Shown here in pieces: positions 1 through 64,000 of a DNA stretch of 64,000 bases. The stretch's first letter is position 1. Each line of letters opens with the position of its first letter. A model generated the notes under the pieces. The model searched no databases, was not told the DNA's origin, and saw only the letters and a list, made by a program, of their open reading frames with translations. Made by a program: the position numbers and the translations under genes. Origin of the DNA: Candidatus Eremiobacterota bacterium (GTDB lineage Bacteria > Vulcanimicrobiota > CADAWZ01 > Ess09-12); the NCBI GenBank assembly GCA_031082125.1, contig JAVHLM010000015.1, positions 1 to 64,000 of the forward strand, read 5' to 3'.

Positions 1-136
1 TTACCAGTAATTTTGACTGGGATTCTTGTGGTATGGATAGGTGGGACGGGGCAGTATTGTGCAGTGATGTTTCATGGGAGCGTTGCTGGCATATCGTCAG
101 GATTAAAGCTACTGCCACATTTCTGCTGATGAAGCT

Positions 137-304
137 ATGCCGGTTATGCTTGACGCTGTGCTTGTGAGACCTGAGGAAAAACTGTATAATAGAAGTTGGG
201 AAATCGACCGGGGGGTGGAAAGACCTGCGGTAGAGTCATATTCTCTTATTGATACCTTTCTGGAATATATTTTTCTTTGTCGTGCAGGCAGTAATAGATT
301 TTGA
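137..304 (+). other. Possible short coding remnant, 55 codons
   Basis: An open frame from an ATG at 137 to a TGA at 302-304 reads like a real protein end (charged middle, then a hydrophobic stretch near residues 40-50). The frame is open upstream only to about 109, and no convincing ribosome site precedes the ATG. The other bases of 1-355 hold nothing I can name. It may be the tail of a decayed relative of the two membrane proteins that follow, but no sequence match shows this. Confidence 0.2.
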
Positions 305-355
305 TGGGCAGGCCAGGCCGGGTTTCTGTTTTCACAGTGAAAGGGACTGTATAGA

Positions 356-802
356 GTGACTCTCAAGAGAAAGCATAAGGCGCTCCTTATTCTTCTCGGA
401 TATATCATGATTGTGCTCTCTTACTGTTTCCTCCATGAGGCCTTCGATGTGGTTGAACATAATTATCACCATTTGATGATGAGTGAAGGCAATGTGAAGC
501 TGCCCGTCATATCCAAATTGGCATTTTTCTTCTTTGTGAGCGATAATTCTTCAGAATTTTTAAAAGATTTGAGATATTTTTTCCATGATGAATACGAATA
601 TTATATTTGTTTTCGGGGTGTTGTGATGCTATTGTTTTTGACCTTGCTGGGAATCGCGATATTTTTTTGGTACAGATTGTGGCTCTCGAAAGAAACTCTT
701 CTGAATACGCTTCTTATCCTTCTTTTTGCTTCCCAATCATTAATAATGATAATTTTCTCACTGATTCTGTCCTGCTTCATCTGTCCTTGTCGCCTGTGTT
801 AA
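356..802 (+). CDS. Small multi-pass membrane protein (paralogue of next gene)
   Basis: 148 residues from a GTG start; AAAGGGA about ten bases upstream is a fair ribosome site. Hydrophobic segments lie near residues 8-28, 50-64, 86-108 and 113-144, so the protein should sit in the inner membrane with little outside it. The centre (LPVISKLAFFFF) matches the centre of the following gene (SPLVTRLAFFLI), and overall length and segment spacing agree, so the two are tandem paralogues. The layout of a helix, a polar loop with a Leu/Pro-Thr-Arg-like motif and two more helices is reminiscent of part of GspF/PilC platform proteins, but this is only a resemblance. Base composition is clearly more AT-rich than the rest of the window. 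Function unknown. Confidence 0.6.
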   Translation: MTLKRKHKALLILLGYIMIVLSYCFLHEAFDVVEHNYHHLMMSEGNVKLPVISKLAFFFFVSDNSSEFLKDLRYFFHDEYEYYICFRGVVMLLFLTLLGIAIFFWYRLWLSKETLLNTLLILLFASQSLIMIIFSLILSCFICPCRLC

Positions 803-812
803 GAGCCTTTTG

Positions 813-1247
813 ATGAAGGAGTTGGTCATTCTGGCGGAAGAGCGCAATGAATGCTTAAAAGAGAAAGACACGATGCTGCAATGCCGTCAGCATGCTCTTT
901 TCAATGAGAAATGGAGTCTGCGTCTTATTATTGCAGGCTATTCAATGTTCTTGATTTCTTTAACTTTCTTTCATATCTCCATCGCAATCTTGGCCCGCTA
1001 TATAGGAAAATACAATATTTCCAGCCCTCTGGTTACTCGTCTTGCATTTTTTCTTATAGGGAGCCCTTTTAAATACTTCCTGATTATCATGGTTATTACC
1101 ATTATCCTGGCCATCTTCTACCGCCGCCTGATGAGTAATACCTTTCTGAGCACGGCAGTCATTTTGGTACTGTTCGTCCAATGTTCCACGCTCCTTTTGC
1201 TTTCTTTGATAATGGCCGCCGCATTTGTGCCATTGTTCCATTTTTAA
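813..1247 (+). CDS. Small multi-pass membrane protein (paralogue of previous gene)
   Basis: 144 residues from the ATG at 813; a TTG directly before it and an ATG at 873 are alternative starts, and no ribosome site decides between them. A charged N-terminal segment of about 30 residues is followed by hydrophobic stretches near residues 36-60, 75-105 and 111-140. It starts ten bases after the preceding gene and shares its core motif and layout, so the two are probably co-transcribed and arose by duplication. Same AT-rich composition as its partner. Function unknown; a loose likeness to GspF-type membrane segments is the only clue. Confidence 0.6.
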   Translation: MKELVILAEERNECLKEKDTMLQCRQHALFNEKWSLRLIIAGYSMFLISLTFFHISIAILARYIGKYNISSPLVTRLAFFLIGSPFKYFLIIMVITIILAIFYRRLMSNTFLSTAVILVLFVQCSTLLLLSLIMAAAFVPLFHF

Positions 1248-1290
1248 TGGCACAATGTCCGCTTGAGGCCTTCAGACGTCTCACTCGATA

Positions 1291-1725
1291 TCACCTGTAT
1301 TTTCCTGTCAGGCTTTCTTTCCGCGGCAAAATTACGGATATCAGCTTTCTCCCGGGGATGGTTTCAAATATCTGTATGGCGGTCTGATGGCCGATTGATT
1401 CAATATTCCCTTTCCCCACCTCTTTTCCGTTGATTGAAATGACAGCGGGATCACCCTCATCCCTGTCCAAGGTAAGAATGTCGTTGATTTTCAGCCTGCG
1501 GGCTTCCTGCAATGGCATCTTTAACCTGCCGAGCTCTCCCCGCACAATCACATAGGGTCCGCTGGAAGATTCAGTCCAGCCCCAGCGGTGTGAGCCACCA
1601 CTTCCCGGCACATCGGGCGGAGCGCCGGGCGGCGCCTTGGGCGGACCCCCTCCCCCACGCTGAGGCTTTGACTGTGATGGCCGCTCAATGAGGCGGCTCC
1701 CCTCAGATGCCTCTTCATTATTCAA
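1291..1725 (-). CDS. SpoA (FliM/FliN C-terminal type) domain protein
   Basis: 144 residues. Start taken as TTG at 1725 because a strong AAGGAGGAG lies seven bases before it; a GTG at 1785 that overlaps the preceding stop would add 20 residues that mostly encode that ribosome site. The first 60 residues are Gly/Pro-rich linker. Residues 65-140 match the SpoA fold shared by FliN, FliM and YscQ: V.VRGELGRLKMPLQEA, then LKINDILTLDRD, then INGKEVGKGNI and a hydrophobic end. Such domains build the switch or sorting platform of flagella and type III secretion systems, yet no other flagellar or secretion gene is near; the gene follows the alpha-2-macroglobulin by 56 bases on the same strand. The domain call is firm, the role is not. 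Confidence 0.75.
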   Translation of the reverse strand: MNNEEASEGSRLIERPSQSKPQRGGGGPPKAPPGAPPDVPGSGGSHRWGWTESSSGPYVIVRGELGRLKMPLQEARRLKINDILTLDRDEGDPAVISINGKEVGKGNIESIGHQTAIQIFETIPGRKLISVILPRKESLTGKYR

Positions 1726-1781
1726 AGTCGGTCTCCTCCTTACAAGACGGGCATTAAAAGGCTTCTTCCAGTAGAGCCTTA

Positions 1782-4700
1782 TCACTGTGCTATCTTTATA
1801 CGCGATTCAGCGCTTGTCCCCTTGAATTCGGGATTGTACATAGGCGATACTGATGCCGGCATTACGTGGTAGTCACCGGGAACTTCCGCACGGATCCTGT
1901 ATTCCAGGATATGCTTTCCCCGTTCAAGCTCTGTGAAGAAGAAGACAGTTTTTTCATCCCTGATCTCGCAATTGCTGAAACACTGATTCCTTTCCCAGAC
2001 GGATCCTTCTGACACCTCGCATCCGGCGGGCCTTGGATCCTCCAGGACCAGATATTCGAAGTCGTTTTTTGCATCAATAGTGAGTCGCACTGAGAATTCT
2101 TCCCCGGATTTGATGGAGGAGAGCGGGGGCGTCCTTCTCTCAGGGTGCTGCGTCGGCAGGTATTCCCTGGAAATTCTGAGGAGGTCGCCCTGTGCCGGGA
2201 TATTCTCCTCCTGAGAGCAGTAATGAAGGGATGCTGAGCAGAAGAGAGGCTCCTTGCAGCCTGACTGTATGGTCAGAGTATTCTCGCCGGTCTTCAGCTT
2301 CCGGGAAGGAATGGTCATGGTGCCCGGGAAGTCAAGCATGGTGCTCCTTGACACCTTGGCTTCAAATACACTGGAGCCGTTCAGTGCAACACTGACAGGG
2401 AGCTCCTCCTTCTGCTCCAGGCTTTTCGCGAGCCTGACGGTAAGGGCATTGACGGCGGCTGCTGAGGATTTCGTGGATTCCCAGTGGCTTCCGGTGCGGG
2501 AGAGCACCAGATAGAGAGCCATCCCTGGAATGAGGGGATGATCGGGCCTGACTTCTTCAAATGTCTGCAGGACATCTGCCGTCGTCTCGACCTTGGAGCA
2601 TTCACTCACTGATCCGCTGCCGAAGAAAGCCATATCGCCCTCGTGCCCGACCCTGTCCTCAAGATACTTGAGAAGCGTGGCGGCCTTTTCCTTTTCCCCA
2701 AGGCGGTGAAGAGCTCTCAGCAGATACGCGATGCCCTGGTCAGAGAGGTTCCGGCGATCATCGAGGAGAGCCTGCGCCTCTTTCTTCAGGCCCGGGGTAT
2801 TCACCGGCTTCCGGGAAAGGACGAACAGAATGAAAGGCCGGCCGTTTTTCCATACTCCCTTTCCATACTCTCTTCTCAGGAAATCATAGGCTCCTGCAAG
2901 GCGATCTTCATCGACACGGAATCCCGCCTTCTTTGCCATTTCCAGGCCATTGAGCACATATGCGGTCATGGTGGCGCTGGATTGTTTCTGATACCACCAT
3001 CCCCAGCCTCCGTCACCATGCTGGAAGTCATAGAGCTTGATAAGGCCTCCGGAGACCATAAGAGGAAGACGCTTCTCCAGATTCCCCGGGCTCAGGCCGG
3101 ATGCTTTCAGTGCCCCGGCTGTCTCTACCGCGGGGAGAAAGCGGTTCAGCGTCTGCTCTGCACAGCCATAGGGGAAATGTTCCAGATAATCGAGCGAGTC
3201 CATCAGTACCGAGGCGAGTGAAGGAGAAAGGATAAGATCCAGGTGCGTCGTCTCGACGTTACGTTTTTCAGGAATCTGGAAGCATAGATCTTTTCTCCCC
3301 TCGACCTGGGCACCCACATGAATTGTATGCTCGAATCCATGGGGTATCACTGGCAAGGAAATCTCCATCGCGTCTGATTCTTTCCTGGTGAGCGCCCGGA
3401 GAGTCACCGTCGCCTTGCCCGGATGGTCGGCCCGTACCTTCCAGTCCAGTCGCGCTTCCCTGCCGGGTGGCAGGGTCAGGCTCTTTTCAGCCGGCTCTTC
3501 GAGGGAAAGACCTTGTACATCAAGCCGGGCTTTCACCTCGAGTGTCTCCTTTCTCCCGTTATGGATAATCCCCGAGATGAGCGCACGGTCATGCTGTGTC
3601 AAAAAGCGTGGCGCAGCGATGCGAGAATTGAATTTTTTCCCGGTGACGACGGTAATCTCAGCGGTGCCGACTTTCGTGTCTTCAGTGACGCCCACCGCCG
3701 AGAGCTGCCAGCTTGTGAGCGAATCGGGAAAGGGAATGGTGATCTCTGCCGCTCCCCCGGCGCCGGAAGTGATGTGTGCCCTCCAGAAGGCTGTATCTGG
3801 GAAATCCCGGCGGATCTGAGCATTGAGAAATGTGCTTTCACCTGTGATCCGTGCCGAGCCCATATCGGGTGGAGGCTGCGGCGGACAGCACACCTTGTCT
3901 CCGAAGTCGAGCAGGAAAAAATCTTTGCTGAAACCGCATGAGCTGAAGGAATGCCAGACATCGTAGGATGAGGCTACCCAGGAATACGCGGTGTGCTCCT
4001 CACGGTCATAAAAGAAACGCCACGGATCGATGGCGGTTCTTTCAGTGAGGGCAAAAAGGGCTTTATCGACGACGGCAAGTGAAAGCTCTGCTTTTACAGG
4101 CTTATCTTCATCATCACGCGCCTTGATTTTTAGAATTCCCTTCTCACGGGGAGCATAGACATTCCGGTCCGGCTCGAGTGTCAGTGAAAGCCTGGTATGC
4201 TCGGGCACAACCTGGAATGATACGGCATCGGAGCTCAATCTGTCATCCTTCACGATGGCCGCCTTCACTATAACCTGGGGCGCGTATTCCTTCCTGATCG
4301 GAAGCTCAATCATGTGCAATTTCCCATTGAAATGGAGAGGCTCAACCGTCTCTTCATCCGCCTCGATGGTTAAAAGGCCATTGCTCCCCTCCTGATCGGC
4401 AGTGATGAGCATTTTTGCAGTCTCGCCGGGGTGATATGATGATTTATCGGTGATGATACTGAGCCCCCCGGGCTTCCAGGTGCTGTCACCCGCCGCTTGA
4501 GAGACGGTAAGGTAAGTGCTGTCTGAGACTTCCCGGTTATGCATGTCACTTGCTACGGCGAAGATCTTTATCATTCCCTCTACCGCAGGCTTGAAGGTGA
4601 ATGAAGCAAGGCCTGTGCTCCCGGTGGCGAGCTCTCTTGAGAACAGCTCCTCCTTGAGAAGCTCCTTCTTATCTTCTCTGCCATTCACAATGGTGCTGTG

Positions 4701-7001
4701 CGCCTCTATGCGGTATCCTTTCACCTGTACTGATTTGGACAGGGGCCTGCCGAGCGGGTTTTCCGCACGAATATGCACCGTGAGCGGATCGCCGGGAGTC
4801 ACAAAGTGTGCTGAGGTATTCACGTCAAGATAGCAGTCTGAGCGAACTGCTTTAAGCCAGAGCGTCTTTGCCACCTCGCGCCTGCCTCTATCGGTCACAT
4901 TAGCCTCCACTCTCACCAGCATATCTTTGGAGTCCTTAGGGAGTGAGACGGTGAATGAGGCATGGCCTGCTCCATCGGTAGAGGCTTCGGCAGCATACAA
5001 TGAGATTATTTTTTGATTTGTCTCTTCACCATAGTAATAATGACGGACCGGCTCATGGGAGTATTCTCCTTGAGCGAATCGGTACCTGTAAGGGTAACCT
5101 GATGCAGAGAGGCGGATCGAAGCTCCCGGCACTCCACCGCCAGAATAATACTCTGCCTTGAGCTTGATATTTACCGTATCTCCCGAAAAATACCATGGCT
5201 CAGGAGAGGTGAGGGCGACTTTGAAATCGGGCTTCCGGTATTCTTCCACGGAGAACCGGGCAAAGCCCCTCCTGCAGATGGCCTGTGCATAGAGGGTATA
5301 GGAACCCGGGGGAGTGCTTTTGTCCAAGGTGAACTCACCGCTGAATGTGCCGAAGCGGGTGGTGATTATGTCGCGGGCAGAGAAGATCTTTTTTCTCTCC
5401 TGGTCCTCGGCATAGAGTGTCACCGGGGCTCCAGGGAGGTTCTCATACGATCCATGTACCTCCTTTCTCACGATTCCCTTGAAATGCACCACCTGTCCCG
5501 GGCGATAGAGCGGCCTGTCGGTATAGAGGTAAATCCGGTGTGGATCATTAAACTCTGGAATGAGAGGATGGGGAGGAGAGACCATGGGAATGACGGTGAA
5601 ATCTTTTCCATGGCGGGCAAAAAGTGAATAAACATCATCCGGCAGGCTCTCATCTTTCCAATAGAAGAGGCCTCTTCCGTCGGTATGGCCGAGCGGGATG
5701 ATTACGGCGCATTGCTTTCCCTCCCTTTTGTCACTGTGATAAGAGGTGCTGTTTTCTGCAAAAAGCTCGACTCCACGGAGAGGCTCTCCCGTCTTTCTGT
5801 CTGCAGCAAAAAGATAGCGCCCGCTTTGGAGGACACAAAGGGAGGAGATGATGGTGAGAGTGCGCACGACGGAGCTTCCGGCCCGTGCCTCGATGATATA
5901 GGCTCCTCGTTCATTAAGGGGCACGTCGTATTCCTTCTGAATTTCAATATGATCATCTTTTCCCGGTATGGCCAGCTCCCAGGAAGCTCTCAGGCAGTTT
6001 TCAGGCAGGTCAAAGGCTATATCTTTATTCTTCCAGCGGACATCCCTGAAAAGGTCTATCATATCGACCTCGTAGGCGCGGAAACTGACATTGTCGATGT
6101 TTCTCGTCGTGAGAAGGATTTTAGGCTTCTCCCCGGCAAGAAAAGGGGGAAGCCCCTTGAGGTATACATATGGGGCCGTGATTCTTTTTATGGAGGATTC
6201 TGCAGGCTTGGATCCGGGAAAGCTCCTGAGAAGGCGCCGGTACCACGATAAGGCGTCATTATAATGCTTCCGTATCTCTTCGATTCTTGCCAGCCTGTAA
6301 AGGGCATCTCCTGTTTCCTCTGAGTCTTCTGAAAGGGTGAGAATCTCTTTGAAGTATTTTTCAGCCTTATCATAGTCTCTCTTTTTGCCCATAAGCTCTC
6401 CCAATTCAAGCAGGGCTTTACAGCGCATAGTGCTGGACGGATCTAGAGCAAAAATTTTCTGCAGAATTGATTCGGCCTTGGCGAGCGATTCCGGTTTTCC
6501 GGCATAAAAATCCGATACGTCAGAGAATTTCGGACTTCCGGTATAAATGGAGGCCATGGCAAGCAGAAGGGCGCAGCGCTCTTCCTTGGCTCCGGGAATA
6601 CCGGCAAGGAGGGCCTCGGCTTTTTCATATTCTTCCGCCACATGACCCGCTTTCTGGCGATAGCGCTGGAAGAGCTCCGCCAGTCGCCAGTGAGCCCGTG
6701 CCTTCCAGAGCGGGCTTGAAGCACTCTCCTCAAGATCTTCGAAATAGGTGAGGGCCTCGTCTTTCTCGTTGAGTTTCATATGGCAGAGCCCGAGCTCCTG
6801 TAGTGCCGCCTCACGGTAATATCCCTCGGGATAGTCATTCAGAAGCTTCTTGAAGGATTCGATGGCTTTGTGATAGAGTGCTTCATCGATATAAGACATG
6901 CCCTTGTCAAAGAGGGCCTTTTCATCATCGGCGCCGTACAATGCGATGCAAGCCGATAGAATCAATATGACCGCAATGGGAAGCAGGCGGATCGATCTCA
7001 T
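1782..7001 (-). CDS. Bacterial alpha-2-macroglobulin lipoprotein with N-terminal TPRs
   Basis: 1739 residues from the ATG at 7001, chosen over an upstream ATG at 7070 because GGGGGAAG precedes it and the N-terminus becomes a lipoprotein signal (hydrophobic helix ending LSAC, Cys about residue 18). Order: TPR-like helices (about 25-250), macroglobulin beta domains with the MG2 signature TDRPLYRPGQ near 490, the A2M core (AFWRAHITSGAGG) near 1080, the thioester motif YGCAEQT with Cys about 1280, an alpha-alpha toroid (DGGWGWWYQKQ) and a C-terminal beta domain. Bacterial A2Ms are envelope protease traps that covalently bind attackers through the thioester, which is intact here. The usual partner penicillin-binding protein PbpC is absent; the only PBP in the window is 52 kb away. 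Fusion to TPRs may add a docking surface. Confidence 0.9.
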   Translation of the reverse strand: MRSIRLLPIAVILILSACIALYGADDEKALFDKGMSYIDEALYHKAIESFKKLLNDYPEGYYREAALQELGLCHMKLNEKDEALTYFEDLEESASSPLWKARAHWRLAELFQRYRQKAGHVAEEYEKAEALLAGIPGAKEERCALLLAMASIYTGSPKFSDVSDFYAGKPESLAKAESILQKIFALDPSSTMRCKALLELGELMGKKRDYDKAEKYFKEILTLSEDSEETGDALYRLARIEEIRKHYNDALSWYRRLLRSFPGSKPAESSIKRITAPYVYLKGLPPFLAGEKPKILLTTRNIDNVSFRAYEVDMIDLFRDVRWKNKDIAFDLPENCLRASWELAIPGKDDHIEIQKEYDVPLNERGAYIIEARAGSSVVRTLTIISSLCVLQSGRYLFAADRKTGEPLRGVELFAENSTSYHSDKREGKQCAVIIPLGHTDGRGLFYWKDESLPDDVYSLFARHGKDFTVIPMVSPPHPLIPEFNDPHRIYLYTDRPLYRPGQVVHFKGIVRKEVHGSYENLPGAPVTLYAEDQERKKIFSARDIITTRFGTFSGEFTLDKSTPPGSYTLYAQAICRRGFARFSVEEYRKPDFKVALTSPEPWYFSGDTVNIKLKAEYYSGGGVPGASIRLSASGYPYRYRFAQGEYSHEPVRHYYYGEETNQKIISLYAAEASTDGAGHASFTVSLPKDSKDMLVRVEANVTDRGRREVAKTLWLKAVRSDCYLDVNTSAHFVTPGDPLTVHIRAENPLGRPLSKSVQVKGYRIEAHSTIVNGREDKKELLKEELFSRELATGSTGLASFTFKPAVEGMIKIFAVASDMHNREVSDSTYLTVSQAAGDSTWKPGGLSIITDKSSYHPGETAKMLITADQEGSNGLLTIEADEETVEPLHFNGKLHMIELPIRKEYAPQVIVKAAIVKDDRLSSDAVSFQVVPEHTRLSLTLEPDRNVYAPREKGILKIKARDDEDKPVKAELSLAVVDKALFALTERTAIDPWRFFYDREEHTAYSWVASSYDVWHSFSSCGFSKDFFLLDFGDKVCCPPQPPPDMGSARITGESTFLNAQIRRDFPDTAFWRAHITSGAGGAAEITIPFPDSLTSWQLSAVGVTEDTKVGTAEITVVTGKKFNSRIAAPRFLTQHDRALISGIIHNGRKETLEVKARLDVQGLSLEEPAEKSLTLPPGREARLDWKVRADHPGKATVTLRALTRKESDAMEISLPVIPHGFEHTIHVGAQVEGRKDLCFQIPEKRNVETTHLDLILSPSLASVLMDSLDYLEHFPYGCAEQTLNRFLPAVETAGALKASGLSPGNLEKRLPLMVSGGLIKLYDFQHGDGGWGWWYQKQSSATMTAYVLNGLEMAKKAGFRVDEDRLAGAYDFLRREYGKGVWKNGRPFILFVLSRKPVNTPGLKKEAQALLDDRRNLSDQGIAYLLRALHRLGEKEKAATLLKYLEDRVGHEGDMAFFGSGSVSECSKVETTADVLQTFEEVRPDHPLIPGMALYLVLSRTGSHWESTKSSAAAVNALTVRLAKSLEQKEELPVSVALNGSSVFEAKVSRSTMLDFPGTMTIPSRKLKTGENTLTIQSGCKEPLFCSASLHYCSQEENIPAQGDLLRISREYLPTQHPERRTPPLSSIKSGEEFSVRLTIDAKNDFEYLVLEDPRPAGCEVSEGSVWERNQCFSNCEIRDEKTVFFFTELERGKHILEYRIRAEVPGDYHVMPASVSPMYNPEFKGTSAESRIKIAQ

Positions 7002-7105
7002 GAGACTTCCCCCACCGGAGGCCTTTTGGTATTTGGGTTCAACAGGAGAGAGGACTTTACCTCCAGGCACTCAACAGCTTCCACTCCAATTGATAAGACC
7101 CCGGC

Positions 7106-7133
7106 TTGACAGGAGGGGAGCCTCTGTTATAAT
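7106..7133 (+). promoter_or_regulatory. Sigma70-type promoter
   Basis: TTGACA at 7106-7111 and TATAAT at 7128-7133, both perfect consensus, with a 16-base spacer; the predicted start of transcription is about 30 bases before the ATG at 7169. Confidence 0.75.
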
Positions 7134-7154
7134 CATTATCTCTGTATGATACAA
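7126..7154 (-). promoter_or_regulatory. Possible promoter for alpha-2-macroglobulin
   Basis: On the minus strand TTGTAT (7154-7149) and TATAAC (7131-7126) are 17 bases apart. It overlaps the plus-strand promoter of the neighbouring gene, so the two would compete or share regulation. The -35 match is weak. Confidence 0.3.
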
Positions 7155-7168
7155 TAGTAAGGGGACCT

Positions 7169-7693
7169 ATGAATAAGGCTTTTCTGTCAATAGTGCTCTG
7201 TCTTTTCTTCACGGTCGCTTTTCCCATGCCCGGCGCAGCTTCCCCATCGAGGCAGAAAGATATAGACGATATAATTGAGGCCGTCTTCCGCTCCCAGATA
7301 AAGGGATTTTCCTCTTGGAAAGAAGTAAAGGTCTTTTTTCTTTCTCTCTATGGCAAAGATCCAAGAGATGACATTATGAAACGCTTTCAGGGAAACATAC
7401 CGCCGGTGAAAAAAGTATCAAAATCATCGTGTCAGAAAGAGATGCCTTGCCAGCAATTTGACAAAGAGACTGGGGAAAAGGGGATCGTCTTCTATATATC
7501 TTCTATAAGGTTCATCAGCACCTCTAGGGCAGAAGTTGATGGAGGCTATCATAAAGATGGTCTGGCGAGTGATTGGGGAGTTTTCTTTATGGTAAAGAAA
7601 AGGAGCAAATGGGTCGTGGAAAAGCATAGACAAGATATCGTAAGCATCTCGCCCTATCTTCATCAGCCTGTACTTTATGCAGCAAGCAGGTGA
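7169..7693 (+). CDS. Secreted protein of unknown function
   Basis: 174 residues with a clear Sec signal peptide (MNKAF..., hydrophobic core to residue 20, cleavage probably after PGAA). AAGGGGA seven bases before the ATG supports the start. The mature part is about 150 residues, basic, with a Cys pair (SSCQKEMPC) and a C-terminal stretch (EVDGGYHKDG, then VKKRSKWVVEKH) of the kind seen in NTF2-like or DUF4878-type secreted domains, where the last strands carry a W-V motif; that is a tentative fold guess. It has its own consensus promoter and stands alone between two minus-strand genes. Confidence 0.7.
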   Translation: MNKAFLSIVLCLFFTVAFPMPGAASPSRQKDIDDIIEAVFRSQIKGFSSWKEVKVFFLSLYGKDPRDDIMKRFQGNIPPVKKVSKSSCQKEMPCQQFDKETGEKGIVFYISSIRFISTSRAEVDGGYHKDGLASDWGVFFMVKKRSKWVVEKHRQDIVSISPYLHQPVLYAASR

Positions 7694-7768
7694 GCCTGCA
7701 GGGGCTTTCTGATTCGCTCGCCGACTGACACACAGATTCAAGACCTTACTATTGATAAGCCTCGCTCT

Positions 7769-9742
7769 TCACTGCTCCAGCTTTTCAATAATCCGGTGAA
7801 GGGCGTTTTTCGCCCTCTCGGTAAGAGGTTCCCTGCAGTATGGTGCAATGGTGCAGAGAGCGACCACCCTGCTCCAGTCATCATCTATTTCCCCCGCCAC
7901 CTCGAGAGCGAGCTCCCAATCACCTCTTTTTGCATATCCAATCGAGGTTTCTACAAATGCCTGTGATCTTATGAGCGTCGAAAGCAATCCCCCTTGTATC
8001 CCTACCGCTGTCTGATGGGCTTTTTCAACTTCACCAGACTCCATATAATGCCGGACGATCCAATATTGCAGATTAGAGCGTTGATTATACCACGATATCT
8101 TCTCCACTATCACTTTCCACTCCTCGATATCGCCCTTTTGCTCAAAACAGTATGCGAGTCCATTCATAGTGGAATCGAGAAGCCAGCTTTTTTCTATGGA
8201 ACGGGCAGCCGCCAGTGTTTTCCTGAGCGCCTCCTGTGACTTTCCGGTATTCCCCAGCTTTCTGTAATGATGGGCTTGAATGGCATAAAGAGTTGTTTCT
8301 GCGCTGTGCCTGTATTGCTCATCATTGATCATCCCTGCAATTTTGAGAGCATTTTCAAAGCATCCGGCTTTGGCGGCACTTTCAGCTACATCAGTCATGA
8401 GCTGCTCATCATTCCCCGCATAACGGCAGGCTTTTTTATAATCGCCTATGATGGCAAAACCACGAGCAGCCACCCTTGTGCGGTCTTTCTCATCAGGCAA
8501 GGCATATTTTCCATTCAAGTGCTCCATCAAGGCTGAGCAAGCCAGGTCCTTGCGATTGAGAAGCATATACCCGGGAAGCAGGTAATACACAAGTGGAATG
8601 AGTCTCTTTTTGCCCTTATTCATCGCCGAAACTGCTTGTTTTTCATATTCGAGCACTTCAAGCGCCTGCTCTTTATGGCCCGCTTTCGCGAGACTTTTTG
8701 AAATCTCACTCAGTCTATCTATTCGTTCATAGGGATCCTTGATCATCTGTGCACTCTTCATTGCCTCATCGAGGGGAAGCCGCACATCTTCCTCTCTTGC
8801 AAGATAGAATTCCACCAGGGAGGCATATGCATCTGCCCTGTTTCTTGGCTCGCTGATCAGCCCAGCATACCTGAGTGCCATCTCTGAATCGCTCACCTTG
8901 ATCATTTGGCGGGAAAGCTCACTGAGTGTTTCCGAGCGAGTCTCGGGATCGGGAATCTTAAGAGCGCATTCAAAGGCCTTTTCATAGATGCCGGCTTCAA
9001 GGTAAGCTTCTGCCGCCACTTCATAAACCTCAGAGCAGTCATTTCCCTGTGCGACAGCCTGGGACAGCACTGAGGACACCTCAGTGACTCTTCCAGCCCT
9101 CACCAGTGCAGAGTCAAGCCAGACCGCGGCCCTGATGAGCTTATAAACATATCCGCCTGTCTCGTCAGCTTTTTCCAGCTCTTTCAATTTCTTCAGGGCG
9201 CGCCTTGCTCCCTCAATATCACCTTTTTCAGCGCATGCCCTGGTCACCCCTACAAAGGCATCTTCTCTTAAATACACGTTGGCTTCTGTTTCTGCGTAGG
9301 CAATGGCCTTGTCAGGCTGCCCTCTCTTCGCATAAGCCTCTGAAGCGAGAATTGCGCCATAAAACTCATTTCTTTTGGTCTTTTCCCATATCAATATGGC
9401 ACAGGCGACAGGGTCTTCTTCCGCTTCCGCTCTCAGTCGTGCCCTTGGAAGCAGTGAGCTCCTGAATTCTTGATAGGTGAGCTTTCCCAGCTTTCTCTCC
9501 CCGCTCTGGAGCTGCCTGGCAGTGGGGGAGTCGGGGAAGGAGGTCACGATTTCTTCAAGTGCGGTGAGAGCTTTCTCATATGATTCTAAAGCGGCCCTGT
9601 AGCTTGTTTTTTCAAGAGTCACCGAGGCGCTGTAATATTCACAGGCTTTTCTCCAGAGCCCTTCTTCCAGAGAAGGGGCGCACAGGCAGAGAGTGGGGGA
9701 TAGAATCAATAGTAAAATGAGCCAAGGAAGGCTTTTCTTCAT
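7769..9742 (-). CDS. Exported TPR-repeat protein
   Basis: 657 residues from the ATG at 9742 (AGGACAG upstream); an ATG at 9778 would put 12 charged residues before the signal sequence and is rejected. The N-terminus is a signal peptide (KKSLPWLILLLIL, Cys residues at its end, so a lipoprotein is possible but the lipobox is imperfect). The rest is about 15 helical pairs with TPR-like spacing: AIAYAETEANVYL, EGARRALKKLKEL, AFECALKIPDPETR, ALEVAGEIDDDWSR. Tracts such as KIAGMINDEQYRHSAE resemble the IAxxIxDxxxRxxAL repeats of large cyanobacterial and planctomycete TPR proteins. No catalytic motif, so presumably a periplasmic or envelope scaffold; ligand unknown. Confidence 0.8.
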   Translation of the reverse strand: MKKSLPWLILLLILSPTLCLCAPSLEEGLWRKACEYYSASVTLEKTSYRAALESYEKALTALEEIVTSFPDSPTARQLQSGERKLGKLTYQEFRSSLLPRARLRAEAEEDPVACAILIWEKTKRNEFYGAILASEAYAKRGQPDKAIAYAETEANVYLREDAFVGVTRACAEKGDIEGARRALKKLKELEKADETGGYVYKLIRAAVWLDSALVRAGRVTEVSSVLSQAVAQGNDCSEVYEVAAEAYLEAGIYEKAFECALKIPDPETRSETLSELSRQMIKVSDSEMALRYAGLISEPRNRADAYASLVEFYLAREEDVRLPLDEAMKSAQMIKDPYERIDRLSEISKSLAKAGHKEQALEVLEYEKQAVSAMNKGKKRLIPLVYYLLPGYMLLNRKDLACSALMEHLNGKYALPDEKDRTRVAARGFAIIGDYKKACRYAGNDEQLMTDVAESAAKAGCFENALKIAGMINDEQYRHSAETTLYAIQAHHYRKLGNTGKSQEALRKTLAAARSIEKSWLLDSTMNGLAYCFEQKGDIEEWKVIVEKISWYNQRSNLQYWIVRHYMESGEVEKAHQTAVGIQGGLLSTLIRSQAFVETSIGYAKRGDWELALEVAGEIDDDWSRVVALCTIAPYCREPLTERAKNALHRIIEKLEQ

Positions 9743-10018
9743 AACTGTCCTGTCAATATGGACTTTCTGAGCTCTCATGCTGCCTGGTTTCTCGGAGCAA
9801 CATCAGGAATCCGCCGGCCCGGTGTGATTTTACCGATTGGATATCCGGATCCCGGTTCTGCAAAGTGATGGCTGAAAGTATTATCTCAGGGTGGGCGATA
9901 ATATTGTCTGCGGTAATCTCCGTTACGATATCATTATAGCAGAAAAGGAAAATAATGGGAATTTGAGCCTGGAATGTGGCATCAGGCTCCTGGCAGGTTG
10001 CCGGGATGGGGCTCCGCA

Positions 10019-12616
10019 TCAAGAAACCCTGATAACCCGCATTTTTACCACGATCCAGTCGTCGCCGAATTTTTTAAGATGGATCTCAGTTTCCGAGGCG
10101 TTGAGATCGCCATAATGTGTTGAGAAAAGAAGCTTCGCCTCAGTTCTGTCCTTGTTCCAGAGAATGAACCTGCCTTCTTTATTTTCACGCACGATATTTT
10201 CATCAAAATCACTGGGGGGCATGGCAAAGCTCACCACCAAAACTCCCAGGCGATCAACGACAGCCCTGGCCTTTTCGAGAGGGCTCTTCTCTCCCTTCTT
10301 TTCCGGGATTATGATCCAGTCGTACCCGATGAATTCGAGCGGCTCAATGCCTTCGGGGAGCTTCACCAGGCAGGGAACCCTGAATCCTTTACCTGATGAG
10401 AAGCAGAACCTGCCCTCAAAGGCGGCTCTCAGCACCTTTTCCGTTTCGCTCAAAGCACGCGGCGCAGCGAGGGGATTTTTATCGGCACTGTCAATGAGAC
10501 CGTCCCCGTCGGTGTCCTTATTGAGCGGATCGGTGCCCAGGCGCTTCTCCACTTCATCGGTCCATCCGTCGCCGTCGCTGTCTTTTCTCATGTCGCCGTT
10601 GAGAGCCAGCGTGGAAATCCAATCGCTTTTTTCCATATCAAGCTCTCTGATTGTCTTCCCGGTGAAGAGCGGCTCCTTCCACTCCTTGCCGTCGAATTTC
10701 AAAATCCAGGCATCCTGCAGGGAGCCGAGAACATATGACTGCGCAAGCCCCCACTTTGTCCCATTGCGATCTTTTCTCACCTGGGCCAATCGGTCGTCAA
10801 AAATATTGGTTTCGGTCCTGCTGACCTCCGGACCAAGTTCATAGAACTTTGCATAGCTCTCGATTGTTGGAATCGTGAGGGAGGTGTCTCTGGCGGCGAG
10901 TATTGCCCGCGCTCCCCGCTCGCCCCCTGTGCTCCCCAGGCTCAAATATGCGGTGTGCCGAATAGGAGATTGAGGGTTGGCAAGCTCCTCAATGAAGTAA
11001 TCAACGGCGGCCTGAGACTTTGAATCGGCAACGGCATAAAGAGCTGTGGTATAAAGATAATCGAAGGTTTTTTTGTCCTTTTTGCTGCCCGCCCTCAGCA
11101 CATCAAGGAAGAACGGGATCGTCAGTTTCTCATCTCCCTTTGTGGAGATGACTTTCAATATCGCGTACTTTGCGGTATCCTTCCGTGCCAGCGACAAAAA
11201 GGAAAAGAGCTCGGGCGTATGCGCGCTGCTCATGGTGTTTTGAAGCACACCAAGGGCACGTTCAAACCTAAGGTATTCTTCGCTTCTGTCATCGACATTC
11301 CGGTAATAATCTCTCCAAGACGCCGTCTTTTTCGGAGGTGTCCTGTCGAATGCCTGCAATCGCTCTTTTACCGATGGCAGAAGGGCCTCGAAGCCTTCAT
11401 CACCCAGTTTGCCCAGGAAGCACTTCTCATCTTTTCCCAGACTGTCAAAACGGGATACGAGCTCTTCGGCAAGGATTCGTCTTTCCTTTGCAGTGGAGGG
11501 GATTTCAGGCGGTGTGCCCATAGTATATCGCAGGATTTCGTGGCCCGATGAGAAGAGGAATCCATCATCCACAAACATAATGACCCAGAGATGATAGACT
11601 TCAGTGTCAAACTCCCAGAGCTTCTCACCTGACAGGGTAAGGGCGAGCATTTTGCTGTTAACTGCCGCAATAACGGTATCATTTTCGACAAATAGCTCCG
11701 AAATATTCGGACCTGCTTCCTTTGAAAGCTCATAGGTCCATTTGATTTTCCCATTGTCGGCCTTCAGTGCATAGAGCGTGAAATCACGGCCTGCAAGAAT
11801 TACAAGGCCTCCACAAGGAACTGGGGATCCACCAACAGCACTATCAATCGAGACAGCCCATTCCAGCTTTCCATCCCGCCCATTGAGCGATCTCACCTCT
11901 TCCCCGAGAGCGAGATAGACATGCGCTCCCTTCTCATCCGTTGAATAGTGCCAATAGAAATCTTTGATATCATACTTCCATTGAATAGTGCCTGTACGGC
12001 AGTCTGCGCATAACAGCCTGTATTCATCTTTGATGAAGAGATGTGCCTTTTCTGCCTTGAGGCTTTTTTCATTTCTGAAGTATCGATTCTTCTCTCTTTT
12101 ATCGAAATCCTTAACCGTTGTTGTCCAGAGTGTCCTCTGCGTGTTCAGATCAATCGCTTTCATCGTATTATCAGCAAAGACGCAATACAATATATGGGCC
12201 TCTATGGCGGGCTTACAGTCAATCCTGTCAAGCGGAATGTCCAATAACTCTTTCCCGGAGCGGGGATCAAAGGCGATGATCTGCTCTTTCCCTGACTGAT
12301 GCTCATTGGAAAAAGAAGCCTTTTTCCCGAGCGCCACATAAAATCTGTCATCTTCGCAGTCCGCAGCCAGCACGGCCTGGCTCTTGAGGGATTTTTTCCA
12401 GAGGATCTTTCCGGAAGAAAAATCAATGGCACCAAAGGAGCGGTGTGCAGTAAAGCACAATGTTCCTTTGCTGAGCGCAAAGTACCCGGGCTGCTCGCCA
12501 AGCTCCTTCTCCACTTCGTAGGCCCACGATTTCCTGAAGGGAGGCGCAGGCAGATCGGCTGCCCCAGCCGGAATCGAGAGCAGGAAAAGGAGCAGCACAA
12601 TCATCAAATGGTGCAT
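10019..12616 (-). CDS. Exported PQQ-propeller / HEAT / thrombospondin-3 protein
   Basis: 865 residues from the ATG at 12616, preceded by AGGAGGG at ideal spacing; an upstream in-frame ATG at 12670 is rejected. Signal peptide at residues 1-22 (cleavage after PAGAA). Residues 25-350 are PQQ-like beta-propeller blades (GAIDFSSGKILWKKSL, AIDLNTQRTLWTTTV, ALKADNGKIKWTYEL). Residues 400-610 are helical with HEAT-like units (NPQSPIRHTAYLSLGSTGG). Near 690-725 are Ca-binding thrombospondin type 3 repeats (DSDGDGWTDEVE, DTDGDGLIDSADKNP). The C-terminus looks NTF2-like (LHIKK-type strands ending DDWIVVKMRVI). Likely secreted, possibly surface-exposed; no enzyme residues are evident because the propeller type also occurs in non-catalytic proteins such as BamB. 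Confidence 0.8.
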   Translation of the reverse strand: MHHLMIVLLLFLLSIPAGAADLPAPPFRKSWAYEVEKELGEQPGYFALSKGTLCFTAHRSFGAIDFSSGKILWKKSLKSQAVLAADCEDDRFYVALGKKASFSNEHQSGKEQIIAFDPRSGKELLDIPLDRIDCKPAIEAHILYCVFADNTMKAIDLNTQRTLWTTTVKDFDKREKNRYFRNEKSLKAEKAHLFIKDEYRLLCADCRTGTIQWKYDIKDFYWHYSTDEKGAHVYLALGEEVRSLNGRDGKLEWAVSIDSAVGGSPVPCGGLVILAGRDFTLYALKADNGKIKWTYELSKEAGPNISELFVENDTVIAAVNSKMLALTLSGEKLWEFDTEVYHLWVIMFVDDGFLFSSGHEILRYTMGTPPEIPSTAKERRILAEELVSRFDSLGKDEKCFLGKLGDEGFEALLPSVKERLQAFDRTPPKKTASWRDYYRNVDDRSEEYLRFERALGVLQNTMSSAHTPELFSFLSLARKDTAKYAILKVISTKGDEKLTIPFFLDVLRAGSKKDKKTFDYLYTTALYAVADSKSQAAVDYFIEELANPQSPIRHTAYLSLGSTGGERGARAILAARDTSLTIPTIESYAKFYELGPEVSRTETNIFDDRLAQVRKDRNGTKWGLAQSYVLGSLQDAWILKFDGKEWKEPLFTGKTIRELDMEKSDWISTLALNGDMRKDSDGDGWTDEVEKRLGTDPLNKDTDGDGLIDSADKNPLAAPRALSETEKVLRAAFEGRFCFSSGKGFRVPCLVKLPEGIEPLEFIGYDWIIIPEKKGEKSPLEKARAVVDRLGVLVVSFAMPPSDFDENIVRENKEGRFILWNKDRTEAKLLFSTHYGDLNASETEIHLKKFGDDWIVVKMRVIRVS

Positions 12617-12644
12617 GATGCCCTCCTGATACGGCTGCGGGACC

Positions 12645-12935
12645 TCACGGCGATATTTCAAGCTTCGCATCTTCAGATCTCACTTTCAAAAGAGAGATGA
12701 TGTCGCCGGCCTTTTTTTCATCCAGCAGCACCTCTTTTTCATTGAGAGCCTCTCTCAGAAGCGCTTCCACTCTTCTTCTCTCCGTCATGTCCCTGAACAT
12801 CCCTATATGGCACATTCTTTTTTGATCATGGCGGTGGCTGTCACCACGTCGGCATAAATGACCGTTCCATCCTTCACGGTCCTGCAGGGCCGTTTTCGCC
12901 ACCTTGCGGTCGGTAATGTCCTCGGCGTCTGCGGA
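12645..12935 (-). pseudogene. Remnant of a PAS sensor histidine kinase
   Basis: Three pieces typical of PAS-kinase linkers survive on the minus strand: EDITDRKVAKTALQ (about 12925-12880); a frameshifted piece DGTVIYADVV (about 12866-12810); and, back in the first frame, FRDMTERRRVEALLREALNEKEVLLDE, followed by ISLLKVRSE where a HisKA_2/HWE kinase would carry its H-box (about 12800-12660). The phospho-acceptor HHRVKNN segment is deleted and the ATPase domain is missing, so this is a decayed gene. It ends 28 bases before the start of the PQQ-propeller gene. Confidence 0.6.
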
Positions 12936-13142
12936 GCTTGTAATGAGGACAACGATCAAAAAGGCACACAGAAGTGCGTCCGGCAGTCCTTTGAGGCGGT
13001 GTGCCGATTTCAATCCGTCATGAGTCACCTTGGCTCCTGCAGCAAATCGATGATGTCCCTGCGGCTGTCCATATCAGTAATAGGGAATAGGGGTAGCAGC
13101 ATATTCTGGTTCTCCATCAATCGCTCTGTCTCCTTTTCCTCA

Positions 13143-13266
13143 GGAAATGAGGATGGAATCACTCCCCTGTACCACACAGTCTGGAAAGGAGCCGTGCGAA
13201 TTGTCGGGCTGCTCCTCTCGAGGGGCGCCGATGTGAGCGGGAAAGTCAGCCCGGTATATATCGGCT
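13143..13266 (+). pseudogene. Ankyrin-repeat fragment
   Basis: One frame encodes a near-canonical ankyrin unit: [18 protein letters not shown] followed by [13 protein letters not shown]. There is no ribosome site or start that would make a sensible protein, and the flanking residues in this frame are not repeat-like, so it is read as the relic of an ankyrin protein next to the kinase relic. Confidence 0.5.
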
Positions 13267-13360
13267 TCAGTGCCGGCACCATTCGGGATGGAAAGGATCC
13301 GCCTGGCAATCTGGAGAAGTCCCCCCGTGGCAATGCGGTTACCCGGGAAGGATGACTCCC

Positions 13361-14017
13361 ATGAAAGAAAAAAAATGCCGGATAAGAAGGCGCAAAGTAC
13401 TCCCTCTGCTTCCGGCTGCCACTGTTCTTATCACGGCGGTGATCATAGTATTGTCGATTGTCTGGCCCGCTGAAGGAGAGGCAGCGGTAAATCCGCTCCA
13501 TGATGTGGACCCCGGTGACAGAAGCCCCGATGTTTTCAACGTGATCATAGAGATTCCCAAGGGCTCCAAGAACAAGTACGAAGTGGACGAAAAGACGGGA
13601 CTGCTGCGCGTTGACAGGGTCCTCTACTCTTCAGTCGTCTTCCCCGCGAACTACGGCTTCATTCCAAGGACTCTGTGCGATGACGGCGATCCTCTTGATG
13701 TGCTGGTGCTGGGCCAGGAGCCCGTATATCCCCTCACTATCGTCGAAGCGAAGGCTATCGGCTCAATGCACATGATAGACGGGGGCAAGGCCGATGATAA
13801 AATCATCGCGGTCCATGTCAACGATCCGGAGTATGCCCACTATAAGGATATCTCGCAGCTCCCCGGGCACAAACTCAGGGAGATAAGGAGGTTCTTCGAG
13901 GACTACAAGGCGCTTGAGTCCAAGAAGACCACGGTGGAGTCCTTCCAGGGCCCCGTCGAGGCGACGGGCATCGTGAGGAAGGCAATAGAGCGCTACAGGA
14001 GCAGGCGGAAGACCTGA
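13361..14017 (+). CDS. ppa: Exported or membrane-anchored inorganic pyrophosphatase
   Basis: 218 residues. Start at ATG 13361 because GGGAAGG sits nine bases before it; ATG 13352 touches that site. After a basic N-terminus, residues 12-35 form a hydrophobic helix (signal anchor or signal peptide ending near AEGEAA). Residues 45-210 are a class I soluble pyrophosphatase: [23 protein letters not shown], the metal-binding [11 protein letters not shown] and ADDKIIAV, and the late DYKALE; the expected Lys, Tyr and Asp ligands are present. The enzyme splits PPi to two phosphates. Cytoplasmic versions have no leader, so this copy should act in the periplasm or at the membrane. It stands alone between relics. 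Confidence 0.9.
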
Positions 14018-14164
14018 AGCGGGGATCCCTGCACTCTGCCGGCGAACTACGCCCTCTTCACCTTTTCAGGGGTGGTCAGGGTGGATCACTTTTTGACTGC
14101 CGACACTCCGGCCCATGGATCATTTTTAGTATACCATTCATACAGCTCTTGAGCGCTTCTCGCC

Positions 14165-14717
14165 TCAGGCCTTGTTCCCGAAGAGCCCGCTGAACAGCCC
14201 CCCGATGGCATCGCCGAGCCCCTTGATCACCCCGCCGATGGCCTTCGCGATACCGCCCACGAAGTCGCCGATACCCTCGGCAATGTTCGCCAGGGGCGAC
14301 TTCTTCTGCTCGTCGGGCAGTGACTGGTTTTTCGCGTCATTGAGGACCTTCTCGACCTCCCGGTAAAGCTCGGGATCCTTCTCGAGGAGCTCTTTCTTCG
14401 TGAGATCGTTGTACTGATAGTGGGCAATGCCCTCAGCGAGTTATTCATGGGGGCCGAAGATGCTGCGGTCCGCGTACTGCTCCCACTGGGCATCGGGGTT
14501 CTCCTTGATCCTGTCGAGGTAATTTCTCCAGAGCCCCTGGATCTCGCCGTTTTCAAAGGACTCGTAGTAGTGCTTGTTCTGGTTCAGCCCGTGAGGCCGA
14601 GGCTCTGGATCACCTGGAGCGTCTGTGCACCGATCTGCATGCCCTCACCACCCTGCCTTGAGTTTTCCTTCCCACCTCGTCTATCACGCAGGATGGTCTT
14701 CCCGGAAAGGAAACTTT
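14165..14717 (-). pseudogene. Broken gene: helical protein with glycine-rich tail
   Basis: Reading the minus strand, a coding-like frame (KTILRDRRGG ... MQIGAQTLQVIQSLGL) runs from about 14717 to 14585, shifts frame near 14585-14590, continues as LNQNKHYYESFENG through QWEQYADRSIFGPHE, meets an in-frame TAA at 14443-14441, and goes on to TKKELLEKDPELYREVEK and a tail rich in Gly-Ile-Gly repeats (ANIAEGIGDFVGGI, then GLGDAIGGLFSGLFGNKA), stopping at 14165. One frameshift plus one stop in an otherwise consistent protein marks a pseudogene or a sequencing problem. The family is not recognised. Confidence 0.55.
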
Positions 14718-14950
14718 GTAAAAAATACGTTAACCAGGAAAAAAATCTGTGAAGAATTTGGAGAATCTCCCCCGTGGTTTACGATGAGGGGCCCTTCCTG
14801 CCTTTCCGACACCCTGGCGGAGCGCCTGATCCTGGTTGGTGATTCCGGTCTTATAGAGCGCCGCCCTCATATTCATCAAGGCCTCTTTTCATGATACTTG
14901 AAAGCGAAATGAATTCCGAAGGGGAAATTCGCTTCAACTGATGAAAAGTG

Positions 14951-14990
14951 ACAGGTCCTGCTGGAAGCCGGGGAATATCCACAGGTCCTG
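14951..14990. repeat. 10-bp direct repeat, related motif at 15770-15801
   Basis: ACAGGTCCTG occurs at 14951-14960 and again at 14981-14990, exactly 30 bases apart. The 20 bases between, with core GGAAGCCGGGGAATATCCAC, resemble GGAAGCCGGGGGAATACCCAC found near 15777 just after the toxin gene. The two similar blocks therefore bracket the toxin-antitoxin pair. Confidence 0.4.
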
Positions 14991-15012
14991 CCTTGAACAT
15001 TCATCCGAAGAC

Positions 15013-15051
15013 TTGACATGAATACGTATTATTTCATATAATAAATACGTA
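15013..15051 (+). promoter_or_regulatory. Toxin-antitoxin promoter with palindromic operator
   Basis: TTGACA (15013-15018) and TATAAT (15037-15042) with an 18-base spacer form a strong promoter. The palindrome AATACGTATT lies in the spacer (15021-15030) and a second TACGTA half ends at 15051, so arms TACGTATTATT and AATAAATACGTA face each other across the -10 box. This is the arrangement expected for autorepression by the antitoxin. AGAAAGGATG follows as the ribosome site region. Confidence 0.7.
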
Positions 15052-15067
15052 GAAAGGATGTGCCAAC

Positions 15068-15316
15068 ATGGATAGCAAACTGACTCTGAAACTCAATAAA
15101 GAGGCGATCAAAGATGCCAAGGATTTCGCCAGGCGCAACCATATAAGCCTGTCAAGGATGGTTGAACAGTTCTTCCTCAGCCTCACGGAAGAGCCTGAAG
15201 GCCCCCCGAGGCACTATACACCCCTCGTGAGAGAGCTCTCCGGCATCATTCAGCTGGAAGATAATTTCGACTGCAGGAAAGAATACAGGGAATACCTCGA
15301 GGAGAAGTATAAGTGA
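15068..15316 (+). CDS. Antitoxin, DUF6364-like
   Basis: 82 residues. The N-terminal half (KLTLKLNKEAIKDAKDFAR, then ISLSRMVEQFF) has the strand-helix-helix pattern of short ribbon-helix-helix-type antitoxins of the DUF6364 kind, which bind DNA as dimers. The acidic, aromatic C-terminal half (residues 45-82) would be the segment that wraps the toxin. It overlaps the PIN toxin by four bases (GTGA) and follows a strong promoter with a palindromic operator, so it very likely represses its own operon. Confidence 0.8.
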   Translation: MDSKLTLKLNKEAIKDAKDFARRNHISLSRMVEQFFLSLTEEPEGPPRHYTPLVRELSGIIQLEDNFDCRKEYREYLEEKYK

Positions 15317-15738
15317 AGAAACTGTTCATCGACACGGACATCATCTTTGACCTTCTGAGCGCAAGAGAACCCTTTTATCATGCCTCTGCGAGCCTCTTCT
15401 CCATAGTCGAGAGAAGAGAGGTCAAAGCCTTCGTATCCACCCTTTCCATCTCTCATCTCTTCTATTTCCTGAGGAAGCTCAAAGGCTCCAGTGAAGCAAT
15501 AATATCGCTCCAGAAGCTGAAAGCCCTTGTGTCCCTCCTCCCGGTAGATGAAAAAACGATAGACCTCTCGTTGATATCCGACTTTCCCGACTTTGAAGAC
15601 GCCATCCAGTATCACTCAGCCCTGGCCGAAGACATTGATTATTTCATCACCCGAAACATCGGGCACTACAAGAAGAGCAGGATTAAGGTCGTCACGGCCG
15701 AAGAGTTCATCAGGATATGGCCTTCCCGCATCAAATAA
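15313..15738 (+). CDS. PIN-domain ribonuclease toxin (VapC-like)
   Basis: 141 residues from a GTG that overlaps the antitoxin stop. PIN-fold features: LFIDTDIIFDLL at residues 4-15 (first acidic residues), an acidic position in the middle helix, and DFEDAIQYHSALAEDIDYFITRN near 95-117 with the later Asp residues, ending in the usual KVVTAEEFI. PIN toxins cut RNA with Mg2+ when not held by the partner. All the acidic residues I would expect appear present, so the toxin should be active. Isolated pair in a region of decayed genes, typical of mobile toxin-antitoxin modules. Confidence 0.85.
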   Translation: MKKLFIDTDIIFDLLSAREPFYHASASLFSIVERREVKAFVSTLSISHLFYFLRKLKGSSEAIISLQKLKALVSLLPVDEKTIDLSLISDFPDFEDAIQYHSALAEDIDYFITRNIGHYKKSRIKVVTAEEFIRIWPSRIK

Positions 15739-16457
15739 CGGGAGATTTCCCCTTGCCTCTCGATTCTTGTTCTGCAGGAAGCCGGGGGAATACCCACGAG
15801 CCTGACAGAAAAGCCCAAAAAATATTTTTTGCCTCCCCGGTGCCCCGGGTTCCGCTACGTCACCGACGAGAGGTTTCACAGCCTCTCTTCGGAGGTGCAG
15901 GTCTTCATAAGGAGCGGGTCCTGGTACACTGGTCCTTCTCTCAATTCTTCGTGGCCTCTTCTGTAAGACGACGAGGAGCTCATTGCTTCACGGACAGGCG
16001 CTTTGATGCGCCCTGGAAGTATTTCAGCGATGTGGAAGAGATGATGGTCTCCGAGGCCTCCATGAAAATTGAAAAAGATTCGCGCCTGTGTGCGGGCCTC
16101 GAAAACCAGTCGGGGAGTGATCATCTGTATGGGGGAGCATGCAATGGGGAGCAACAGGCACCCCATGGACAAGGATGCCAAAATCCCATGTGTTCCTGTC
16201 ATCAGTCACTGGAAAAAGCCCTGGAGGCCTGCACCATCCCCCGCGGCGAGGGCCCCGAGGAGGTCTTTCTAAGGGACATTCTCTCAGAAGGAGGGGCCCC
16301 TTTCCTGGTCTATTACAAGGGAGCCAGGGCAAGGCCCTGAGGCTCTCGGAAGGCCTTCCCCCCATTTCCCTCGAATCTCCCTGTACCGGGGCAGCGTGAA
16401 TCTCTTCGGAGCTGTCTCCCCGGGCATTCACCTCATTCCCGGAAACGGTGAGGAACC
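15739..16457 (+). other. 719 bases with no intact gene; possible coding scraps
   Basis: No frame gives a convincing complete protein. Scraps look coding in different frames: FRYVTDERFHSLSSEVQVFI near 15850, DDEELIASRTGALM near 15970, KYFSDVEEMMVSEASMKIE near 16020, and QSLEKALEACTIPRGEG near 16210. The frame changes and stops suggest a decayed gene or genes of unknown family. The start of the region carries a block similar to the repeat at 14957. Confidence 0.35.
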
Positions 16458-17669
16458 TTGGCACGCCTGCAGATCAGACCAATCGGCCGCCATAGCCTGG
16501 AACTCTCCAGGGGAAGCCTTACAGGGGAGCGGATCGCCTGGGAGCTTCTCTTGTTCCTGCTCTTCATGTATTTTTTTCATACCTCTCTGATGCCTGCCAT
16601 TTTCACCATGGTCCGCCCCATTACCCATAATCCTGACGATCCGGTGCAGTATATCAGCTGTTCAGCGCTCATCGCAGTGCCCCTGGTAGTGGCAGCATTG
16701 ATAAGGCTGGTGCAGCTCTGTTCCGGGATAAGGATTACCATAAACAGGCACGAGAAGAGTATTTTTATCGAAGCGACAGGCAATGAAAAGCGTGCGCTTG
16801 GGAAAAAGCCTCAGGGAAAAACCTTGAAGCTCGATATTGCAGAGATAGACGAGGTGGTGCTCAACCAGAGTATTGAGATCATATATACTCAGCATGGGCC
16901 CCATATAATCCGCAGCTGGAATATTGAGCTCCCTGTGCCCTCCCGGGAGCCTTTCCGCCTCGTTTTCAACAGGGAGCCTGAAGCGGTGCGGTGTGCCGAG
17001 CAAATGGCGAAATACATCGAGGTGCCCCTGGTGGACCGGAGAGGTGAGAGAGAATGGATTACCGGGCCAGGTGAGATAGGGGCTCCCCTCGTGGGCAGGA
17101 AAGCGACGCTTCCTTGTGAGGCCGCCGATGTGCAGATCGAGCCCCCGCCTTCCACGCGCGTCAGGTATGAGTGCGATAAGGGAAGGGCCACCTTTACGCT
17201 GCCGGGCAATGGAATCAAAGGCTTCAGAGGACTGGGGGTCCTCTGCGGATTTTTTCTGCCCGCCTTTTTTATTTTTATCCAGGTCATGATATACCGGCAG
17301 GAGGGCGGTATCAGGAAATGCCTCGAGGGAGTGAATGCTCTCTATACCGCTCTCTTGCTGGCAGCATCGGCAGGGCTGTGGGCAGCTTCCATATTCGCCA
17401 TGGCTTCATATCAAAGGATCATTGTGGCGGGAGATGCGATCTTCATTGAGACAGTCTTTGCCGGCAGGAGATTCTTCGAGCGGTCCATCCCTCTCTCCAG
17501 GGTGAAGGGTATCAGGGAGGAGCGGTGCACCGGGGCTATTGATGAAGTGATTTCCATAGAGTGCGAGGAAGAAATGGTGAAGGTCACGGGATTCCTTGAC
17601 CCTGCTGAGAGAATATGGCTCGCCCAGTCGTTAAGGGCCCTGCTCACGGGAGAAAGTGCACGTAAGTGA
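16458..17669 (+). CDS. Membrane protein of unknown function
   Basis: 403 residues from a TTG with GTGAGGA just upstream; internal Met codons would remove the first helix. Hydrophobic segments lie near residues 28-52, 68-90, 255-275 and 295-320. Between them (90-200), and again at the C-terminus (325-400), are mixed beta-rich stretches such as RIIVAGDAIFIETVFAG and RRFFERSIPLSRVKGI, which look like bacterial PH-like domains that follow paired membrane helices. The duplicated plan of two helices plus soluble domain supports this. No catalytic motif. Next gene starts 157 bases downstream. Confidence 0.65.
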   Translation: MARLQIRPIGRHSLELSRGSLTGERIAWELLLFLLFMYFFHTSLMPAIFTMVRPITHNPDDPVQYISCSALIAVPLVVAALIRLVQLCSGIRITINRHEKSIFIEATGNEKRALGKKPQGKTLKLDIAEIDEVVLNQSIEIIYTQHGPHIIRSWNIELPVPSREPFRLVFNREPEAVRCAEQMAKYIEVPLVDRRGEREWITGPGEIGAPLVGRKATLPCEAADVQIEPPPSTRVRYECDKGRATFTLPGNGIKGFRGLGVLCGFFLPAFFIFIQVMIYRQEGGIRKCLEGVNALYTALLLAASAGLWAASIFAMASYQRIIVAGDAIFIETVFAGRRFFERSIPLSRVKGIREERCTGAIDEVISIECEEEMVKVTGFLDPAERIWLAQSLRALLTGESARK

Positions 17670-17826
17670 GGGCTGCGGACTGGAAACAAACTGTCTTTTG
17701 TTTAAGCGAGCTCCCCGTGACATAATTTCTGTGAGTCAGGAGAAGAGTGTCCCCTCTCAGATACCGCTTCCAAAAGGAAAGCAGTTCAGATTCTCGAATT
17801 GTACACAAAAGACAGGAGGCGGGAAT

Positions 17827-18330
17827 ATGGTTATGTCAAGATTATCCCTGATTCTCTTATCCATTCTTCTTATTCTCACACCCATTGCCTACGCCGAAGC
17901 GGTAAGCATCTCGCAGGTCGGCATATCTTTTACCGTTCCCGATGACTTCACCCGGGGATCATCCGATTACGGAATTGTTGAATGGAAAGGCCCCATGAAA
18001 GGCTCCCGGAGCTGGAGCATAAGACTGCAGGTGACTCCCTTGATGAAGGGCTTCAATGTGAAAGATATGTATGAGCAGGATTTCAAAACTCATCAACAAT
18101 CGACGAACTCTTACTCTTCTGTGACTTCCCTTACGGCCCCGGGAGCGGTGGGGGGATTCCTCGCTCAGAAGAGAATCGACAAAGTCTCGAGCCTCAGTCA
18201 TTACTGGCAGGCAATACTGTACGGCAGGAGCTTCCAGTATGACTTCATGTTCTTCGGCGACAGCTCAACCTTTAATGAATACCGTCCAGTCATTTACAAC
18301 ATATTGAGGTCAATCCGGATCACTAAGTAA
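17827..18330 (+). CDS. Secreted protein of unknown function
   Basis: 167 residues from the ATG at 17827, which has AGGAGG (17815-17820) before it; the open frame upstream to 17656 has no such support. The signal peptide spans residues 1-24 (ending YAEA). The mature protein starts with a strand pattern (VSISQVGISFTVPDDF, then YGIVEWKGP) like PsbP-type or user-defined lipoprotein domains that assess small hydrophobic ligands, and ends with FQYDFMFFG plus a final helix. No Cys, no active-site motif. Function unknown. Confidence 0.65.
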   Translation: MVMSRLSLILLSILLILTPIAYAEAVSISQVGISFTVPDDFTRGSSDYGIVEWKGPMKGSRSWSIRLQVTPLMKGFNVKDMYEQDFKTHQQSTNSYSSVTSLTAPGAVGGFLAQKRIDKVSSLSHYWQAILYGRSFQYDFMFFGDSSTFNEYRPVIYNILRSIRITK

Positions 18331-18378
18331 TGAGGGAATGAGCAGGAGAGACCAATACACTGCACCTGATGAAAAACA

Positions 18379-18546
18379 ACAGGGCAGGCAGGAGGGCAGG
18401 GGACATTCTCCTCATCAGCCAGCATTTGAGTTTGTCACTATCTTGGACAGGCTGCACAGACAAACTCTGCTGGCCGGGAGAATTCCCCTGCCCTCCCTCT
18501 ACAGGGCTTGCTTTTTCGGAGCTGCCAGAATCACAGGGCAGGCAGG
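18379..18546. repeat. Long imperfect hairpin flanked by 14-bp direct repeats
   Basis: Arms pair in three blocks: 18391-18410 with 18478-18496 (19 of 20, one bulge), CCAGCA 18419-18424 with TGCTGG 18468-18473, and GAGTTTGTC 18428-18436 with GACAAACTC 18459-18467, leaving a 22-base loop. ACAGGGCAGGCAGG occurs just outside at 18379-18392 and again at 18533-18546. The element fills most of the gap before the glycosyltransferase. It could be a MITE-like insertion with target-site-like repeats or a structured leader RNA. Confidence 0.6.
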
Positions 18547-18605
18547 GGAAATAGAAAAAAGCGAGAACATTCTTTTTTCACCTCAAAGGAGACACCGTTC
18601 CCGGC

Positions 18606-19799
18606 ATGCATAAGGCAGTAGTCATAGTCCTGGCCCTCGTGGCTCTTTCGAACCTGGTGCTCTGCGCACGGGGGCTTCTTTACGGTCTCTTCATTTACCG
18701 GAAGTTCCTGGTACCCCGCTTCCGGGAGGACTATGCTCCCAAGGTGGCGGTCTTCGTGCCCTGCAAGGGCATGGAGGAAAACCTCGAGAGCTACCTGGAG
18801 GCCATCGTGATGCAGGATTACTCCGACTATACCGTCACCTTCATCACCGAAAGCGTTGATGATGCCGCTGTCGTCCCCATCAGGAACGTGGTGGCGAAGA
18901 ATCCCCATACCTCCCACGTCGTCGCCGGCCTTGCCCGGACCTGCTGCCAGAAGAACCACAACCTGCTCCAGGCCATCGCGAGGGACAGCTCAAGCGAGGT
19001 ATTTATTTTTGCCGATGCCGATATCAGGCCCGGCAGGCAATGGATAAGGGACCTGGTCCTCCCCCTCTCTGCCGCGGACATCCCCATAAGCACAGGATTC
19101 CGCTGGCTCACGCCACCCCGCTTCACCTTCTGGGGGACCATCCACTCGATGCTGAGCGCCTACATCTGCACTCTCATGTCATCGTCATCGGGCGTCTGGG
19201 GAGGCTCAATGGCTATAAGGAGAAAGGAATACGACCATTATGAGGTGGGGAAGACCTGGTCCGTCACTGTGGTCGATGACATAAGCCTCACGCGGATAAT
19301 AATCAAGAACAGGGTAAAAAGGGTCTTTGTGCCCCACTGCATCGCCACGAGCACCAATGTGCTGGAGACTTTCAGCGGCGACCTCGAGTGGTTCACCAGG
19401 CAGCTCATGTTTCTGAAGATCTACTGCCGCCCCCTCTGGGTCACGGCATTTCTCTTCACTTTTGTCGCCGCGGGTCTCATGGTGCTCTCGGCCTTGCTGC
19501 TGACAGCCTCTCTGTGGGCTCCCCCCTTGAGGGAATGGGCTCCCCTCTTCGGCATTTTTCTCGTGATGATGATGGGCTCCCTGGGCCTCATAAAATTCAA
19601 TTATCGTGATAACCAGAGTTACCTCGTCTGGTGCCTTCTCACCCTGCCCGGCGAGGTTATGGGGGCCCTGAGCCTTGTGAAATCACTTCTCACCGGGGAT
19701 CTCATATGGCGGAATATCCGCTACGCCATGAACCGCGACGGATCGGTGAGGGAAGTGGAGTTCCTGGGCGAGGGGAGGAAGAAGGAGCAGGGGAGTTGA
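18606..19799 (+). CDS. Family 2 glycosyltransferase, ceramide-glucosyltransferase-like
   Basis: 397 residues. One N-terminal helix (3-30), a GT-A domain (45-270) and three C-terminal helices (280-370). Catalytic signatures: VAVFVPCKGMEENLESYLEAI at the nucleotide end, FADADIRPG (metal-binding DxD-like), the WGGSMAIRRKEY acceptor region and VVDDISLTRII (general base Asp). The WFTRQL stretch replaces the QxxRW of ceramide glucosyltransferase. This layout is that of GT21/HpnI-like enzymes, which move a sugar from a nucleotide donor to a lipid such as ceramide, diacylglycerol or a hopanoid. AAGGAGA lies about 12 bases before the ATG. Substrate cannot be told from sequence. Confidence 0.85.
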   Translation: MHKAVVIVLALVALSNLVLCARGLLYGLFIYRKFLVPRFREDYAPKVAVFVPCKGMEENLESYLEAIVMQDYSDYTVTFITESVDDAAVVPIRNVVAKNPHTSHVVAGLARTCCQKNHNLLQAIARDSSSEVFIFADADIRPGRQWIRDLVLPLSAADIPISTGFRWLTPPRFTFWGTIHSMLSAYICTLMSSSSGVWGGSMAIRRKEYDHYEVGKTWSVTVVDDISLTRIIIKNRVKRVFVPHCIATSTNVLETFSGDLEWFTRQLMFLKIYCRPLWVTAFLFTFVAAGLMVLSALLLTASLWAPPLREWAPLFGIFLVMMMGSLGLIKFNYRDNQSYLVWCLLTLPGEVMGALSLVKSLLTGDLIWRNIRYAMNRDGSVREVEFLGEGRKKEQGS

Positions 19800-19889
19800 A
19801 GAAAGGAAAAGTCCTGCCGCGCCGGCATTGAGGCAGGGTAGTGAGAAGGGGACGTGGTGGGGACATTCAGAGAAAAAGGAACGGATACC

Positions 19890-21314
19890 ATGAGCACAAA
19901 GAAAACGACAAAGCATTCAAAGGCCGCCAGGCTCTCAAAAGCTGCAAAGGCGGGAAAAGCCGCTGAAGGAAGCAAGGCTATCAAGGCCGCCGGGACCCCC
20001 GTGCAGGGAAAAGCCGCGGAAGGAGCAAAAGCCCAGAAGGGCACAAAGGTGAGAAAGGCTGCGGTTGCAGAGAAATCCCCCGTGAAGGCCGCGGCGGAGG
20101 AGAAGGCTCCAAAGAAGCCTCAGGCAGAAAAGACCAGCAAGAGAAAGCACAGCTACATGCCCCTTGATTTTCTCATGCGCCTCACAAGGACGCCCTATAT
20201 TCTCACAAGGACGTTAAAAGGCCTTATCAGGAAGCATCTCACCGTAAAGTTTGACTATAATTTCCTCGACGGGAAAAGTCTTCCCCTCACGCAGATCAGC
20301 ATCAAGATCACCAACCTGTGCAATCTCCGCTGCAAGATGTGCGGCCAGTGGGGAGAAAAAGGCTATAACCTTGCGAAGCCCAACACGGAGCTCAAGGAAG
20401 TCGTTCCCCTGGAGACCTACAAGCGGATGGTCGATGAAGTGGCACATCTGAAGCCGCTTATCTATATCTGGGGCGGAGAGCCCTTTCTCTACCCCGATCT
20501 CATTCCCCTGGTGCGCTACATGAAGGAGAAGGACTTTGTCATCTCCCTTGTCACCAACGGGATCAAGCTTAAGGAGTACGCCGAGGAGATTGTGAAGACA
20601 AGGTGGGAGGCCCTCATGCTCTCTCTTGACGGCACCAAGGAGATTCACAACGAGATAAGAGGCTCCAAGGACTGTTTTGACACTCTCGCGCGGGGCATCG
20701 ACGCAGTGCAGAAAGAAAAAAAGAAGAGGAACAGCACCCTCCCTTACATAATGGTCCTTGTCACCGTGTCGCGGGACAATGCCCATATCCTTGACAAGAT
20801 ACTGGCCATGGGGAAAGAGATCCAGGCAGACTGCATGATCATATACTATTCGTGGTTTACCTCAGAGGAAGTGGGAAAGGCCCACACCAAGGTCCTCAGG
20901 AAGTACCTGGGCTGCACGCCGACGGCATGGCGCGGCTATGTTCAGGACGTGCATAAGATCGACCTGGAAGCTCTCAAGGAGTGCGTGGCAAAGATCAAGA
21001 GCACCAGGTACCCCTTCCCTTACCTTTTCATCCCCGACCTGCCCATTGACAAGATTGACCAGTATTACAGAGAGCCCGGCAATTTCTTCGGGTATGGCAA
21101 ATGCGTGACGCCCTGGCTCATTACCGAGCTCATGCCCAACGGAGACGTATCGCCCTGCAGGGACTACCCCGACTATATCGTGGGAAACATAAGGGATAAC
21201 AGCCTTCTGGAGATCTTTAACAACGAGAAGTACCAGAAATTCAGGAAAGCCCTCAAGGAGGCGGGGGGAGTCTTCCCGATCTGCGCGCGCTGCTGCGGCC
21301 TTATGGGTTTCTAG
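19890..21314 (+). CDS. Radical SAM/SPASM protein with Lys/Ala-rich tail
   Basis: 474 residues; ATG 19890 chosen because AAGGA lies nine bases upstream, while GTG 19854 sits almost on its own purine tract. Residues 2-90 are Lys/Ala-rich low complexity (KAAKAGKAAEGSKAIKAAG, then VRKAAVAEKSPVKAAA), like histone H1 tails. Residues 135-330 are the radical SAM barrel with CNLRCKMC binding the 4Fe-4S cluster, followed by YIWGGEPFLYPD and SLDGTKEIHNEIRG. The C-terminal SPASM region has Cys at CVTPW, NGDVSPC and FPICARCCG for auxiliary clusters. Such enzymes modify peptides, lipids or cofactors. It lies 90 bases after the glycosyltransferase on the same strand. Substrate unknown. Confidence 0.85.
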   Translation: MSTKKTTKHSKAARLSKAAKAGKAAEGSKAIKAAGTPVQGKAAEGAKAQKGTKVRKAAVAEKSPVKAAAEEKAPKKPQAEKTSKRKHSYMPLDFLMRLTRTPYILTRTLKGLIRKHLTVKFDYNFLDGKSLPLTQISIKITNLCNLRCKMCGQWGEKGYNLAKPNTELKEVVPLETYKRMVDEVAHLKPLIYIWGGEPFLYPDLIPLVRYMKEKDFVISLVTNGIKLKEYAEEIVKTRWEALMLSLDGTKEIHNEIRGSKDCFDTLARGIDAVQKEKKKRNSTLPYIMVLVTVSRDNAHILDKILAMGKEIQADCMIIYYSWFTSEEVGKAHTKVLRKYLGCTPTAWRGYVQDVHKIDLEALKECVAKIKSTRYPFPYLFIPDLPIDKIDQYYREPGNFFGYGKCVTPWLITELMPNGDVSPCRDYPDYIVGNIRDNSLLEIFNNEKYQKFRKALKEAGGVFPICARCCGLMGF

Positions 21315-21973
21315 GCAGCGATCTCGTCATCGAGGTGAAGCTCAAAAAGGACCTGGTGGGTGATGTTGAAGAGAGGATACTGGTAAATCCTGAAGGTCTT
21401 GTGTATCAGGAAATCCATGTTCCTGAAGAGCTCCGTCCACCGGTCCATCGTGTGGAAGTTCAGGGGGATGTCCATCTTGGACGAAAGCAACCTGTTGCCG
21501 TAATCATGAAAGTGGAGAAGCTTCTGGCTGAAGCGGCTCCGGTAAATCTCCTCGATAATGATTATCTTTTTTCTGGTGACTCTCTTCAGCTCATTGAGTA
21601 TGCCCCCCACGTTCTGGCAGTGGTGCAGCGCATAGGCCACAAGGGCGGCATCGAAGTGCTTGTCTGCGAAGGGGAGGCGCTCACCATCATAGATCACCAC
21701 GGGGATGCGGGACAGGTTCGTATCGACAGTGTCAACGCCCACCACTTCTTTGCTCGACTTGCTGTGGAGGAACTCCGTGAGTATGGCGTCGCCGCAGCCA
21801 AAATCAAGGAGCGATGAGCAGTTCTCCGTTGAGTCGATGATGTGGGTGCCCAGGCGCTTCGCGCGGGCTTTCAGCCAGGGAACAAAAAAAGTCTGCCTGA
21901 AGGACTTTTTCACTTTGCCTGCAAAGGTCATCTCGGGTTCGGCGGTATCGGCTGCTTTGATCTTCTGCGACAA
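21311..21973 (-). CDS. Class I SAM-dependent methyltransferase
   Basis: 220 residues from a TTG supported by AGAGGTGA five bases upstream. SAM-binding motif I is LLDFGCGDAILTEFL (about 53-67), motif II VVGVDTVDTN, and FADKHFDAALVAYALHHCQN marks the motif IV region of Methyltransf_11 proteins. The C-terminus (KLLHFHDYGNRLLSSKMDIPLNFHTMDRW) resembles ubiquinone/lipid methyltransferase-like proteins. It follows the activase gene by 15 bases on the minus strand, so it is probably in that operon. Its stop codon shares the palindrome CTAG with the convergent radical SAM gene. Substrate unknown. Confidence 0.85.
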   Translation of the reverse strand: MSQKIKAADTAEPEMTFAGKVKKSFRQTFFVPWLKARAKRLGTHIIDSTENCSSLLDFGCGDAILTEFLHSKSSKEVVGVDTVDTNLSRIPVVIYDGERLPFADKHFDAALVAYALHHCQNVGGILNELKRVTRKKIIIIEEIYRSRFSQKLLHFHDYGNRLLSSKMDIPLNFHTMDRWTELFRNMDFLIHKTFRIYQYPLFNITHQVLFELHLDDEIAA

Positions 21974-21988
21974 AGTTCACCTCTTGTT

Positions 21989-24900
21989 TCAATGTGATCT
22001 GCCCGCAGGCTCCTTTGCTATTGCATTATGGATGCGCTGGCTCTGGAGCGCGAAGGCCTCGATCTTGGCCTCCAGTATCTGAGGGAAGATATTCCCGTCA
22101 GTCTCGATGGCCAGGAAGGGCAGGCCGTTTATTGATTCGGGGATAGTGTAATTTCTTCCTTCTATATCGATCTTTCTCTCGCAGGTAAGGGCTTTGCTGA
22201 GTACCGCCTCGGTGATCCGGGACTGCATGCAGGCAAAGGGGCCTATAAGGACCACGCCGCTTATCGTGTGGAGGATGTCCTTCAAGGATGAGCCGCAGCT
22301 CAATATGGGATCGCCGCCGATGTAAATGCTCAGAAGCTTTTTCCCGTATTCCATTATCCTGTTTATATCGAGCTTCTCATACTCAAAGAGGCCCGACCGG
22401 GCGAGGATCTTCTTGTAGCGTGTGTCAAGCATATTCTTGAAATAGTGCTTCACATGGTGCATGGCGAGCTGGGGGAGATTGTACTGGGCGTCCAGGACGC
22501 CTGCCGAGATCAGGTAGTCATTGTAGAGGAGCCATTCGTTTGACTGGGCCGTCTTCACCACTATCTCGCGGTCTCCCAGGGCTTTTATTATGGGTCCCGA
22601 GGCGAAGCGCTCCTTGCGTACGTAAATCTCGCCGCAGAGAAGAACTTTGCATGCCTCGTGGATGGGCTTCTTAAGCTCAATCTCCCTGAGGCGCGAAGCC
22701 ACCTGCTCCAGGGTCCTGTCCAGGTTCTCGTTATTTCTTATCGCGTCAAGAATGGCATTCCACTCGCGGTGGAATGACGCAAGCCCCGCGGCGCGGTCTT
22801 TCGAAAGGGCATAGATGGCGCTGTAGATGTCATCCATGATGTCCGATATTATCATTCCCTGGACCACGCGCTTGAGCACCTCGTCTCCGAAGCCGGCGTA
22901 GTTGTTTTCATTGTCAAGGGCGAGGATGGCCACGTCCCGGAGCTCTTTTTTCTCAATGTGGTTCTCCAGGAAGACGCAGTACTGGCCCAGGCGGCAGCCC
23001 CCTTCGGCCTTGGGCACGAAGAGCATGGTAAGCTCATCTTCGGGCCTCCCCTGGGAGAGGTACTTCTCGAGCATTCCCGTGATGAGAATCAGGGGAAGGC
23101 ATTCCTTGCAGGACGTGTTCGCCCTGCCCATCTTGAGGACCTCGAAATCGGGCTGGGGAAGGGCCGTGGTCTTGAATCCCATGGACTCGAATGCAGCCCC
23201 CGCGGCCTCGGTGAGGAGCCATCCCATTGAGGGGAGCAGCAGATGAACGCGGGGATCACGCGGCGAGATGAGCTCGTTCTCAGAGGTGAGTATCTGGAAT
23301 GAGTCACGCGTCACTATGGTGCGTGCCATTGAATAGAGAGCCTGCCTGCTGTCATCGGCCACGTTGAGCTTCCTGTAGCGGTCCACGATATCAAGAAATG
23401 CTTCCACCCTGGTGGTGATGCCGGCGTCGGCGGTGTGGCTGTCAAGCTCTATGGTGAGTGAAGGCTTCCTCCCCATGATCTCCCTGAAATACCTCTGGAG
23501 AAAGCTGTCGGGGCCGCAGCTGAAATTGGTGATATAGGCGCCATAGAGCTGGCGGTGCTTCTTTACGAAAAGGGCGGCTTTCATGAGCATCTGGCCGATT
23601 CCCCAGTGCATCTGCCCGCTCACGGGCTCGTCATCATAGGGGAGCATATCAAAGGAGATGACCGGTATTCCCCGCGAGGAGAATTTTTCCGGTATCCCCA
23701 TGTTCATGTCGGGCGTAAAGGCGTTGTAAGGCCTCCCGAAGATGACGACGGCCTTGTCCCGGGGGTTCTCCTCGAGCTCCTGCAGGAATATCCTGCCAAG
23801 GATCTTGAGGGACTCGAAAAACTCCTGCTGCTTGCCCATGGCGAAGTCGAAGGCGATGCCGGGAAGCTTCCCCTTTTTCCCCAGATCGCGGGCAAGCTTT
23901 ATGAAGCTCTTTTTCTCGGACTCGTAGCCCTGGGAGAAGTCAAAAATGGGCCTCAGCACCTTGATGTCCTTCTCCAGATCGGAAAATGACTCGCGCAGGC
24001 AGTAAGTCTCCGACTGCAGCAGGTGGCACGTGGCCTGCATGTCATGTTTTGTCGAGACTGCCTTGGGCACGCTTATCTCCCGCACATGGGGGAGCACTAT
24101 CACCTCAGGCTTTTTGCGCAGGAGGTCCAGGTAATAGCCATGGGCGGCCTCGAGGGGATGGCAGAAGTAAGCGCCCTTCTGCTCGATGCCCTCCTCTTCA
24201 AGGGTGTCGGGCAGCACGACGCGGAATCCCAGCAGCGTGAAGAAGTTATAATAAAGGGGGTAAAGCAGATGCGTCAGGAACGACCGGTTAAGACCCAGCG
24301 TGGGCGCCGCGAGAGGCGGCTTGAGGGTGCAGAGCTTTTCGGTGAGGAGGGAGTAACGATCCTTCACAAGGTTCGGAGCGTCCTCCTCCTTCCTGTTGAG
24401 CTGCATGTTATAGTACCGGTTGCAGGCTCCCCCGAAGGGGAAATTCTTGTCTTTCACCTTGATGAGCTGGATGGAGCATTTCCTGTCACACTGCTCCTCT
24501 CCCCCCTTGCAGGTGAAGGTCTTGCCGTATTCAACGCGTTTTTCCACAAGCTCTTTCAGGGAAAAGCTCTTTTCGCCGAGGAGTCCCAGGCTCTGCCGGC
24601 GCTTCACCTCGAGGGCCACGCCGAAGGCGCCCATAAGGCCCGGCTCGGGGGGCACGACTATGGAGCTTCCTATCAGGGCTGCCATTGCCACGGGGACAGC
24701 GCTGTTGTAGCAGACACCTCCCTGCATGAAGATCTTTGTGCCTGCCGTGCGGGGGCCTTTCACCTTGTTGTTGTAGTTCATGCATATGGAATAGACGAGG
24801 CCCGCGATGATATCCTCAACAGGTATCCCCTCCTGGATGGCGCTCTTGATGTCACTTCCTATGAAGGCGGCGCACTGATCGTTGAAATTGGGAGGCTTCC

Positions 24901-26257
24901 TGCTTTTCATGGCCAGCGCGGCGATATCCTCCATGGCAACGCCCAGGCTCTCCTTCGCGGACTCCTCGAGGAATGAGCCTGTTCCCGCCGAGCACGCCTC
25001 GTTCATGGCGTAGTCGCAGGGCACGCCGTTCTGCAGGTAGGTGTACTTGGCGTCCTGCCCGCCTATCTCAAAGATGGTGTCAACGGCAGGGTCGAAGTAG
25101 AGGGCTGCCTCGGCATGGGCGATGATTTCATTGATGATGGCGTCGGTCTCCGCGTAGAGGGCGGAAATGTAACGGCCGGAGCCTGTGACGCCGAGGCCCT
25201 TGATCGTGACCTCGCAGGGAAGGGCCCTGTCAATCTCCTCGAAGCACTTCTTGCTGGCGCCTATGGGATCGCCGTTGGTCCTGAGGTAGCATGAGGCCAG
25301 GATTGCATTGTCGGAAATCCTCATGAGCACCGCTTTCGTGGTGGTGGAGCCCACGTCGAGGCCGACAAGGCATTTGTCACTTTTTCGCGCCTTGCCCCGC
25401 ACGCTCTTTTTGAACGTCACAAGGTGCTCGGCCTGTGAAAGGGGAGGCAGAAAATCAAAGCTGTGCTCGGCTTCCTTGAAAAACGATCCTCCCGCGACGG
25501 GCACACAGTTCCTGTAAGCCCAGAGGGCGGCGCCCAGGGCCTCGAAAAAAGGTGCTTCCTTCGGGATGATAAGGTTTTCTATATCCTTCTTCAGGATCTT
25601 CACGACGGCGCGGTTCCTGCTCACACCTCCAAGCAGCACGATGTTCCTCTTGGAGACGCCCGGGAGAAGCTCGATTATCTTCTTGGCCATCATCTCGCAG
25701 AGGCCCGCGGCTATATGGCCGATAGGCTCGCCCCTGTTGAGGGCATGGGTGCAGTCGCTCTTGCAGAACACGGAGCAGCGGCCTGAAATCTTGTAAGGAT
25801 CGACATCAAGCGCCTTGCTGATGGCCTCCTCGGGAGTGACGTTCATGCGCCTCAGCTGCTGGAGGAAGAACTCCCCCGTGCCCGAGGCGCACTTGCTTCC
25901 CGTGTGGATGCCCCGTACCTTCATATCCTTGTCAAGAAGGTATATGATGAAAGTCTCGCTTCCCGCGCTCACTGCAGCTTCAGGCTTTACCTTGCCGTCG
26001 AGGGTGAACCGGAGCGCCTCTTCTATGGCTTCAACTTCCGTTATCTGCGGGAGGTCCAGCAGATTTCTGAATTTTCTGCCCGTCACCGTGAGAGGAGCGC
26101 TCCCCACCTCATCAAGGCTTGCCTTGAGAAAGGCCATGGGATTTCCCTCGTGGGTCTTCGTGATGACCTTCCCTATGCGGATCTTTCCCTTGCTGTTCTT
26201 TACCTCAACGATGCCCAGAGTGGAGGCACCAAGGCATATTCCGACTGCTCTCTCCAT
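21989..26257 (-). CDS. Giant 2-hydroxyacyl-CoA dehydratase activase fusion (BcrA/D x2 + DUF2229 + HgdB-like)
   Basis: 1422 residues from the ATG at 26257, preceded by AGGGGGG; an upstream ATG at 26299 is rejected. Residues 1-260 and 294-560 are two ASKHA ATPase domains of the BcrA/BcrD/BadF/HgdC type: GICLGASTLGIVEVK, GSKCASGTGEFF, then CLVGLDVGSTTTKAVLM, FEIGGQDAKY, CSAGTGSFLEESA, with Cys in FNDQCAAFIGSD that could bridge a 4Fe-4S cluster. About 600-860 is DUF2229 and 860-1420 is HgdB/C-like (CKECLPLILITG near 1049, GGCRLGQYCVF). Activases use ATP to fire electrons into radical dehydratases. Such long fusions (YjiL-type) occur widely in anaerobes and their substrate is mostly unknown. No dehydratase partner lies here. 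Confidence 0.85.
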   Translation of the reverse strand: MERAVGICLGASTLGIVEVKNSKGKIRIGKVITKTHEGNPMAFLKASLDEVGSAPLTVTGRKFRNLLDLPQITEVEAIEEALRFTLDGKVKPEAAVSAGSETFIIYLLDKDMKVRGIHTGSKCASGTGEFFLQQLRRMNVTPEEAISKALDVDPYKISGRCSVFCKSDCTHALNRGEPIGHIAAGLCEMMAKKIIELLPGVSKRNIVLLGGVSRNRAVVKILKKDIENLIIPKEAPFFEALGAALWAYRNCVPVAGGSFFKEAEHSFDFLPPLSQAEHLVTFKKSVRGKARKSDKCLVGLDVGSTTTKAVLMRISDNAILASCYLRTNGDPIGASKKCFEEIDRALPCEVTIKGLGVTGSGRYISALYAETDAIINEIIAHAEAALYFDPAVDTIFEIGGQDAKYTYLQNGVPCDYAMNEACSAGTGSFLEESAKESLGVAMEDIAALAMKSRKPPNFNDQCAAFIGSDIKSAIQEGIPVEDIIAGLVYSICMNYNNKVKGPRTAGTKIFMQGGVCYNSAVPVAMAALIGSSIVVPPEPGLMGAFGVALEVKRRQSLGLLGEKSFSLKELVEKRVEYGKTFTCKGGEEQCDRKCSIQLIKVKDKNFPFGGACNRYYNMQLNRKEEDAPNLVKDRYSLLTEKLCTLKPPLAAPTLGLNRSFLTHLLYPLYYNFFTLLGFRVVLPDTLEEEGIEQKGAYFCHPLEAAHGYYLDLLRKKPEVIVLPHVREISVPKAVSTKHDMQATCHLLQSETYCLRESFSDLEKDIKVLRPIFDFSQGYESEKKSFIKLARDLGKKGKLPGIAFDFAMGKQQEFFESLKILGRIFLQELEENPRDKAVVIFGRPYNAFTPDMNMGIPEKFSSRGIPVISFDMLPYDDEPVSGQMHWGIGQMLMKAALFVKKHRQLYGAYITNFSCGPDSFLQRYFREIMGRKPSLTIELDSHTADAGITTRVEAFLDIVDRYRKLNVADDSRQALYSMARTIVTRDSFQILTSENELISPRDPRVHLLLPSMGWLLTEAAGAAFESMGFKTTALPQPDFEVLKMGRANTSCKECLPLILITGMLEKYLSQGRPEDELTMLFVPKAEGGCRLGQYCVFLENHIEKKELRDVAILALDNENNYAGFGDEVLKRVVQGMIISDIMDDIYSAIYALSKDRAAGLASFHREWNAILDAIRNNENLDRTLEQVASRLREIELKKPIHEACKVLLCGEIYVRKERFASGPIIKALGDREIVVKTAQSNEWLLYNDYLISAGVLDAQYNLPQLAMHHVKHYFKNMLDTRYKKILARSGLFEYEKLDINRIMEYGKKLLSIYIGGDPILSCGSSLKDILHTISGVVLIGPFACMQSRITEAVLSKALTCERKIDIEGRNYTIPESINGLPFLAIETDGNIFPQILEAKIEAFALQSQRIHNAIAKEPAGRSH

Positions 26258-26328
26258 ATACCCCCCTGTAGATCCTTTCAGATTGCCTGCAAATTGCATG
26301 GTGCGATTACTGCGATGAGCGGAGATCG

Positions 26329-28059
26329 CTATTGAGGAAGGGTCTTGAAATAAGCCTGCTGCTTGCGGAGCTTGAGCTGAAGCCTCTGATATTCCTCTTC
26401 GGCAATGACTCCCTGCTCAAGGAGCTGGGAAATGGAATGGGCAAAGGTTCTCATCCCCTCGGAAGAAGCGCTTTCCAGGGAACTGTAAATCGCGCCCAGC
26501 CTGTTTTCCAGGATAAGCCGCGCTATTTCAGGGCTGTTCACCATTATCTCCAGGGCGGGCACTTTCCCCGACTCCTGTGCCGTGAGAAGTTCCGTCGTCA
26601 CTATCAGCTTGAGGGTCCGCGCGATAAGGTTCTGCACCTTGTGCCGCCCCTCTCCCGCGAAAGGCTCCAGCATTTTTTCCACTGTCTTTATGCAGTTGGG
26701 GCTCATGAGGGTGCCCATCACAAGGTGGCCCGAATCGGCAGCCAGGAGAGCGTTCATAAGCATATCGGGGTTCGTGATCTCTCCGATGAAGATGATGTCA
26801 GGGTCCTTGGAGAGGGACTGGAAAAAGGCGTTGTTGATATTCGTAAAGTCGGTCCCCAGCTCACGCTGCGTAATGAGGCTCTGCTTGGTCTTAAACTCGT
26901 ATTCAATGGGGCTTTCCAGGGTGATGATATGCTTCTTCTCCCTGCTGTTGACGAAATCAATACACGCGGCGGCCGTGGTGGTCTTCCCCGAGCCGTTGAG
27001 CCCCGCGAAGATTACAAGGCCATCGTCTGAAGGGATGAGCTTCTTGAGTTCCTCGGGCAGCATGAGCTCATTGAAGGGGGGGACTTCCAGGGGGTGCATC
27101 TTTATGGTGGCCGCAGGCGTTGAGCTCTGGAAGAACACGTTAATCTTGAATCTGGCTTCATTATGGACTACCGTGAAGACCACTTCCTCTTTTCTTGCCA
27201 GGGCACCCTGCTGCTCCCTCGTGAGGAGGGGGAGAATGAGGTGGGCGCAGTCTATCTCGGTGAGGAGCTTGTCGCCCACGGGAATGAGCTCATCTTCCAC
27301 CTTGACCTGGGGGGGCTCATTCTTCCTGAGATGAAGCACTGTCGCCTTGTGGGTAATCATCACGTCAAGGAGATTCTCCATGGTGAAGTACAGGTCAGAT
27401 TTTCTTGCCCTGTCCATCAGGGTCTCAATATAGAGATGGGTTCCCTCCGGTTCGGGAAGCTCGCCGATCTTCTGTTCAACAAAGGTCATGAGCTTGGCGG
27501 TGGCATGGAGCTCATTCAGATCTTTTTCCAGGGAAGGCTGAGCCTCGATATGTTTCTTTATCTGATCAAATCTGGTAAGGGCACTGTCTATCTTCTCCTT
27601 GAGGGAGAGGTGCTCCTTATGATATTCCTTCCCTTTCTCCGAGATCTGCTGGAGCTCTTCCAGCGTTGAATGGAGATTATCTTCAAGCCCGGTCTCATGG
27701 CGGGGCGCACTGCTCTTCGCTTCCTTTTCAAGCTCAATAATTCTCCTGGTGAGGCCTTCAAGCTCTTTTTTATGGCCTTCCACAATGGTTGCCATATCCA
27801 TGACAGGCAAGGCGGTCTTTTCCACAAGGGTTTCAATATCTCCAAGACGTGCGGCAATAGTTGCCTGTGAGCTGTTCAGCTCCTCAATGAAATGCCTCAG
27901 CTCGATTGAGCTCTCGCGGGGAGCCTCTGTGTCGTCTTCTTTCTGCGGCCCGGGCTCCGCTTCGGCTTGATGACCGGGTGGCTTTTCCTGCGGGCTCTCG
28001 CCGGGGCGGGAAATCTGAAGAGCTGCTCCCTGGAATTTTTTCTTGTCCTTTTTGCTCAT
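26329..28059 (-). CDS. PilT-like secretion/twitching ATPase with coiled-coil N-terminus
   Basis: 576 residues; AGGAGGAG six bases upstream fixes the start. Residues 1-190 are Lys/Glu/Pro-rich then coiled coil (IEELNSSQATIAARLGDIE, DNLHSTLEELQQ). Residues 205-560 are a PilT/GspE family ATPase: short PAS-like N-domain (HKATVLHLRKNEPPQVKV), Walker A GLNGSGKTTT, Asp box LESPIEYEF, Walker B DPDIIFIGEI and a His-box variant SGHLVMGTLMSPN in which the second His of PilT (TLHT) is Met. PilT retracts type IV pili. The altered His box and the extra N-terminal half make this a divergent member. No pilin or platform gene is adjacent, and the gene precedes the activase by 71 bases. Confidence 0.85.
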   Translation of the reverse strand: MSKKDKKKFQGAALQISRPGESPQEKPPGHQAEAEPGPQKEDDTEAPRESSIELRHFIEELNSSQATIAARLGDIETLVEKTALPVMDMATIVEGHKKELEGLTRRIIELEKEAKSSAPRHETGLEDNLHSTLEELQQISEKGKEYHKEHLSLKEKIDSALTRFDQIKKHIEAQPSLEKDLNELHATAKLMTFVEQKIGELPEPEGTHLYIETLMDRARKSDLYFTMENLLDVMITHKATVLHLRKNEPPQVKVEDELIPVGDKLLTEIDCAHLILPLLTREQQGALARKEEVVFTVVHNEARFKINVFFQSSTPAATIKMHPLEVPPFNELMLPEELKKLIPSDDGLVIFAGLNGSGKTTTAAACIDFVNSREKKHIITLESPIEYEFKTKQSLITQRELGTDFTNINNAFFQSLSKDPDIIFIGEITNPDMLMNALLAADSGHLVMGTLMSPNCIKTVEKMLEPFAGEGRHKVQNLIARTLKLIVTTELLTAQESGKVPALEIMVNSPEIARLILENRLGAIYSSLESASSEGMRTFAHSISQLLEQGVIAEEEYQRLQLKLRKQQAYFKTLPQ

Positions 28060-28209
28060 ACTATGCTCCTCCTGGTATTGGGTGAATACCTGATAAACTG
28101 AAAAACCGGCATGAATAGAGAAACGGGGAATCCGATAAGGACCTTTCCTTATGCTGAAAATTACGACAGAGAAGGCAAATCTCCTTTTTGTGGGTCCCTC
28201 CCCCCCTTT

Positions 28210-28710
28210 TCAGAAGAGGCAGACTCTCCATTCGCCGTTTTCCTTTTTCATGGTGACCACGGGATTATTCCCTTCAAGCTTGATCCTTGCCATGTCACCT
28301 TCAACGGTAACCTTCTCGACTTTAAGGCTTTCGGGGTTCAGAACGGCAAGGACATCATTGCGCACCGTCGTCTTTTCCATGTTAAGCATGAAAAACTCCT
28401 TGGGGCTCATCTCCAGGATATCCTGGACGCTCACGCCGAGCTGGGGGTGCTTTATCTGCTTCTTGTCTTCAGGCGTGGCAGCGAAGTTGGCCTTGAAAGG
28501 CTTGAAGACCTTTTCCTCATAATCTTTCTGGCTTGAAAAGCTCATGCCGTTCCACACGCTCTCCCATTGCTTGTTCACAAGGGCGTTTACAAAATTCCTG
28601 AGGGCGTCCTGCGGCGAGGGTGTTTTTGCACAGGAGGGCACAACAAGAAGGAGGCCAGCACAAAGTGCCAGCAGAACGAATGAGCGGAAGCATATCCTTG
28701 TAGAGTTCAC
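28210..28710 (-). CDS. Small lipoprotein, DUF4878/NTF2-like
   Basis: 166 residues from a GTG at 28710, chosen because AAGGAAG lies just upstream and the protein then starts with a proper lipoprotein signal (hydrophobic core and VPSC lipobox, Cys about residue 26). The mature part begins PSPQDALRNFVNALVNKQWESVWNG, the typical opening helix of NTF2-like DUF4878 lipoproteins, and ends with strands VEKVTVEGDMARIKLEG and ENGEWRVCLF. These proteins sit on a membrane face; no activity is known for most. It reads toward the PilT-like gene (150 bases away) and may head that operon. Confidence 0.75.
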   Translation of the reverse strand: MNSTRICFRSFVLLALCAGLLLVVPSCAKTPSPQDALRNFVNALVNKQWESVWNGMSFSSQKDYEEKVFKPFKANFAATPEDKKQIKHPQLGVSVQDILEMSPKEFFMLNMEKTTVRNDVLAVLNPESLKVEKVTVEGDMARIKLEGNNPVVTMKKENGEWRVCLF

Positions 28711-28975
28711 CTGAATCTTCCTTGCCTGACAGAGAAAAGCCGGCTCTGCGAAGGTTTTTGGAGTCTCCGGCCCTGAGCCCACCCCGCTCTGTAAATGCGG
28801 AGAGCTGAAAACAATGTGGGCTCCCGGTAAATTTCGATTTTCCATATGATATTACCTTTTTTCCCCGGAATCACCCTGGAGCCTCCCCTCTGCAAAGGAG
28901 GTAAGTGGAGCAAGGATTTTGAATAGTACCGACGGGGAGAGAGGGCTCTCCCTGACTGAATGTGAGGGCGCCGCG

Positions 28976-29971
28976 ATGAACAGCACCAAGGATGTTCAGA
29001 GGATAAGATATTCATTTCTCAGGATTATGACTGGCTCCGACCTCTCGGTGAGGCGCCTTCCGCTCATGGAGATCAGGAGCATCAACGAGGGGCCCATGGT
29101 GTGGCTCACCGCCTGCGCCCATGGCGACGAGGTGGGGGGAGTGGTCATCATACAGGAGATTTTCAAGCGCCTCAGGAAAAGCCCTCTCCTGCGCGGCTCG
29201 GTCTGTGCCTTTCCCATGATGAACCCCCTCGGCTTTGAGCTTGCCTCCAGGAACATCACGCCCAGCATGGAGGATCTGAACCGCTCTTTCCCGGGGAACA
29301 GGGCCGGTTCCTTTGCCGAGAGAATTGCCGACCTCATATTCAGCACCATCATCGCCTCAAATCCGGCCCTGGTGCTCGATCTCCATAATGACTGGCGCCA
29401 GTCGATTCCCTATGCCCTCATTGACCCGTACCCCGGCCTTTCCCACATAGAGGCCTATGAGAGGGCGAAAACCATCGGGCTCAAGAGCGGCTTTGTGTTG
29501 ATCAGCGAGCACAAGGACTCGCCCGATTCAATCGGATGGGAAAGGACCCTCAGCGGGAGCCTCATCAAGCACGGGATACCTGCTCTCACGCTGGAACTGG
29601 GTGAATCATGCGTAGTCAATGAGGAAAATGTGAGATACGGCGTAAGCTCAATATGGAACATCCTGGCAGACAAGGGCATGGTGAACGACGAGGGCGAGTC
29701 TTCTGTCTTCAGGCTCCCTCTTCAGTTCAATGACAGGATTCTGAGGTATTCCCACCAGCCCGTATGCCCTGTGAGCGGAATCGTGAGGTTTTCCGTGAAA
29801 CCCGGTGACGTCGTGAGGAGAGGGCAGACTGTCGCCAGGATATACGGTGTCTTCGGGAGGCTCCAGGCCACCATACCGGCCCAGGAGAAGGCCATCGTGC
29901 TCGGAATCTCCGATTCCTCCGTGGCCTTCCCCGGTGTTCCCATCATTGCCTTTGGAATGCTCCAGGCCTGA
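28976..29971 (+). CDS. Succinylglutamate desuccinylase/aspartoacylase family zinc hydrolase
   Basis: 331 residues from ATG 28976 (GAGGG seven bases before); a TTG at 28919 with AAGGA is a less likely start. Zinc ligands of the M14-related AstE/ASPA family are visible: ACAHGDEVGG (His and Glu about residues 49 and 52) and LVLDLHND (third His). NITPSMEDLNRSFPGNRAGS is the substrate-Arg loop, and TLELGESCVVNEENV carries the catalytic-type Glu. The final third (CPVSGIVRFSVKPGDVVRRGQTVARIYG) is the barrel-sandwich domain of this family. These enzymes cleave amides of N-acyl amino acids or related small molecules; the exact substrate is open. Convergent with the next gene. Confidence 0.85.
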   Translation: MNSTKDVQRIRYSFLRIMTGSDLSVRRLPLMEIRSINEGPMVWLTACAHGDEVGGVVIIQEIFKRLRKSPLLRGSVCAFPMMNPLGFELASRNITPSMEDLNRSFPGNRAGSFAERIADLIFSTIIASNPALVLDLHNDWRQSIPYALIDPYPGLSHIEAYERAKTIGLKSGFVLISEHKDSPDSIGWERTLSGSLIKHGIPALTLELGESCVVNEENVRYGVSSIWNILADKGMVNDEGESSVFRLPLQFNDRILRYSHQPVCPVSGIVRFSVKPGDVVRRGQTVARIYGVFGRLQATIPAQEKAIVLGISDSSVAFPGVPIIAFGMLQA

Positions 29972-29977
29972 AGGCCC

Positions 29978-32509
29978 CTATTTCAGGGCGGCCAGCAGCA
30001 GGTCCCAGAGATTCTTCACCGTCATGGGGGTCTCCCCGGGCTCCCATTTCCTTGCTGCCGCCGACTTTTTAAGGGTTACCTCGCAGGTGGGGCAGGGAGT
30101 GACAATGACTGCGGCTCCTGTTTTGGCAGCCTGCCTTACGCGGTCCGCCGCTATGGCGTCCGAGAGGGGCATGTCGGTGACCAGGAGGCCTCCTCCTCCG
30201 CCGCAGCAACGGGAGACGTTCCCCTTGAGCTCCATCTCCTTGATGGCGAAGCCCAGGCTTTTTATGAGGTTCCTTGGCGTCTCCGTGAAGCCCAGTATCC
30301 TTGAGAAGTGGCAGGGGTCATGGTAAGTGACGGTCCCCTCGCTCTTTGCCGGCGAGGCCGAGGCCATAAGCTTTTCCACGAGAGTGAGGACATGGGCGCA
30401 GTCAAAGCCATACTCCTCCTTGATGAAGGCCTGGCAGGTGGGGCAGAGGGCATAGATGGGCTGGCCCTTGTAGTTACCGAATTTTTCCAGGAAGCGCTCC
30501 TTCTGCTTCTCGAAATCCTCGGTAAAGCCCAGGTTCTTCAGAGTAAAGCCGCAGCATGTCTCTTTTTCTATGCGGGGCTTTACGCCGAGAGCCTTGAGGA
30601 CCTTCAATATTTTCCTGGTCATGTTGGTCCTTGAGGCGAACTGGCACCCCACGTAAAGGAGCACCTCGCCCTGCTGCGGTTCGATGAACGACGAGGGATC
30701 GCCGTAGATGTTCCCCGACTCCATCACGTTTTTCACAAGGGCCTTGTGGTTTTCCATGGCGAACCCTGCTTTGACGGCCTCGGCACGGGCCGATTCCACT
30801 ATGGGGACTATGTCGATCCCCGAGGGACAGCGCCTGGTGCAGTCCATGCAGCCCGTGCACTGGAAGAGGCGCTCTGCCGTGTGGGCGTCAAGGGGCACGT
30901 CTCCCTGGAGGATGCCGTAAGAGAGGACCACTTTCCCGCGGGCCACGCAGGTGTCCTGGATCTTCTGGGTGAATATGGGGCACACGGACTTGCAGAAGCC
31001 GCAGTAAGTGCAGGAGTGAAGGTCCCAGGCGTGCTTTCCGAGGGTGGTGAACTTCCCCGGAGGCCTGTCGCCCACGGGGTAACGGAGGTGGGCGATTATC
31101 CCCTCCTCGTAATCCATCATTTTCCCAGGATTCAGGATGTTATTGGGGTCAAAGAGGCGCTTCAGCTTCTTTGAGAACTCTATCATGTCGGCGCGCTCTT
31201 TTCTGTAGAAAGGCGCCTTGGTGATCGATATGCCATGCTCGCCCGTAATAGTGCCGCCCAGTTTCAGCACTTCTTCGAATACTTCTTCTGTCGCCTTTTC
31301 CGCCGCGTCCCACTGCTCCTTTTTCAAGGGATCAATGAGGAACTTGGTGTGAAGGTTTCCGTCGCCTGCGTGGCCGTATGTGGGAATAAGGACCCCGTAC
31401 TTCTCGGCGACGCGGTGGAATGCCTTCACCGCGTCGGGGACCTTGGAGATGGGGACTGCCATATCGTCGGCAAGCATCACGGTCACCAGGTCAGGCCTGT
31501 ATTTTGAGAGGGAGGGGATCATGCCTTTCCGGGCTTTCTGAAGCTCCTCGATCTTCTTCGCGTCATCGGTGAACTCAACGGATATCGCCCCCGTTGCCTT
31601 CGCCACCGAAGCCACGCTCTCTATCTCCTCGGCCACGGAGCCGGGATGGCCGTCAACTTCGATGAAGCAGAGGGCCTCGGCCTCGGGGAGGCTCATCTTC
31701 ATAGCCTTATTGACAGCCTTGATGCAGATGCTGTCCATCAGCTCGAGGGAGGCGGGGAGTATGGGATGGGCTATGATGTTGGAGACGCATTTCCCCGCCG
31801 TCTCAAGGTTGTCGAAGGCCGCCATGGCCATGGCCTTCTTTTTGGGAAGGGGGACCACCTTGAGAGTGACTTCCGTCACCACTGCCAGGGTGCCCTCGCT
31901 GGCGGGGAGAAGCCTCTCGAACTGGTAGCCCGAGGCGCTCTTGAGGGTCCTGGTCCCCAGGTGCACTATCTCGCCCGTGGGCATCACCGCCTCGACGCCG
32001 AGAATGTAGTCCCTTGTGGCCCCGTACTTGATTGCATGGACTCCCGAGGCGTTACAGACCACCATGCCGCCTATGGTGCAGGCCTCGCCGCTCCCGGGAT
32101 CGGGGGGAAAGAAGAATTTGTGAGGCTTGAGGGCGTCGTTCAGGGCGGCATACACCACGCCGGGCTCAACGACACAGTAAAGATCCTGCACGCGGATCTC
32201 CCGGATCTTGTTCATCCTCTGCATATCAAGAACAAGGCCTCCATGAAGAGGGATTGCATGGCCGCACATTGCGGTTCCCGCACCTCTGGGAGTCACGGGA
32301 ACAAGGTGCTTGTTGGCAAGCTTTAAAACCTGAGAGACCTCTTCGGCAGAGAGCACGACGGCCACAATCTGGGGTGTCTTACGGTGAATCGAGGCATCGG
32401 CGCCATAAGCATAAAGCTCCGCGGGATGCTTCAGGATGCGGTCTGCCGGGATGATTTCTTCAAGCTCATTGACAAATCCGCTGTTCAGTGCCTTTTCAAG
32501 TGTTTTCAT
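29978..32509 (-). CDS. GlcD-GlcF fusion: FAD-linked 2-hydroxyacid dehydrogenase with Fe-S and CCG domains
   Basis: 843 residues; AAGGAG precedes the ATG. Residues 40-220 form a PCMH-type FAD domain (VTPRGAGTAMCGHAIP, PDPGSGEACTIGGMV, NASGVHAIKYGATRDY), 220-460 the FAD-linked oxidase C-terminal domain (YGHAGDGNLHTKFL). Then two 4Fe-4S motifs, CTYCGFCKSVCP and CTGCMDCTRRCP, and two CCG domains (LYVGCQFASRTN ... CCGF; DPCHFSRILG ... CCGGGGGLL). In other bacteria GlcD and GlcF, or Dld and its Fe-S partner, are separate; here they are one chain. It oxidises glycolate or D-lactate and passes electrons to quinone or another acceptor. LarA lies 40 bases upstream, which favours lactate. Confidence 0.9.
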   Translation of the reverse strand: MKTLEKALNSGFVNELEEIIPADRILKHPAELYAYGADASIHRKTPQIVAVVLSAEEVSQVLKLANKHLVPVTPRGAGTAMCGHAIPLHGGLVLDMQRMNKIREIRVQDLYCVVEPGVVYAALNDALKPHKFFFPPDPGSGEACTIGGMVVCNASGVHAIKYGATRDYILGVEAVMPTGEIVHLGTRTLKSASGYQFERLLPASEGTLAVVTEVTLKVVPLPKKKAMAMAAFDNLETAGKCVSNIIAHPILPASLELMDSICIKAVNKAMKMSLPEAEALCFIEVDGHPGSVAEEIESVASVAKATGAISVEFTDDAKKIEELQKARKGMIPSLSKYRPDLVTVMLADDMAVPISKVPDAVKAFHRVAEKYGVLIPTYGHAGDGNLHTKFLIDPLKKEQWDAAEKATEEVFEEVLKLGGTITGEHGISITKAPFYRKERADMIEFSKKLKRLFDPNNILNPGKMMDYEEGIIAHLRYPVGDRPPGKFTTLGKHAWDLHSCTYCGFCKSVCPIFTQKIQDTCVARGKVVLSYGILQGDVPLDAHTAERLFQCTGCMDCTRRCPSGIDIVPIVESARAEAVKAGFAMENHKALVKNVMESGNIYGDPSSFIEPQQGEVLLYVGCQFASRTNMTRKILKVLKALGVKPRIEKETCCGFTLKNLGFTEDFEKQKERFLEKFGNYKGQPIYALCPTCQAFIKEEYGFDCAHVLTLVEKLMASASPAKSEGTVTYHDPCHFSRILGFTETPRNLIKSLGFAIKEMELKGNVSRCCGGGGGLLVTDMPLSDAIAADRVRQAAKTGAAVIVTPCPTCEVTLKKSAAARKWEPGETPMTVKNLWDLLLAALK

Positions 32510-32549
32510 TGCCGTGACTCCTTTTCCAGTATGTTTTCCTGTCCCTGTT

Positions 32550-33809
32550 CTACACGGTGCCGCAGGCTTTCCCCGAGAGCTCGGGCACCACCATGCTCCC
32601 GTCCATGAGGATTACCACCGAAGCCCCTGCCCCCTTCTCCTGGAGTGCCTTTTCAAGGGCTTCCTGCACCGTGGGGAAAGGCTTCATGAACATTCTGTGG
32701 ATGATGGGAGGGTCTATGTCTGTCACCGTCCATATCGATGCGTGCTCCAGGACCTCTGCAAGCTTTGCCGCTTTGTGGTAGCCAAGCTTATACCCCTCGC
32801 CAATTCTGCTGAGGGTTTCGGCAGGGCTTCCTGTTGAGGCCATGAGGCTGATGAAATCATCGGAACCGGTTCCCGTTCTGCACTTCGAGACAAGGATGAG
32901 GATGCCGCCCTCTTTCACGGCAAGCTTTCCGTTGTCTATTGCCTTCTGCGACTGGTAGAGATCGATGTCGCAGGGCTTTGTGGCCACGGTGATGACTATG
33001 TCGGCCCTCTCGTCAAGGGGGGCGCAGAAAATATCCTTTGCCTTTTCAACTGCCGGTGCCATGGAGGCGAAAAGGTCGCCGCACACGACGTCGTAAAGCT
33101 TATGGGAGCCGTCAAGCACCGTGAGTACTGAGAAGATTTCCTTGCGGACCATCTTTGCGGACTCCTCAATGTCTTCATGGACAGGATTTCCTGCAAGGGC
33201 AAGCGTCGTTGCCTCAGGACGGAGGGCAAGGCGGTGGTTTCCCGTGACGGTTGCAAGCCCTGCGATGCCGGGGTTCAGCGATTTTCTTCCCCCTGTATAG
33301 CCTGCAAAATAATGAGGCTCTACGGAAGTGATGACAAGCACCTTGTCAAACTCACCGAGAGCCTTGTTGAGATACACTTCCGTGCCGAAGGATGTGGTGC
33401 CGTAATGGACAAGGCTTTCATTATCGCGGCAGTCATGGATGATGAGGTTTTTCCTTATCCATTCAAGGTGCCTTCCGAATATCTGGTTCAGTTCCTCATC
33501 GGAGGGTCCCCGGTGGGTTCCCGTGGCGATTATGAAGGCGTGGCGCCTTCCTTTCAGGTAAGGCTCCAGGTGATCAAGGATGAGGGGCGTGGGAGTGGGC
33601 CTGGTGGCGTCATTGACGATGATGAGCACAGAGTGGGAGCTTTCGAGGAACTCCCCCAGGGGCGGCGCTTTCACCGGCTCCTCCAGGGCTTTTTTGATGT
33701 CCACCTTCTCCGAGGCGCCTGAATGGCGCGGGCTCAGCACCGTGGCGCGGTGGCCGGCGGGAATGCTGAGGGGCATGGTGTCGTCTCCGTAAGGTATATC
33801 AAGCATCAT
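32550..33809 (-). CDS. larA: LarA-family nickel-dependent lactate racemase
   Basis: 419 residues; AGGGGAGGT fixes the ATG at 33809. DUF2088/LarA signatures: IIVNDATRPTPTPLIL, IATGTHRGPSDEE, VEPHYFAGYTGGRKSLNPGI (His and the Lys that binds the pincer cofactor) and VTGNHR for the second catalytic His. LarA swaps L- and D-lactate, and relatives act on other 2-hydroxyacids. The enzyme needs the nickel-pincer cofactor made by LarB, LarC and LarE, none of which is in this window. Placed 40 bases before the GlcD-GlcF fusion, so the pair likely turns L-hydroxyacid into the D-form and then oxidises it. Confidence 0.85.
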   Translation of the reverse strand: MMLDIPYGDDTMPLSIPAGHRATVLSPRHSGASEKVDIKKALEEPVKAPPLGEFLESSHSVLIIVNDATRPTPTPLILDHLEPYLKGRRHAFIIATGTHRGPSDEELNQIFGRHLEWIRKNLIIHDCRDNESLVHYGTTSFGTEVYLNKALGEFDKVLVITSVEPHYFAGYTGGRKSLNPGIAGLATVTGNHRLALRPEATTLALAGNPVHEDIEESAKMVRKEIFSVLTVLDGSHKLYDVVCGDLFASMAPAVEKAKDIFCAPLDERADIVITVATKPCDIDLYQSQKAIDNGKLAVKEGGILILVSKCRTGTGSDDFISLMASTGSPAETLSRIGEGYKLGYHKAAKLAEVLEHASIWTVTDIDPPIIHRMFMKPFPTVQEALEKALQEKGAGASVVILMDGSMVVPELSGKACGTV

Positions 33810-34080
33810 ACGTGGTACCTCCCCTTATTGCAAGTATCTGAAACAGGCCCCGGTGTTCTCTCTCTTTTATACTGGGGGAGCAGTGAGTCCCTTGCTCCCT
33901 TCCTAATTATCTTTCGTGACAAAAGCCGCCGCTCCTTCAGCATTGCGCGCCATCTTTCGCCGGGGAGCGCGGTGGAGAAAAATATGCCCTCGAGCAGGCG
34001 GCAAAGTGACGCTCCTCCATGATCGGCGTTAATTCTTGATTTCAACGCTTCGAATTCCATTTTTCCCTGCAGGGATTTTC

Positions 34081-36441
34081 ATGGCCAGGGAGAATTATGG
34101 CCCTATGGCACAGGGTACAGCAGGCGGCAAATCAAAGAGCGGCAACGGCAGGACGGGAGCGGCGCCAAGGACCCGGAAGCAGAAGACGTCCCAGGCGAAG
34201 CAGGAAAAGCCGCGCAAGGAGTTCCCATGGCACGAAATCCTGGGGATTTTCTTCATCGCTGCGGGATTTTTCCTGATGTACTGCACCATCAACCCGGTGC
34301 TCTCGGGGAATATAGGCTACAAACTGGGCTCGGCCATCAACGGGCTCATGGGATGGGCCGGCTTCAGCGTGCCTTTCCTGGTTATAATCATCGGTGCCAG
34401 GTTCATCTACCCCTTCAGGATGCGGGTACTGGTTCTCACTTCACTGCTCGTGCTGGTCTGTGTATGGAGCGCCGAGGTGATGAGAAACCTCATGAGAGGA
34501 AGCGGCAGTATCTGGGGCAGGACCCTCAAGGACCTCATGGTGAAAAATGTCGGCATAATCGGGACCTATATTATCATGGACGTAGTATGCATGGCATCGC
34601 TCCTCCTTTTCGTGGGCCTCTCCGTAAGGGACATCATAGATCTTCTCATAAAGCTTGGGAAAGCTCTCGCCAAGGCGCTGGGCTTCCTCTGGAAGATCAT
34701 CGCTGCCGCTGCCACGGCCCTTGGCAGGGGTGCCGGCACCCTCCTTAAGACTTTGAAGTGGGGTGACAGGACACCCCGCGACGGGAAAGAGATAGTGGAA
34801 GACCTCAGGGCTGCCGCGCAGGTCTCTTTATCGATGAACCTCCAGGGGACCAGCGTCTCCGGCGGCGAAGAGGAAAGCGGCGACTATGAAGATGAAGAAG
34901 ACTATGACGATGAGGAAGATGAAAAGCTCGAAGAAGATCAGACCCCTGAGGATACGGCTCCGCCGAAAGTGAAAAAGGGGAAGGCCAGAAAGACAGAGGC
35001 TGATGAGGCAGGGGAGTATGCTTACAAGATCCCCCCCCTCACGATGCTTGAAGACGTGGACAGCCCGAGATCGAAGAAGAGCCCCCGCGATTATTCCAGG
35101 ATCCTTGTGGACACCCTGGCGAGCTTCGGCGTGCAGGCATCGGTCATCAACATCGAAAGAGGGCCCTCGGTGACCCGCTATGAGCTCCAGCCTGGCCCGG
35201 GAGTGAAGGTGAACAAGTTCACGAGCCTGCAGAACGACATTGCCCTTGTGCTGGCGGCGCAGATAAGGATAGAAGCTCCTGTCCCCGGCAAATCCTGCGT
35301 GGGCATAGAGGTACCCAACGAGCGCATCGACATGGTCACTGTCAAGGAGATGCTCTCGGCAGAAGAGTTCCAGCGCAGGGATCTCATCCTTCCCGTGGCC
35401 CTCGGGAAGGATATTACGGGCAAGCCCATCATAGGAGACCTGGTGAAGATGCCTCACCTCCTTGTGGCGGGCTCCACCGGCTCAGGAAAAAGTGTCTGCG
35501 TGAACTGCATCATAGCGAGCCTCCTCTTTCACGCTTTTCCCACGACGGTGCAGATGGTGATGATTGATCCCAAGCGTGTCGAGCTCTCGATATACGAGGG
35601 CATTCCCCACCTTATCGATATCAAGGCCACTCCCGACAAGAAAATCATCACCGATCCCAAGATAGCCACCCTTGTGCTGCAGCAGATGACGGAAATCATG
35701 GCGGGCCGCTATGATGAGTTCAGCAAGGTAAAGGCGAGGAATATTTTTGAATACAATAAAAAGGCTCCAGTGCCTCTCCCTTACCTTCTTGTCATAGTCG
35801 ATGAGCTTGCCGATCTCATGATGGTCTCCTCCCAGTCCGTGGAGAAGCACATCTGCCGCCTTGCGCAGCTGGGGAGGGCCGCCGGCATCCACCTCATTCT
35901 CGCCACGCAGCGCCCCTCCGTGGACGTCATTACAGGCCTCATCAAGGTGAATGTCCCGTCCAGGATTGCCTTTGCCGTCACCTCGCAGGTCGATTCCAGG
36001 ACAATCCTCGACAGGGTCGGGGCGGAAAAGCTGCTGGGCAAGGGCGATATGCTTTATCTTCCCAGCGATGCCGCCGCCCCGAAAAGGGTCCAGGGCGCCT
36101 ACATAAGCAGCGAGGATATAGAAGCCATAGTGGCATTCTGGCAGGAGCAGCCTCCCCCTGATAACCTCGTGCCTATCTCCGTTGAGCCCAGGGACATCGC
36201 CTCGGGCGGTGAAGGCGGCGAAGACGATGACAGCGAGGATGAGCTTTACCCGGAAGCCCTCAGGATCATCCTTGCCGAGCGCCACGCATCGGTCTCGATC
36301 CTGCAGAGAAAGCTCAAGATTGGCTATGCCCGCGCCGGTCGCCTCATTGACCTGATGGAGCGCAAGGGCATCGTGGGCCCTGCCGACGGCAGCAAGGCCC
36401 GCAAAATCATTGTCGGCACCACCGATGCCGCGCAGAATTGA
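34081..36441 (+). CDS. ftsK: DNA translocase FtsK/SpoIIIE
   Basis: 786 residues from ATG 34081 (GCAGGGA upstream); the ATG at 34105 is an alternative. A basic start is followed by about four membrane helices (60-215). Then a linker with a very acidic tract (about 270-295) and the beta/alpha motor: Walker A AGSTGSGKSVCVN, IDPKRVELSIYEGIPHLI, Walker B LLVIVDELADLMM, RLAQLGRAAGIHLILATQRPSVDVITG. The last 65 residues are the DNA-reading winged-helix gamma domain (YPEALRIILAERHASVSILQRKL). It pumps chromosomal DNA through the division septum and helps XerCD resolve dimers. Length is typical for the SpoIIIE-sized group. Confidence 0.95.
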   Translation: MARENYGPMAQGTAGGKSKSGNGRTGAAPRTRKQKTSQAKQEKPRKEFPWHEILGIFFIAAGFFLMYCTINPVLSGNIGYKLGSAINGLMGWAGFSVPFLVIIIGARFIYPFRMRVLVLTSLLVLVCVWSAEVMRNLMRGSGSIWGRTLKDLMVKNVGIIGTYIIMDVVCMASLLLFVGLSVRDIIDLLIKLGKALAKALGFLWKIIAAAATALGRGAGTLLKTLKWGDRTPRDGKEIVEDLRAAAQVSLSMNLQGTSVSGGEEESGDYEDEEDYDDEEDEKLEEDQTPEDTAPPKVKKGKARKTEADEAGEYAYKIPPLTMLEDVDSPRSKKSPRDYSRILVDTLASFGVQASVINIERGPSVTRYELQPGPGVKVNKFTSLQNDIALVLAAQIRIEAPVPGKSCVGIEVPNERIDMVTVKEMLSAEEFQRRDLILPVALGKDITGKPIIGDLVKMPHLLVAGSTGSGKSVCVNCIIASLLFHAFPTTVQMVMIDPKRVELSIYEGIPHLIDIKATPDKKIITDPKIATLVLQQMTEIMAGRYDEFSKVKARNIFEYNKKAPVPLPYLLVIVDELADLMMVSSQSVEKHICRLAQLGRAAGIHLILATQRPSVDVITGLIKVNVPSRIAFAVTSQVDSRTILDRVGAEKLLGKGDMLYLPSDAAAPKRVQGAYISSEDIEAIVAFWQEQPPPDNLVPISVEPRDIASGGEGGEDDDSEDELYPEALRIILAERHASVSILQRKLKIGYARAGRLIDLMERKGIVGPADGSKARKIIVGTTDAAQN

Positions 36442-36481
36442 ACAGTCGCGCGCGATGAGATAAAATTCTCCTCTGCGGGTG

Positions 36482-36510
36482 TTGATTCGAAACAGGATCT
36501 GTTATATAAT
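36482..36510 (+). promoter_or_regulatory. Sigma70-type promoter
   Basis: TTGATT (36482-36487) and TATAAT (36505-36510) are separated by the ideal 17 bases; the next ATG is at 36559. Confidence 0.65.
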
Positions 36511-36558
36511 GAAAAGGAATTTCTGTTCTCCAATATTTATCCGAAAGGGTGGGCCAAG

Positions 36559-38094
36559 ATGAATAAAAAGAAATATTCGTTATTTTCGGGATTTGGAGCT
36601 CAGCTCTCTCTTTTTTTTATTGTTCTCTACACGATAAGCCTTTTGGCGGGGGGATGCGGCTCAGGAGTAGCTGGAGGCGGCGGGGACCCGTCAGGGAATG
36701 GAAGCGGTCTGAACTCCCTGTGGGGAGGTACTGCCGGTACAGCCAGGCTTGTCATCAAGCTCTCATTCCCCCATAAGGGCACACGCGGTTTCGTAGCAGT
36801 CAGGAGCGAGGCCCCCGGAGGGAAAAGCTGCTCCATCCTCCGCGAGGTCCCTGCGGACACCTCTTATTTTACCGTCAGCGTCTGCAAGCAGGGCACCACA
36901 GAGAGTGTTGTGCCCTCAGTGCGCGTTGACAAGCCTGCCACGGGAGTTGAAGCCACGGCAACGGTAGAGAACGTGCCCATCGGCTGGAAGACCGTAAGGG
37001 TTGAAGCGGACAATGCATCGGGTCAGGCAATCGCATGGGGTTCCTCGGACGTGGATGTCGTGACAGGCGAGAACCCTGAGATGAACATGGCCCTTTCGAC
37101 CGTATCACCCACTCCTTCGCCTTCAGTATCGCCCACTCCTTCGCCTTCGGTGTCACCTTCTCCCTCACCGTCAGTATCGCCTTCGCCTGCCACGACACCC
37201 TGGCAGACCCTTGCCGGAACGGGCGGCAATCCTCTCAACGCCGTCACTTTCTCAGGTGCCAGCACCGGCTGGGCCGTGGGAGGAAACGGGCAGATCAGCG
37301 TCACCACCGACGGGGGAAACAACTGGAGCGGCTTCTCCAAGGGGAGCGATCATCTTTACGGCATCTCCATGGTGGATAACACCACCGGGTGGGCCGTGGG
37401 TGGGTCGTCCGGTGCGATGATCTATAAAACCACTAATGGGGGCGCCACCGCATCAGACTGGACAGCGCAGGAATCACCGGCCACCAAGCCCCTTTACGGC
37501 GTTTCCTTCTCAGACAGCAATATCGGTACAGTGGTTGGCGACCGCGGGGGAGATTCACCCGCATACAGCACCACCGATGGTGGTACGACATGGATCGTTA
37601 CGAGTAATCAGTTTGATTATGCACCAGGTGATTTGAGAGCGGTTGATATGGCGAGCGCTGATGAAGGCGTGGTAGTAGGCCTTAAAGGGGGAATATTCAA
37701 TAAGCACAATGGAAGATGGGCTTATGCTTTTAGTCCGCCCACCAAGGAAAATCTTTACGCGGTCTGCTATTTCGATTCAGCACACATATGGGCCGTGGGG
37801 GATAACGGTACCGTAGTCTTTTCCAGCGATGAAGGCAACAATTGGGCGCTGAATCCCTCCGTCGGCACCGAGAGCCTGAGGGGAGTCTACTTTGCCGACG
37901 CGAATAACGGCTGGGTCGTGGGGCTCGGCGGCAGGATTTACTCCACCGGCGACGGCGGCTCGACGTGGACCTCCCAGACCTCGGGCACCAGCGATGACCT
38001 CCGCGGCATCTTCATGACCAGTTCCCTGAACGGCTTCGCGGCAGGAGGCAACTCGTCATCGCTCTTGCTGCGCACCTTTACCGGCGGGAAATAG
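36559..38094 (+). CDS. Ycf48/BNR-repeat lipoprotein with Pro-Ser-rich linker
   Basis: 511 residues. Signal sequence with hydrophobic core and Cys at about residue 33 (LAGGC, an imperfect lipobox), then a Gly/Ser-rich tether. Residues 60-175 form a beta domain (ARLVIKLSFPHKGTRGF, VENVPIGWKTVRVEAD) like those in surface lipoproteins that adjust text-like variables. Residues 181-210 are VSPTPSPS repeats. Residues 215-510 hold about seven beta-propeller units with the Ycf48 pattern: TGWAVGGNGQISVTTDGGNNW, IWAVGDNGTVVFSSDEGNNW, GWVVGLGGRIYSTGDGGSTW. Ycf48 propellers bind proteins, for example during photosystem II assembly; here the protein would be membrane-tethered outside the cytoplasm. Own promoter. 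Confidence 0.85.
   Translation: MNKKKYSLFSGFGAQLSLFFIVLYTISLLAGGCGSGVAGGGGDPSGNGSGLNSLWGGTAGTARLVIKLSFPHKGTRGFVAVRSEAPGGKSCSILREVPADTSYFTVSVCKQGTTESVVPSVRVDKPATGVEATATVENVPIGWKTVRVEADNASGQAIAWGSSDVDVVTGENPEMNMALSTVSPTPSPSVSPTPSPSVSPSPSPSVSPSPATTPWQTLAGTGGNPLNAVTFSGASTGWAVGGNGQISVTTDGGNNWSGFSKGSDHLYGISMVDNTTGWAVGGSSGAMIYKTTNGGATASDWTAQESPATKPLYGVSFSDSNIGTVVGDRGGDSPAYSTTDGGTTWIVTSNQFDYAPGDLRAVDMASADEGVVVGLKGGIFNKHNGRWAYAFSPPTKENLYAVCYFDSAHIWAVGDNGTVVFSSDEGNNWALNPSVGTESLRGVYFADANNGWVVGLGGRIYSTGDGGSTWTSQTSGTSDDLRGIFMTSSLNGFAAGGNSSSLLLRTFTGGK
37102..37191 (+). repeat. 24-bp tandem repeat coding VSPTPSPS
   Basis: Three full copies and a partial fourth of a 24-base unit, with third-position differences between copies. 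It encodes the flexible linker before the propeller of the lipoprotein. Confidence 0.7.
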
Positions 38095-38131
38095 GGCCCC
38101 TGTAAAGGAATCACCGGCACGATCACGAATG

Positions 38132-38163
38132 ATAGGGAAGGACCCCTCGGGGTGCTTCCCTAT
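38132..38163 (+). terminator. Strong hairpin, probable terminator
   Basis: ATAGGGAAG (38132-38140) pairs with CTTCCCTAT (38155-38163), and ACCCC pairs with GGGGT inside, with one G-G mismatch. Only a weak T-run (TTCTT) follows, so it is either a poor intrinsic terminator for the lipoprotein gene or a leader structure of the transporter gene that starts 23 bases later. Confidence 0.5.
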
Positions 38164-38186
38164 TCTTAAGCGGCAGGTGAGAAATC

Positions 38187-39620
38187 ATGGCAGATTCTCC
38201 TCTCGGGCAGCTGGTGAGCCTTTTAGGGATCGTGGTGACAGTGGGCATTGCGGTCCTTCTCTCAAGGGACCGCAGGAAGATACGGTGGCAGATAATCGCG
38301 AGCGGCCTGGGACTCCAGTTCCTCTTCGCCCTCATAGTGCTGAAGACGGCGCCGGGCCAGATCTTTTTCTCCATTATCAATACCTTTGTGGTGAAGCTCC
38401 TGGATTTTACCACGAAAGGCTCCTCATTTCTCTTCGGCGGCCTTGTGACTGACACTAAGAGCTTCGGCTTCATCTTCGCCTTCCAGGTCCTTCCCACGAT
38501 AATCTTCTTCTCGTCATTCATGAACATTCTCTATTACCTGGGCATCATGCAGAAGATAGTGCAGCTTGTTGCCAAGGGGATCATAAAGATAATGGGCACG
38601 AGCGGCGCCGAGACCCTTTGCGGCTCGGCGAACATCTTCGTGGGCCAGACGGAGGCGCCCCTCTTCATACGGCCTTACCTGGAGTCCATGACAAAGTCGG
38701 AGCTCCTGGCCGTCATGACGGGAGGATTTGCCACCATTGCCGCAGGCGTGATGGCCGCTTACGTGGGGATGCTCAATTCAATGTTTCCCGACGCTGCGGG
38801 GCACCTCCTGGCGGCAAGCGTCATGTCGGCACCGGCAGCGCTGATGATGGCCAAGATAATCATGCCTGAGACTGAGCAGCCTGAGACCATGGGCACGGTG
38901 AAGATGGATCTTCCAAAAAATGACGCCAATGTAATTGATGCCGCTGCCAACGGCGCCTCAACAGGCCTTCAGCTTGCCCTGAACGTAGGCGGCATGCTCC
39001 TTGCCTTCATCGCCCTCATTGCTCTCCTCAACTACTGCCTCGAATGGACGGGAAACCTTTTCGGCATGCTTTTCCATACCACCGTTACCCTCAACTTTGA
39101 GACAGTCTTCGGGACCCTCTTCTCGCCTGTGGCGTGGGTGCTGGGAGTGCCCTGGAAAGACTGCCCGGTAGTCGGGAACCTTCTGGCGAAAGTGCTGGTC
39201 ATCAACGAGTTCGTGGCTTACAGCGACCTCTCGGCGATTCTGAGGGACAATGTGGTGAACCTGTCGCCGCGCTCGGTGGTGATTGCCACCTATGCCCTCT
39301 GCGGATTCGCCAATTTCTCTTCCATCGCGATCCAGATCGGCGGCATAGGGGTCCTTGCCCCGTCACGCCGTTCCGATCTTGCCAGGATAGGAGTCTTTGC
39401 CCTCATCGCAGGCACTCTGGCCAACTACCAGACTGCGGCCATCGCGGGGCTTCTTGTTCCCACGACGACCATCATCCATCCCCCCAAGGCCGATACCCTC
39501 AATTCCCTGAAGGACAGGGGAAAAGTGGTGCGGCGCGGGGAGTTTCCCACGAGAGACGATGCCTTCAGGCGATTCATGGGAAGCACGCCGGTAAGGGAAA
39601 GACCCTGCGGGGAAAGTTGA
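38187..39620 (+). CDS. nupC: Concentrative nucleoside transporter (CNT/NupC family)
   Basis: 477 residues; AGGTGAG precedes the ATG. About ten membrane segments. CNT hallmarks: SANIFVGQTEAPLFIRPYL (GQTEAPL binds nucleoside and cation), CGFANFSSIAIQIGGIGVLAPSRR and LANYQTAAIAGLL. The proteins of this family import nucleosides with H+ or Na+. The hydrophilic C-terminus of about 45 residues is longer than usual in bacteria. It follows the hairpin at 38132 and is nine bases upstream of the next lipoprotein gene, so it may be transcribed with the operon that follows. Confidence 0.92.
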   Translation: MADSPLGQLVSLLGIVVTVGIAVLLSRDRRKIRWQIIASGLGLQFLFALIVLKTAPGQIFFSIINTFVVKLLDFTTKGSSFLFGGLVTDTKSFGFIFAFQVLPTIIFFSSFMNILYYLGIMQKIVQLVAKGIIKIMGTSGAETLCGSANIFVGQTEAPLFIRPYLESMTKSELLAVMTGGFATIAAGVMAAYVGMLNSMFPDAAGHLLAASVMSAPAALMMAKIIMPETEQPETMGTVKMDLPKNDANVIDAAANGASTGLQLALNVGGMLLAFIALIALLNYCLEWTGNLFGMLFHTTVTLNFETVFGTLFSPVAWVLGVPWKDCPVVGNLLAKVLVINEFVAYSDLSAILRDNVVNLSPRSVVIATYALCGFANFSSIAIQIGGIGVLAPSRRSDLARIGVFALIAGTLANYQTAAIAGLLVPTTTIIHPPKADTLNSLKDRGKVVRRGEFPTRDDAFRRFMGSTPVRERPCGES

Positions 39621-39629
39621 AGCCCTTCG

Positions 39630-40160
39630 ATGGAATGTGCACGGAAAGTTCTCACTTTTGCACTGGTGGCGCTCTGCAGTGCCTGCCTCCTGGCAGGCTG
39701 CACGATGGGGCGCAGGATATCCTCTTCAGCGCCTGGAAGTGCGGGGCCTCAGCCGTCACCGTCGGAACTGGGCCCGCTGCCCCCCTGTCCTCCCGGGGGG
39801 AAATTGAGCAGGACCTCATTTTCTCTCCCTCTCTATCCAGATGCGTCGGTCCTCAGGTACGGTGAGGGGGGAGGCCATAATCCCGATGACAATGAGATCT
39901 CGCAGACCGTGCTTGAAATGTACACCCTTGATTCCATGGACGAGATCGTGCTCTTCTACCGGAGAGCAAAGAAAAAAATCACCATAAAGGATTTTGCCAC
40001 CACCGAGGGAAGGAACATCATCATCACCGACAGCCCTACCGTGGTGCAGGGGCTCAGGCCGGGAGAGAAGGAGGGGACTACGCTTATGCTTTACCGGGAC
40101 AGGCGTGAAGGAAGAACGCGGCTGATTTACACCGGCTTCCGCGCCGCGAAAGGTGACTGA
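39630..40160 (+). CDS. Lipoprotein with C-terminal alpha/beta domain
   Basis: 176 residues with a textbook lipoprotein signal (LLAGC, Cys at 24), a Pro-rich tether to about 55, then a domain starting FSLPLYPDASVLRYGEGG and containing LEMYTLDSMDEIVLFYRRAKKK. That is the pattern of small bacterial lipoproteins whose domain senses or binds an unknown ligand at the membrane (LPxYPxA openings). First gene of a tight row leading to MoxR and DUF58; one base separates it from the next start. Confidence 0.75.
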   Translation: MECARKVLTFALVALCSACLLAGCTMGRRISSSAPGSAGPQPSPSELGPLPPCPPGGKLSRTSFSLPLYPDASVLRYGEGGGHNPDDNEISQTVLEMYTLDSMDEIVLFYRRAKKKITIKDFATTEGRNIIITDSPTVVQGLRPGEKEGTTLMLYRDRREGRTRLIYTGFRAAKGD

Positions 40161-40161
40161 G

Positions 40162-40995
40162 ATGGAACTCCGAGCCTTCACCGTAGCCGATATTCTTGAT
40201 GCCGCCGTGGAGTGCTTCTGGTCAAAAGCCCTTTATTTCATCTCTTCAGCCCTCATCGTGCAGGCCCCCCCTCTCTTGGCAGGAAGCGCATACCTCAAGA
40301 CCCTTTCTTTCCGCTCAGCCGTGACCTTTCAAAATTCCCTGAAGGAGCTTGTCTCGGTGCTGCCCTTCTTTTTTCTGTCACTCTGCGCCTATACCCTGGC
40401 AAAATGGATTGTCACCATGCCGGGGAGGGACCTCGTGACGGGAGAGAAGGGATCTTTCAGGGGGAATCTGAGGGCCCTCGCGGGAAAGCTTCCTTCTCTT
40501 GCACTTTACTCCGCTCTGCTGCTGTGCATTGCCGCCCTCTTTATCGCTGTGCCCCTGCTCGTCGCGGAGAGCCTTTCTTCCAGGAAGCTGGCGTATAATG
40601 ATGCCATGCTGGCGGTGCTGCTGGCATTGGCTTTATCGGGGGCGGCTGCCCTCTGGTTTTCAGTGAGATCATGCCTTGTGATCCCCGCCATGGTAGCAGA
40701 GGGCCGGGGATTTGCAGGGGGCCTCAGGCGGAGCTGGCATCTCACAGGGTCTATGGGAGCAAAAGCGCTGATTGTCTGGATATCATTGCATGGCCTCGTC
40801 ATAGGCACCGCGGTGCCCCTTCTCTCTCTTTTCCCTCTCGCGGGAATGCTCTACGTGGCTGCGTTTCTTCCCGTGACAGCCCTGGGAGAGCTTTTCCTTT
40901 ACTATGACAGCGTGGTGTGGCAAGAAGCCTATGATCTTGTTCTATGCGCCAGGAGCCTTCAAAAAGGTGCCGTACTTCCAGATGGAGGGATTTAA
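40162..40995 (+). CDS. Six-helix membrane protein
   Basis: 277 residues from ATG 40162 (AAAGGTGA at six bases); GTG 40153 would overlap the previous gene. About six membrane segments (25-50, 65-90, 112-140, 150-172, 198-222, 226-250). The opening (FTVADILDAAVECFWSKALYFI) matches the start of glycerophosphodiesterase-membrane-domain-like proteins that accompany DUF4129 genes. No catalytic residues. Its end overlaps the next gene by 14 bases. Probably a membrane partner of the MoxR/DUF58 machinery. Confidence 0.75.
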   Translation: MELRAFTVADILDAAVECFWSKALYFISSALIVQAPPLLAGSAYLKTLSFRSAVTFQNSLKELVSVLPFFFLSLCAYTLAKWIVTMPGRDLVTGEKGSFRGNLRALAGKLPSLALYSALLLCIAALFIAVPLLVAESLSSRKLAYNDAMLAVLLALALSGAAALWFSVRSCLVIPAMVAEGRGFAGGLRRSWHLTGSMGAKALIVWISLHGLVIGTAVPLLSLFPLAGMLYVAAFLPVTALGELFLYYDSVVWQEAYDLVLCARSLQKGAVLPDGGI

Positions 40996-41689
40996 TCCGG
41001 TGAACGGGGCAGCAGAGGAGTCAGATAGAATAAGGGGCGCCCTCGGCGAGATACTGCAGCAGAAGCAGTTCGAGCACCTTTCAGCGCCTTCGGAGAGCCA
41101 TAATGCCTTTGATTACCTCGGAGAGGCGCTGAAGAATTTTCTCGCCCTTCCATGGGTGAAGCACACCCTTGAGTTTCTCGCCTCAGTGTGGAGCCGTGTC
41201 CTTGCTTTCTTAAAATTGCTCTTCGGGCCGCTTGCGGCAGGGGAGCGCCCTTTTTACCTGTTTGTCTTCATGGTGATCGTGCTTATGGTACTGCTCATAC
41301 TCCATATTTACAGGAACCTGAAAAAGAATGTCGTCACCGAGATAAGGGAGGAGGAGAAGGAAAGCCTGCCCCTTCCCGTTCCCCGGGCAGACTTTGAAAA
41401 GAGGGCCCGGGAGCGCGAGGCCTCGGGAGAGTATCTCATGGCCATGGCAGAGATGTTCCATTCATTTCTTTACATACTCCAGAGGAAGGGCATCGCCGGC
41501 ATAGGACCTTCCCTCACGGTGCGGGAGCTCGGGATGCTGCTTGAGAGGGAAGGAACTCTCGGCAGGAGGGAAAGCCTCCAGGCCCTTCTTCTTTCCTATG
41601 AGAAGAGCTTCTACGGGAAGGGGGCTCCAGACCGTGAAGCCTTCCTCGGCTTCAAGGACCTTTATGAAGGCCTGAAAAGGGAGCTATGA
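40982..41689 (+). CDS. DUF4129 membrane protein
   Basis: 235 residues from ATG 40982; a start at 40904 would overlap the previous gene by 92 bases. A short N-terminal soluble part, one membrane helix (about 95-115), and a C-terminal DUF4129 domain: ASGEYLMAMAEMFHSFLYIL, then GPSLTVRELGMLLER and a last helix. DUF4129 proteins occur with transglutaminase, MoxR and DUF58 proteins, as here. The stop overlaps the next start (ATGA), a sign of coupled translation. Confidence 0.8.
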   Translation: MEGFNPVNGAAEESDRIRGALGEILQQKQFEHLSAPSESHNAFDYLGEALKNFLALPWVKHTLEFLASVWSRVLAFLKLLFGPLAAGERPFYLFVFMVIVLMVLLILHIYRNLKKNVVTEIREEEKESLPLPVPRADFEKRAREREASGEYLMAMAEMFHSFLYILQRKGIAGIGPSLTVRELGMLLEREGTLGRRESLQALLLSYEKSFYGKGAPDREAFLGFKDLYEGLKREL

Positions 41690-42822
41690 TGAACAAGGGC
41701 AGGATTCTCTCCCTGGTATGCGCCATTACAGCCATTGTGCTGCTCCTCCTGCTGGGCGGGAAGCAGGGCGACGGCACAGTCCCGGTAAATAACTCCGTGC
41801 ACAGCACCTCCCGGTGGGGCGGCAAGGTTTATTATCTTCTCCTTGAGAAGCTGGGGTGCAGGCCTTCAATTGCGGAGGTGAAGCTCTCCTGCCTCGGGAT
41901 GGAAGCCGGCACGGTGATAATCCTCTCTCCCCTTACCCCTTATGACAGCGATGAGCTCATATGGCTTCGCTCATTCGTTCACCGTGGAGGGGTGCTCCTT
42001 GTCGCTGACATAGAGAACAACGATGTATTCAGGATTTTCGGCTTCACGGTGAAGGCCACGGGCGACCTTGCATCGCCAGAGGAGGTCGCACCCGTTCCCT
42101 CTGCCTCCACTGCCGGAGTGGCAAAGGCCATGGTAAAGACAGGCATACGACTCACGAGCGAGGATAAAGGGGCCTTCGAGCCTCTTCTCGCCGACGGGAG
42201 GGGCACCATCATGGCCATGAAATCTTACGGCTCAGGCAAGGTGATTGCCACGACCGCTCCAGAGATATTTTCCAATGAGATGATAAGAAGAGCCGACAAC
42301 GCCATCCTCTCGGTGCATTGCCTCAGGACTGCCCCCCCGGGGAAGGCTCTCTTCTTTGACGAATACCACCACGGCTTTTCAGATGAGAAGTCCTTCCTCT
42401 CAATTATCCCGCTCTCAGTGAAACTGCTCCTCCTCCAGGTGATCATTCTTATCCTGATGCTCCTTTACAGCGTGAGCAGGAGGTGCTCGGCGCCGGTGCC
42501 TCTTTCCGCAGAAGCCGGCCGGGGCTCTTTTGAATATGTCGCCACCATGGCCGGCATTTATCAGAAAGCTCAGGCCCGCCATTCTGTGCTTTCCATGCTT
42601 GTGAGAAACTTCAGGAGGACCATGGCGAGGCTTCTCGGAATATCGCCAGAATCACCTGATGAAGTGCTGGCAGAGCGAATGGCAGAGAGGTTACAGGCCG
42701 ATCAAGGGAAAATCGGTGCGGTTCTTGCAGAATGCCAGACGAGGCTGAAGGGAAAGGCACTCGATGAAAAGACCCTTCTTGGCCTTGCGAAAAAACTTGC
42801 CGCGGCAGGAAAGGAAGAGTGA
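41686..42822 (+). CDS. DUF4350 membrane protein
   Basis: 378 residues. Helix at 7-25, then a Rossmann-like lumenal domain of DUF4350 type (SRWGGKVYYLLLEKLGC, AGTVIILSPLTPYDSDEL, RGGVLLVADIENN, GSGKVIATTAPEIFSNEMI, FFDEYHHGF), a second helix about 242-262, and a helical C-terminal tail in the cytoplasm. DUF4350 proteins hold a glutamine-amidotransferase-like fold without the catalytic triad and travel with MoxR-DUF58 operons. One base before the MoxR start. Confidence 0.85.
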   Translation: MMNKGRILSLVCAITAIVLLLLLGGKQGDGTVPVNNSVHSTSRWGGKVYYLLLEKLGCRPSIAEVKLSCLGMEAGTVIILSPLTPYDSDELIWLRSFVHRGGVLLVADIENNDVFRIFGFTVKATGDLASPEEVAPVPSASTAGVAKAMVKTGIRLTSEDKGAFEPLLADGRGTIMAMKSYGSGKVIATTAPEIFSNEMIRRADNAILSVHCLRTAPPGKALFFDEYHHGFSDEKSFLSIIPLSVKLLLLQVIILILMLLYSVSRRCSAPVPLSAEAGRGSFEYVATMAGIYQKAQARHSVLSMLVRNFRRTMARLLGISPESPDEVLAERMAERLQADQGKIGAVLAECQTRLKGKALDEKTLLGLAKKLAAAGKEE

Positions 42823-42823
42823 C

Positions 42824-43777
42824 ATGACGCACGAAGAGCTCGGGCGTCTCTATGAGACGCTGCAGAAAGAGATGAAAAAGGTGATTGTCGGACAGGACAG
42901 GGTGATCGAGGAGCTTGCGGTGTGCTTTTTCTCAGGAGGCCATGCGCTGCTGGAGGGAGTGCCGGGAACGGCCAAGACCCTTCTCTCCAGGACGCTCTCC
43001 TGGCTTCTCAAGGGGCAGTTCAGCAGGATCCAGTTCACCCCTGATCTCATGCCCTCCGATGTGGTGGGAACCCACATATTCGACATGAAAACCCAGGAGT
43101 TCAAGCTCCAGAAAGGCCCTGTATTTACCAACTTCCTGCTGGCCGATGAGATTAACAGGACTCCTCCCAAGACCCAGTCGGCGCTGCTGGAAGCCATGGA
43201 GGAGAGACAGGCCACCATTGAGGGCGAGACCATAAAGCTCCCGGAGCCCTTCATGGTGTGTGCCACTGAGAATCCCCTTGAGTTCGAAGGCACATACCCC
43301 CTCCCCGAGGCACAGCTTGACCGCTTCATGATGAAGATCCTCATCTCCTATCCCTCCTTTGACGAGGAGCGCGAGGTGATCAGGAAGCACCATGAGGGAT
43401 TCGACGCAAGGGATCTTGCCCGTGCCGGCATCAATCCCCTCGGGCGGGAGGCCTTCGACGGGGCGGGGGAGCTGATCAGGAGAGTTTCAGTCACCGAGCC
43501 TCTGATTGATTATGTCACGGAACTGGTGCGTGCCACGAGGAAAAGCTCCCAGCTCTCCATGGGTGCAAGCCCTCGCGGGAGCGTCCAGCTCCTCCTCTCC
43601 TCCAAGACCCTGGCGGCTTTGAAGGGAAGGGATTATGTGATCCCTGATGATGTCAAGGCCCTGGTCTGTCCGGTGCTCCGCCACAGGGTCATGGTAAAGG
43701 CCGAGGCTGAAATTGACGGCATCACCGCCGACAGCGTCCTCAAGGGCATCGTGGCACAGGTGAATGTGCCGCGATAG
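42824..43777 (+). CDS. MoxR-family AAA+ ATPase
   Basis: 317 residues from ATG 42824 (AAGGAAGA before it). Walker A LLEGVPGTAKTLL, Walker B FLLADEINRTPPK, sensor 1 CATENPLE, arginine finger region LPEAQLDRFMMK, sensor 2 GASPRGSVQLL. MoxR ATPases act as chaperones that fit metal cofactors or activate partner VWA/DUF58 proteins. Its neighbours DUF4350, DUF4129 and DUF58 form the standard set. Confidence 0.93.
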   Translation: MTHEELGRLYETLQKEMKKVIVGQDRVIEELAVCFFSGGHALLEGVPGTAKTLLSRTLSWLLKGQFSRIQFTPDLMPSDVVGTHIFDMKTQEFKLQKGPVFTNFLLADEINRTPPKTQSALLEAMEERQATIEGETIKLPEPFMVCATENPLEFEGTYPLPEAQLDRFMMKILISYPSFDEEREVIRKHHEGFDARDLARAGINPLGREAFDGAGELIRRVSVTEPLIDYVTELVRATRKSSQLSMGASPRGSVQLLLSSKTLAALKGRDYVIPDDVKALVCPVLRHRVMVKAEAEIDGITADSVLKGIVAQVNVPR

Positions 43778-43788
43778 AAGGGAGCCAT

Positions 43789-45099
43789 ATGGTTTTCACG
43801 GTTCGATCGCTCCTTCTCTTTGCCCTGGCGGGAGCCCTCATGTGGCTCCTCTCGCCGGTGATTTCACCACTCGGGGGCCTCGCCGTTTTTGACGGGTGCT
43901 GGCTTGTCCTGGTGCTATGGGACTGCATCCTCACGGCTTCGAGAAGGAAGATTCTTGTGGCGCGCCGGGTTATGAGCCCCCTTTCGGTGGGCCATGAGAA
44001 CACCGTGGAGATCGAGGTCTCAAACCAGGGAGCGCTCCCGGCGAAAGTGACGATCTGTGACGATGCACCCCCCGGGTGGGAGGTTTCCACCCGGGAGCTT
44101 TCCGCGGCAGTGCCGCCGGGAGGAAGTGCTTCCTGTTTCTATTCAGCGAAGCCTCTCAGGAGGGGCGACTATCAGTTCGGCTCCCTGTGGATCCGCGTTG
44201 AGGGCGTTCTCGGCCTCGTGCGCAGGCAGTTCACCATCAGTGCCCGGCAGACCGTAAAAGTGCTTCCCAATATAGCCAATGTGAGGGAATATGAGCTTCT
44301 TGCCATCAAGGGAAGGCTCCAGGAAGCAGGAATGAAGCCTGTCAGGTTTTTCGGCGGCGGCACGGAGTTCGAGTCATTGAGGGAATACCATCGAGATGAT
44401 GATTTCAGGACGATAAACTGGAAGGCTTCGGCAAGGAAGGGCCGCCTGATAACGGAGCATTACGAGGTTGACCGTTCCCAGCAGATCATACTGGCCCTTG
44501 ACACGGGGAGACTCATGGAGGAGGAGATCCATGGCCTCGCAAAGCTCGATCACGCGCTCAATGCCGCCCTGCTCCTCTCGTACGTTGCAATGAAAAAGGA
44601 TGACCGCGTCGGCCTTGTCACTTTTTCCCGCGAGATAGGTCCCTATATGGCGCCCGGGAGGGGGAAGGGGCATTTCCTCTCGATGCTTGCCAGGGTCCGG
44701 GATCTTGCCACTTCCCGCGATGAGCCTGATTTCGGCGTATTGGCCGATTTTCTTGCATTGAAGAACAGGAAGCGGAGCCTCGTGGTGCTCTTCACCGATT
44801 TCCAGGGAGAGGAGAGTTCCAGGGCTGCCGTGGAGCACATCAGGCAGCTTTATCCGAGGCATCTCCCCCTCTGCGTGCTCCTTGGCAATCCCCGGCTCCA
44901 TGAAACGGCGCAGTCCTTCCCTGAGGATTCGGGCACGGTGTACAGGAAGGCTCTCGCCCAGGAGCTGCTCTGGGAGCGGCAGGTGCTTACGGCCAGGATG
45001 AGGACCGGCGGGGTGACGGTCTTAGATGGCGATCCGGCAAGGCTTGCGCCGATGCTCATAAAGACCTATATGGAGATAAAGCATAAAATGAAGCTGTAG
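43789..45099 (+). CDS. DUF58 protein with VWA-like domain
   Basis: 436 residues. Two helices at the N-terminus (8-45), a beta domain (55-170), then the DUF58 signature GGGTEFESLREYHRDDDFRTINWKASARKG, and a von Willebrand-A-like domain with ILALDTGRLM (degenerate MIDAS) and LVVLFTDFQG. These proteins anchor MoxR to the membrane. Gap to moxR 11 bases. End of the operon that starts at 39630 (or nupC). Confidence 0.92.
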   Translation: MVFTVRSLLLFALAGALMWLLSPVISPLGGLAVFDGCWLVLVLWDCILTASRRKILVARRVMSPLSVGHENTVEIEVSNQGALPAKVTICDDAPPGWEVSTRELSAAVPPGGSASCFYSAKPLRRGDYQFGSLWIRVEGVLGLVRRQFTISARQTVKVLPNIANVREYELLAIKGRLQEAGMKPVRFFGGGTEFESLREYHRDDDFRTINWKASARKGRLITEHYEVDRSQQIILALDTGRLMEEEIHGLAKLDHALNAALLLSYVAMKKDDRVGLVTFSREIGPYMAPGRGKGHFLSMLARVRDLATSRDEPDFGVLADFLALKNRKRSLVVLFTDFQGEESSRAAVEHIRQLYPRHLPLCVLLGNPRLHETAQSFPEDSGTVYRKALAQELLWERQVLTARMRTGGVTVLDGDPARLAPMLIKTYMEIKHKMKL

Positions 45100-45128
45100 G
45101 CTCCAGGCTCCGATTGGCGGAGGATTCC

Positions 45129-45157
45129 TTGACTTATGGCCGTAACCATTGTATCAT
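45129..45157 (+). promoter_or_regulatory. Sigma70-type promoter
   Basis: TTGACT (45129-45134) and TATCAT (45152-45157) with a 17-base spacer, about 35 bases before the ATG at 45192. Confidence 0.6.
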
Positions 45158-45191
45158 ACTGAGTATTAGCTCAAGCGAGGGGGGCACGACT

Positions 45192-46796
45192 ATGGATGCA
45201 AAACCTGATGACAAGTCTCCGGCAGGCACTCCGCCGGCGCCGCCTGATCCTGACGGCAGCCCTGCAGCCCCCCCCGGCGGGGGGGAAGCCGCTCCCGCTG
45301 AAGCCCACGAGGATCACCCGAACACGGCCCTTCCTATCCCAAAGTGGTTCTATTGGATTCTCGCTGCCCTGGGCTGCTACATACTCTACAGGGTCAACGA
45401 CGTGCTGATGCCCTTTATCGTAAGCTTTGTCGTCGCCTATTTCCTCGACCCCTTCGTGGATTATCTTGAGAGGAGAGGAAACAGGCGGATCGCTGCGATT
45501 CTCAAGGTCTACCTGCTGTGTTTCCTCATTATCGCCCTGTTCTTCCTTCTTGTGGTACCCCCGGTATTCAGGCAGATGCGCCAGATCGAGCGGAATATCA
45601 GCCGCTACCTGGACACCGTCCATGAGGAAGGGGAGGAGGAATACAACAGGCATCTCCAGGACGGGCCCCAGGGCACACCACAGGTCATCCCCCCTCCCCT
45701 GCTCACTTCCTCGCCTGCATACCCGACTGCGGCACCACCAGCGGGGAGTCAGCCATCTGCCTCAACGGGATCCCTGCCGGTACCTTCATTGGATCAGGGC
45801 TCACCCTCGCCTTCACCAGCCAGTATGGCGCCTCTTCCTTCATCGAAACCGGCTTCAGAACCTCTCAGTAAGTTCAGGACCCTCTCCGATGAAGAAATCA
45901 AGGAAAAGCAGAAGGAGAACATGCTGATAGAGAACCTCTCCTTTTTCTGGCTGGGCCTTACCAAGCGTTACCCCGTTCTCAGGGAACACTTCGGCGACGA
46001 GAAGTCTGTCGTCAAGTATCTGCAGGCCAAACAGGAGGAGATTGCCGGCTACTCGGTACGGATCCTCAGCGGAATCAGCAACTGGGCCCTCTCGTCCTTA
46101 TCCCACGTGATAGCCCTTGTGCTCGTGCCTATTCTCACCTTCTATTTTCTCTGCGTGATCGATCCCCTGAAGGAGCGCCTCCTTTTCCTTATCGGCCATA
46201 AGCATTACAAGAGGGAGCTTATCCAGGTCTCCCATGAGATAAACGTGATGCTTGTCAATTACCTCAAAGGCCAGGTCGTCGTGTCATTTCTCGTGGGAGT
46301 GACCATAACCATAGGCGCTTCCCTCGTGTCGCTCTTTTTCCATACCAAGTATTCACTGCTGCTGGGCTGCCTTACGGGCGTCACCTGCATCATTCCCTAC
46401 TTCGGGGCAGTAGTGAGCACTCTGATGGCCTTCCTCATAGGGCTCTTCACTGCCTCTCATTCCCATCTCCTGGCGGCCCTCTTCATGGTGGGAATGATGC
46501 TGCTGGTAAACCAGCTCTTTGACAATGTCATCACTCCCAGGATTGTGGGTGAGCAGGTGGGCCTTCACCCTCTCTGGACCTTGTTTGCCCTCCTCGCGGG
46601 AGGCAAGCTTTTAGGCTTTCTGGGCATGCTCATTGCGGTTCCCATCGCGGCGTCAATAAAGATATGCCTCATCAGGATCTTTCCCAGGCTTGTTGAGCCT
46701 GTCACTGACGATGATGACGGCCGGCCGGAAGGACCTGCCCCGCCTGATGCTTCCACGGGGGAGAAGTGCATGAAAAAGGAGAAAGAGGAGTCTTGA
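45192..46796 (+). CDS. AI-2E family transporter with Pro/Ser-rich insert
   Basis: 534 residues from ATG 45192 (AGGGGGG before it); the open frame upstream to 45114 lies over the promoter. Residues 1-45 are Pro/Ala-rich. Helices near 52-70, 72-95 and 110-135. An extracytoplasmic loop (140-300) contains a Pro/Ser-rich stretch of about 75 residues, then helices from about 300 on with the AI-2E features VALVLVPILTFYF, GQVVVSFLVGVTI and VDQLF-type VNQLFDNVITPRIVGEQVGLHPLWT near the end. This family exports small molecules or acts as Na+/H+ antiporter. The insert is unlike the usual compact loop. Confidence 0.88.
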   Translation: MDAKPDDKSPAGTPPAPPDPDGSPAAPPGGGEAAPAEAHEDHPNTALPIPKWFYWILAALGCYILYRVNDVLMPFIVSFVVAYFLDPFVDYLERRGNRRIAAILKVYLLCFLIIALFFLLVVPPVFRQMRQIERNISRYLDTVHEEGEEEYNRHLQDGPQGTPQVIPPPLLTSSPAYPTAAPPAGSQPSASTGSLPVPSLDQGSPSPSPASMAPLPSSKPASEPLSKFRTLSDEEIKEKQKENMLIENLSFFWLGLTKRYPVLREHFGDEKSVVKYLQAKQEEIAGYSVRILSGISNWALSSLSHVIALVLVPILTFYFLCVIDPLKERLLFLIGHKHYKRELIQVSHEINVMLVNYLKGQVVVSFLVGVTITIGASLVSLFFHTKYSLLLGCLTGVTCIIPYFGAVVSTLMAFLIGLFTASHSHLLAALFMVGMMLLVNQLFDNVITPRIVGEQVGLHPLWTLFALLAGGKLLGFLGMLIAVPIAASIKICLIRIFPRLVEPVTDDDDGRPEGPAPPDASTGEKCMKKEKEES

Positions 46797-46903
46797 AGGA
46801 ATAATCCGGGTCTCCCCAGAAAATGTGGGGAACAGCTCACCCTGCGCCTCTGCCGGGGGTGGGCGCACAAAGAGCAGAATATGACTGATGACTGGAGGAT
46901 CGC

Positions 46904-47152
46904 ATGGAGAAGAAGAATCCCAAGAAGGTAATCACCACCTGCCCGCTCAAAAAGGAAAAAGGGGCCTTTGTGAAGAGCGAGTGCCCTGCCATTAAGAACG
47001 TGAGAAACCTCAGGAGAAAGCTCAACACCCTTGAAAGGACAGGGAAAGCCGAGGCCAATGAGCTCGAGAAGCTGAGGAAATCCCTCCGTGACGCGAAGAC
47101 GGATGAGGCGAAAGACAAGTTCTGCAGCAACTGCTTTCATAAGAACCAGTAA
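46904..47152 (+). CDS. Small Cys-containing protein, possible zinc ribbon
   Basis: 82 residues; GGAGG precedes the ATG. Cys at residues 13 and 27 and a final CSNC (74, 77), with a basic helical middle (NVRNLRRKLNTLERT, ELEKLRKSLRD). The four Cys could bind one metal, though the first pair is 14 apart. Highly basic, so RNA or DNA binding is possible. Followed by a strong terminator. Not assigned to a family. Confidence 0.65.
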   Translation: MEKKNPKKVITTCPLKKEKGAFVKSECPAIKNVRNLRRKLNTLERTGKAEANELEKLRKSLRDAKTDEAKDKFCSNCFHKNQ

Positions 47153-47176
47153 GGAAGTCCAATGAATGGCAAGGAA

Positions 47177-47207
47177 CAGGGGAGCCCGTGAGCTCCCCTG
47201 TTTTTTT
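47177..47207 (+). terminator. Intrinsic terminator
   Basis: CAGGGGAGC (47177-47185) and GCTCCCCTG (47192-47200) form a perfect 9-bp stem with a 6-base loop, followed by seven T. It ends the transcript of the small Cys protein. Confidence 0.9.
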
Positions 47208-47270
47208 GGTGCGCCCGGCACGGGCGCACACATTCCGGCTGTCAACCACCTGACAGGTATATGCAGCAGT

Positions 47271-48794
47271 TTACGCGGCAGCAGTGGAGGGAGCGTCATC
47301 ACTGACCCTGGCATACCTCACCTCGCTGGGGAGGTTCCTCAGGGTTCCAAGGGTCTCTATCTCACCCTTGAATATCTCGAAGACATCGCCGTAGCTTTTT
47401 GTCACCCTGCAGTCCCTGAAGCACTTTTTCTCCTTGATATAGGCATCCATGCTCACCGTGAGGGAGAGTCCGCTGAACTCCTCATGAGAGTACTGCCTTC
47501 CCCTGAAGCTGAGAGAAACTATCCGGCTTCCTTCCGGCTTCTCCCTGCAATACTCATAAGTGAGCCCCGAGAAGATTTTTCCATTGACACGGTTCTTGTC
47601 CATAAGTCCTTCTTCCAGGAACTCAAGGACCTGGGAGCCCTGGGCCCTCACCTGGAGGAGTGATCTTTTAAAAGGGTGGGCTTCATAAAGATCGCCGAAG
47701 GTGATAGGTCCGCGGGGAATCCCCTTCCTGAGGGAAAATGTCGATGAGAGTGCGATGTCGGAATCCCTGCGCTGCGAGTCTATGAAAAGGTTGGTCAGGT
47801 TGGTGTTGGCCCCGCCTTCACCGTGCCTGAAGTTCTCCAGCTCTTCTGCGGCATAGCCCACGACCCTGTCTTTTATCCCGTCCAGTTTCGGCAGATAGGA
47901 CGCTACTATTGACGCCACTTCATTGTCAGCGGGGATATTTTCCGTCACGGGAACAAGGCTGGCCTGATGGGAGACAATTGTTTTTTCCGCTCCGTCAATG
48001 ACGAGATCAATCTTCCCTATGTAATCTCCATATTCGCCGGCCTGCGTGACAAGGGTGGAGCCTACCATCTCCCCCTCCTTGAGGGCAGTATGGCTGTGAG
48101 AGCCCACGATCACGTCGATCCCTTCCACACTCTTCGCAAGCTTCACATCATCACTGTAGCCGAGGTGGGAAAGCACCACCATGAGGTCAGTCTCGCCTTT
48201 CAGTTCCCCGACAAAATTCCTGGCAGCGGCAACGGGGTCGTCAAAGGCGATTTCTCCCCGTCCAGGCGTGGCTGTCTCCGCTTCTCGGCATGTAAGGCCC
48301 AGTATGCCGATCTTCAGGCCTTTGCGCTCTATGACGGTATAAGGCCTGATAAGATCCACGGCAGGTGATTCCTTGACAGGGGGCTTCATATTTGCCGAGA
48401 GAATGGCGGCTCCAGCCCCTCTCATTACGGCGGAGCCGGGGCCAAGGCCCCAGGTCACGTCGTGGTTTCCCAGCGCTATTGCGTCAAAGCCTATTTTCTC
48501 GTAGGATTTTCCCACAATCTCTCCCTGGGAGAACTTGCTGTAGAAGCTGCCTTCGAAAAAATCTCCGCCGTCAAGCACGATGGTTCCCTCGCTGTTCCCT
48601 GACCGGAGTTCCTTTATCCCTCCCGCGATTCTTGCGATTCCTCCCACTTTCCCCTCTTCTGCGGGGGCGTGCTCTGTCACTTCCCCGTGGAGGTCATTGA
48701 TATGAAGGATAGTGAGGTGAGTCCTTTTCTCTGCGTTGAGGCTGCTGTTTCCAGAAGGCCGGACAGGAGGCAGGAGATTATGGGCGGTAATCAT
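47271..48794 (-). CDS. 5'-nucleotidase/UshA-like metallophosphoesterase
   Basis: 507 residues; AGAGGAG seven bases before the ATG. Metallophosphatase motifs: LHINDLHGE, DGGDFFEGS, ALGNHDVTWG, VVLSHLGYSDD, VGSHSHT (two-metal site). Residues 310-490 are the 5'-nucleotidase C-terminal domain that binds the base (GPITFGDLYEAHPFKRSLL, YEYCREKPEGSR). Family members split nucleotides, UDP-sugars or 2',3'-cyclic nucleotides outside the cell. No signal peptide is visible here (residues 1-20 are not hydrophobic), so it may act in the cytoplasm or be exported by another route. Confidence 0.88.
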   Translation of the reverse strand: MITAHNLLPPVRPSGNSSLNAEKRTHLTILHINDLHGEVTEHAPAEEGKVGGIARIAGGIKELRSGNSEGTIVLDGGDFFEGSFYSKFSQGEIVGKSYEKIGFDAIALGNHDVTWGLGPGSAVMRGAGAAILSANMKPPVKESPAVDLIRPYTVIERKGLKIGILGLTCREAETATPGRGEIAFDDPVAAARNFVGELKGETDLMVVLSHLGYSDDVKLAKSVEGIDVIVGSHSHTALKEGEMVGSTLVTQAGEYGDYIGKIDLVIDGAEKTIVSHQASLVPVTENIPADNEVASIVASYLPKLDGIKDRVVGYAAEELENFRHGEGGANTNLTNLFIDSQRRDSDIALSSTFSLRKGIPRGPITFGDLYEAHPFKRSLLQVRAQGSQVLEFLEEGLMDKNRVNGKIFSGLTYEYCREKPEGSRIVSLSFRGRQYSHEEFSGLSLTVSMDAYIKEKKCFRDCRVTKSYGDVFEIFKGEIETLGTLRNLPSEVRYARVSDDAPSTAAA

Positions 48795-48931
48795 GACAGT
48801 GCTCCTCTTCTCACGATGCTGGATTATCCATTGCTATTTAATCATTATACCGTGAAAAGGTCAGCACCCGGCAGGCAAGAGGTATCTTCTGAACGGCAAG
48901 ATGCTCCCCGCTCCCGGTAAGGCGCACCCTC

Positions 48932-49243
48932 TTACTGCTCGTTCATGAACCGGAACTGTATCACTTTTCTCTCGCTGGGCCCCACGGCGAACACCGGGGT
49001 ATTCAGCTTCACCTGGTCAAAGTGGCATTCCAGAGAATAGCTGCCCGGCTCCACAATAAAATAAAAAGGCTCGTCAATCCTCACAAACCTTGAAGCCTGG
49101 GCAAAGCTGTCTCCGTCCCTCCTGAGGCTTACGCTTATATCGGAGATTATCTCTTCAGGAATGTGGTGAGCCGAGACTCTTCCCTCGACAAACCCGACGA
49201 CAGTCTCGCAGGAGATAGGCCCGTCCTTATCGTATGTGTTCAT
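48932..49243 (-). CDS. Small beta-rich protein (carboxypeptidase-regulatory-like fold?)
   Basis: 103 residues from ATG 49243, which has AGAGGAG nine bases ahead; an open frame continues upstream to 49363 across the pth start and is rejected. Strands such as ISDISVSLRRDGDSFAQA, FVRIDEPFYFIVEPGSYSLECHF and KVIQFRFMN look like a transthyretin/prealbumin-like sandwich: PGSYSLE is the usual turn. No signal peptide. Upstream on the same strand as the 5'-nucleotidase (137 bases). Function unknown. Confidence 0.6.
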   Translation of the reverse strand: MNTYDKDGPISCETVVGFVEGRVSAHHIPEEIISDISVSLRRDGDSFAQASRFVRIDEPFYFIVEPGSYSLECHFDQVKLNTPVFAVGPSERKVIQFRFMNEQ

Positions 49244-49323
49244 CGCTGCCACTCCTCTCATGGATCTCTGGCACATATTTTTACCGGAAGAGGGAATTGT
49301 CCTTCCTGTCTTTCCGGGTGCCA

Positions 49324-49332
49324 TGGTATGAT
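49324..49332 (+). promoter_or_regulatory. Extended -10 promoter element
   Basis: TGGTATGAT is a TGn-extended -10 box with no good -35 at the right distance. It lies 30 bases before pth. Confidence 0.4.
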
Positions 49333-49361
49333 GAGCCGATACTTTCAACAAAGGAAATGGC

Positions 49362-49964
49362 ATGGATCAGAATATTGTTGCGCTGATAAGCCTGGGAAAT
49401 CCCGGCGTGGAATATGCCAATACCCGCCACAATGTCGGGTTCATGGTGGCTGATGCGCTTGGCGACAAGCTGGGTATTTCCTTTAAATCAAAGGGCCTTC
49501 GGGGTTCTCTCGGCGAAGGCTTTTTTGAGGGAAGAAAGCTTATTGTGGTAAAGCCCGGGACCTATATGAACCTCTCAGGCCTCTGTGTAAAGGCTGTTAT
49601 GGACTTCTACCGGATTCCCCCCCCGGCAGTCTTTGTCGTAAGCGACGATTTCAATCTTCCCCTGGGCTCGATCAGGATAAGGAGAAACGGCGGGAGCGGC
49701 GGCCATAACGGGCTCGCCTCGATTATCCAGGAGCTTTCGAGCGAGGAATTCCCCCGCATGCGTATCGGAATAGGCCCTCTCCCGCCCGGCGCGGAAACCA
49801 TGCGGTATGTGCTCCAGCCTTTCAGCCTCAAGGAGCGTGAGGTCCTCCCTTCTGTCATAAACACCGCGGTGCAGGCCCTGGAGGCCCTCCTTTCCAACGG
49901 CATTGAGAGGGCCATGAGCCAGTTCAATGCACGGCAGAAGCAAGAGGAAGGCTCAGAAACATGA
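49362..49964 (+). CDS. pth: Peptidyl-tRNA hydrolase
   Basis: 200 residues. Catalytic His in NTRHNVGF (residue 23), Asn in GNPG, SDDFNLPLGSIRIRRNGGSGGHNGL with the Asp and second Asn. KPGTYMNLSG completes the family signature. The enzyme frees tRNA from stalled peptides. The stop lies 41 bases inside the convergent kinase gene. The C-terminal tail (NARQKQEEGSET) is short, as usual. Confidence 0.96.
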   Translation: MDQNIVALISLGNPGVEYANTRHNVGFMVADALGDKLGISFKSKGLRGSLGEGFFEGRKLIVVKPGTYMNLSGLCVKAVMDFYRIPPPAVFVVSDDFNLPLGSIRIRRNGGSGGHNGLASIIQELSSEEFPRMRIGIGPLPPGAETMRYVLQPFSLKEREVLPSVINTAVQALEALLSNGIERAMSQFNARQKQEEGSET

Positions 49965-51669
49965 CGGCGATGAAATACCCGAGGTAGGCAAGAATGGCCA
50001 GGCCGTTCAGCAGGTAATCAAGGGAAGGCCTCAGGGCGCAGAACCTTGAGACACTCTCTGTAGCCCTCGAGAGGTAGAAGGCGAAACTGAAGCCGCCAAT
50101 GAGGCAGAAGGGCATTATTCTTGTGCCAAGGCTCATGGAGCCTGTGAGGCCGTAGTTTTTGAGAAAGGCGCCGATCTCAGGCGAAGGGGGAAGAGGCACT
50201 TCCAGCGAGAGCCTGACAAAGAACCAGATAAGGGGAATGGATAGCGCAAGGATGTAAAGGGGGAAGAAGCGGACTCTGGCCGACGGCTTGAACCTAATGA
50301 AGATGAGGGAGAGAAGGAAGCAGCTTGACCATGGGAAAAAATAGAGCAGATATGAAGAGAATCTGAGGCGGGAGATTATTGAGGGATTGAGCTCCCGGGC
50401 GGGCAGCAGCATCGACTGCACCTCCCTTATATGGCTGAGGGCTGAGTTGACAGTGCCGGTGAGGTACGATGAGACAAAGAAGGCATAGATCATAGGGATA
50501 AGCAGCAAAATGAGGAACACGGCGGCAGGGTGGAGTTCAAGCGATCCCTGGGGCTCCACGATTATTCTCACCGGGATTGTCTTTTTCTGGTTTCTTGTCT
50601 CCAGGACAATAGTACCTGTATGGGGCACCCCTAGCTCCAGGGTGTCTGTTTTAATGGTGTAACCGATGTCCAGGTCGTTTCCGTTAAAGACCTGCGATGA
50701 GAGCGATATCCAGTTTGCATCAACCCAGGTGCGCCCCGCAAGGAGACCCCCTCCCACATTCATCACATGGATTTTCCCCTGGATCTCTTCATGGGGCTTT
50801 ACGGTCAGCAGGTCAATCTCCTTGATAGACGTGACCATCTCGGCATTGCCCATCTCCTTTTTCTCAAAGGCCCCCGCAATGTCATTCCTGAACTCGTCGA
50901 GAGAGTCGTACCGCTTCCCGGGATCGCTCTCAAGTGATTTTCTCAGGGGGCCTTCCAGCCTTCTCATAAGCTCAAGCATCTTCTCGTCCTGGTGGCTGAA
51001 ATCAAGCTCGCCTCCCGGTACGCGGGCGGTGAGAACATGGTAAAAGAGGGCACCAAGTGAGTAAACATCGCCTTTTTCCGTCGCCTCCCGCTCTCCCGTG
51101 CTTTCCGGGGCAGAGAAGGAGGAGATGCTCCCTTTCAAAACCTCCTTCTTCGTGAGGGGGGGGAAGAAGCGGTCTATCCCGAAATCCAGTATTCTTATTT
51201 TCCCCATGGGAGTGATTATCACGTTTGACGGCCTTACAGGGCCCAGCGAGAGGGGGGGGGTCTGCGCGCGGAGAGAGGAAAAACTCTCCACGAGGTGGGA
51301 AAACCACGTTCTCAGCTGGTTTTCGCTGAAGCTTTTCTGCCCCTGTTTCAGCAGGTCACTGAAGGTTTTCCCCTCGATGAACTCGCGGACATAATAGCAG
51401 CGGCTCCCGTCGGAGAAATAGTCGATGAGGCGGGGAAGGCAGTGGTGCGATATGGAGGAGAGCTCATGAGCAGCCTTGAGGAAGTGCTGCTCGAATGCAG
51501 CGAAGTCTTCGCCGCCGTCTCCAAGGAAAAGCTCCTTGACAAGCAGGGTTTTGTTCTGCTTTGTATCTTTCACCATGTAGATATGGGAAAAATTACTCTG
51601 ACCCAGAAGCTTCGTGATTTCGTACCTGCCCTCATTGAGGGCCGTTCCCTTTGGCAATGGTTCCGGCAT
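49924..51669 (-). CDS. Membrane Ser/Thr kinase-like protein lacking HRD (pseudokinase candidate)
   Basis: 581 residues from ATG 51669 (GAGAGGA six bases upstream). Residues 15-270 have the protein kinase fold: LLVKEL with Lys45, DFG at 162-164 in RILDFGIDR, and FSAPEST, DVYSLGALFYHVLT. The glycine loop is reduced to LGQSNFS, and the catalytic loop reads LGPVRPSN (142-149) where HRDxKPxN is expected, so the catalytic Asp and Lys are gone. Residues 280-390 look like a beta-sandwich (VKPHEEIQGKIHVMNVGGG). The rest has about six membrane helices. Such arrangements occur as receptors; here the kinase is probably inactive or atypical. Convergent overlap with pth. Confidence 0.8.
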   Translation of the reverse strand: MPEPLPKGTALNEGRYEITKLLGQSNFSHIYMVKDTKQNKTLLVKELFLGDGGEDFAAFEQHFLKAAHELSSISHHCLPRLIDYFSDGSRCYYVREFIEGKTFSDLLKQGQKSFSENQLRTWFSHLVESFSSLRAQTPPLSLGPVRPSNVIITPMGKIRILDFGIDRFFPPLTKKEVLKGSISSFSAPESTGEREATEKGDVYSLGALFYHVLTARVPGGELDFSHQDEKMLELMRRLEGPLRKSLESDPGKRYDSLDEFRNDIAGAFEKKEMGNAEMVTSIKEIDLLTVKPHEEIQGKIHVMNVGGGLLAGRTWVDANWISLSSQVFNGNDLDIGYTIKTDTLELGVPHTGTIVLETRNQKKTIPVRIIVEPQGSLELHPAAVFLILLLIPMIYAFFVSSYLTGTVNSALSHIREVQSMLLPARELNPSIISRLRFSSYLLYFFPWSSCFLLSLIFIRFKPSARVRFFPLYILALSIPLIWFFVRLSLEVPLPPSPEIGAFLKNYGLTGSMSLGTRIMPFCLIGGFSFAFYLSRATESVSRFCALRPSLDYLLNGLAILAYLGYFIAVMFLSLPLASAVH

Positions 51670-51919
51670 GGCGGTCCTCTCGGAGTAAGAGAGATATACT
51701 GATATGCTCTTGAGTATAAGCAAAAGGTCAGATATGGATTCAATAGTGCCAGGGGATAATCCTGCACCCTCTTAAAGGCACTCGCAGGAGCAAGGCGGAG
51801 GGAGTGATCGGGGGAACCGGGCAATCGCGGAGCAGGAAGGCAGGAACGTGCCGCGGCAAGAGCGAAATTCTGCAGAAACAGAGATTGTCCCGCCTTCAAA
51901 GCACTCAGTTCAGCAGCTA

Positions 51920-51949
51920 TTTACAGACTCCCGCGCCCGATATTATAAG
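51920..51949 (+). promoter_or_regulatory. Possible promoter
   Basis: TTTACA (51920-51925) and TATAAG (51944-51949) with an 18-base spacer. A perfect 12-base palindrome GCCTCATGAGGC follows at 51965-51976, before the RBS of the HD-GYP gene. Confidence 0.4.
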
Positions 51950-52010
51950 GGAGGATATAGGTGAGCCTCATGAGGCAGGCTGAGCTGAATGGGAGGGACC
52001 AGGAGGATAT

Positions 52011-53141
52011 ATGGCCAAGGACCGCAAGCCCGTAGTGTTTATCGTAGATGATGATGAAAAGAATCTGAAGATCATCTCCTCTGTGATTGAATCGTGCGGA
52101 TATGATTTCGTGACGGTGAAAAGTGGAATAGAAGCCATTGAGGTGGCGAGGACCATCACTCCCGACCTTATCTTCCTGGATATCATCATGCCCGAGATGG
52201 ATGGTGTAGAGACATGCCGCAGGCTCAAGGCCGAGGCCACTACCAAGACTGTGCCCGTGGTGATGATTACCGGCCTTGAAGACAGGGAATCCAAGATGAA
52301 GAGCCTCGAAGCCGGGGCCAGTGATTTCCTCACCAAGCCTTTCGATATCTCGGAGCTGAAGGTGAGGGCCAAAAACCTGCTGCGGGTAAAGGAGTTTGAG
52401 GATTTTCTCAAGCTCCATAACAGCATCCTCGAAAATGAGGTAAAGAGGAAATCGGATCAGCTCAGGGATACCCTCCAGGAGCTCAGCCTTTCGATGGACA
52501 GGCTGAAGGAGGGCTATTACGAGACCGTTTACCGCCTCTCGATTGTGGCTGAATACAAGGACGAGGGGACGGCGTCGCACATCTACCGGATCAGGCATTA
52601 CTGCAATCTCATAGCCAAGGCGCTTGGATGGCCTGAGAAGGCTATGGAGGCTCTCTCTTATGCAAGCCACATGCATGATATAGGGAAAGCGGGAGTCTCC
52701 ACGGAGATCCTGCTGAAGCCTGCGAAGCTTACCCCGGAGGAGTTCTCCCTCATGAAGCTTCATACCACCATTGGTGCAAGAATCCTCTCGGGGTCAACGT
52801 CAACACTGCTGCAGATGGCTGAGCGGATAGCCCTCACCCATCATGAGAGGTGGGACGGCACGGGATATCCCCGGGGGCTCAAGGGGGAGGAGATACCTAT
52901 CGAAGGCAGGATCATGATAATGGCCGACCAGTACGACTGCCTCAGAAGCGCCCGGCCTTACAAGCCCCAGTCAGATCACAAGACGGTCAGCAAGGTGATC
53001 ACTGAAGGTGACGGCCGTACGTTGCCCGAGCATTTTGATCCCACTATCCTCCAGATATTCCGGGATATCCATAAGGAATTCAACAAGGTATACGAAAAGT
53101 ACAAGTTCAGGCATAAGGAGAGATTTCCCGGCGACAGCTGA
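52011..53141 (+). CDS. Response regulator with HD-GYP phosphodiesterase output
   Basis: 376 residues; AGGAGG seven bases before the ATG. Receiver domain 1-125: FIVDDDEKN, phospho-acceptor Asp57 in IFLDIIMPEMDG, T87 in MITG, K109 in LTKPF. A coiled segment (130-165) leads to the HD-GYP domain (about 165-350): HIYRIRHYC, SHMHDIGKAGV with the HD pair, TTIGARILSG and HHERWDGTGYPRGLKGEEIP (the GYP motif), IMIMADQYDCLRS. It should degrade cyclic-di-GMP when phosphorylated. No histidine kinase is adjacent, so an orphan regulator. Confidence 0.93.
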   Translation: MAKDRKPVVFIVDDDEKNLKIISSVIESCGYDFVTVKSGIEAIEVARTITPDLIFLDIIMPEMDGVETCRRLKAEATTKTVPVVMITGLEDRESKMKSLEAGASDFLTKPFDISELKVRAKNLLRVKEFEDFLKLHNSILENEVKRKSDQLRDTLQELSLSMDRLKEGYYETVYRLSIVAEYKDEGTASHIYRIRHYCNLIAKALGWPEKAMEALSYASHMHDIGKAGVSTEILLKPAKLTPEEFSLMKLHTTIGARILSGSTSTLLQMAERIALTHHERWDGTGYPRGLKGEEIPIEGRIMIMADQYDCLRSARPYKPQSDHKTVSKVITEGDGRTLPEHFDPTILQIFRDIHKEFNKVYEKYKFRHKERFPGDS

Positions 53142-53243
53142 GCTTCGGCGGAAATGAGTTCCCATGGCTTGGGCGACAAAAATTGACGGATCATGAATGC
53201 CGTGCTATGTGGTAAGCAGCGAGAGAACTTTTTTCAGCCCCCA

Positions 53244-53272
53244 TTGCAAAATGAATCGTCCTGTGGTATAAT
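53244..53272 (+). promoter_or_regulatory. Sigma70-type promoter for rpmE
   Basis: TTGCAA (53244-53249) and TATAAT (53267-53272) are 17 bases apart, about 55 bases before the rpmE start. No L31-binding leader can be seen. Confidence 0.7.
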
Positions 53273-53325
53273 ACCTCACGTTCGATATACAAGCATCCAG
53301 GTGAGCTTTACAGAGGTGAACGGCA

Positions 53326-53541
53326 ATGAAGGACAAGATACATCCCAAGTGGTTTGAAGCTACATGCACATGCTCCTGCGGCTCGACCTTCCAGACCTTT
53401 TCAACGAGAAAGGGCCTCAAGGTGGAAGTGTGCTCGGCATGCCACCCGTACTACACGGGCAAGCAGAGAAGCCTCTCAGGCAAGGAAGGACAGGTGGAAA
53501 AGTTCCGCCAGAGATACGGCCTCGACAAGGAAGGGGAATAG
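53326..53541 (+). CDS. rpmE: Ribosomal protein bL31 (zinc form)
   Basis: 71 residues, standard length. Zinc-binding Cys at CTCSCG (14, 16, 18) and CSAC (36, 39), then HPYYTGKQ. The Zn form (not the YkgM-like paralogue) is made when zinc is plentiful. It has its own promoter and terminator. Confidence 0.95.
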   Translation: MKDKIHPKWFEATCTCSCGSTFQTFSTRKGLKVEVCSACHPYYTGKQRSLSGKEGQVEKFRQRYGLDKEGE

Positions 53542-53573
53542 GGATTCATCTCTCATGGTGAAGCCTCTTTAAT

Positions 53574-53606
53574 GAAAGAGGGAGAGCCTTGGCTCTCCTT
53601 CTTTGT
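53574..53606 (+). terminator. Intrinsic terminator after rpmE
   Basis: GAAAGAGGGAGAGCC pairs with GGCTCTCCTTCTTTG with one wobble and no unpaired loop beyond TT; the right arm is T-rich. Confidence 0.7.
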
Positions 53607-53651
53607 GTATTATCTCCTCTTCTCCATTTTCTCGAAAAGAAGGTGTTCCAG

Positions 53652-54344
53652 GTGAAAGTGACGCTCTTACAGCATACGCCTGAGCCTGAGAAGCTCGCGG
53701 CGGCAGCGGCGAGAGTCTGCTACTCCTCGCAGAGTGCCGGCGAGATCATGGAGGCCCTCACCACGGAAAAGATCCAGAAAAGGATTTCAGACTGCATAAA
53801 AAAAGGGCATCTTTCCATTGTGGAGCACGTGAGCTTCACTTTTTCCATAGAAGAGATCTCGAGAGTCACAAGCCACCAGCTCGTGAGGCACCGGATTGCC
53901 TCTTACTCGCAGCAAAGCCAGAGGTACGTCAAGATGGGGGGAAGCCCGGAGTTCGTGACGCCTCCGCGCATAAGGGACGATGAGCCCATGAAAGAGAAAT
54001 TCGATGCATTCATGGGCGATGCAATGAACTTTTATAATGAGATGGTGGGCCGGGGGATTCCCTGTGAGGATGCCCGCTATATCCTTCCCCAGGCCCTCTT
54101 TACCACTCTTGTGGTGACTATGAATGCCCGGGAGCTTCTTCATTTTTTCTCCCTGCGCTGCTGCAAGAAAGCCCAGTGGGAAATCCGGAAGCTTGCCTAT
54201 GCCATGCTTCGCGCCGTGATGAAGGTAGCGCCCGCCATATTTGAGCAGGCAGGCCCCTCATGCCTCTCGGGGGAATGCCCCAGCGCTGACATGAAGTGCT
54301 ATGAAAAAATGAGCCGTTTGAAACCAGGAGGTCTTGGCACATGA
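53652..54344 (+). CDS. thyX: FAD-dependent thymidylate synthase ThyX
   Basis: 230 residues from a GTG at 53652 (AAGGTG six bases upstream); an ATG at 53589 lies inside the terminator. The ThyX signature [14 protein letters not shown] carries the RHRx7S motif that binds FAD and dUMP, and [18 protein letters not shown] is the preceding His-rich segment. It makes dTMP from dUMP using methylenetetrahydrofolate and NADPH. Last codon overlaps the start of tdk (ATGA), pairing the de novo and salvage routes to dTMP. Confidence 0.95.
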
Positions 54345-54952
54345 CAAAGAAAGGTTCTCTTGAAATCATCTGTGGAAGCATGTTCAGCGGGAAGAGCGAG
54401 GAGCTTATCAGGAGAATCAAGAGGGCCCAGATCGCCAGGCTCAAGGTCCAGGTCTTCAAGCCCTCAATGGATAGCCGCTTCGGGGTTCTGGAAGTGGTAT
54501 CGCACAGCGGATTCACGATAAAGGCCCTTCCCGTCACTCATCCTGACGAAATCCTGGAGCAGCTTGAAGAGGACACGGAAGTCGTGGCCATTGACGAGGT
54601 CCAGTTTTTCCCCATTGAGGTCGCTGAAATCTGTGACAGGCTTGCAAGCAGAGGCCTCAGGGTCATCGTGGCTGGCCTGGATATGGATTTCAAGGGGGAG
54701 CCTTTCGGGCCCGTTCCTTACCTGATGGCGAAGGCAGAGTCCGTGGACAAGCTAAATGCCATTTGTGTCGTATGCGGAGGGAATGCAAGCCGCTCGCAGA
54801 GGATTATAAACGGCCATCCCGCCGAGTATGACAGCCCCACTATCCTTGTGGGAGCGTCTGAAAAATACGAGGCACGGTGCAGGCACTGCCACAATGTGCC
54901 CCTCAGCCCTGCGAAGTACAGGCAGGAAGAAGAGCTTCCCCTTAAGTATTGA
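54341..54952 (+). CDS. tdk: Thymidine kinase (type II)
   Basis: 203 residues. P-loop [19 protein letters not shown] Walker [17 protein letters not shown] lasso region, and two zinc Cys pairs (CVVCGG, CRHCH). Salvages thymidine to dTMP. Start overlaps the thyX stop by four bases, so both are coupled. Confidence 0.95.
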
Positions 54953-55009
54953 AGGAGCATTCTCCCATGGAATGGTATGCCGCAATCGGAATATCGTGTT
55001 GGAAAAGGA

Positions 55010-55038
55010 TTGCAGACTCTTGACTCTTATGGTATAAA
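55010..55038 (+). promoter_or_regulatory. Possible promoter for the prfA operon
   Basis: TTGCAG (55010-55015) and TATAAA (55033-55038) with a 17-base spacer. Confidence 0.45.
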
Positions 55039-55115
55039 GAGAGTATGGATGGTACGGGTGCACAGGGCACCGGCAGGCACGCTAAGCAGCATGGTATGGG
55101 CAGGAGGTAACGCGC

Positions 55116-56183
55116 ATGGAACAGAAGCTGGAAGAGATTGAAGCGCGGTATGAGGAGTTAAACAGGCAGCTCTGCGATAATGACGTTATCGGCAACCTGG
55201 AGAAATACAAGGAGCTTGCCAAGGAGCGCTCCGGGATAGAGGAGACAGTTAATGTCTTCCGCCATTACAAGAAAGTGAATGGCGCTCTCGAGGAGAACCT
55301 CAGCCTGGTGAGGTATGAGGAAGATACCGAGCTTGCCGAGTATATCAACTCCGAGATTGAAAAAGAGACCAGGGAGAAGGAGCAGCTCAAGGAGAAGCTC
55401 CTGAAGATGCTTATTCCCAAGGATCCTTACGATGAAAAGGATATCATAATGGAGATAAGGGGCGGGGCCGGTGGTGATGAGGCTGCCCTTTTTGCCGGCG
55501 ATCTCTTCAGGATGTACTGCAAATATGCCGAGAAGAAGCACTGGAAAAGCGAGGTCATGAGCTCCAACATCACGGGGCTGGGCGGCTTCAAGGAGGTAGT
55601 CTTCTCGATTTCCGGCAAGGGCGTCTATTCCAGGATGAAATTTGAGAGCGGCGTCCACAGGGTGCAGCGCGTGCCGGCCACCGAGGCAAGCGGGAGGGTC
55701 CATACCTCCACTGTCACCGTGGCGGTCCTGGTAGAGCCCGAGGAAGTGGACATCCAGGTCAATATCAATGATCTCCGTATTGACACTTACCGCTCCTCAG
55801 GCGCCGGCGGCCAGCATGTGAACAAGACCGATTCGGCCGTGAGGATCACCCACCTCCCCTCAGGCATCGTGGTGGCCTGCCAGGACGAGCGCTCACAGCA
55901 CCAGAACAGGGAAAAGGCAATGAGAATTCTCAGGGCGAAGCTGCTTGATCAGGAGAAGGTGAACCAGGAGATGGAGATCGCCAGGAACAGGAAATCACAG
56001 GTGGGGACCGGGGAGCGCAGCGAGAAGATCAGGACCTACAACTTCCCCCAGAGCCGCCTCACGGACCACAGGATCGGCCTCACGGTCCACAACCTCGAGT
56101 TCATCATGGAAGGCGATCTTGAAGATATCATCGATGCCCTTGTTGCTCACAGCCAGCAGTCAGCCATTCAGGCGACTGCGTAA
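55116..56183 (+). CDS. prfA: Peptide chain release factor 1
   Basis: 355 residues; AGGAGGT precedes the ATG. RF1 stop-codon reader PAT in [14 protein letters not shown], and GGQ in [19 protein letters not shown] that reaches the ribosome's catalytic centre. The PAT (not SPF) motif marks RF1, which reads UAA and UAG. The next gene modifies its GGQ Gln. First gene of a six- or seven-gene row. Confidence 0.97.
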
Positions 56184-56216
56184 TACACGGAATATTTCGA
56201 GGTGACCTGCGACTCC

Positions 56217-57077
56217 ATGAGCAGCACTATAGCAGAAGTCCTCCAGAAGGGGAAGAAGTTCCTGGGCCGTTCAGCGTCATCGACACCGGAGCTTGACGCT
56301 GAGGTGCTGCTCTCCGCTGCCATGGCCCTCTCGCGGACGGAGCTCTATGTACATTTTGACCGGATCGTCAAAGTGCTTGAAATTGAAAAGTACGGGGCGA
56401 TGCTCGAGAAGAGGATGGAGGGGTTCCCTGTCTCTTACCTTACCGGCAGGAGGGAGTTCATGTCGCTTGTTTTCCAGCTCGACGCCACCTGCTTGATTCC
56501 GCGGGCCGAAACAGAGCTCCTCGTGGAAAAGGTAATGGCCTGGCTCGAAAAACAGGATATTCCCTCGCCCCGGGTTCTTGAGTTCGGCACGGGGAGCGGC
56601 TGCATAGCCTGCGCACTTGCCAGGTTTCTCCCCCCTGTCACCATTACCGCCACCGATATTTCCGGCGGGGCCCTTGCGATGGCGGAAAAAAATGCCGTGA
56701 GCCTGGGTGTCGCCCCCCGCATCCGTTTTACGAGAGGGGACCTCTATGATGCCATTGGCAGCGATGAGCCCTTTGATGTCATCGTATCAAATCCTCCCTA
56801 TGTGACTCACCAAGAATTCACTGAGCTGCCGAGAAGCGTGAGGGAATTTGAGCCGGTGATGGCGTTGCGGGCTGATGAAGGTGGTCTCTCCATCTCGCGG
56901 CGAATTATTGAAGGTTCGGCTTTATGGCTCAAGTCCCGGGGATTGATGGCCCTTGAGATAAATCCGGCCCTGGGCCGGGATCTCGTGGAGCTCCTCGCTG
57001 GAAACGGATTTCACCGCTGCGAGGTTCATGATGATCTTGCAGGGTTCCCCAGGGTGATAACTGCGGAAAAGAGGTAG
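56217..57077 (+). CDS. prmC: Release factor glutamine methyltransferase
   Basis: 286 residues from ATG 56217 with AGGTGA upstream; a GTG at 56202 overlaps that site. N-terminal helical domain (1-80), YLTGRREFMSLVF, SAM motif VLEFGTGSGCIACAL, and VSNPPYVTHQE, where NPPY binds Gln of the GGQ loop. Methylates RF1 and RF2. 33 bases after prfA. Confidence 0.95.
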   Translation: MSSTIAEVLQKGKKFLGRSASSTPELDAEVLLSAAMALSRTELYVHFDRIVKVLEIEKYGAMLEKRMEGFPVSYLTGRREFMSLVFQLDATCLIPRAETELLVEKVMAWLEKQDIPSPRVLEFGTGSGCIACALARFLPPVTITATDISGGALAMAEKNAVSLGVAPRIRFTRGDLYDAIGSDEPFDVIVSNPPYVTHQEFTELPRSVREFEPVMALRADEGGLSISRRIIEGSALWLKSRGLMALEINPALGRDLVELLAGNGFHRCEVHDDLAGFPRVITAEKR

Positions 57078-57082
57078 GTAGT

Positions 57083-57535
57083 GTGGATAATGACAAGAGC
57101 TTCCGGAAATTTGTAGGCGCAGTCCTTCCCGGGATTCTGAAGCACACAAGGGGCACTGCGGTGCAGGAATTGAAAATTGAGGAAGAGAACAGCCATATAG
57201 CTTTCAAGCGCACAGCAAGGGGCCCTGCTCCCTCCCGGGCCCCGAAGGTCAGGACGGCGGGCCATTCCGCCGGCAAGATCATCGCCATCACTTCAGGCCT
57301 TGTGGGATTTTTTCACCGTGCCGCCACCCCCTTTGAAACTCCTCTTGTGGAAAAGGGGCAGGAGGTGACAGACGGGCAGGTGATAGGCTACGTTGAATCA
57401 ATGAGGCTTATGCACGAGATACGATCACTCGCGTCGGGCATTATCACCGATATCCTGGTCGAGGAGAACGGCAGTGTCGAATACGGGACGGCCCTCATGC
57501 AGGTGAGGGACAATGAGGGAAGAAGCCGGGAATAA
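57083..57535 (+). CDS. accB: AccB-like biotinyl domain protein with Arg at the biotin site
   Basis: 150 residues from a GTG. The N-terminus (1-60) is helical then linker, as in AccB. Residues 65-145 are the biotinyl barrel: IIAITSGLVGFFHRAATPF, EKGQEVTDGQVIGYVESMRLMHEI and a closing strand pair. In working carriers the turn is EAMKM or ESMKL; here it reads ESMRL with Arg108 (AGG at 57404-57406) in place of the biotinylated Lys. It lies five bases after prmC and ten before accC, the usual accB place. A single AAG to AGG change would give it, or it is a non-biotinylated paralogue. Confidence 0.8.
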   Translation: MDNDKSFRKFVGAVLPGILKHTRGTAVQELKIEEENSHIAFKRTARGPAPSRAPKVRTAGHSAGKIIAITSGLVGFFHRAATPFETPLVEKGQEVTDGQVIGYVESMRLMHEIRSLASGIITDILVEENGSVEYGTALMQVRDNEGRSRE

Positions 57536-57545
57536 GGAGAAAGCT

Positions 57546-58916
57546 GTGTTCAAAAAAATACTGATTGCAAACAGGGGCGAGATTGCCCTCCGGGTCATAA
57601 GGGCCTGCAGGGAGCTGGGCATTGCCACGGTGGCGATATATTCCGAAGTTGACAAGGAGTCGCTCCATGTGAAGATGGCCGACGAAGCTTATTGCGTGGG
57701 GCCTGCGAGGGTCCTGAACAGCTACCTCAATATTCCCAATATCATCAGTGCCGCCATTATCAGCAAGGCTGAGGCCATTCACCCCGGATACGGCCTCCTC
57801 GCGGAAAACGTGGCATTCGCTGAAATCTGTGACAGCCACGGCATACAATTCATCGGGCCCTCTGTGGCTTCAATGGTGCTCATGGGAGACAAGTCCAGGG
57901 CAAGGGAGACCATGGAGGGCTATGGCATCCCCATAGTGCCCGGCACCAAAATCATACAGAACAGCAAGGAAGCTGCCGACTTTGCCAGGAAGTGCGATTA
58001 CCCCCTTATCATCAAGGCCACGTCAGGAGGGGGCGGCAAGGGAATGAGGGTCGTGACCAACGAAGAGGAGCTCCTCAAGTGCATCATGACGGCAAAAGCC
58101 GAGGCAAGGACATCCTTTGATGATGACAGGATTTACCTGGAGAAGTACCTTCCGCGGTCCAAGCACATTGAGTTCCAGATTGTGGCTGACGAGCGGGGGA
58201 ACGTGATACATCTGGGAGAGCGCGACTGCTCCATCCAGAGGAGGAATCAGAAGCTCATTGAAGAAGCTCCCTCAGGGGCTGTGAGCAAGAAGCTCAGAAA
58301 GGAGATGGGAGACGCCGCCGTCAAGGGTTCGAAGCTCTCAGGCTATACAGGCGTGGGAACCATAGAGTTTCTCCTTGACCTTGATTCCGGGAGATTCTAT
58401 TTCATGGAGATGAACACCAGGATCCAGGTGGAGCACCCTGTGACCGAAATGGTGACAGGAATTGACCTGGTGAAGGAGCAGATCAGAATTGCCGCAGGTG
58501 AAAAGCTGATGCTCTCGCAGGGCGATGTCGCACTTTACGGCCACAGCATTGAATGCCGGATAAATGCCGAAGACCCCGAGAAGGGATTTGCCCCTTCAAC
58601 AGGGGTGATTACAAAACTCCACTTTCCCGGCGGCCCCGGCCTTCGGATTGACAGCCATATATACCAGGGCTCAGAGGTCTCTCCCTATTATGACTCCCTC
58701 CTTGCAAAGGTAATCTCCTTCGGCCATGACCGCAGCGAGGCCATCGCAAGAATGAGGAGGGCTCTTGATGAATTCCAGATTGAAGGAGTGAAGACCACCG
58801 TACCTTTTCACAAGAGAATTCTCGAAAGTGTTGATTTCCGGAAGGGGGAGATCCATACCTCCTTTGTCGAGAAAAGCCTTTCACAGATTCTCAGCGGGCA
58901 AGAGGTAAAGAAATAG
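57546..58916 (+). CDS. accC: Biotin carboxylase subunit of acetyl-CoA carboxylase
   Basis: 456 residues from a GTG at 57546 (AAGGAGA six bases upstream). Biotin carboxylase motifs: KKILIANRGEIALRVIRA, IHPGYGLLAEN, the ATP-grasp Gly loop TSGGGGKGMR, HIEFQIVADE, RDCSIQRRNQKLIEEAPS, and FYFMEMNTRIQVEHPVTEMVTGIDLV. Carboxylates biotin on the carrier with bicarbonate and ATP. One base overlap with nusB. Complete; no sign of damage. Confidence 0.96.
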   Translation: MFKKILIANRGEIALRVIRACRELGIATVAIYSEVDKESLHVKMADEAYCVGPARVLNSYLNIPNIISAAIISKAEAIHPGYGLLAENVAFAEICDSHGIQFIGPSVASMVLMGDKSRARETMEGYGIPIVPGTKIIQNSKEAADFARKCDYPLIIKATSGGGGKGMRVVTNEEELLKCIMTAKAEARTSFDDDRIYLEKYLPRSKHIEFQIVADERGNVIHLGERDCSIQRRNQKLIEEAPSGAVSKKLRKEMGDAAVKGSKLSGYTGVGTIEFLLDLDSGRFYFMEMNTRIQVEHPVTEMVTGIDLVKEQIRIAAGEKLMLSQGDVALYGHSIECRINAEDPEKGFAPSTGVITKLHFPGGPGLRIDSHIYQGSEVSPYYDSLLAKVISFGHDRSEAIARMRRALDEFQIEGVKTTVPFHKRILESVDFRKGEIHTSFVEKSLSQILSGQEVKK

Positions 58917-59437
58917 TGAGAAAGAGGACTATTGCAAGGATCCTGGCGCTATCAGCACTATTTCAGGTCGATGTGGGAGGGATTCATCCCGCCAAGGCCA
59001 TGGAGAATGTTTTTTTCAGCATTGATGATGAGGTGCTGGGGATTTTCCTTGATGAGGGAAAGGAGAAAGGGATCCTCAGGAAAATATCGTCAAGGGAGAA
59101 GCTCCGAGGGTATCTTGACGATGAGAAGTTCCGCTCCTTTGCCGATGAGCTCTTTTCCGGCGTCCTTCAGCATATTCAAGAGCTTGATGCATCTATAGAG
59201 GAGAAGCTGAAAAACTGGAAATACGAGAGAGTCGCCAAGGTGGAGAAGAACATCCTGAGGCTAGCCCTCTTCGAGATGCTTTACAGGGATGATATACCGG
59301 TTGAAGTCTCGATAGATGAGGCCGTGGAACTGGCAAAGATATTCGGCGACAGGGATTCGGGCAGGTTTGTGAACGGGATTCTCGGTGCAATAAAAGGTGA
59401 CGAGGTGAAAGAGCATGACAGGTCAGAAGAAGCCTAA
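58916..59437 (+). CDS. nusB: Transcription antitermination factor NusB
   Basis: 173 residues from a GTG. The helical NusB fold: RTIARILALSALFQVDVG at the start, then KVEKNILRLALFEMLYRDDIPVEVSIDEAVELAKIFGDRDSGRFVNGILG. With NusE it binds boxA of rRNA leaders. Longer than E. coli NusB (139) by an insert in residues 25-70. Overlaps the PBP gene by 23 bases. Confidence 0.93.
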   Translation: MRKRTIARILALSALFQVDVGGIHPAKAMENVFFSIDDEVLGIFLDEGKEKGILRKISSREKLRGYLDDEKFRSFADELFSGVLQHIQELDASIEEKLKNWKYERVAKVEKNILRLALFEMLYRDDIPVEVSIDEAVELAKIFGDRDSGRFVNGILGAIKGDEVKEHDRSEEA

Positions 59438-61754
59438 AAGAACATTTCTCAAGGTAGTGCTGGTTTTCTTTTTTATCGCTCTTTTTATCGCGATTTTCCT
59501 CTTCGGCGTAGTGCTTGCAGTGGTGAGCACCTGCTCCAGGGGTCTTCCCGACGTGGAAAAGCTCACCAAGTTTGAGCCCAGCGAGACCTCCAGGATATTC
59601 TCTTCGGACGGCAAGGTCATCGGCGTGCTCTTCAAGGAGAACCGGTTCTGGGTGGCCATCGAGGATATTCCTCAGACCATGCAGGATGCCATGATTGCAA
59701 TTGAGGATGAGAGGTTCTATTCTCACAGGGGAATCGATCCCAGGTCCATTGCGCGCGCCGCTTACGAGGATTTCAAGGGCGGCGGGGCATCCCAGGGCGC
59801 AAGCACTATCACCATGCAGCTCGCGAGGAACATATTCCTTCATCCCCAGAAAAGCCTCCACAGGAAGATCCAGGAGATCATACTTGCCATTCAGATTGAG
59901 AGGAGATATACCAAAAAGGAGATTCTGGAGCTCTATTTCAACCAGATTTACTTCGGCGCCGGAGCCTATGGCATTGAGGCAGCGGCCCAGACTTACTTCG
60001 GGAAGCATGCGAAAGAACTTACCCTTGCGGAGAGCGCCATGATTGCAGGCCTTCCGCCTGCGCCGAGTGTCTATTCACCTTTTGTGGACGAGGAGTCGGC
60101 GAAAAAACGCCAGGCCTACGTGCTCGACAACATGGTAAAGTGCGGCTACATCAACACGCAGCAGGCAAAGAAGGCCAAAGAGCTCCAGCTCGCCTATGCC
60201 CCCAGGAAGTCGGAGTTCCAGCTCATCAAGTATCCCTATTTTACCTCGTACGTGCTGAAACAGCTCTCGCAGAAATACAGCGATGACCTCCTCTACCGGG
60301 GCGGCCTGAAAATATATACCACCGTGGACCTGGCAATGCAGAAATATGGCCAGGATGCCATCAGGGACGGCATCTCCTTGGCCAAGAACCAGGGCATGAA
60401 TGCCTCCAACGGCGCGCTTGTAGCCATTGACCCCAGGAACGGCTATATCAAGTGCATGGTGGGCGGGCTCAATTATACAGAGAGGAACCAGTTCAACAGG
60501 GCCTGGCAGGCGCGCCGCCAGCCCGGTTCGTCTTTCAAGACTTTCATTTACACGGCGGCGATTGACAGCGGCTATTCACCCGACTCCCTCGTTGATGACA
60601 GCCCTGTCTCTTACCAGACAGCCGACGGTGTCTTCTGGTCTCCGGGAAACTGCGACAGGAACTTCCGCGGCACCATGACCTTCCGCGATGCGGTGAAGTG
60701 GTCCCGCAATGTCTGTGCCGTCAAGGTCCTTGACAAGCTGGGAATTGACAAGGTGATTGATTATACTCACAGGATGGGAATCAGGGACCCGATAGAGCAC
60801 CATCTCTCAATAGGGCTCGGAAGCGCCGTGGTAACCCCGCTGGATATGGCTTCAGCTTACGGAGTCCTGGCAAATGGAGGCATCAGGTGCGAGCCCACCG
60901 CGATAAAGATGATTATCGATCCTTCAGGCACTGTCATTGAAGATCACCGCTGGCCCCAGGCCGAGGAAATACTTCCTGAGTCCACTGCCTTCACCATGAC
61001 CGAGATACTGAAGACCGTCATAGAAGGCGGCACGGGTACGGCAGCCCAGATAGGGCGTGAAGCGGCGGGAAAGACAGGTACCACCGACGAGTTCAGGGAT
61101 GCCTGGTTCGTGGGCTATGTGCCACAGCTTACCTGTGCCGTGTGGACGGGGAATGATGATTATACCCAGATGAACCACGTGTACGGCGGCGATCTTGCCG
61201 CGCCCATCTGGGCGAACTTCATGAAGAAGGCCCTGGCGAGGGACAAGAAGCTGGCCTTTTACACTGATCCGAAGGGGATGGCCGGGGTGTACCTCTGTGC
61301 CGAGACAAACCTTCGATGCACGGGGTCCTGCCCCAACGTGGTGAAGAAGTATTTCAAGACCTATGAGGTTCCCCAGAAGTTCTGCTCAAAGCATGGGCCC
61401 ATAAAATATACACCGAAAGGAAGGAAGCCCGACAAGGAGCTTGCTTCGCCAGTCAAGCCCGGTGGAGAGGCAAGTGCCCAGACCAGCATTGGGCCCCTCA
61501 GGCCTGAGGGACAGCCGCGCCCGCCCGATGCGCAGCTTCCTCTCTCGGGAAGCGGCGGATCAGGGGCAGCCCAGCCGATTTACCGGCCCAAGGCGATAGA
61601 GATCCCCAAGCCTTCCGAAGAGGTTGGAAGGCCCCAGGCCATTGAGATCCCTGCGCCTCCCTCCGAGCCGTCTCATCAGGTGATTGAGATCCCTGCGCCT
61701 CCAAAGGATGAGGCTCCTGAGCCGCAGAACACGTCTCCCGGGGTCGAGCTGTAG
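59415..61754 (+). CDS. mrcA: Class A penicillin-binding protein (PBP1A type)
   Basis: 779 residues. Membrane anchor 10-40. Glycosyltransferase domain 50-240 with catalytic EDERFYSHRGID, GASTITMQLARN and KEILELYFNQIYFG. Transpeptidase domain 300-640 with RRQPGSSFKTFIYT (SxxK), KWSRNVCAVK (SRN) and GKTGTTDEFRDAW (KTG). A Pro-rich tail from about 690 has three near-copies of IEIPxP. It polymerises and crosslinks peptidoglycan. Overlap with nusB suggests coupled translation. Confidence 0.95.
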   Translation: MTGQKKPKRTFLKVVLVFFFIALFIAIFLFGVVLAVVSTCSRGLPDVEKLTKFEPSETSRIFSSDGKVIGVLFKENRFWVAIEDIPQTMQDAMIAIEDERFYSHRGIDPRSIARAAYEDFKGGGASQGASTITMQLARNIFLHPQKSLHRKIQEIILAIQIERRYTKKEILELYFNQIYFGAGAYGIEAAAQTYFGKHAKELTLAESAMIAGLPPAPSVYSPFVDEESAKKRQAYVLDNMVKCGYINTQQAKKAKELQLAYAPRKSEFQLIKYPYFTSYVLKQLSQKYSDDLLYRGGLKIYTTVDLAMQKYGQDAIRDGISLAKNQGMNASNGALVAIDPRNGYIKCMVGGLNYTERNQFNRAWQARRQPGSSFKTFIYTAAIDSGYSPDSLVDDSPVSYQTADGVFWSPGNCDRNFRGTMTFRDAVKWSRNVCAVKVLDKLGIDKVIDYTHRMGIRDPIEHHLSIGLGSAVVTPLDMASAYGVLANGGIRCEPTAIKMIIDPSGTVIEDHRWPQAEEILPESTAFTMTEILKTVIEGGTGTAAQIGREAAGKTGTTDEFRDAWFVGYVPQLTCAVWTGNDDYTQMNHVYGGDLAAPIWANFMKKALARDKKLAFYTDPKGMAGVYLCAETNLRCTGSCPNVVKKYFKTYEVPQKFCSKHGPIKYTPKGRKPDKELASPVKPGGEASAQTSIGPLRPEGQPRPPDAQLPLSGSGGSGAAQPIYRPKAIEIPKPSEEVGRPQAIEIPAPPSEPSHQVIEIPAPPKDEAPEPQNTSPGVEL

Positions 61755-61781
61755 GCATTAACCCAAGGGAGGGATTGTCCC

Positions 61782-62429
61782 GTGCATGCTGCGATGAGAC
61801 TGGGCAGAATAGCCTGCATACTGCTTTCGTGCCTTCTCACGGTATCCTGTGCGAGGAAGGTCCAGGAATTCTCCTTTCCCATGGGCGAAGGCGCTTCCTG
61901 GACTTACTCGGGTGCTTACTCCTCAAAGCTTGCCTCAGGCTCCATCAAGCTTCCTGTATCCAGCCATACCCTTCTTGTGCAGGGAGCCAGAGAGATTGAC
62001 GGCGAGAAATACCACCAGCTCCTTGTCACCCTTGAAGAGACGCCGTATGCCACAATCCTTCTGCAGAACGACAGCAAAGGCCTGTATCTGAAGGATGGCG
62101 GAGTGAAATATCTTCTCTTCCCTCGTTCTCTCTCAAAAGGAGCTACATGGAAGGCGAGAATCCTCGGTAAAGAGCTCACTTTCACGGCGGGCGGGGAAAA
62201 GCAGGTCACCACCCCGGCGGGAACCTACCAGGCGATGAAAATCAGCTTCAAGAGCGAATCGCAGCTCTCAGGCGCATTCTGGTGCGCCCACAGCACGGGC
62301 GCCGTGATCATTGACTATACCGACGGTGATGAGAGGCCGCCGAGGTCTCTTCACCTGGAGCTCAGGGAGTTTAAGAAGCCCCGGAACCCGGCAACTGGCC
62401 AGGACTCTCCTGAACCCTCCAGTAAGTGA
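61782..62429 (+). CDS. Lipoprotein of unknown function
   Basis: 215 residues from a GTG at 61782 (GGGAGGG about nine bases before); ATG 61794 is the other option. Lipoprotein signal ending TVSC. The mature part starts FSFPMGEGASWTYSGAYS, a common opening of bacterial lipoproteins with a beta-sandwich, and has GTYQAMKISFKSES and a C-terminal Pro-rich end. 27 bases after PBP1A, so perhaps in its operon. Its end overlaps the convergent kinase-WD40 gene by 59 bases. Confidence 0.75.
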   Translation: MHAAMRLGRIACILLSCLLTVSCARKVQEFSFPMGEGASWTYSGAYSSKLASGSIKLPVSSHTLLVQGAREIDGEKYHQLLVTLEETPYATILLQNDSKGLYLKDGGVKYLLFPRSLSKGATWKARILGKELTFTAGGEKQVTTPAGTYQAMKISFKSESQLSGAFWCAHSTGAVIIDYTDGDERPPRSLHLELREFKKPRNPATGQDSPEPSSK

Positions 62430-64000
62430 CAAGGCTTCCGCTTGCCGCTGCAAGATAGGTGTTCTTCTCGTATGCGTTGAGCGTGAGGTGCATCACGCGG
62501 CCCAGGTTGCGATCGAGCACCACGTTCAGCTCACCGTCGGGGAGATCCCATATCCTTATTGTCTTGTCCTCTGATGAGGTGCACAGGTAAGGGTTGTCCC
62601 GTACGAAGGCCAGCGAAAAGATTTCACCGGTGCCGCCCTTGAGGGTTTTTATAGGGACAAGGTTCTGAAGGCTCCAGAGTATTACTGATCCGTCCGTGGA
62701 CCCGGAGGCCAGGAGCTTGTCATTCGGGGCAGCAGCAAGCATGTTGATCTTTCCCGTGTGGTTCTTAGGCGATTTGATGGGCTTCTTGCCGGCATAATCC
62801 CACAGCATGAGAGTGCCGTCAAGATGCCCTGTTATCATGAGGGTGCCGTCTTTGGAGAGGGTGAGGGCAGTGAGGGGTTTCTGGTAATATTTAAGGCGGC
62901 TGAAGCTCTGGGTGGCATAATTGTAGACCACGATCTCACCGTCGATATAGCCCAGCACGATGCTGAGCTCCTGGGGATGGAAGGCTATGGTGTGGAGCAC
63001 ATTGTCCACCTTGTCAAATTCAGTGATCTTGATTTTTGTCTTCAGATCATAGACAGGGCACCTGTTCTTTGCGCTGTTGTAAGCGATGTGCCTCCCGTCG
63101 GCGGAAAAGGCTATGGTGGCAATGTTCTTGTAGGATTCGGAAAAAGAAGTGAGCTCCTTGTGAGCCACCAGGTCCCAGATTTTCACTGCCCCGTCGCCGC
63201 CGCTTGAAGCAAGCAGCTCCTTCCGGGGGTGCAGCACAAGGCATGTCACGGGCTCTCTGTGCCCGTCAAAGCTCAGGTAATCCTTGAAGCGGTCAAGATA
63301 GGCGTTGAGCTTCTTCAGGCTTTTTTCCTTCTCCGGAGAGAGGGCTGCAGTCGATTTCGGGGACTGCTCCTCCTTCGGCAAGGAGCTTTTGAATGAGGAA
63401 AGAAGCTCTGTGGCAAGCTGCTCGGCCGATGGCGGCGAGGATCTCGCCCTGCCGCTTATCGCCTCTGTAGGCATAAGCTCAAGATTGAGGGGGGAAGAGG
63501 AAGGAAGTGGACCGGGAGTCTGCGGGAAATGGGGCTTGAGAATCGAGGTGTCAAGCCCCGGCAGGTCGGAGGAGCCCCTTCTCTCAGTCTCCGGCTTAAA
63601 GGATATCCCTGAAGAGTCGCTCTCCCTGAATTCCGGCAGGGGGCCCCCTGACCTGATGGTCTCCAGGGCCGCGTACATGTCTTTTGCCGAGGCCCACCTG
63701 TTCCTGTGATCAAGCTCGAGGGCCCTCATCACTATCTGGTGCAGTCTTTCTGATACGGCAGGCGCTGCCTCCCTGAGGGGGGGGAACTGAAAGGGGACGC
63801 GGGGTGTGACCCCCGAAAGGAGTTCGTGCATGGTGGCACCCAGTGCGTAGATATCAGAGACGGGGAGAGGATTTCCCGAGTACTGCTCCGGCGGGGCATA
63901 GCCCACGGTGCCGATCTCCGTTCTGGGGGAGTTGTCGGGCGTGAGCGCCCTTGCTATCCCGAAATCCACAAGGACGGTGCTCTTGTCCTGCTCCCTTATC
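62371..64000 (-). CDS. Ser/Thr kinase-WD40 fusion, partial at window edge
   Basis: The frame stays open to the window end; the visible part begins within the kinase C-lobe. It reads VLVDFGIAR (DFG), GTVGYAPPEQY (activation segment), SDIYALGATMHELLSG and a final helix with Arg (HRNRWASAKDMYAAL). Then a Ser/Pro-rich linker of about 130 residues and seven WD40 units, each with GHxD/WD-type ends: DGAVKIWDL, DGTLMLWDY, DGSVILWSL, DKTIRIWDL. No membrane helix is visible between, so it is probably cytoplasmic, unlike the kinase at 49.9 kb. The ATP loop and HRD lie outside the window, so activity cannot be judged. WD40 domains bind protein partners. Confidence 0.85.
   Translation of the reverse strand, partial: IREQDKSTVLVDFGIARALTPDNSPRTEIGTVGYAPPEQYSGNPLPVSDIYALGATMHELLSGVTPRVPFQFPPLREAAPAVSERLHQIVMRALELDHRNRWASAKDMYAALETIRSGGPLPEFRESDSSGISFKPETERRGSSDLPGLDTSILKPHFPQTPGPLPSSSPLNLELMPTEAISGRARSSPPSAEQLATELLSSFKSSLPKEEQSPKSTAALSPEKEKSLKKLNAYLDRFKDYLSFDGHREPVTCLVLHPRKELLASSGGDGAVKIWDLVAHKELTSFSESYKNIATIAFSADGRHIAYNSAKNRCPVYDLKTKIKITEFDKVDNVLHTIAFHPQELSIVLGYIDGEIVVYNYATQSFSRLKYYQKPLTALTLSKDGTLMITGHLDGTLMLWDYAGKKPIKSPKNHTGKINMLAAAPNDKLLASGSTDGSVILWSLQNLVPIKTLKGGTGEIFSLAFVRDNPYLCTSSEDKTIRIWDLPDGELNVVLDRNLGRVMHLTLNAYEKNTYLAAASGSLVTYWRVQESPGQLPGSGAS

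Follow-up and report, generated by a model that had tools for sequence, protein, structure and literature searches.

In the window, i.e., the whole stretch of 64,000 nucleotides analyzed here, a homologue of the biotin carrier protein AccB (BCCP) is encoded beside accC; we refer to it as AccB2. The features of this region, all on the forward strand, are as follows.

56202–57077, forward strand: prmC, the upstream neighbor of accB2 (open reading frame list and domain match)
57083–57535, forward strand: accB2, BCCP homologue without the biotinyl lysine, 150 aa, GTG start, with a Shine–Dalgarno-like AGAGG at 57070–57074
57089–57208, forward strand: N-terminal helix (aa 3–22) and strand pair (aa 29–42) of AccB2, predicted by the AlphaFold2 model
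57278–57511, forward strand: barrel domain of the biotinyl type in AccB2, aa 66–143, predicted by AlphaFold2 (pLDDT mostly 86–98) and compared with Foldseek
57404–57406, forward strand: codon AGG for Arg108, which takes the place of the biotinyl lysine in the turn ESMRL (alignments)
57546–58916, forward strand: accC, biotin carboxylase, the sole copy in the genome (GTG at 57546 is the likely start; the open reading frame was listed from ATG 57513)
58916–59437, forward strand: nusB, the downstream neighbor of accC (open reading frame list and domain match)

A biotin carrier-like open reading frame in the place of accB, with prmC on one side and accC on the other, had been proposed in a preliminary description of this DNA, and the open reading frame and the domain matches confirmed it: the gene order is prmC (stop at 57077), accB2, and accC. 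AccC had been considered fully active there, which is consistent with its match to TIGR00514 at 688.8 bits (cut-off, 626.5). Its most likely start is the GTG at 57546 rather than the ATG at 57513, which overlaps the end of accB2, because a Shine–Dalgarno sequence, AAGGAG, occurs at 57534–57539 and the fit to the conserved AccC start is better.

AccB2 of the window matched Biotin_lipoyl with 46.9 bits (cut-off, 22.1). Its score with the BCCP model TIGR00531 was 71.8 bits, below the cut-off of 115.2 at which a protein is assigned to AccB/BCCP. At the site in the (E)AMK turn where AccB/BCCP has the lysine for biotin, this protein has Arg108; the turn had been read correctly as ESMRL, and 57405 is the base that separates Lys from Arg. 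The turn is otherwise near-canonical (ESM-LM-E) and the thumb loop is of full length; position +3 is His, where Asn is near-invariant in the alignment. The AlphaFold2 model (mean pLDDT 85.5; 21 homologues in the alignment) predicted the biotinyl-domain fold, as judged by Foldseek against 1bdo and 4hr7. The best solved match was 1bdo, the biotinyl domain of E. coli, with an rmsd of 0.6 Å over 76 columns. The AccB2 family profile aligned to residues 24 to 176 of the E. coli BCCP in the AccC–BCCP complex (4hr7_B); the N-terminal region of AccB is the usual contact with AccC. AccB2 resembles canonical AccB/BCCP (TIGR00531; E. coli 1bdo and 4hr7) in its fold, its length, its N-terminal region, and its place beside accC, but differs in that the biotinyl lysine is absent, the thumb is often lost, and the score lies under the TIGR00531 cut-off.

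Acetyl-CoA carboxylase genes of the source genome

The source genome (G000; 7.4 Mb, 97.6% complete) contains three clear biotin/lipoyl carrier domains: AccB2 of the window, an AccB on contig C19, and the end of a large carboxyltransferase on contig C7. The C19 protein (G000:C19:38564–38992), which adjoins hisS, has the canonical turn EAMKM and, with its frame, passes the TIGR00531 cut-off (116.7 vs. 115.2 bits). A search for a second accB and for birA had been recommended in the preliminary description, and both were found, a BirA-type biotin protein ligase being encoded on C5. There is an accD/accA-like pair on C2, and the accC of the window is the single biotin carboxylase in the genome. With a true AccB, the ligase, AccA/AccD, and one AccC present, the acetyl-CoA carboxylase set is complete even without AccB2.

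The region G000:C7:92381–95646 (L001, L255) encodes a PycB/OadA-like protein with a C-terminal biotin domain (EAMKM), followed by a second carboxyltransferase. Because no biotin carboxylase other than AccC is encoded in the genome, this pair is possibly a transcarboxylase or a decarboxylase. We rejected the idea that AccC serves a pyruvate carboxylase in this genome, since the C7 biotin protein adjoins a carboxyltransferase, as it would in enzymes that need no AccC.

Distribution and divergence of AccB2

In the phylum of the window, 58 genomes were searched, and the accC-linked copy was read in 48. At the lysine site, 30 of these have Gly, 8 have Asn, 4 each have Arg and Lys, and 2 have Ser. 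Because the homologue in the same slot thus has no Lys in 44 of the 48 genomes, the absence of Lys in the window is not due to chance. The residue in the relatives had been proposed as a check, and the answer was mixed: Arg recurs in the phylum (G037, G048, and G052), but Lys is kept in the nearest relative by tree (G005, turn ESMKF) and in 4 of the 48 genomes in all. K and R alternate among relatives in the phylum (Lys in L389 and L393; Arg in L391 and L392). Unlinked AccBs of the phylum had Lys in all 32 distinct copies read. Two fragmented genomes (G046 and G050) showed no accC-linked copy on the stretches read. Eight genomes had neither AccC nor AccB2, namely G001–G004, which belong to the same order, and G020, G022, G024, and G042; these may lack fatty-acid synthesis or carry it out differently.

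Using the AccC of the window as a query, we obtained 80 named loci, and at three of them an AccB2-type protein adjoined accC: those of a member of the Leptotrichiaceae (Fusobacteriota), Candidatus Proruminimicrobium (Elusimicrobiota), and one Armatimonadetes genome. We then sampled Fusobacteriota (60 genomes), Armatimonadota (71 genomes), and Elusimicrobiota (80 genomes). In Fusobacteriota, AccC was present in 52 of the 60 genomes, and AccB2 lay directly upstream in all 52, with Gly at the lysine site in every case (25 + 27 read); the eight genomes without AccC had no AccB2. The accC-linked accB of the AccC-bearing Fusobacteriota (52/52) is thus the Lys-less copy. Two AccB-type copies were found in most genomes of both Armatimonadota and Elusimicrobiota. 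Among the 26 distinct linked copies of Armatimonadota, 18 had no Lys (G 11, R 6, S 1; K in the other 8). The 48 distinct linked copies of Elusimicrobiota comprised 34 with Lys and 14 without (S 9, R 2, and N, A, and P 1 each). Elusimicrobiota look like an intermediate state, in which there are two AccBs, the linked one is divergent, and Lys appears to have been lost in some branches. Arg occupies the lysine site in L158 and L248 of Elusimicrobiota, and in L287, L291, L295, L299, L305, L306, and L308 of Armatimonadota. In the Elusimicrobiota linked copies with Ser at this site (L261, L262, L265, L266, L270, L272, L273, L277, and L280; e.g., VETVSKKH), Lys often occurs in the next places.

Beyond the phylum of the window, unlinked AccB-type copies had Lys in 20 of the 20 copies of one set read. 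Over all the AccB2-bearing phyla, the unlinked AccBs had Lys in all but one of about 65; the sole Arg copy counted as unlinked (L287) is at a contig end. The AccBs read from other phyla had Lys in 49 of 49 cases. In a control set of 149 Clostridia-side genomes, nearly every genome with any AccB-type match had just one, so the presence of two AccB copies is not a general rule. The best AccB-type matches of this control (L311–L340) are in open frames of about 610–700 aa, and the carrier seems to be fused to another domain. From these comparisons of sequence, the protein of the window belongs to a family that is widespread in bacteria. Of the two explanations offered in the preliminary description, the one with a true AccB at another locus and a new role for the window copy is supported by the AccB on C19 and by same-slot relatives that usually lack Lys. 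On the new role, it pointed the right way and was partly supported; what it missed is a family that spans several phyla.

We also analyzed the divergence of the accC-linked copies, which is high (often 20–30% identity). The dN/dS ratios of related Lys-less pairs were mostly 0.04–0.27, with one short-distance pair at 0.43, which indicates that AccB2 is under purifying selection, and its conserved core consists of Gly75, Gly119, Val132, and Leu138. All 49 AccBs from other phyla and all 32 unlinked AccBs from the phylum of the window have a thumb loop of 16 residues. Among the Lys-less copies, this loop has 9–15 residues in 26 of 39 from the window's phylum, 25 of 25 from Fusobacteriota, 12 of 14 from Elusimicrobiota, and 15 of 18 from Armatimonadota. 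These lengths suggest that loss of the thumb usually accompanies loss of the carrier chemistry, while the remainder of AccB2 is kept.

In a tree of 104 rows made without the turn columns, which does not give direction, there were at least six changes between Lys and no Lys, so the residue at this site changed repeatedly. The AU test of a single AccB2 origin against separate duplications gave p = 0.395 for Fusobacteriota and p = 0.30 for the window's phylum, with 138 columns, which are too few. In the first tree, most Lys-less copies of the four phyla grouped together on a starred branch, which may reflect long-branch attraction. In the AccC tree, the two Armatimonadota rows grouped with the phylum of the window (97*).

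A putative non-catalytic subunit

In plants, the biotin attachment domain-containing proteins (BADC; BADC1–3 in Arabidopsis) are BCCP homologues with 25–30% identity that have no biotinylation motif (AMKL) and coexist with a true BCCP; they bind BC and BCCP within the heteromeric acetyl-CoA carboxylase, it is argued whether they act as a glue or an inhibitor, and they have been termed unique to the plant enzyme (PMC11926652). In G000 as well, a BCCP homologue without this motif exists alongside a true BCCP. AccB2 is similar to BADC in these two respects, and by analogy it might also bind AccC and AccB and alter the assembly or activity of the enzyme; what the sequences show here is its linkage to, and co-occurrence with, accC. 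We drew this comparison from the published description of BADC, and in contrast to AccB2, which is bacterial and linked to accC, BADCs are plant plastid proteins from unlinked nuclear genes. Another comparison is YqhY of the Asp23 family, encoded in the accBC-yqhY operon of Bacillus subtilis and reported to be a non-catalytic regulator that acts as a brake in vivo; the operon is reported to be conserved in Fusobacteria (PMC5437119). YqhY is co-encoded with accC, as AccB2 is, and non-catalytic, as AccB2 probably is, but it comes from an unrelated family. In the open-access literature, we found no description of a bacterial Lys-less BCCP.

We consider it probable, from sequence and from the BADC analogy, that AccB2 is a non-biotinylated, non-catalytic subunit of acetyl-CoA carboxylase that binds AccC, AccB, or both and either assembles the enzyme or throttles it. 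AccB2 would be produced together with AccC from one operon and would be unable to carry biotin or CO2. It would bind AccC through the AccB surfaces that it has kept, and/or pair with the true AccB encoded elsewhere, and the enzyme would then contain mixed AccB–AccB2 assemblies in which the dead subunit sets the stoichiometry. AccB2 would either aid formation of the AccC–AccB subcomplex, as a glue, or restrain malonyl-CoA synthesis by occupying carrier places, a mode of action that is also proposed for the plastid BADC proteins of plants. This role is consistent with the predicted AccB fold and the N-terminal region being kept while most lineages are without the biotinyl lysine, and with the accC linkage in every accC-bearing Fusobacteriota genome sampled and in nearly every one of the window's phylum. 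Against a uniform dead role, the Lys-bearing linked copies of Elusimicrobiota and some Armatimonadota may still be functional as a second carrier, the non-catalytic role may be derived rather than ancestral, and AccB2 of the window itself retains most of the turn and the full thumb loop. Because the copies differ so much, their function may not be uniform.

The proposed subunit role might amount mainly to competitive inhibition, with AccB2 displacing the true AccB on AccC and lowering malonyl-CoA synthesis without any part in assembly. An inhibitor model of this kind exists for plant BADC (cited in PMC11926652), a lysine-less mimic co-encoded with AccC would suit it, and the accBC operon of B. 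subtilis contains, in YqhY, a further reported brake on acetyl-CoA carboxylase (PMC5437119). However, an inhibitor co-transcribed with its target would be costly without a known release step, and the in vitro work on BADC favors the glue role (PMC11926652). We regard pure inhibition as rather unlikely, and it is a version of the preferred subunit role, not its opposite. There is still less to be said for AccB2 as a carrier acting through another residue, a neighboring Lys, or another cofactor: several linked copies retain Lys, and some Elusimicrobiota copies have one a place or two further on (VETVSKKH), but many Gly- and Asn-type turns are without any Lys (TMGID, ALGIRN, and AVGVAL), and biotin protein ligases act specifically on the turn Lys. 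This specificity argues against a substitute residue, and we judge such a carrier very improbable.

A sequencing or assembly error, by which AAG was read as AGG in a normal second AccB, would agree with the ESMKF turn of the nearest relative and with the otherwise near-canonical turn of the window. Nevertheless, little likelihood attaches to it, since Arg recurs at this site in further assemblies of the window's phylum, Elusimicrobiota, and Armatimonadota, Gly or Ser, each two base changes away from AAG, is present in most other relatives, and His replaces the near-invariant Asn at position +3. A base error in the window, if any, would leave the family-level result untouched. That AccB2 is a decaying, functionless duplicate is scarcely credible: decay would fit the high divergence and the many lineages that have lost the key residue and the thumb, but it does not fit the low dN/dS ratios, the conserved core, or the intact, accC-linked genes of all 52 Fusobacteriota genomes with AccC and of 48 genomes in the phylum of the window.

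Taken as a non-catalytic subunit, AccB2 has a wider meaning, which on balance we favor: in at least four bacterial phyla, including Fusobacteriota, acetyl-CoA carboxylase would have AccB2 as a fifth subunit without biotin, encoded in the accB place by accC and marked by repeated loss of the lysine; mixed assembly of the BADC type would have arisen in bacteria too, and the accC-linked “accB” of fusobacteria would not be the working carrier. Fatty-acid synthesis depends on acetyl-CoA carboxylase for its committed precursor, and the enzyme is a drug target. If this proposal is true, a dead but conserved carrier subunit would alter the assembly, counting, and regulation of the enzyme across whole phyla, and the accC-linked “accB” annotations in Fusobacteriota would point to the wrong gene. 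The BADC principle, called unique to plants (PMC11926652), would have evolved in bacteria as well, and these would offer small systems in which the disputed role of BADC, glue or inhibitor, could be tested.
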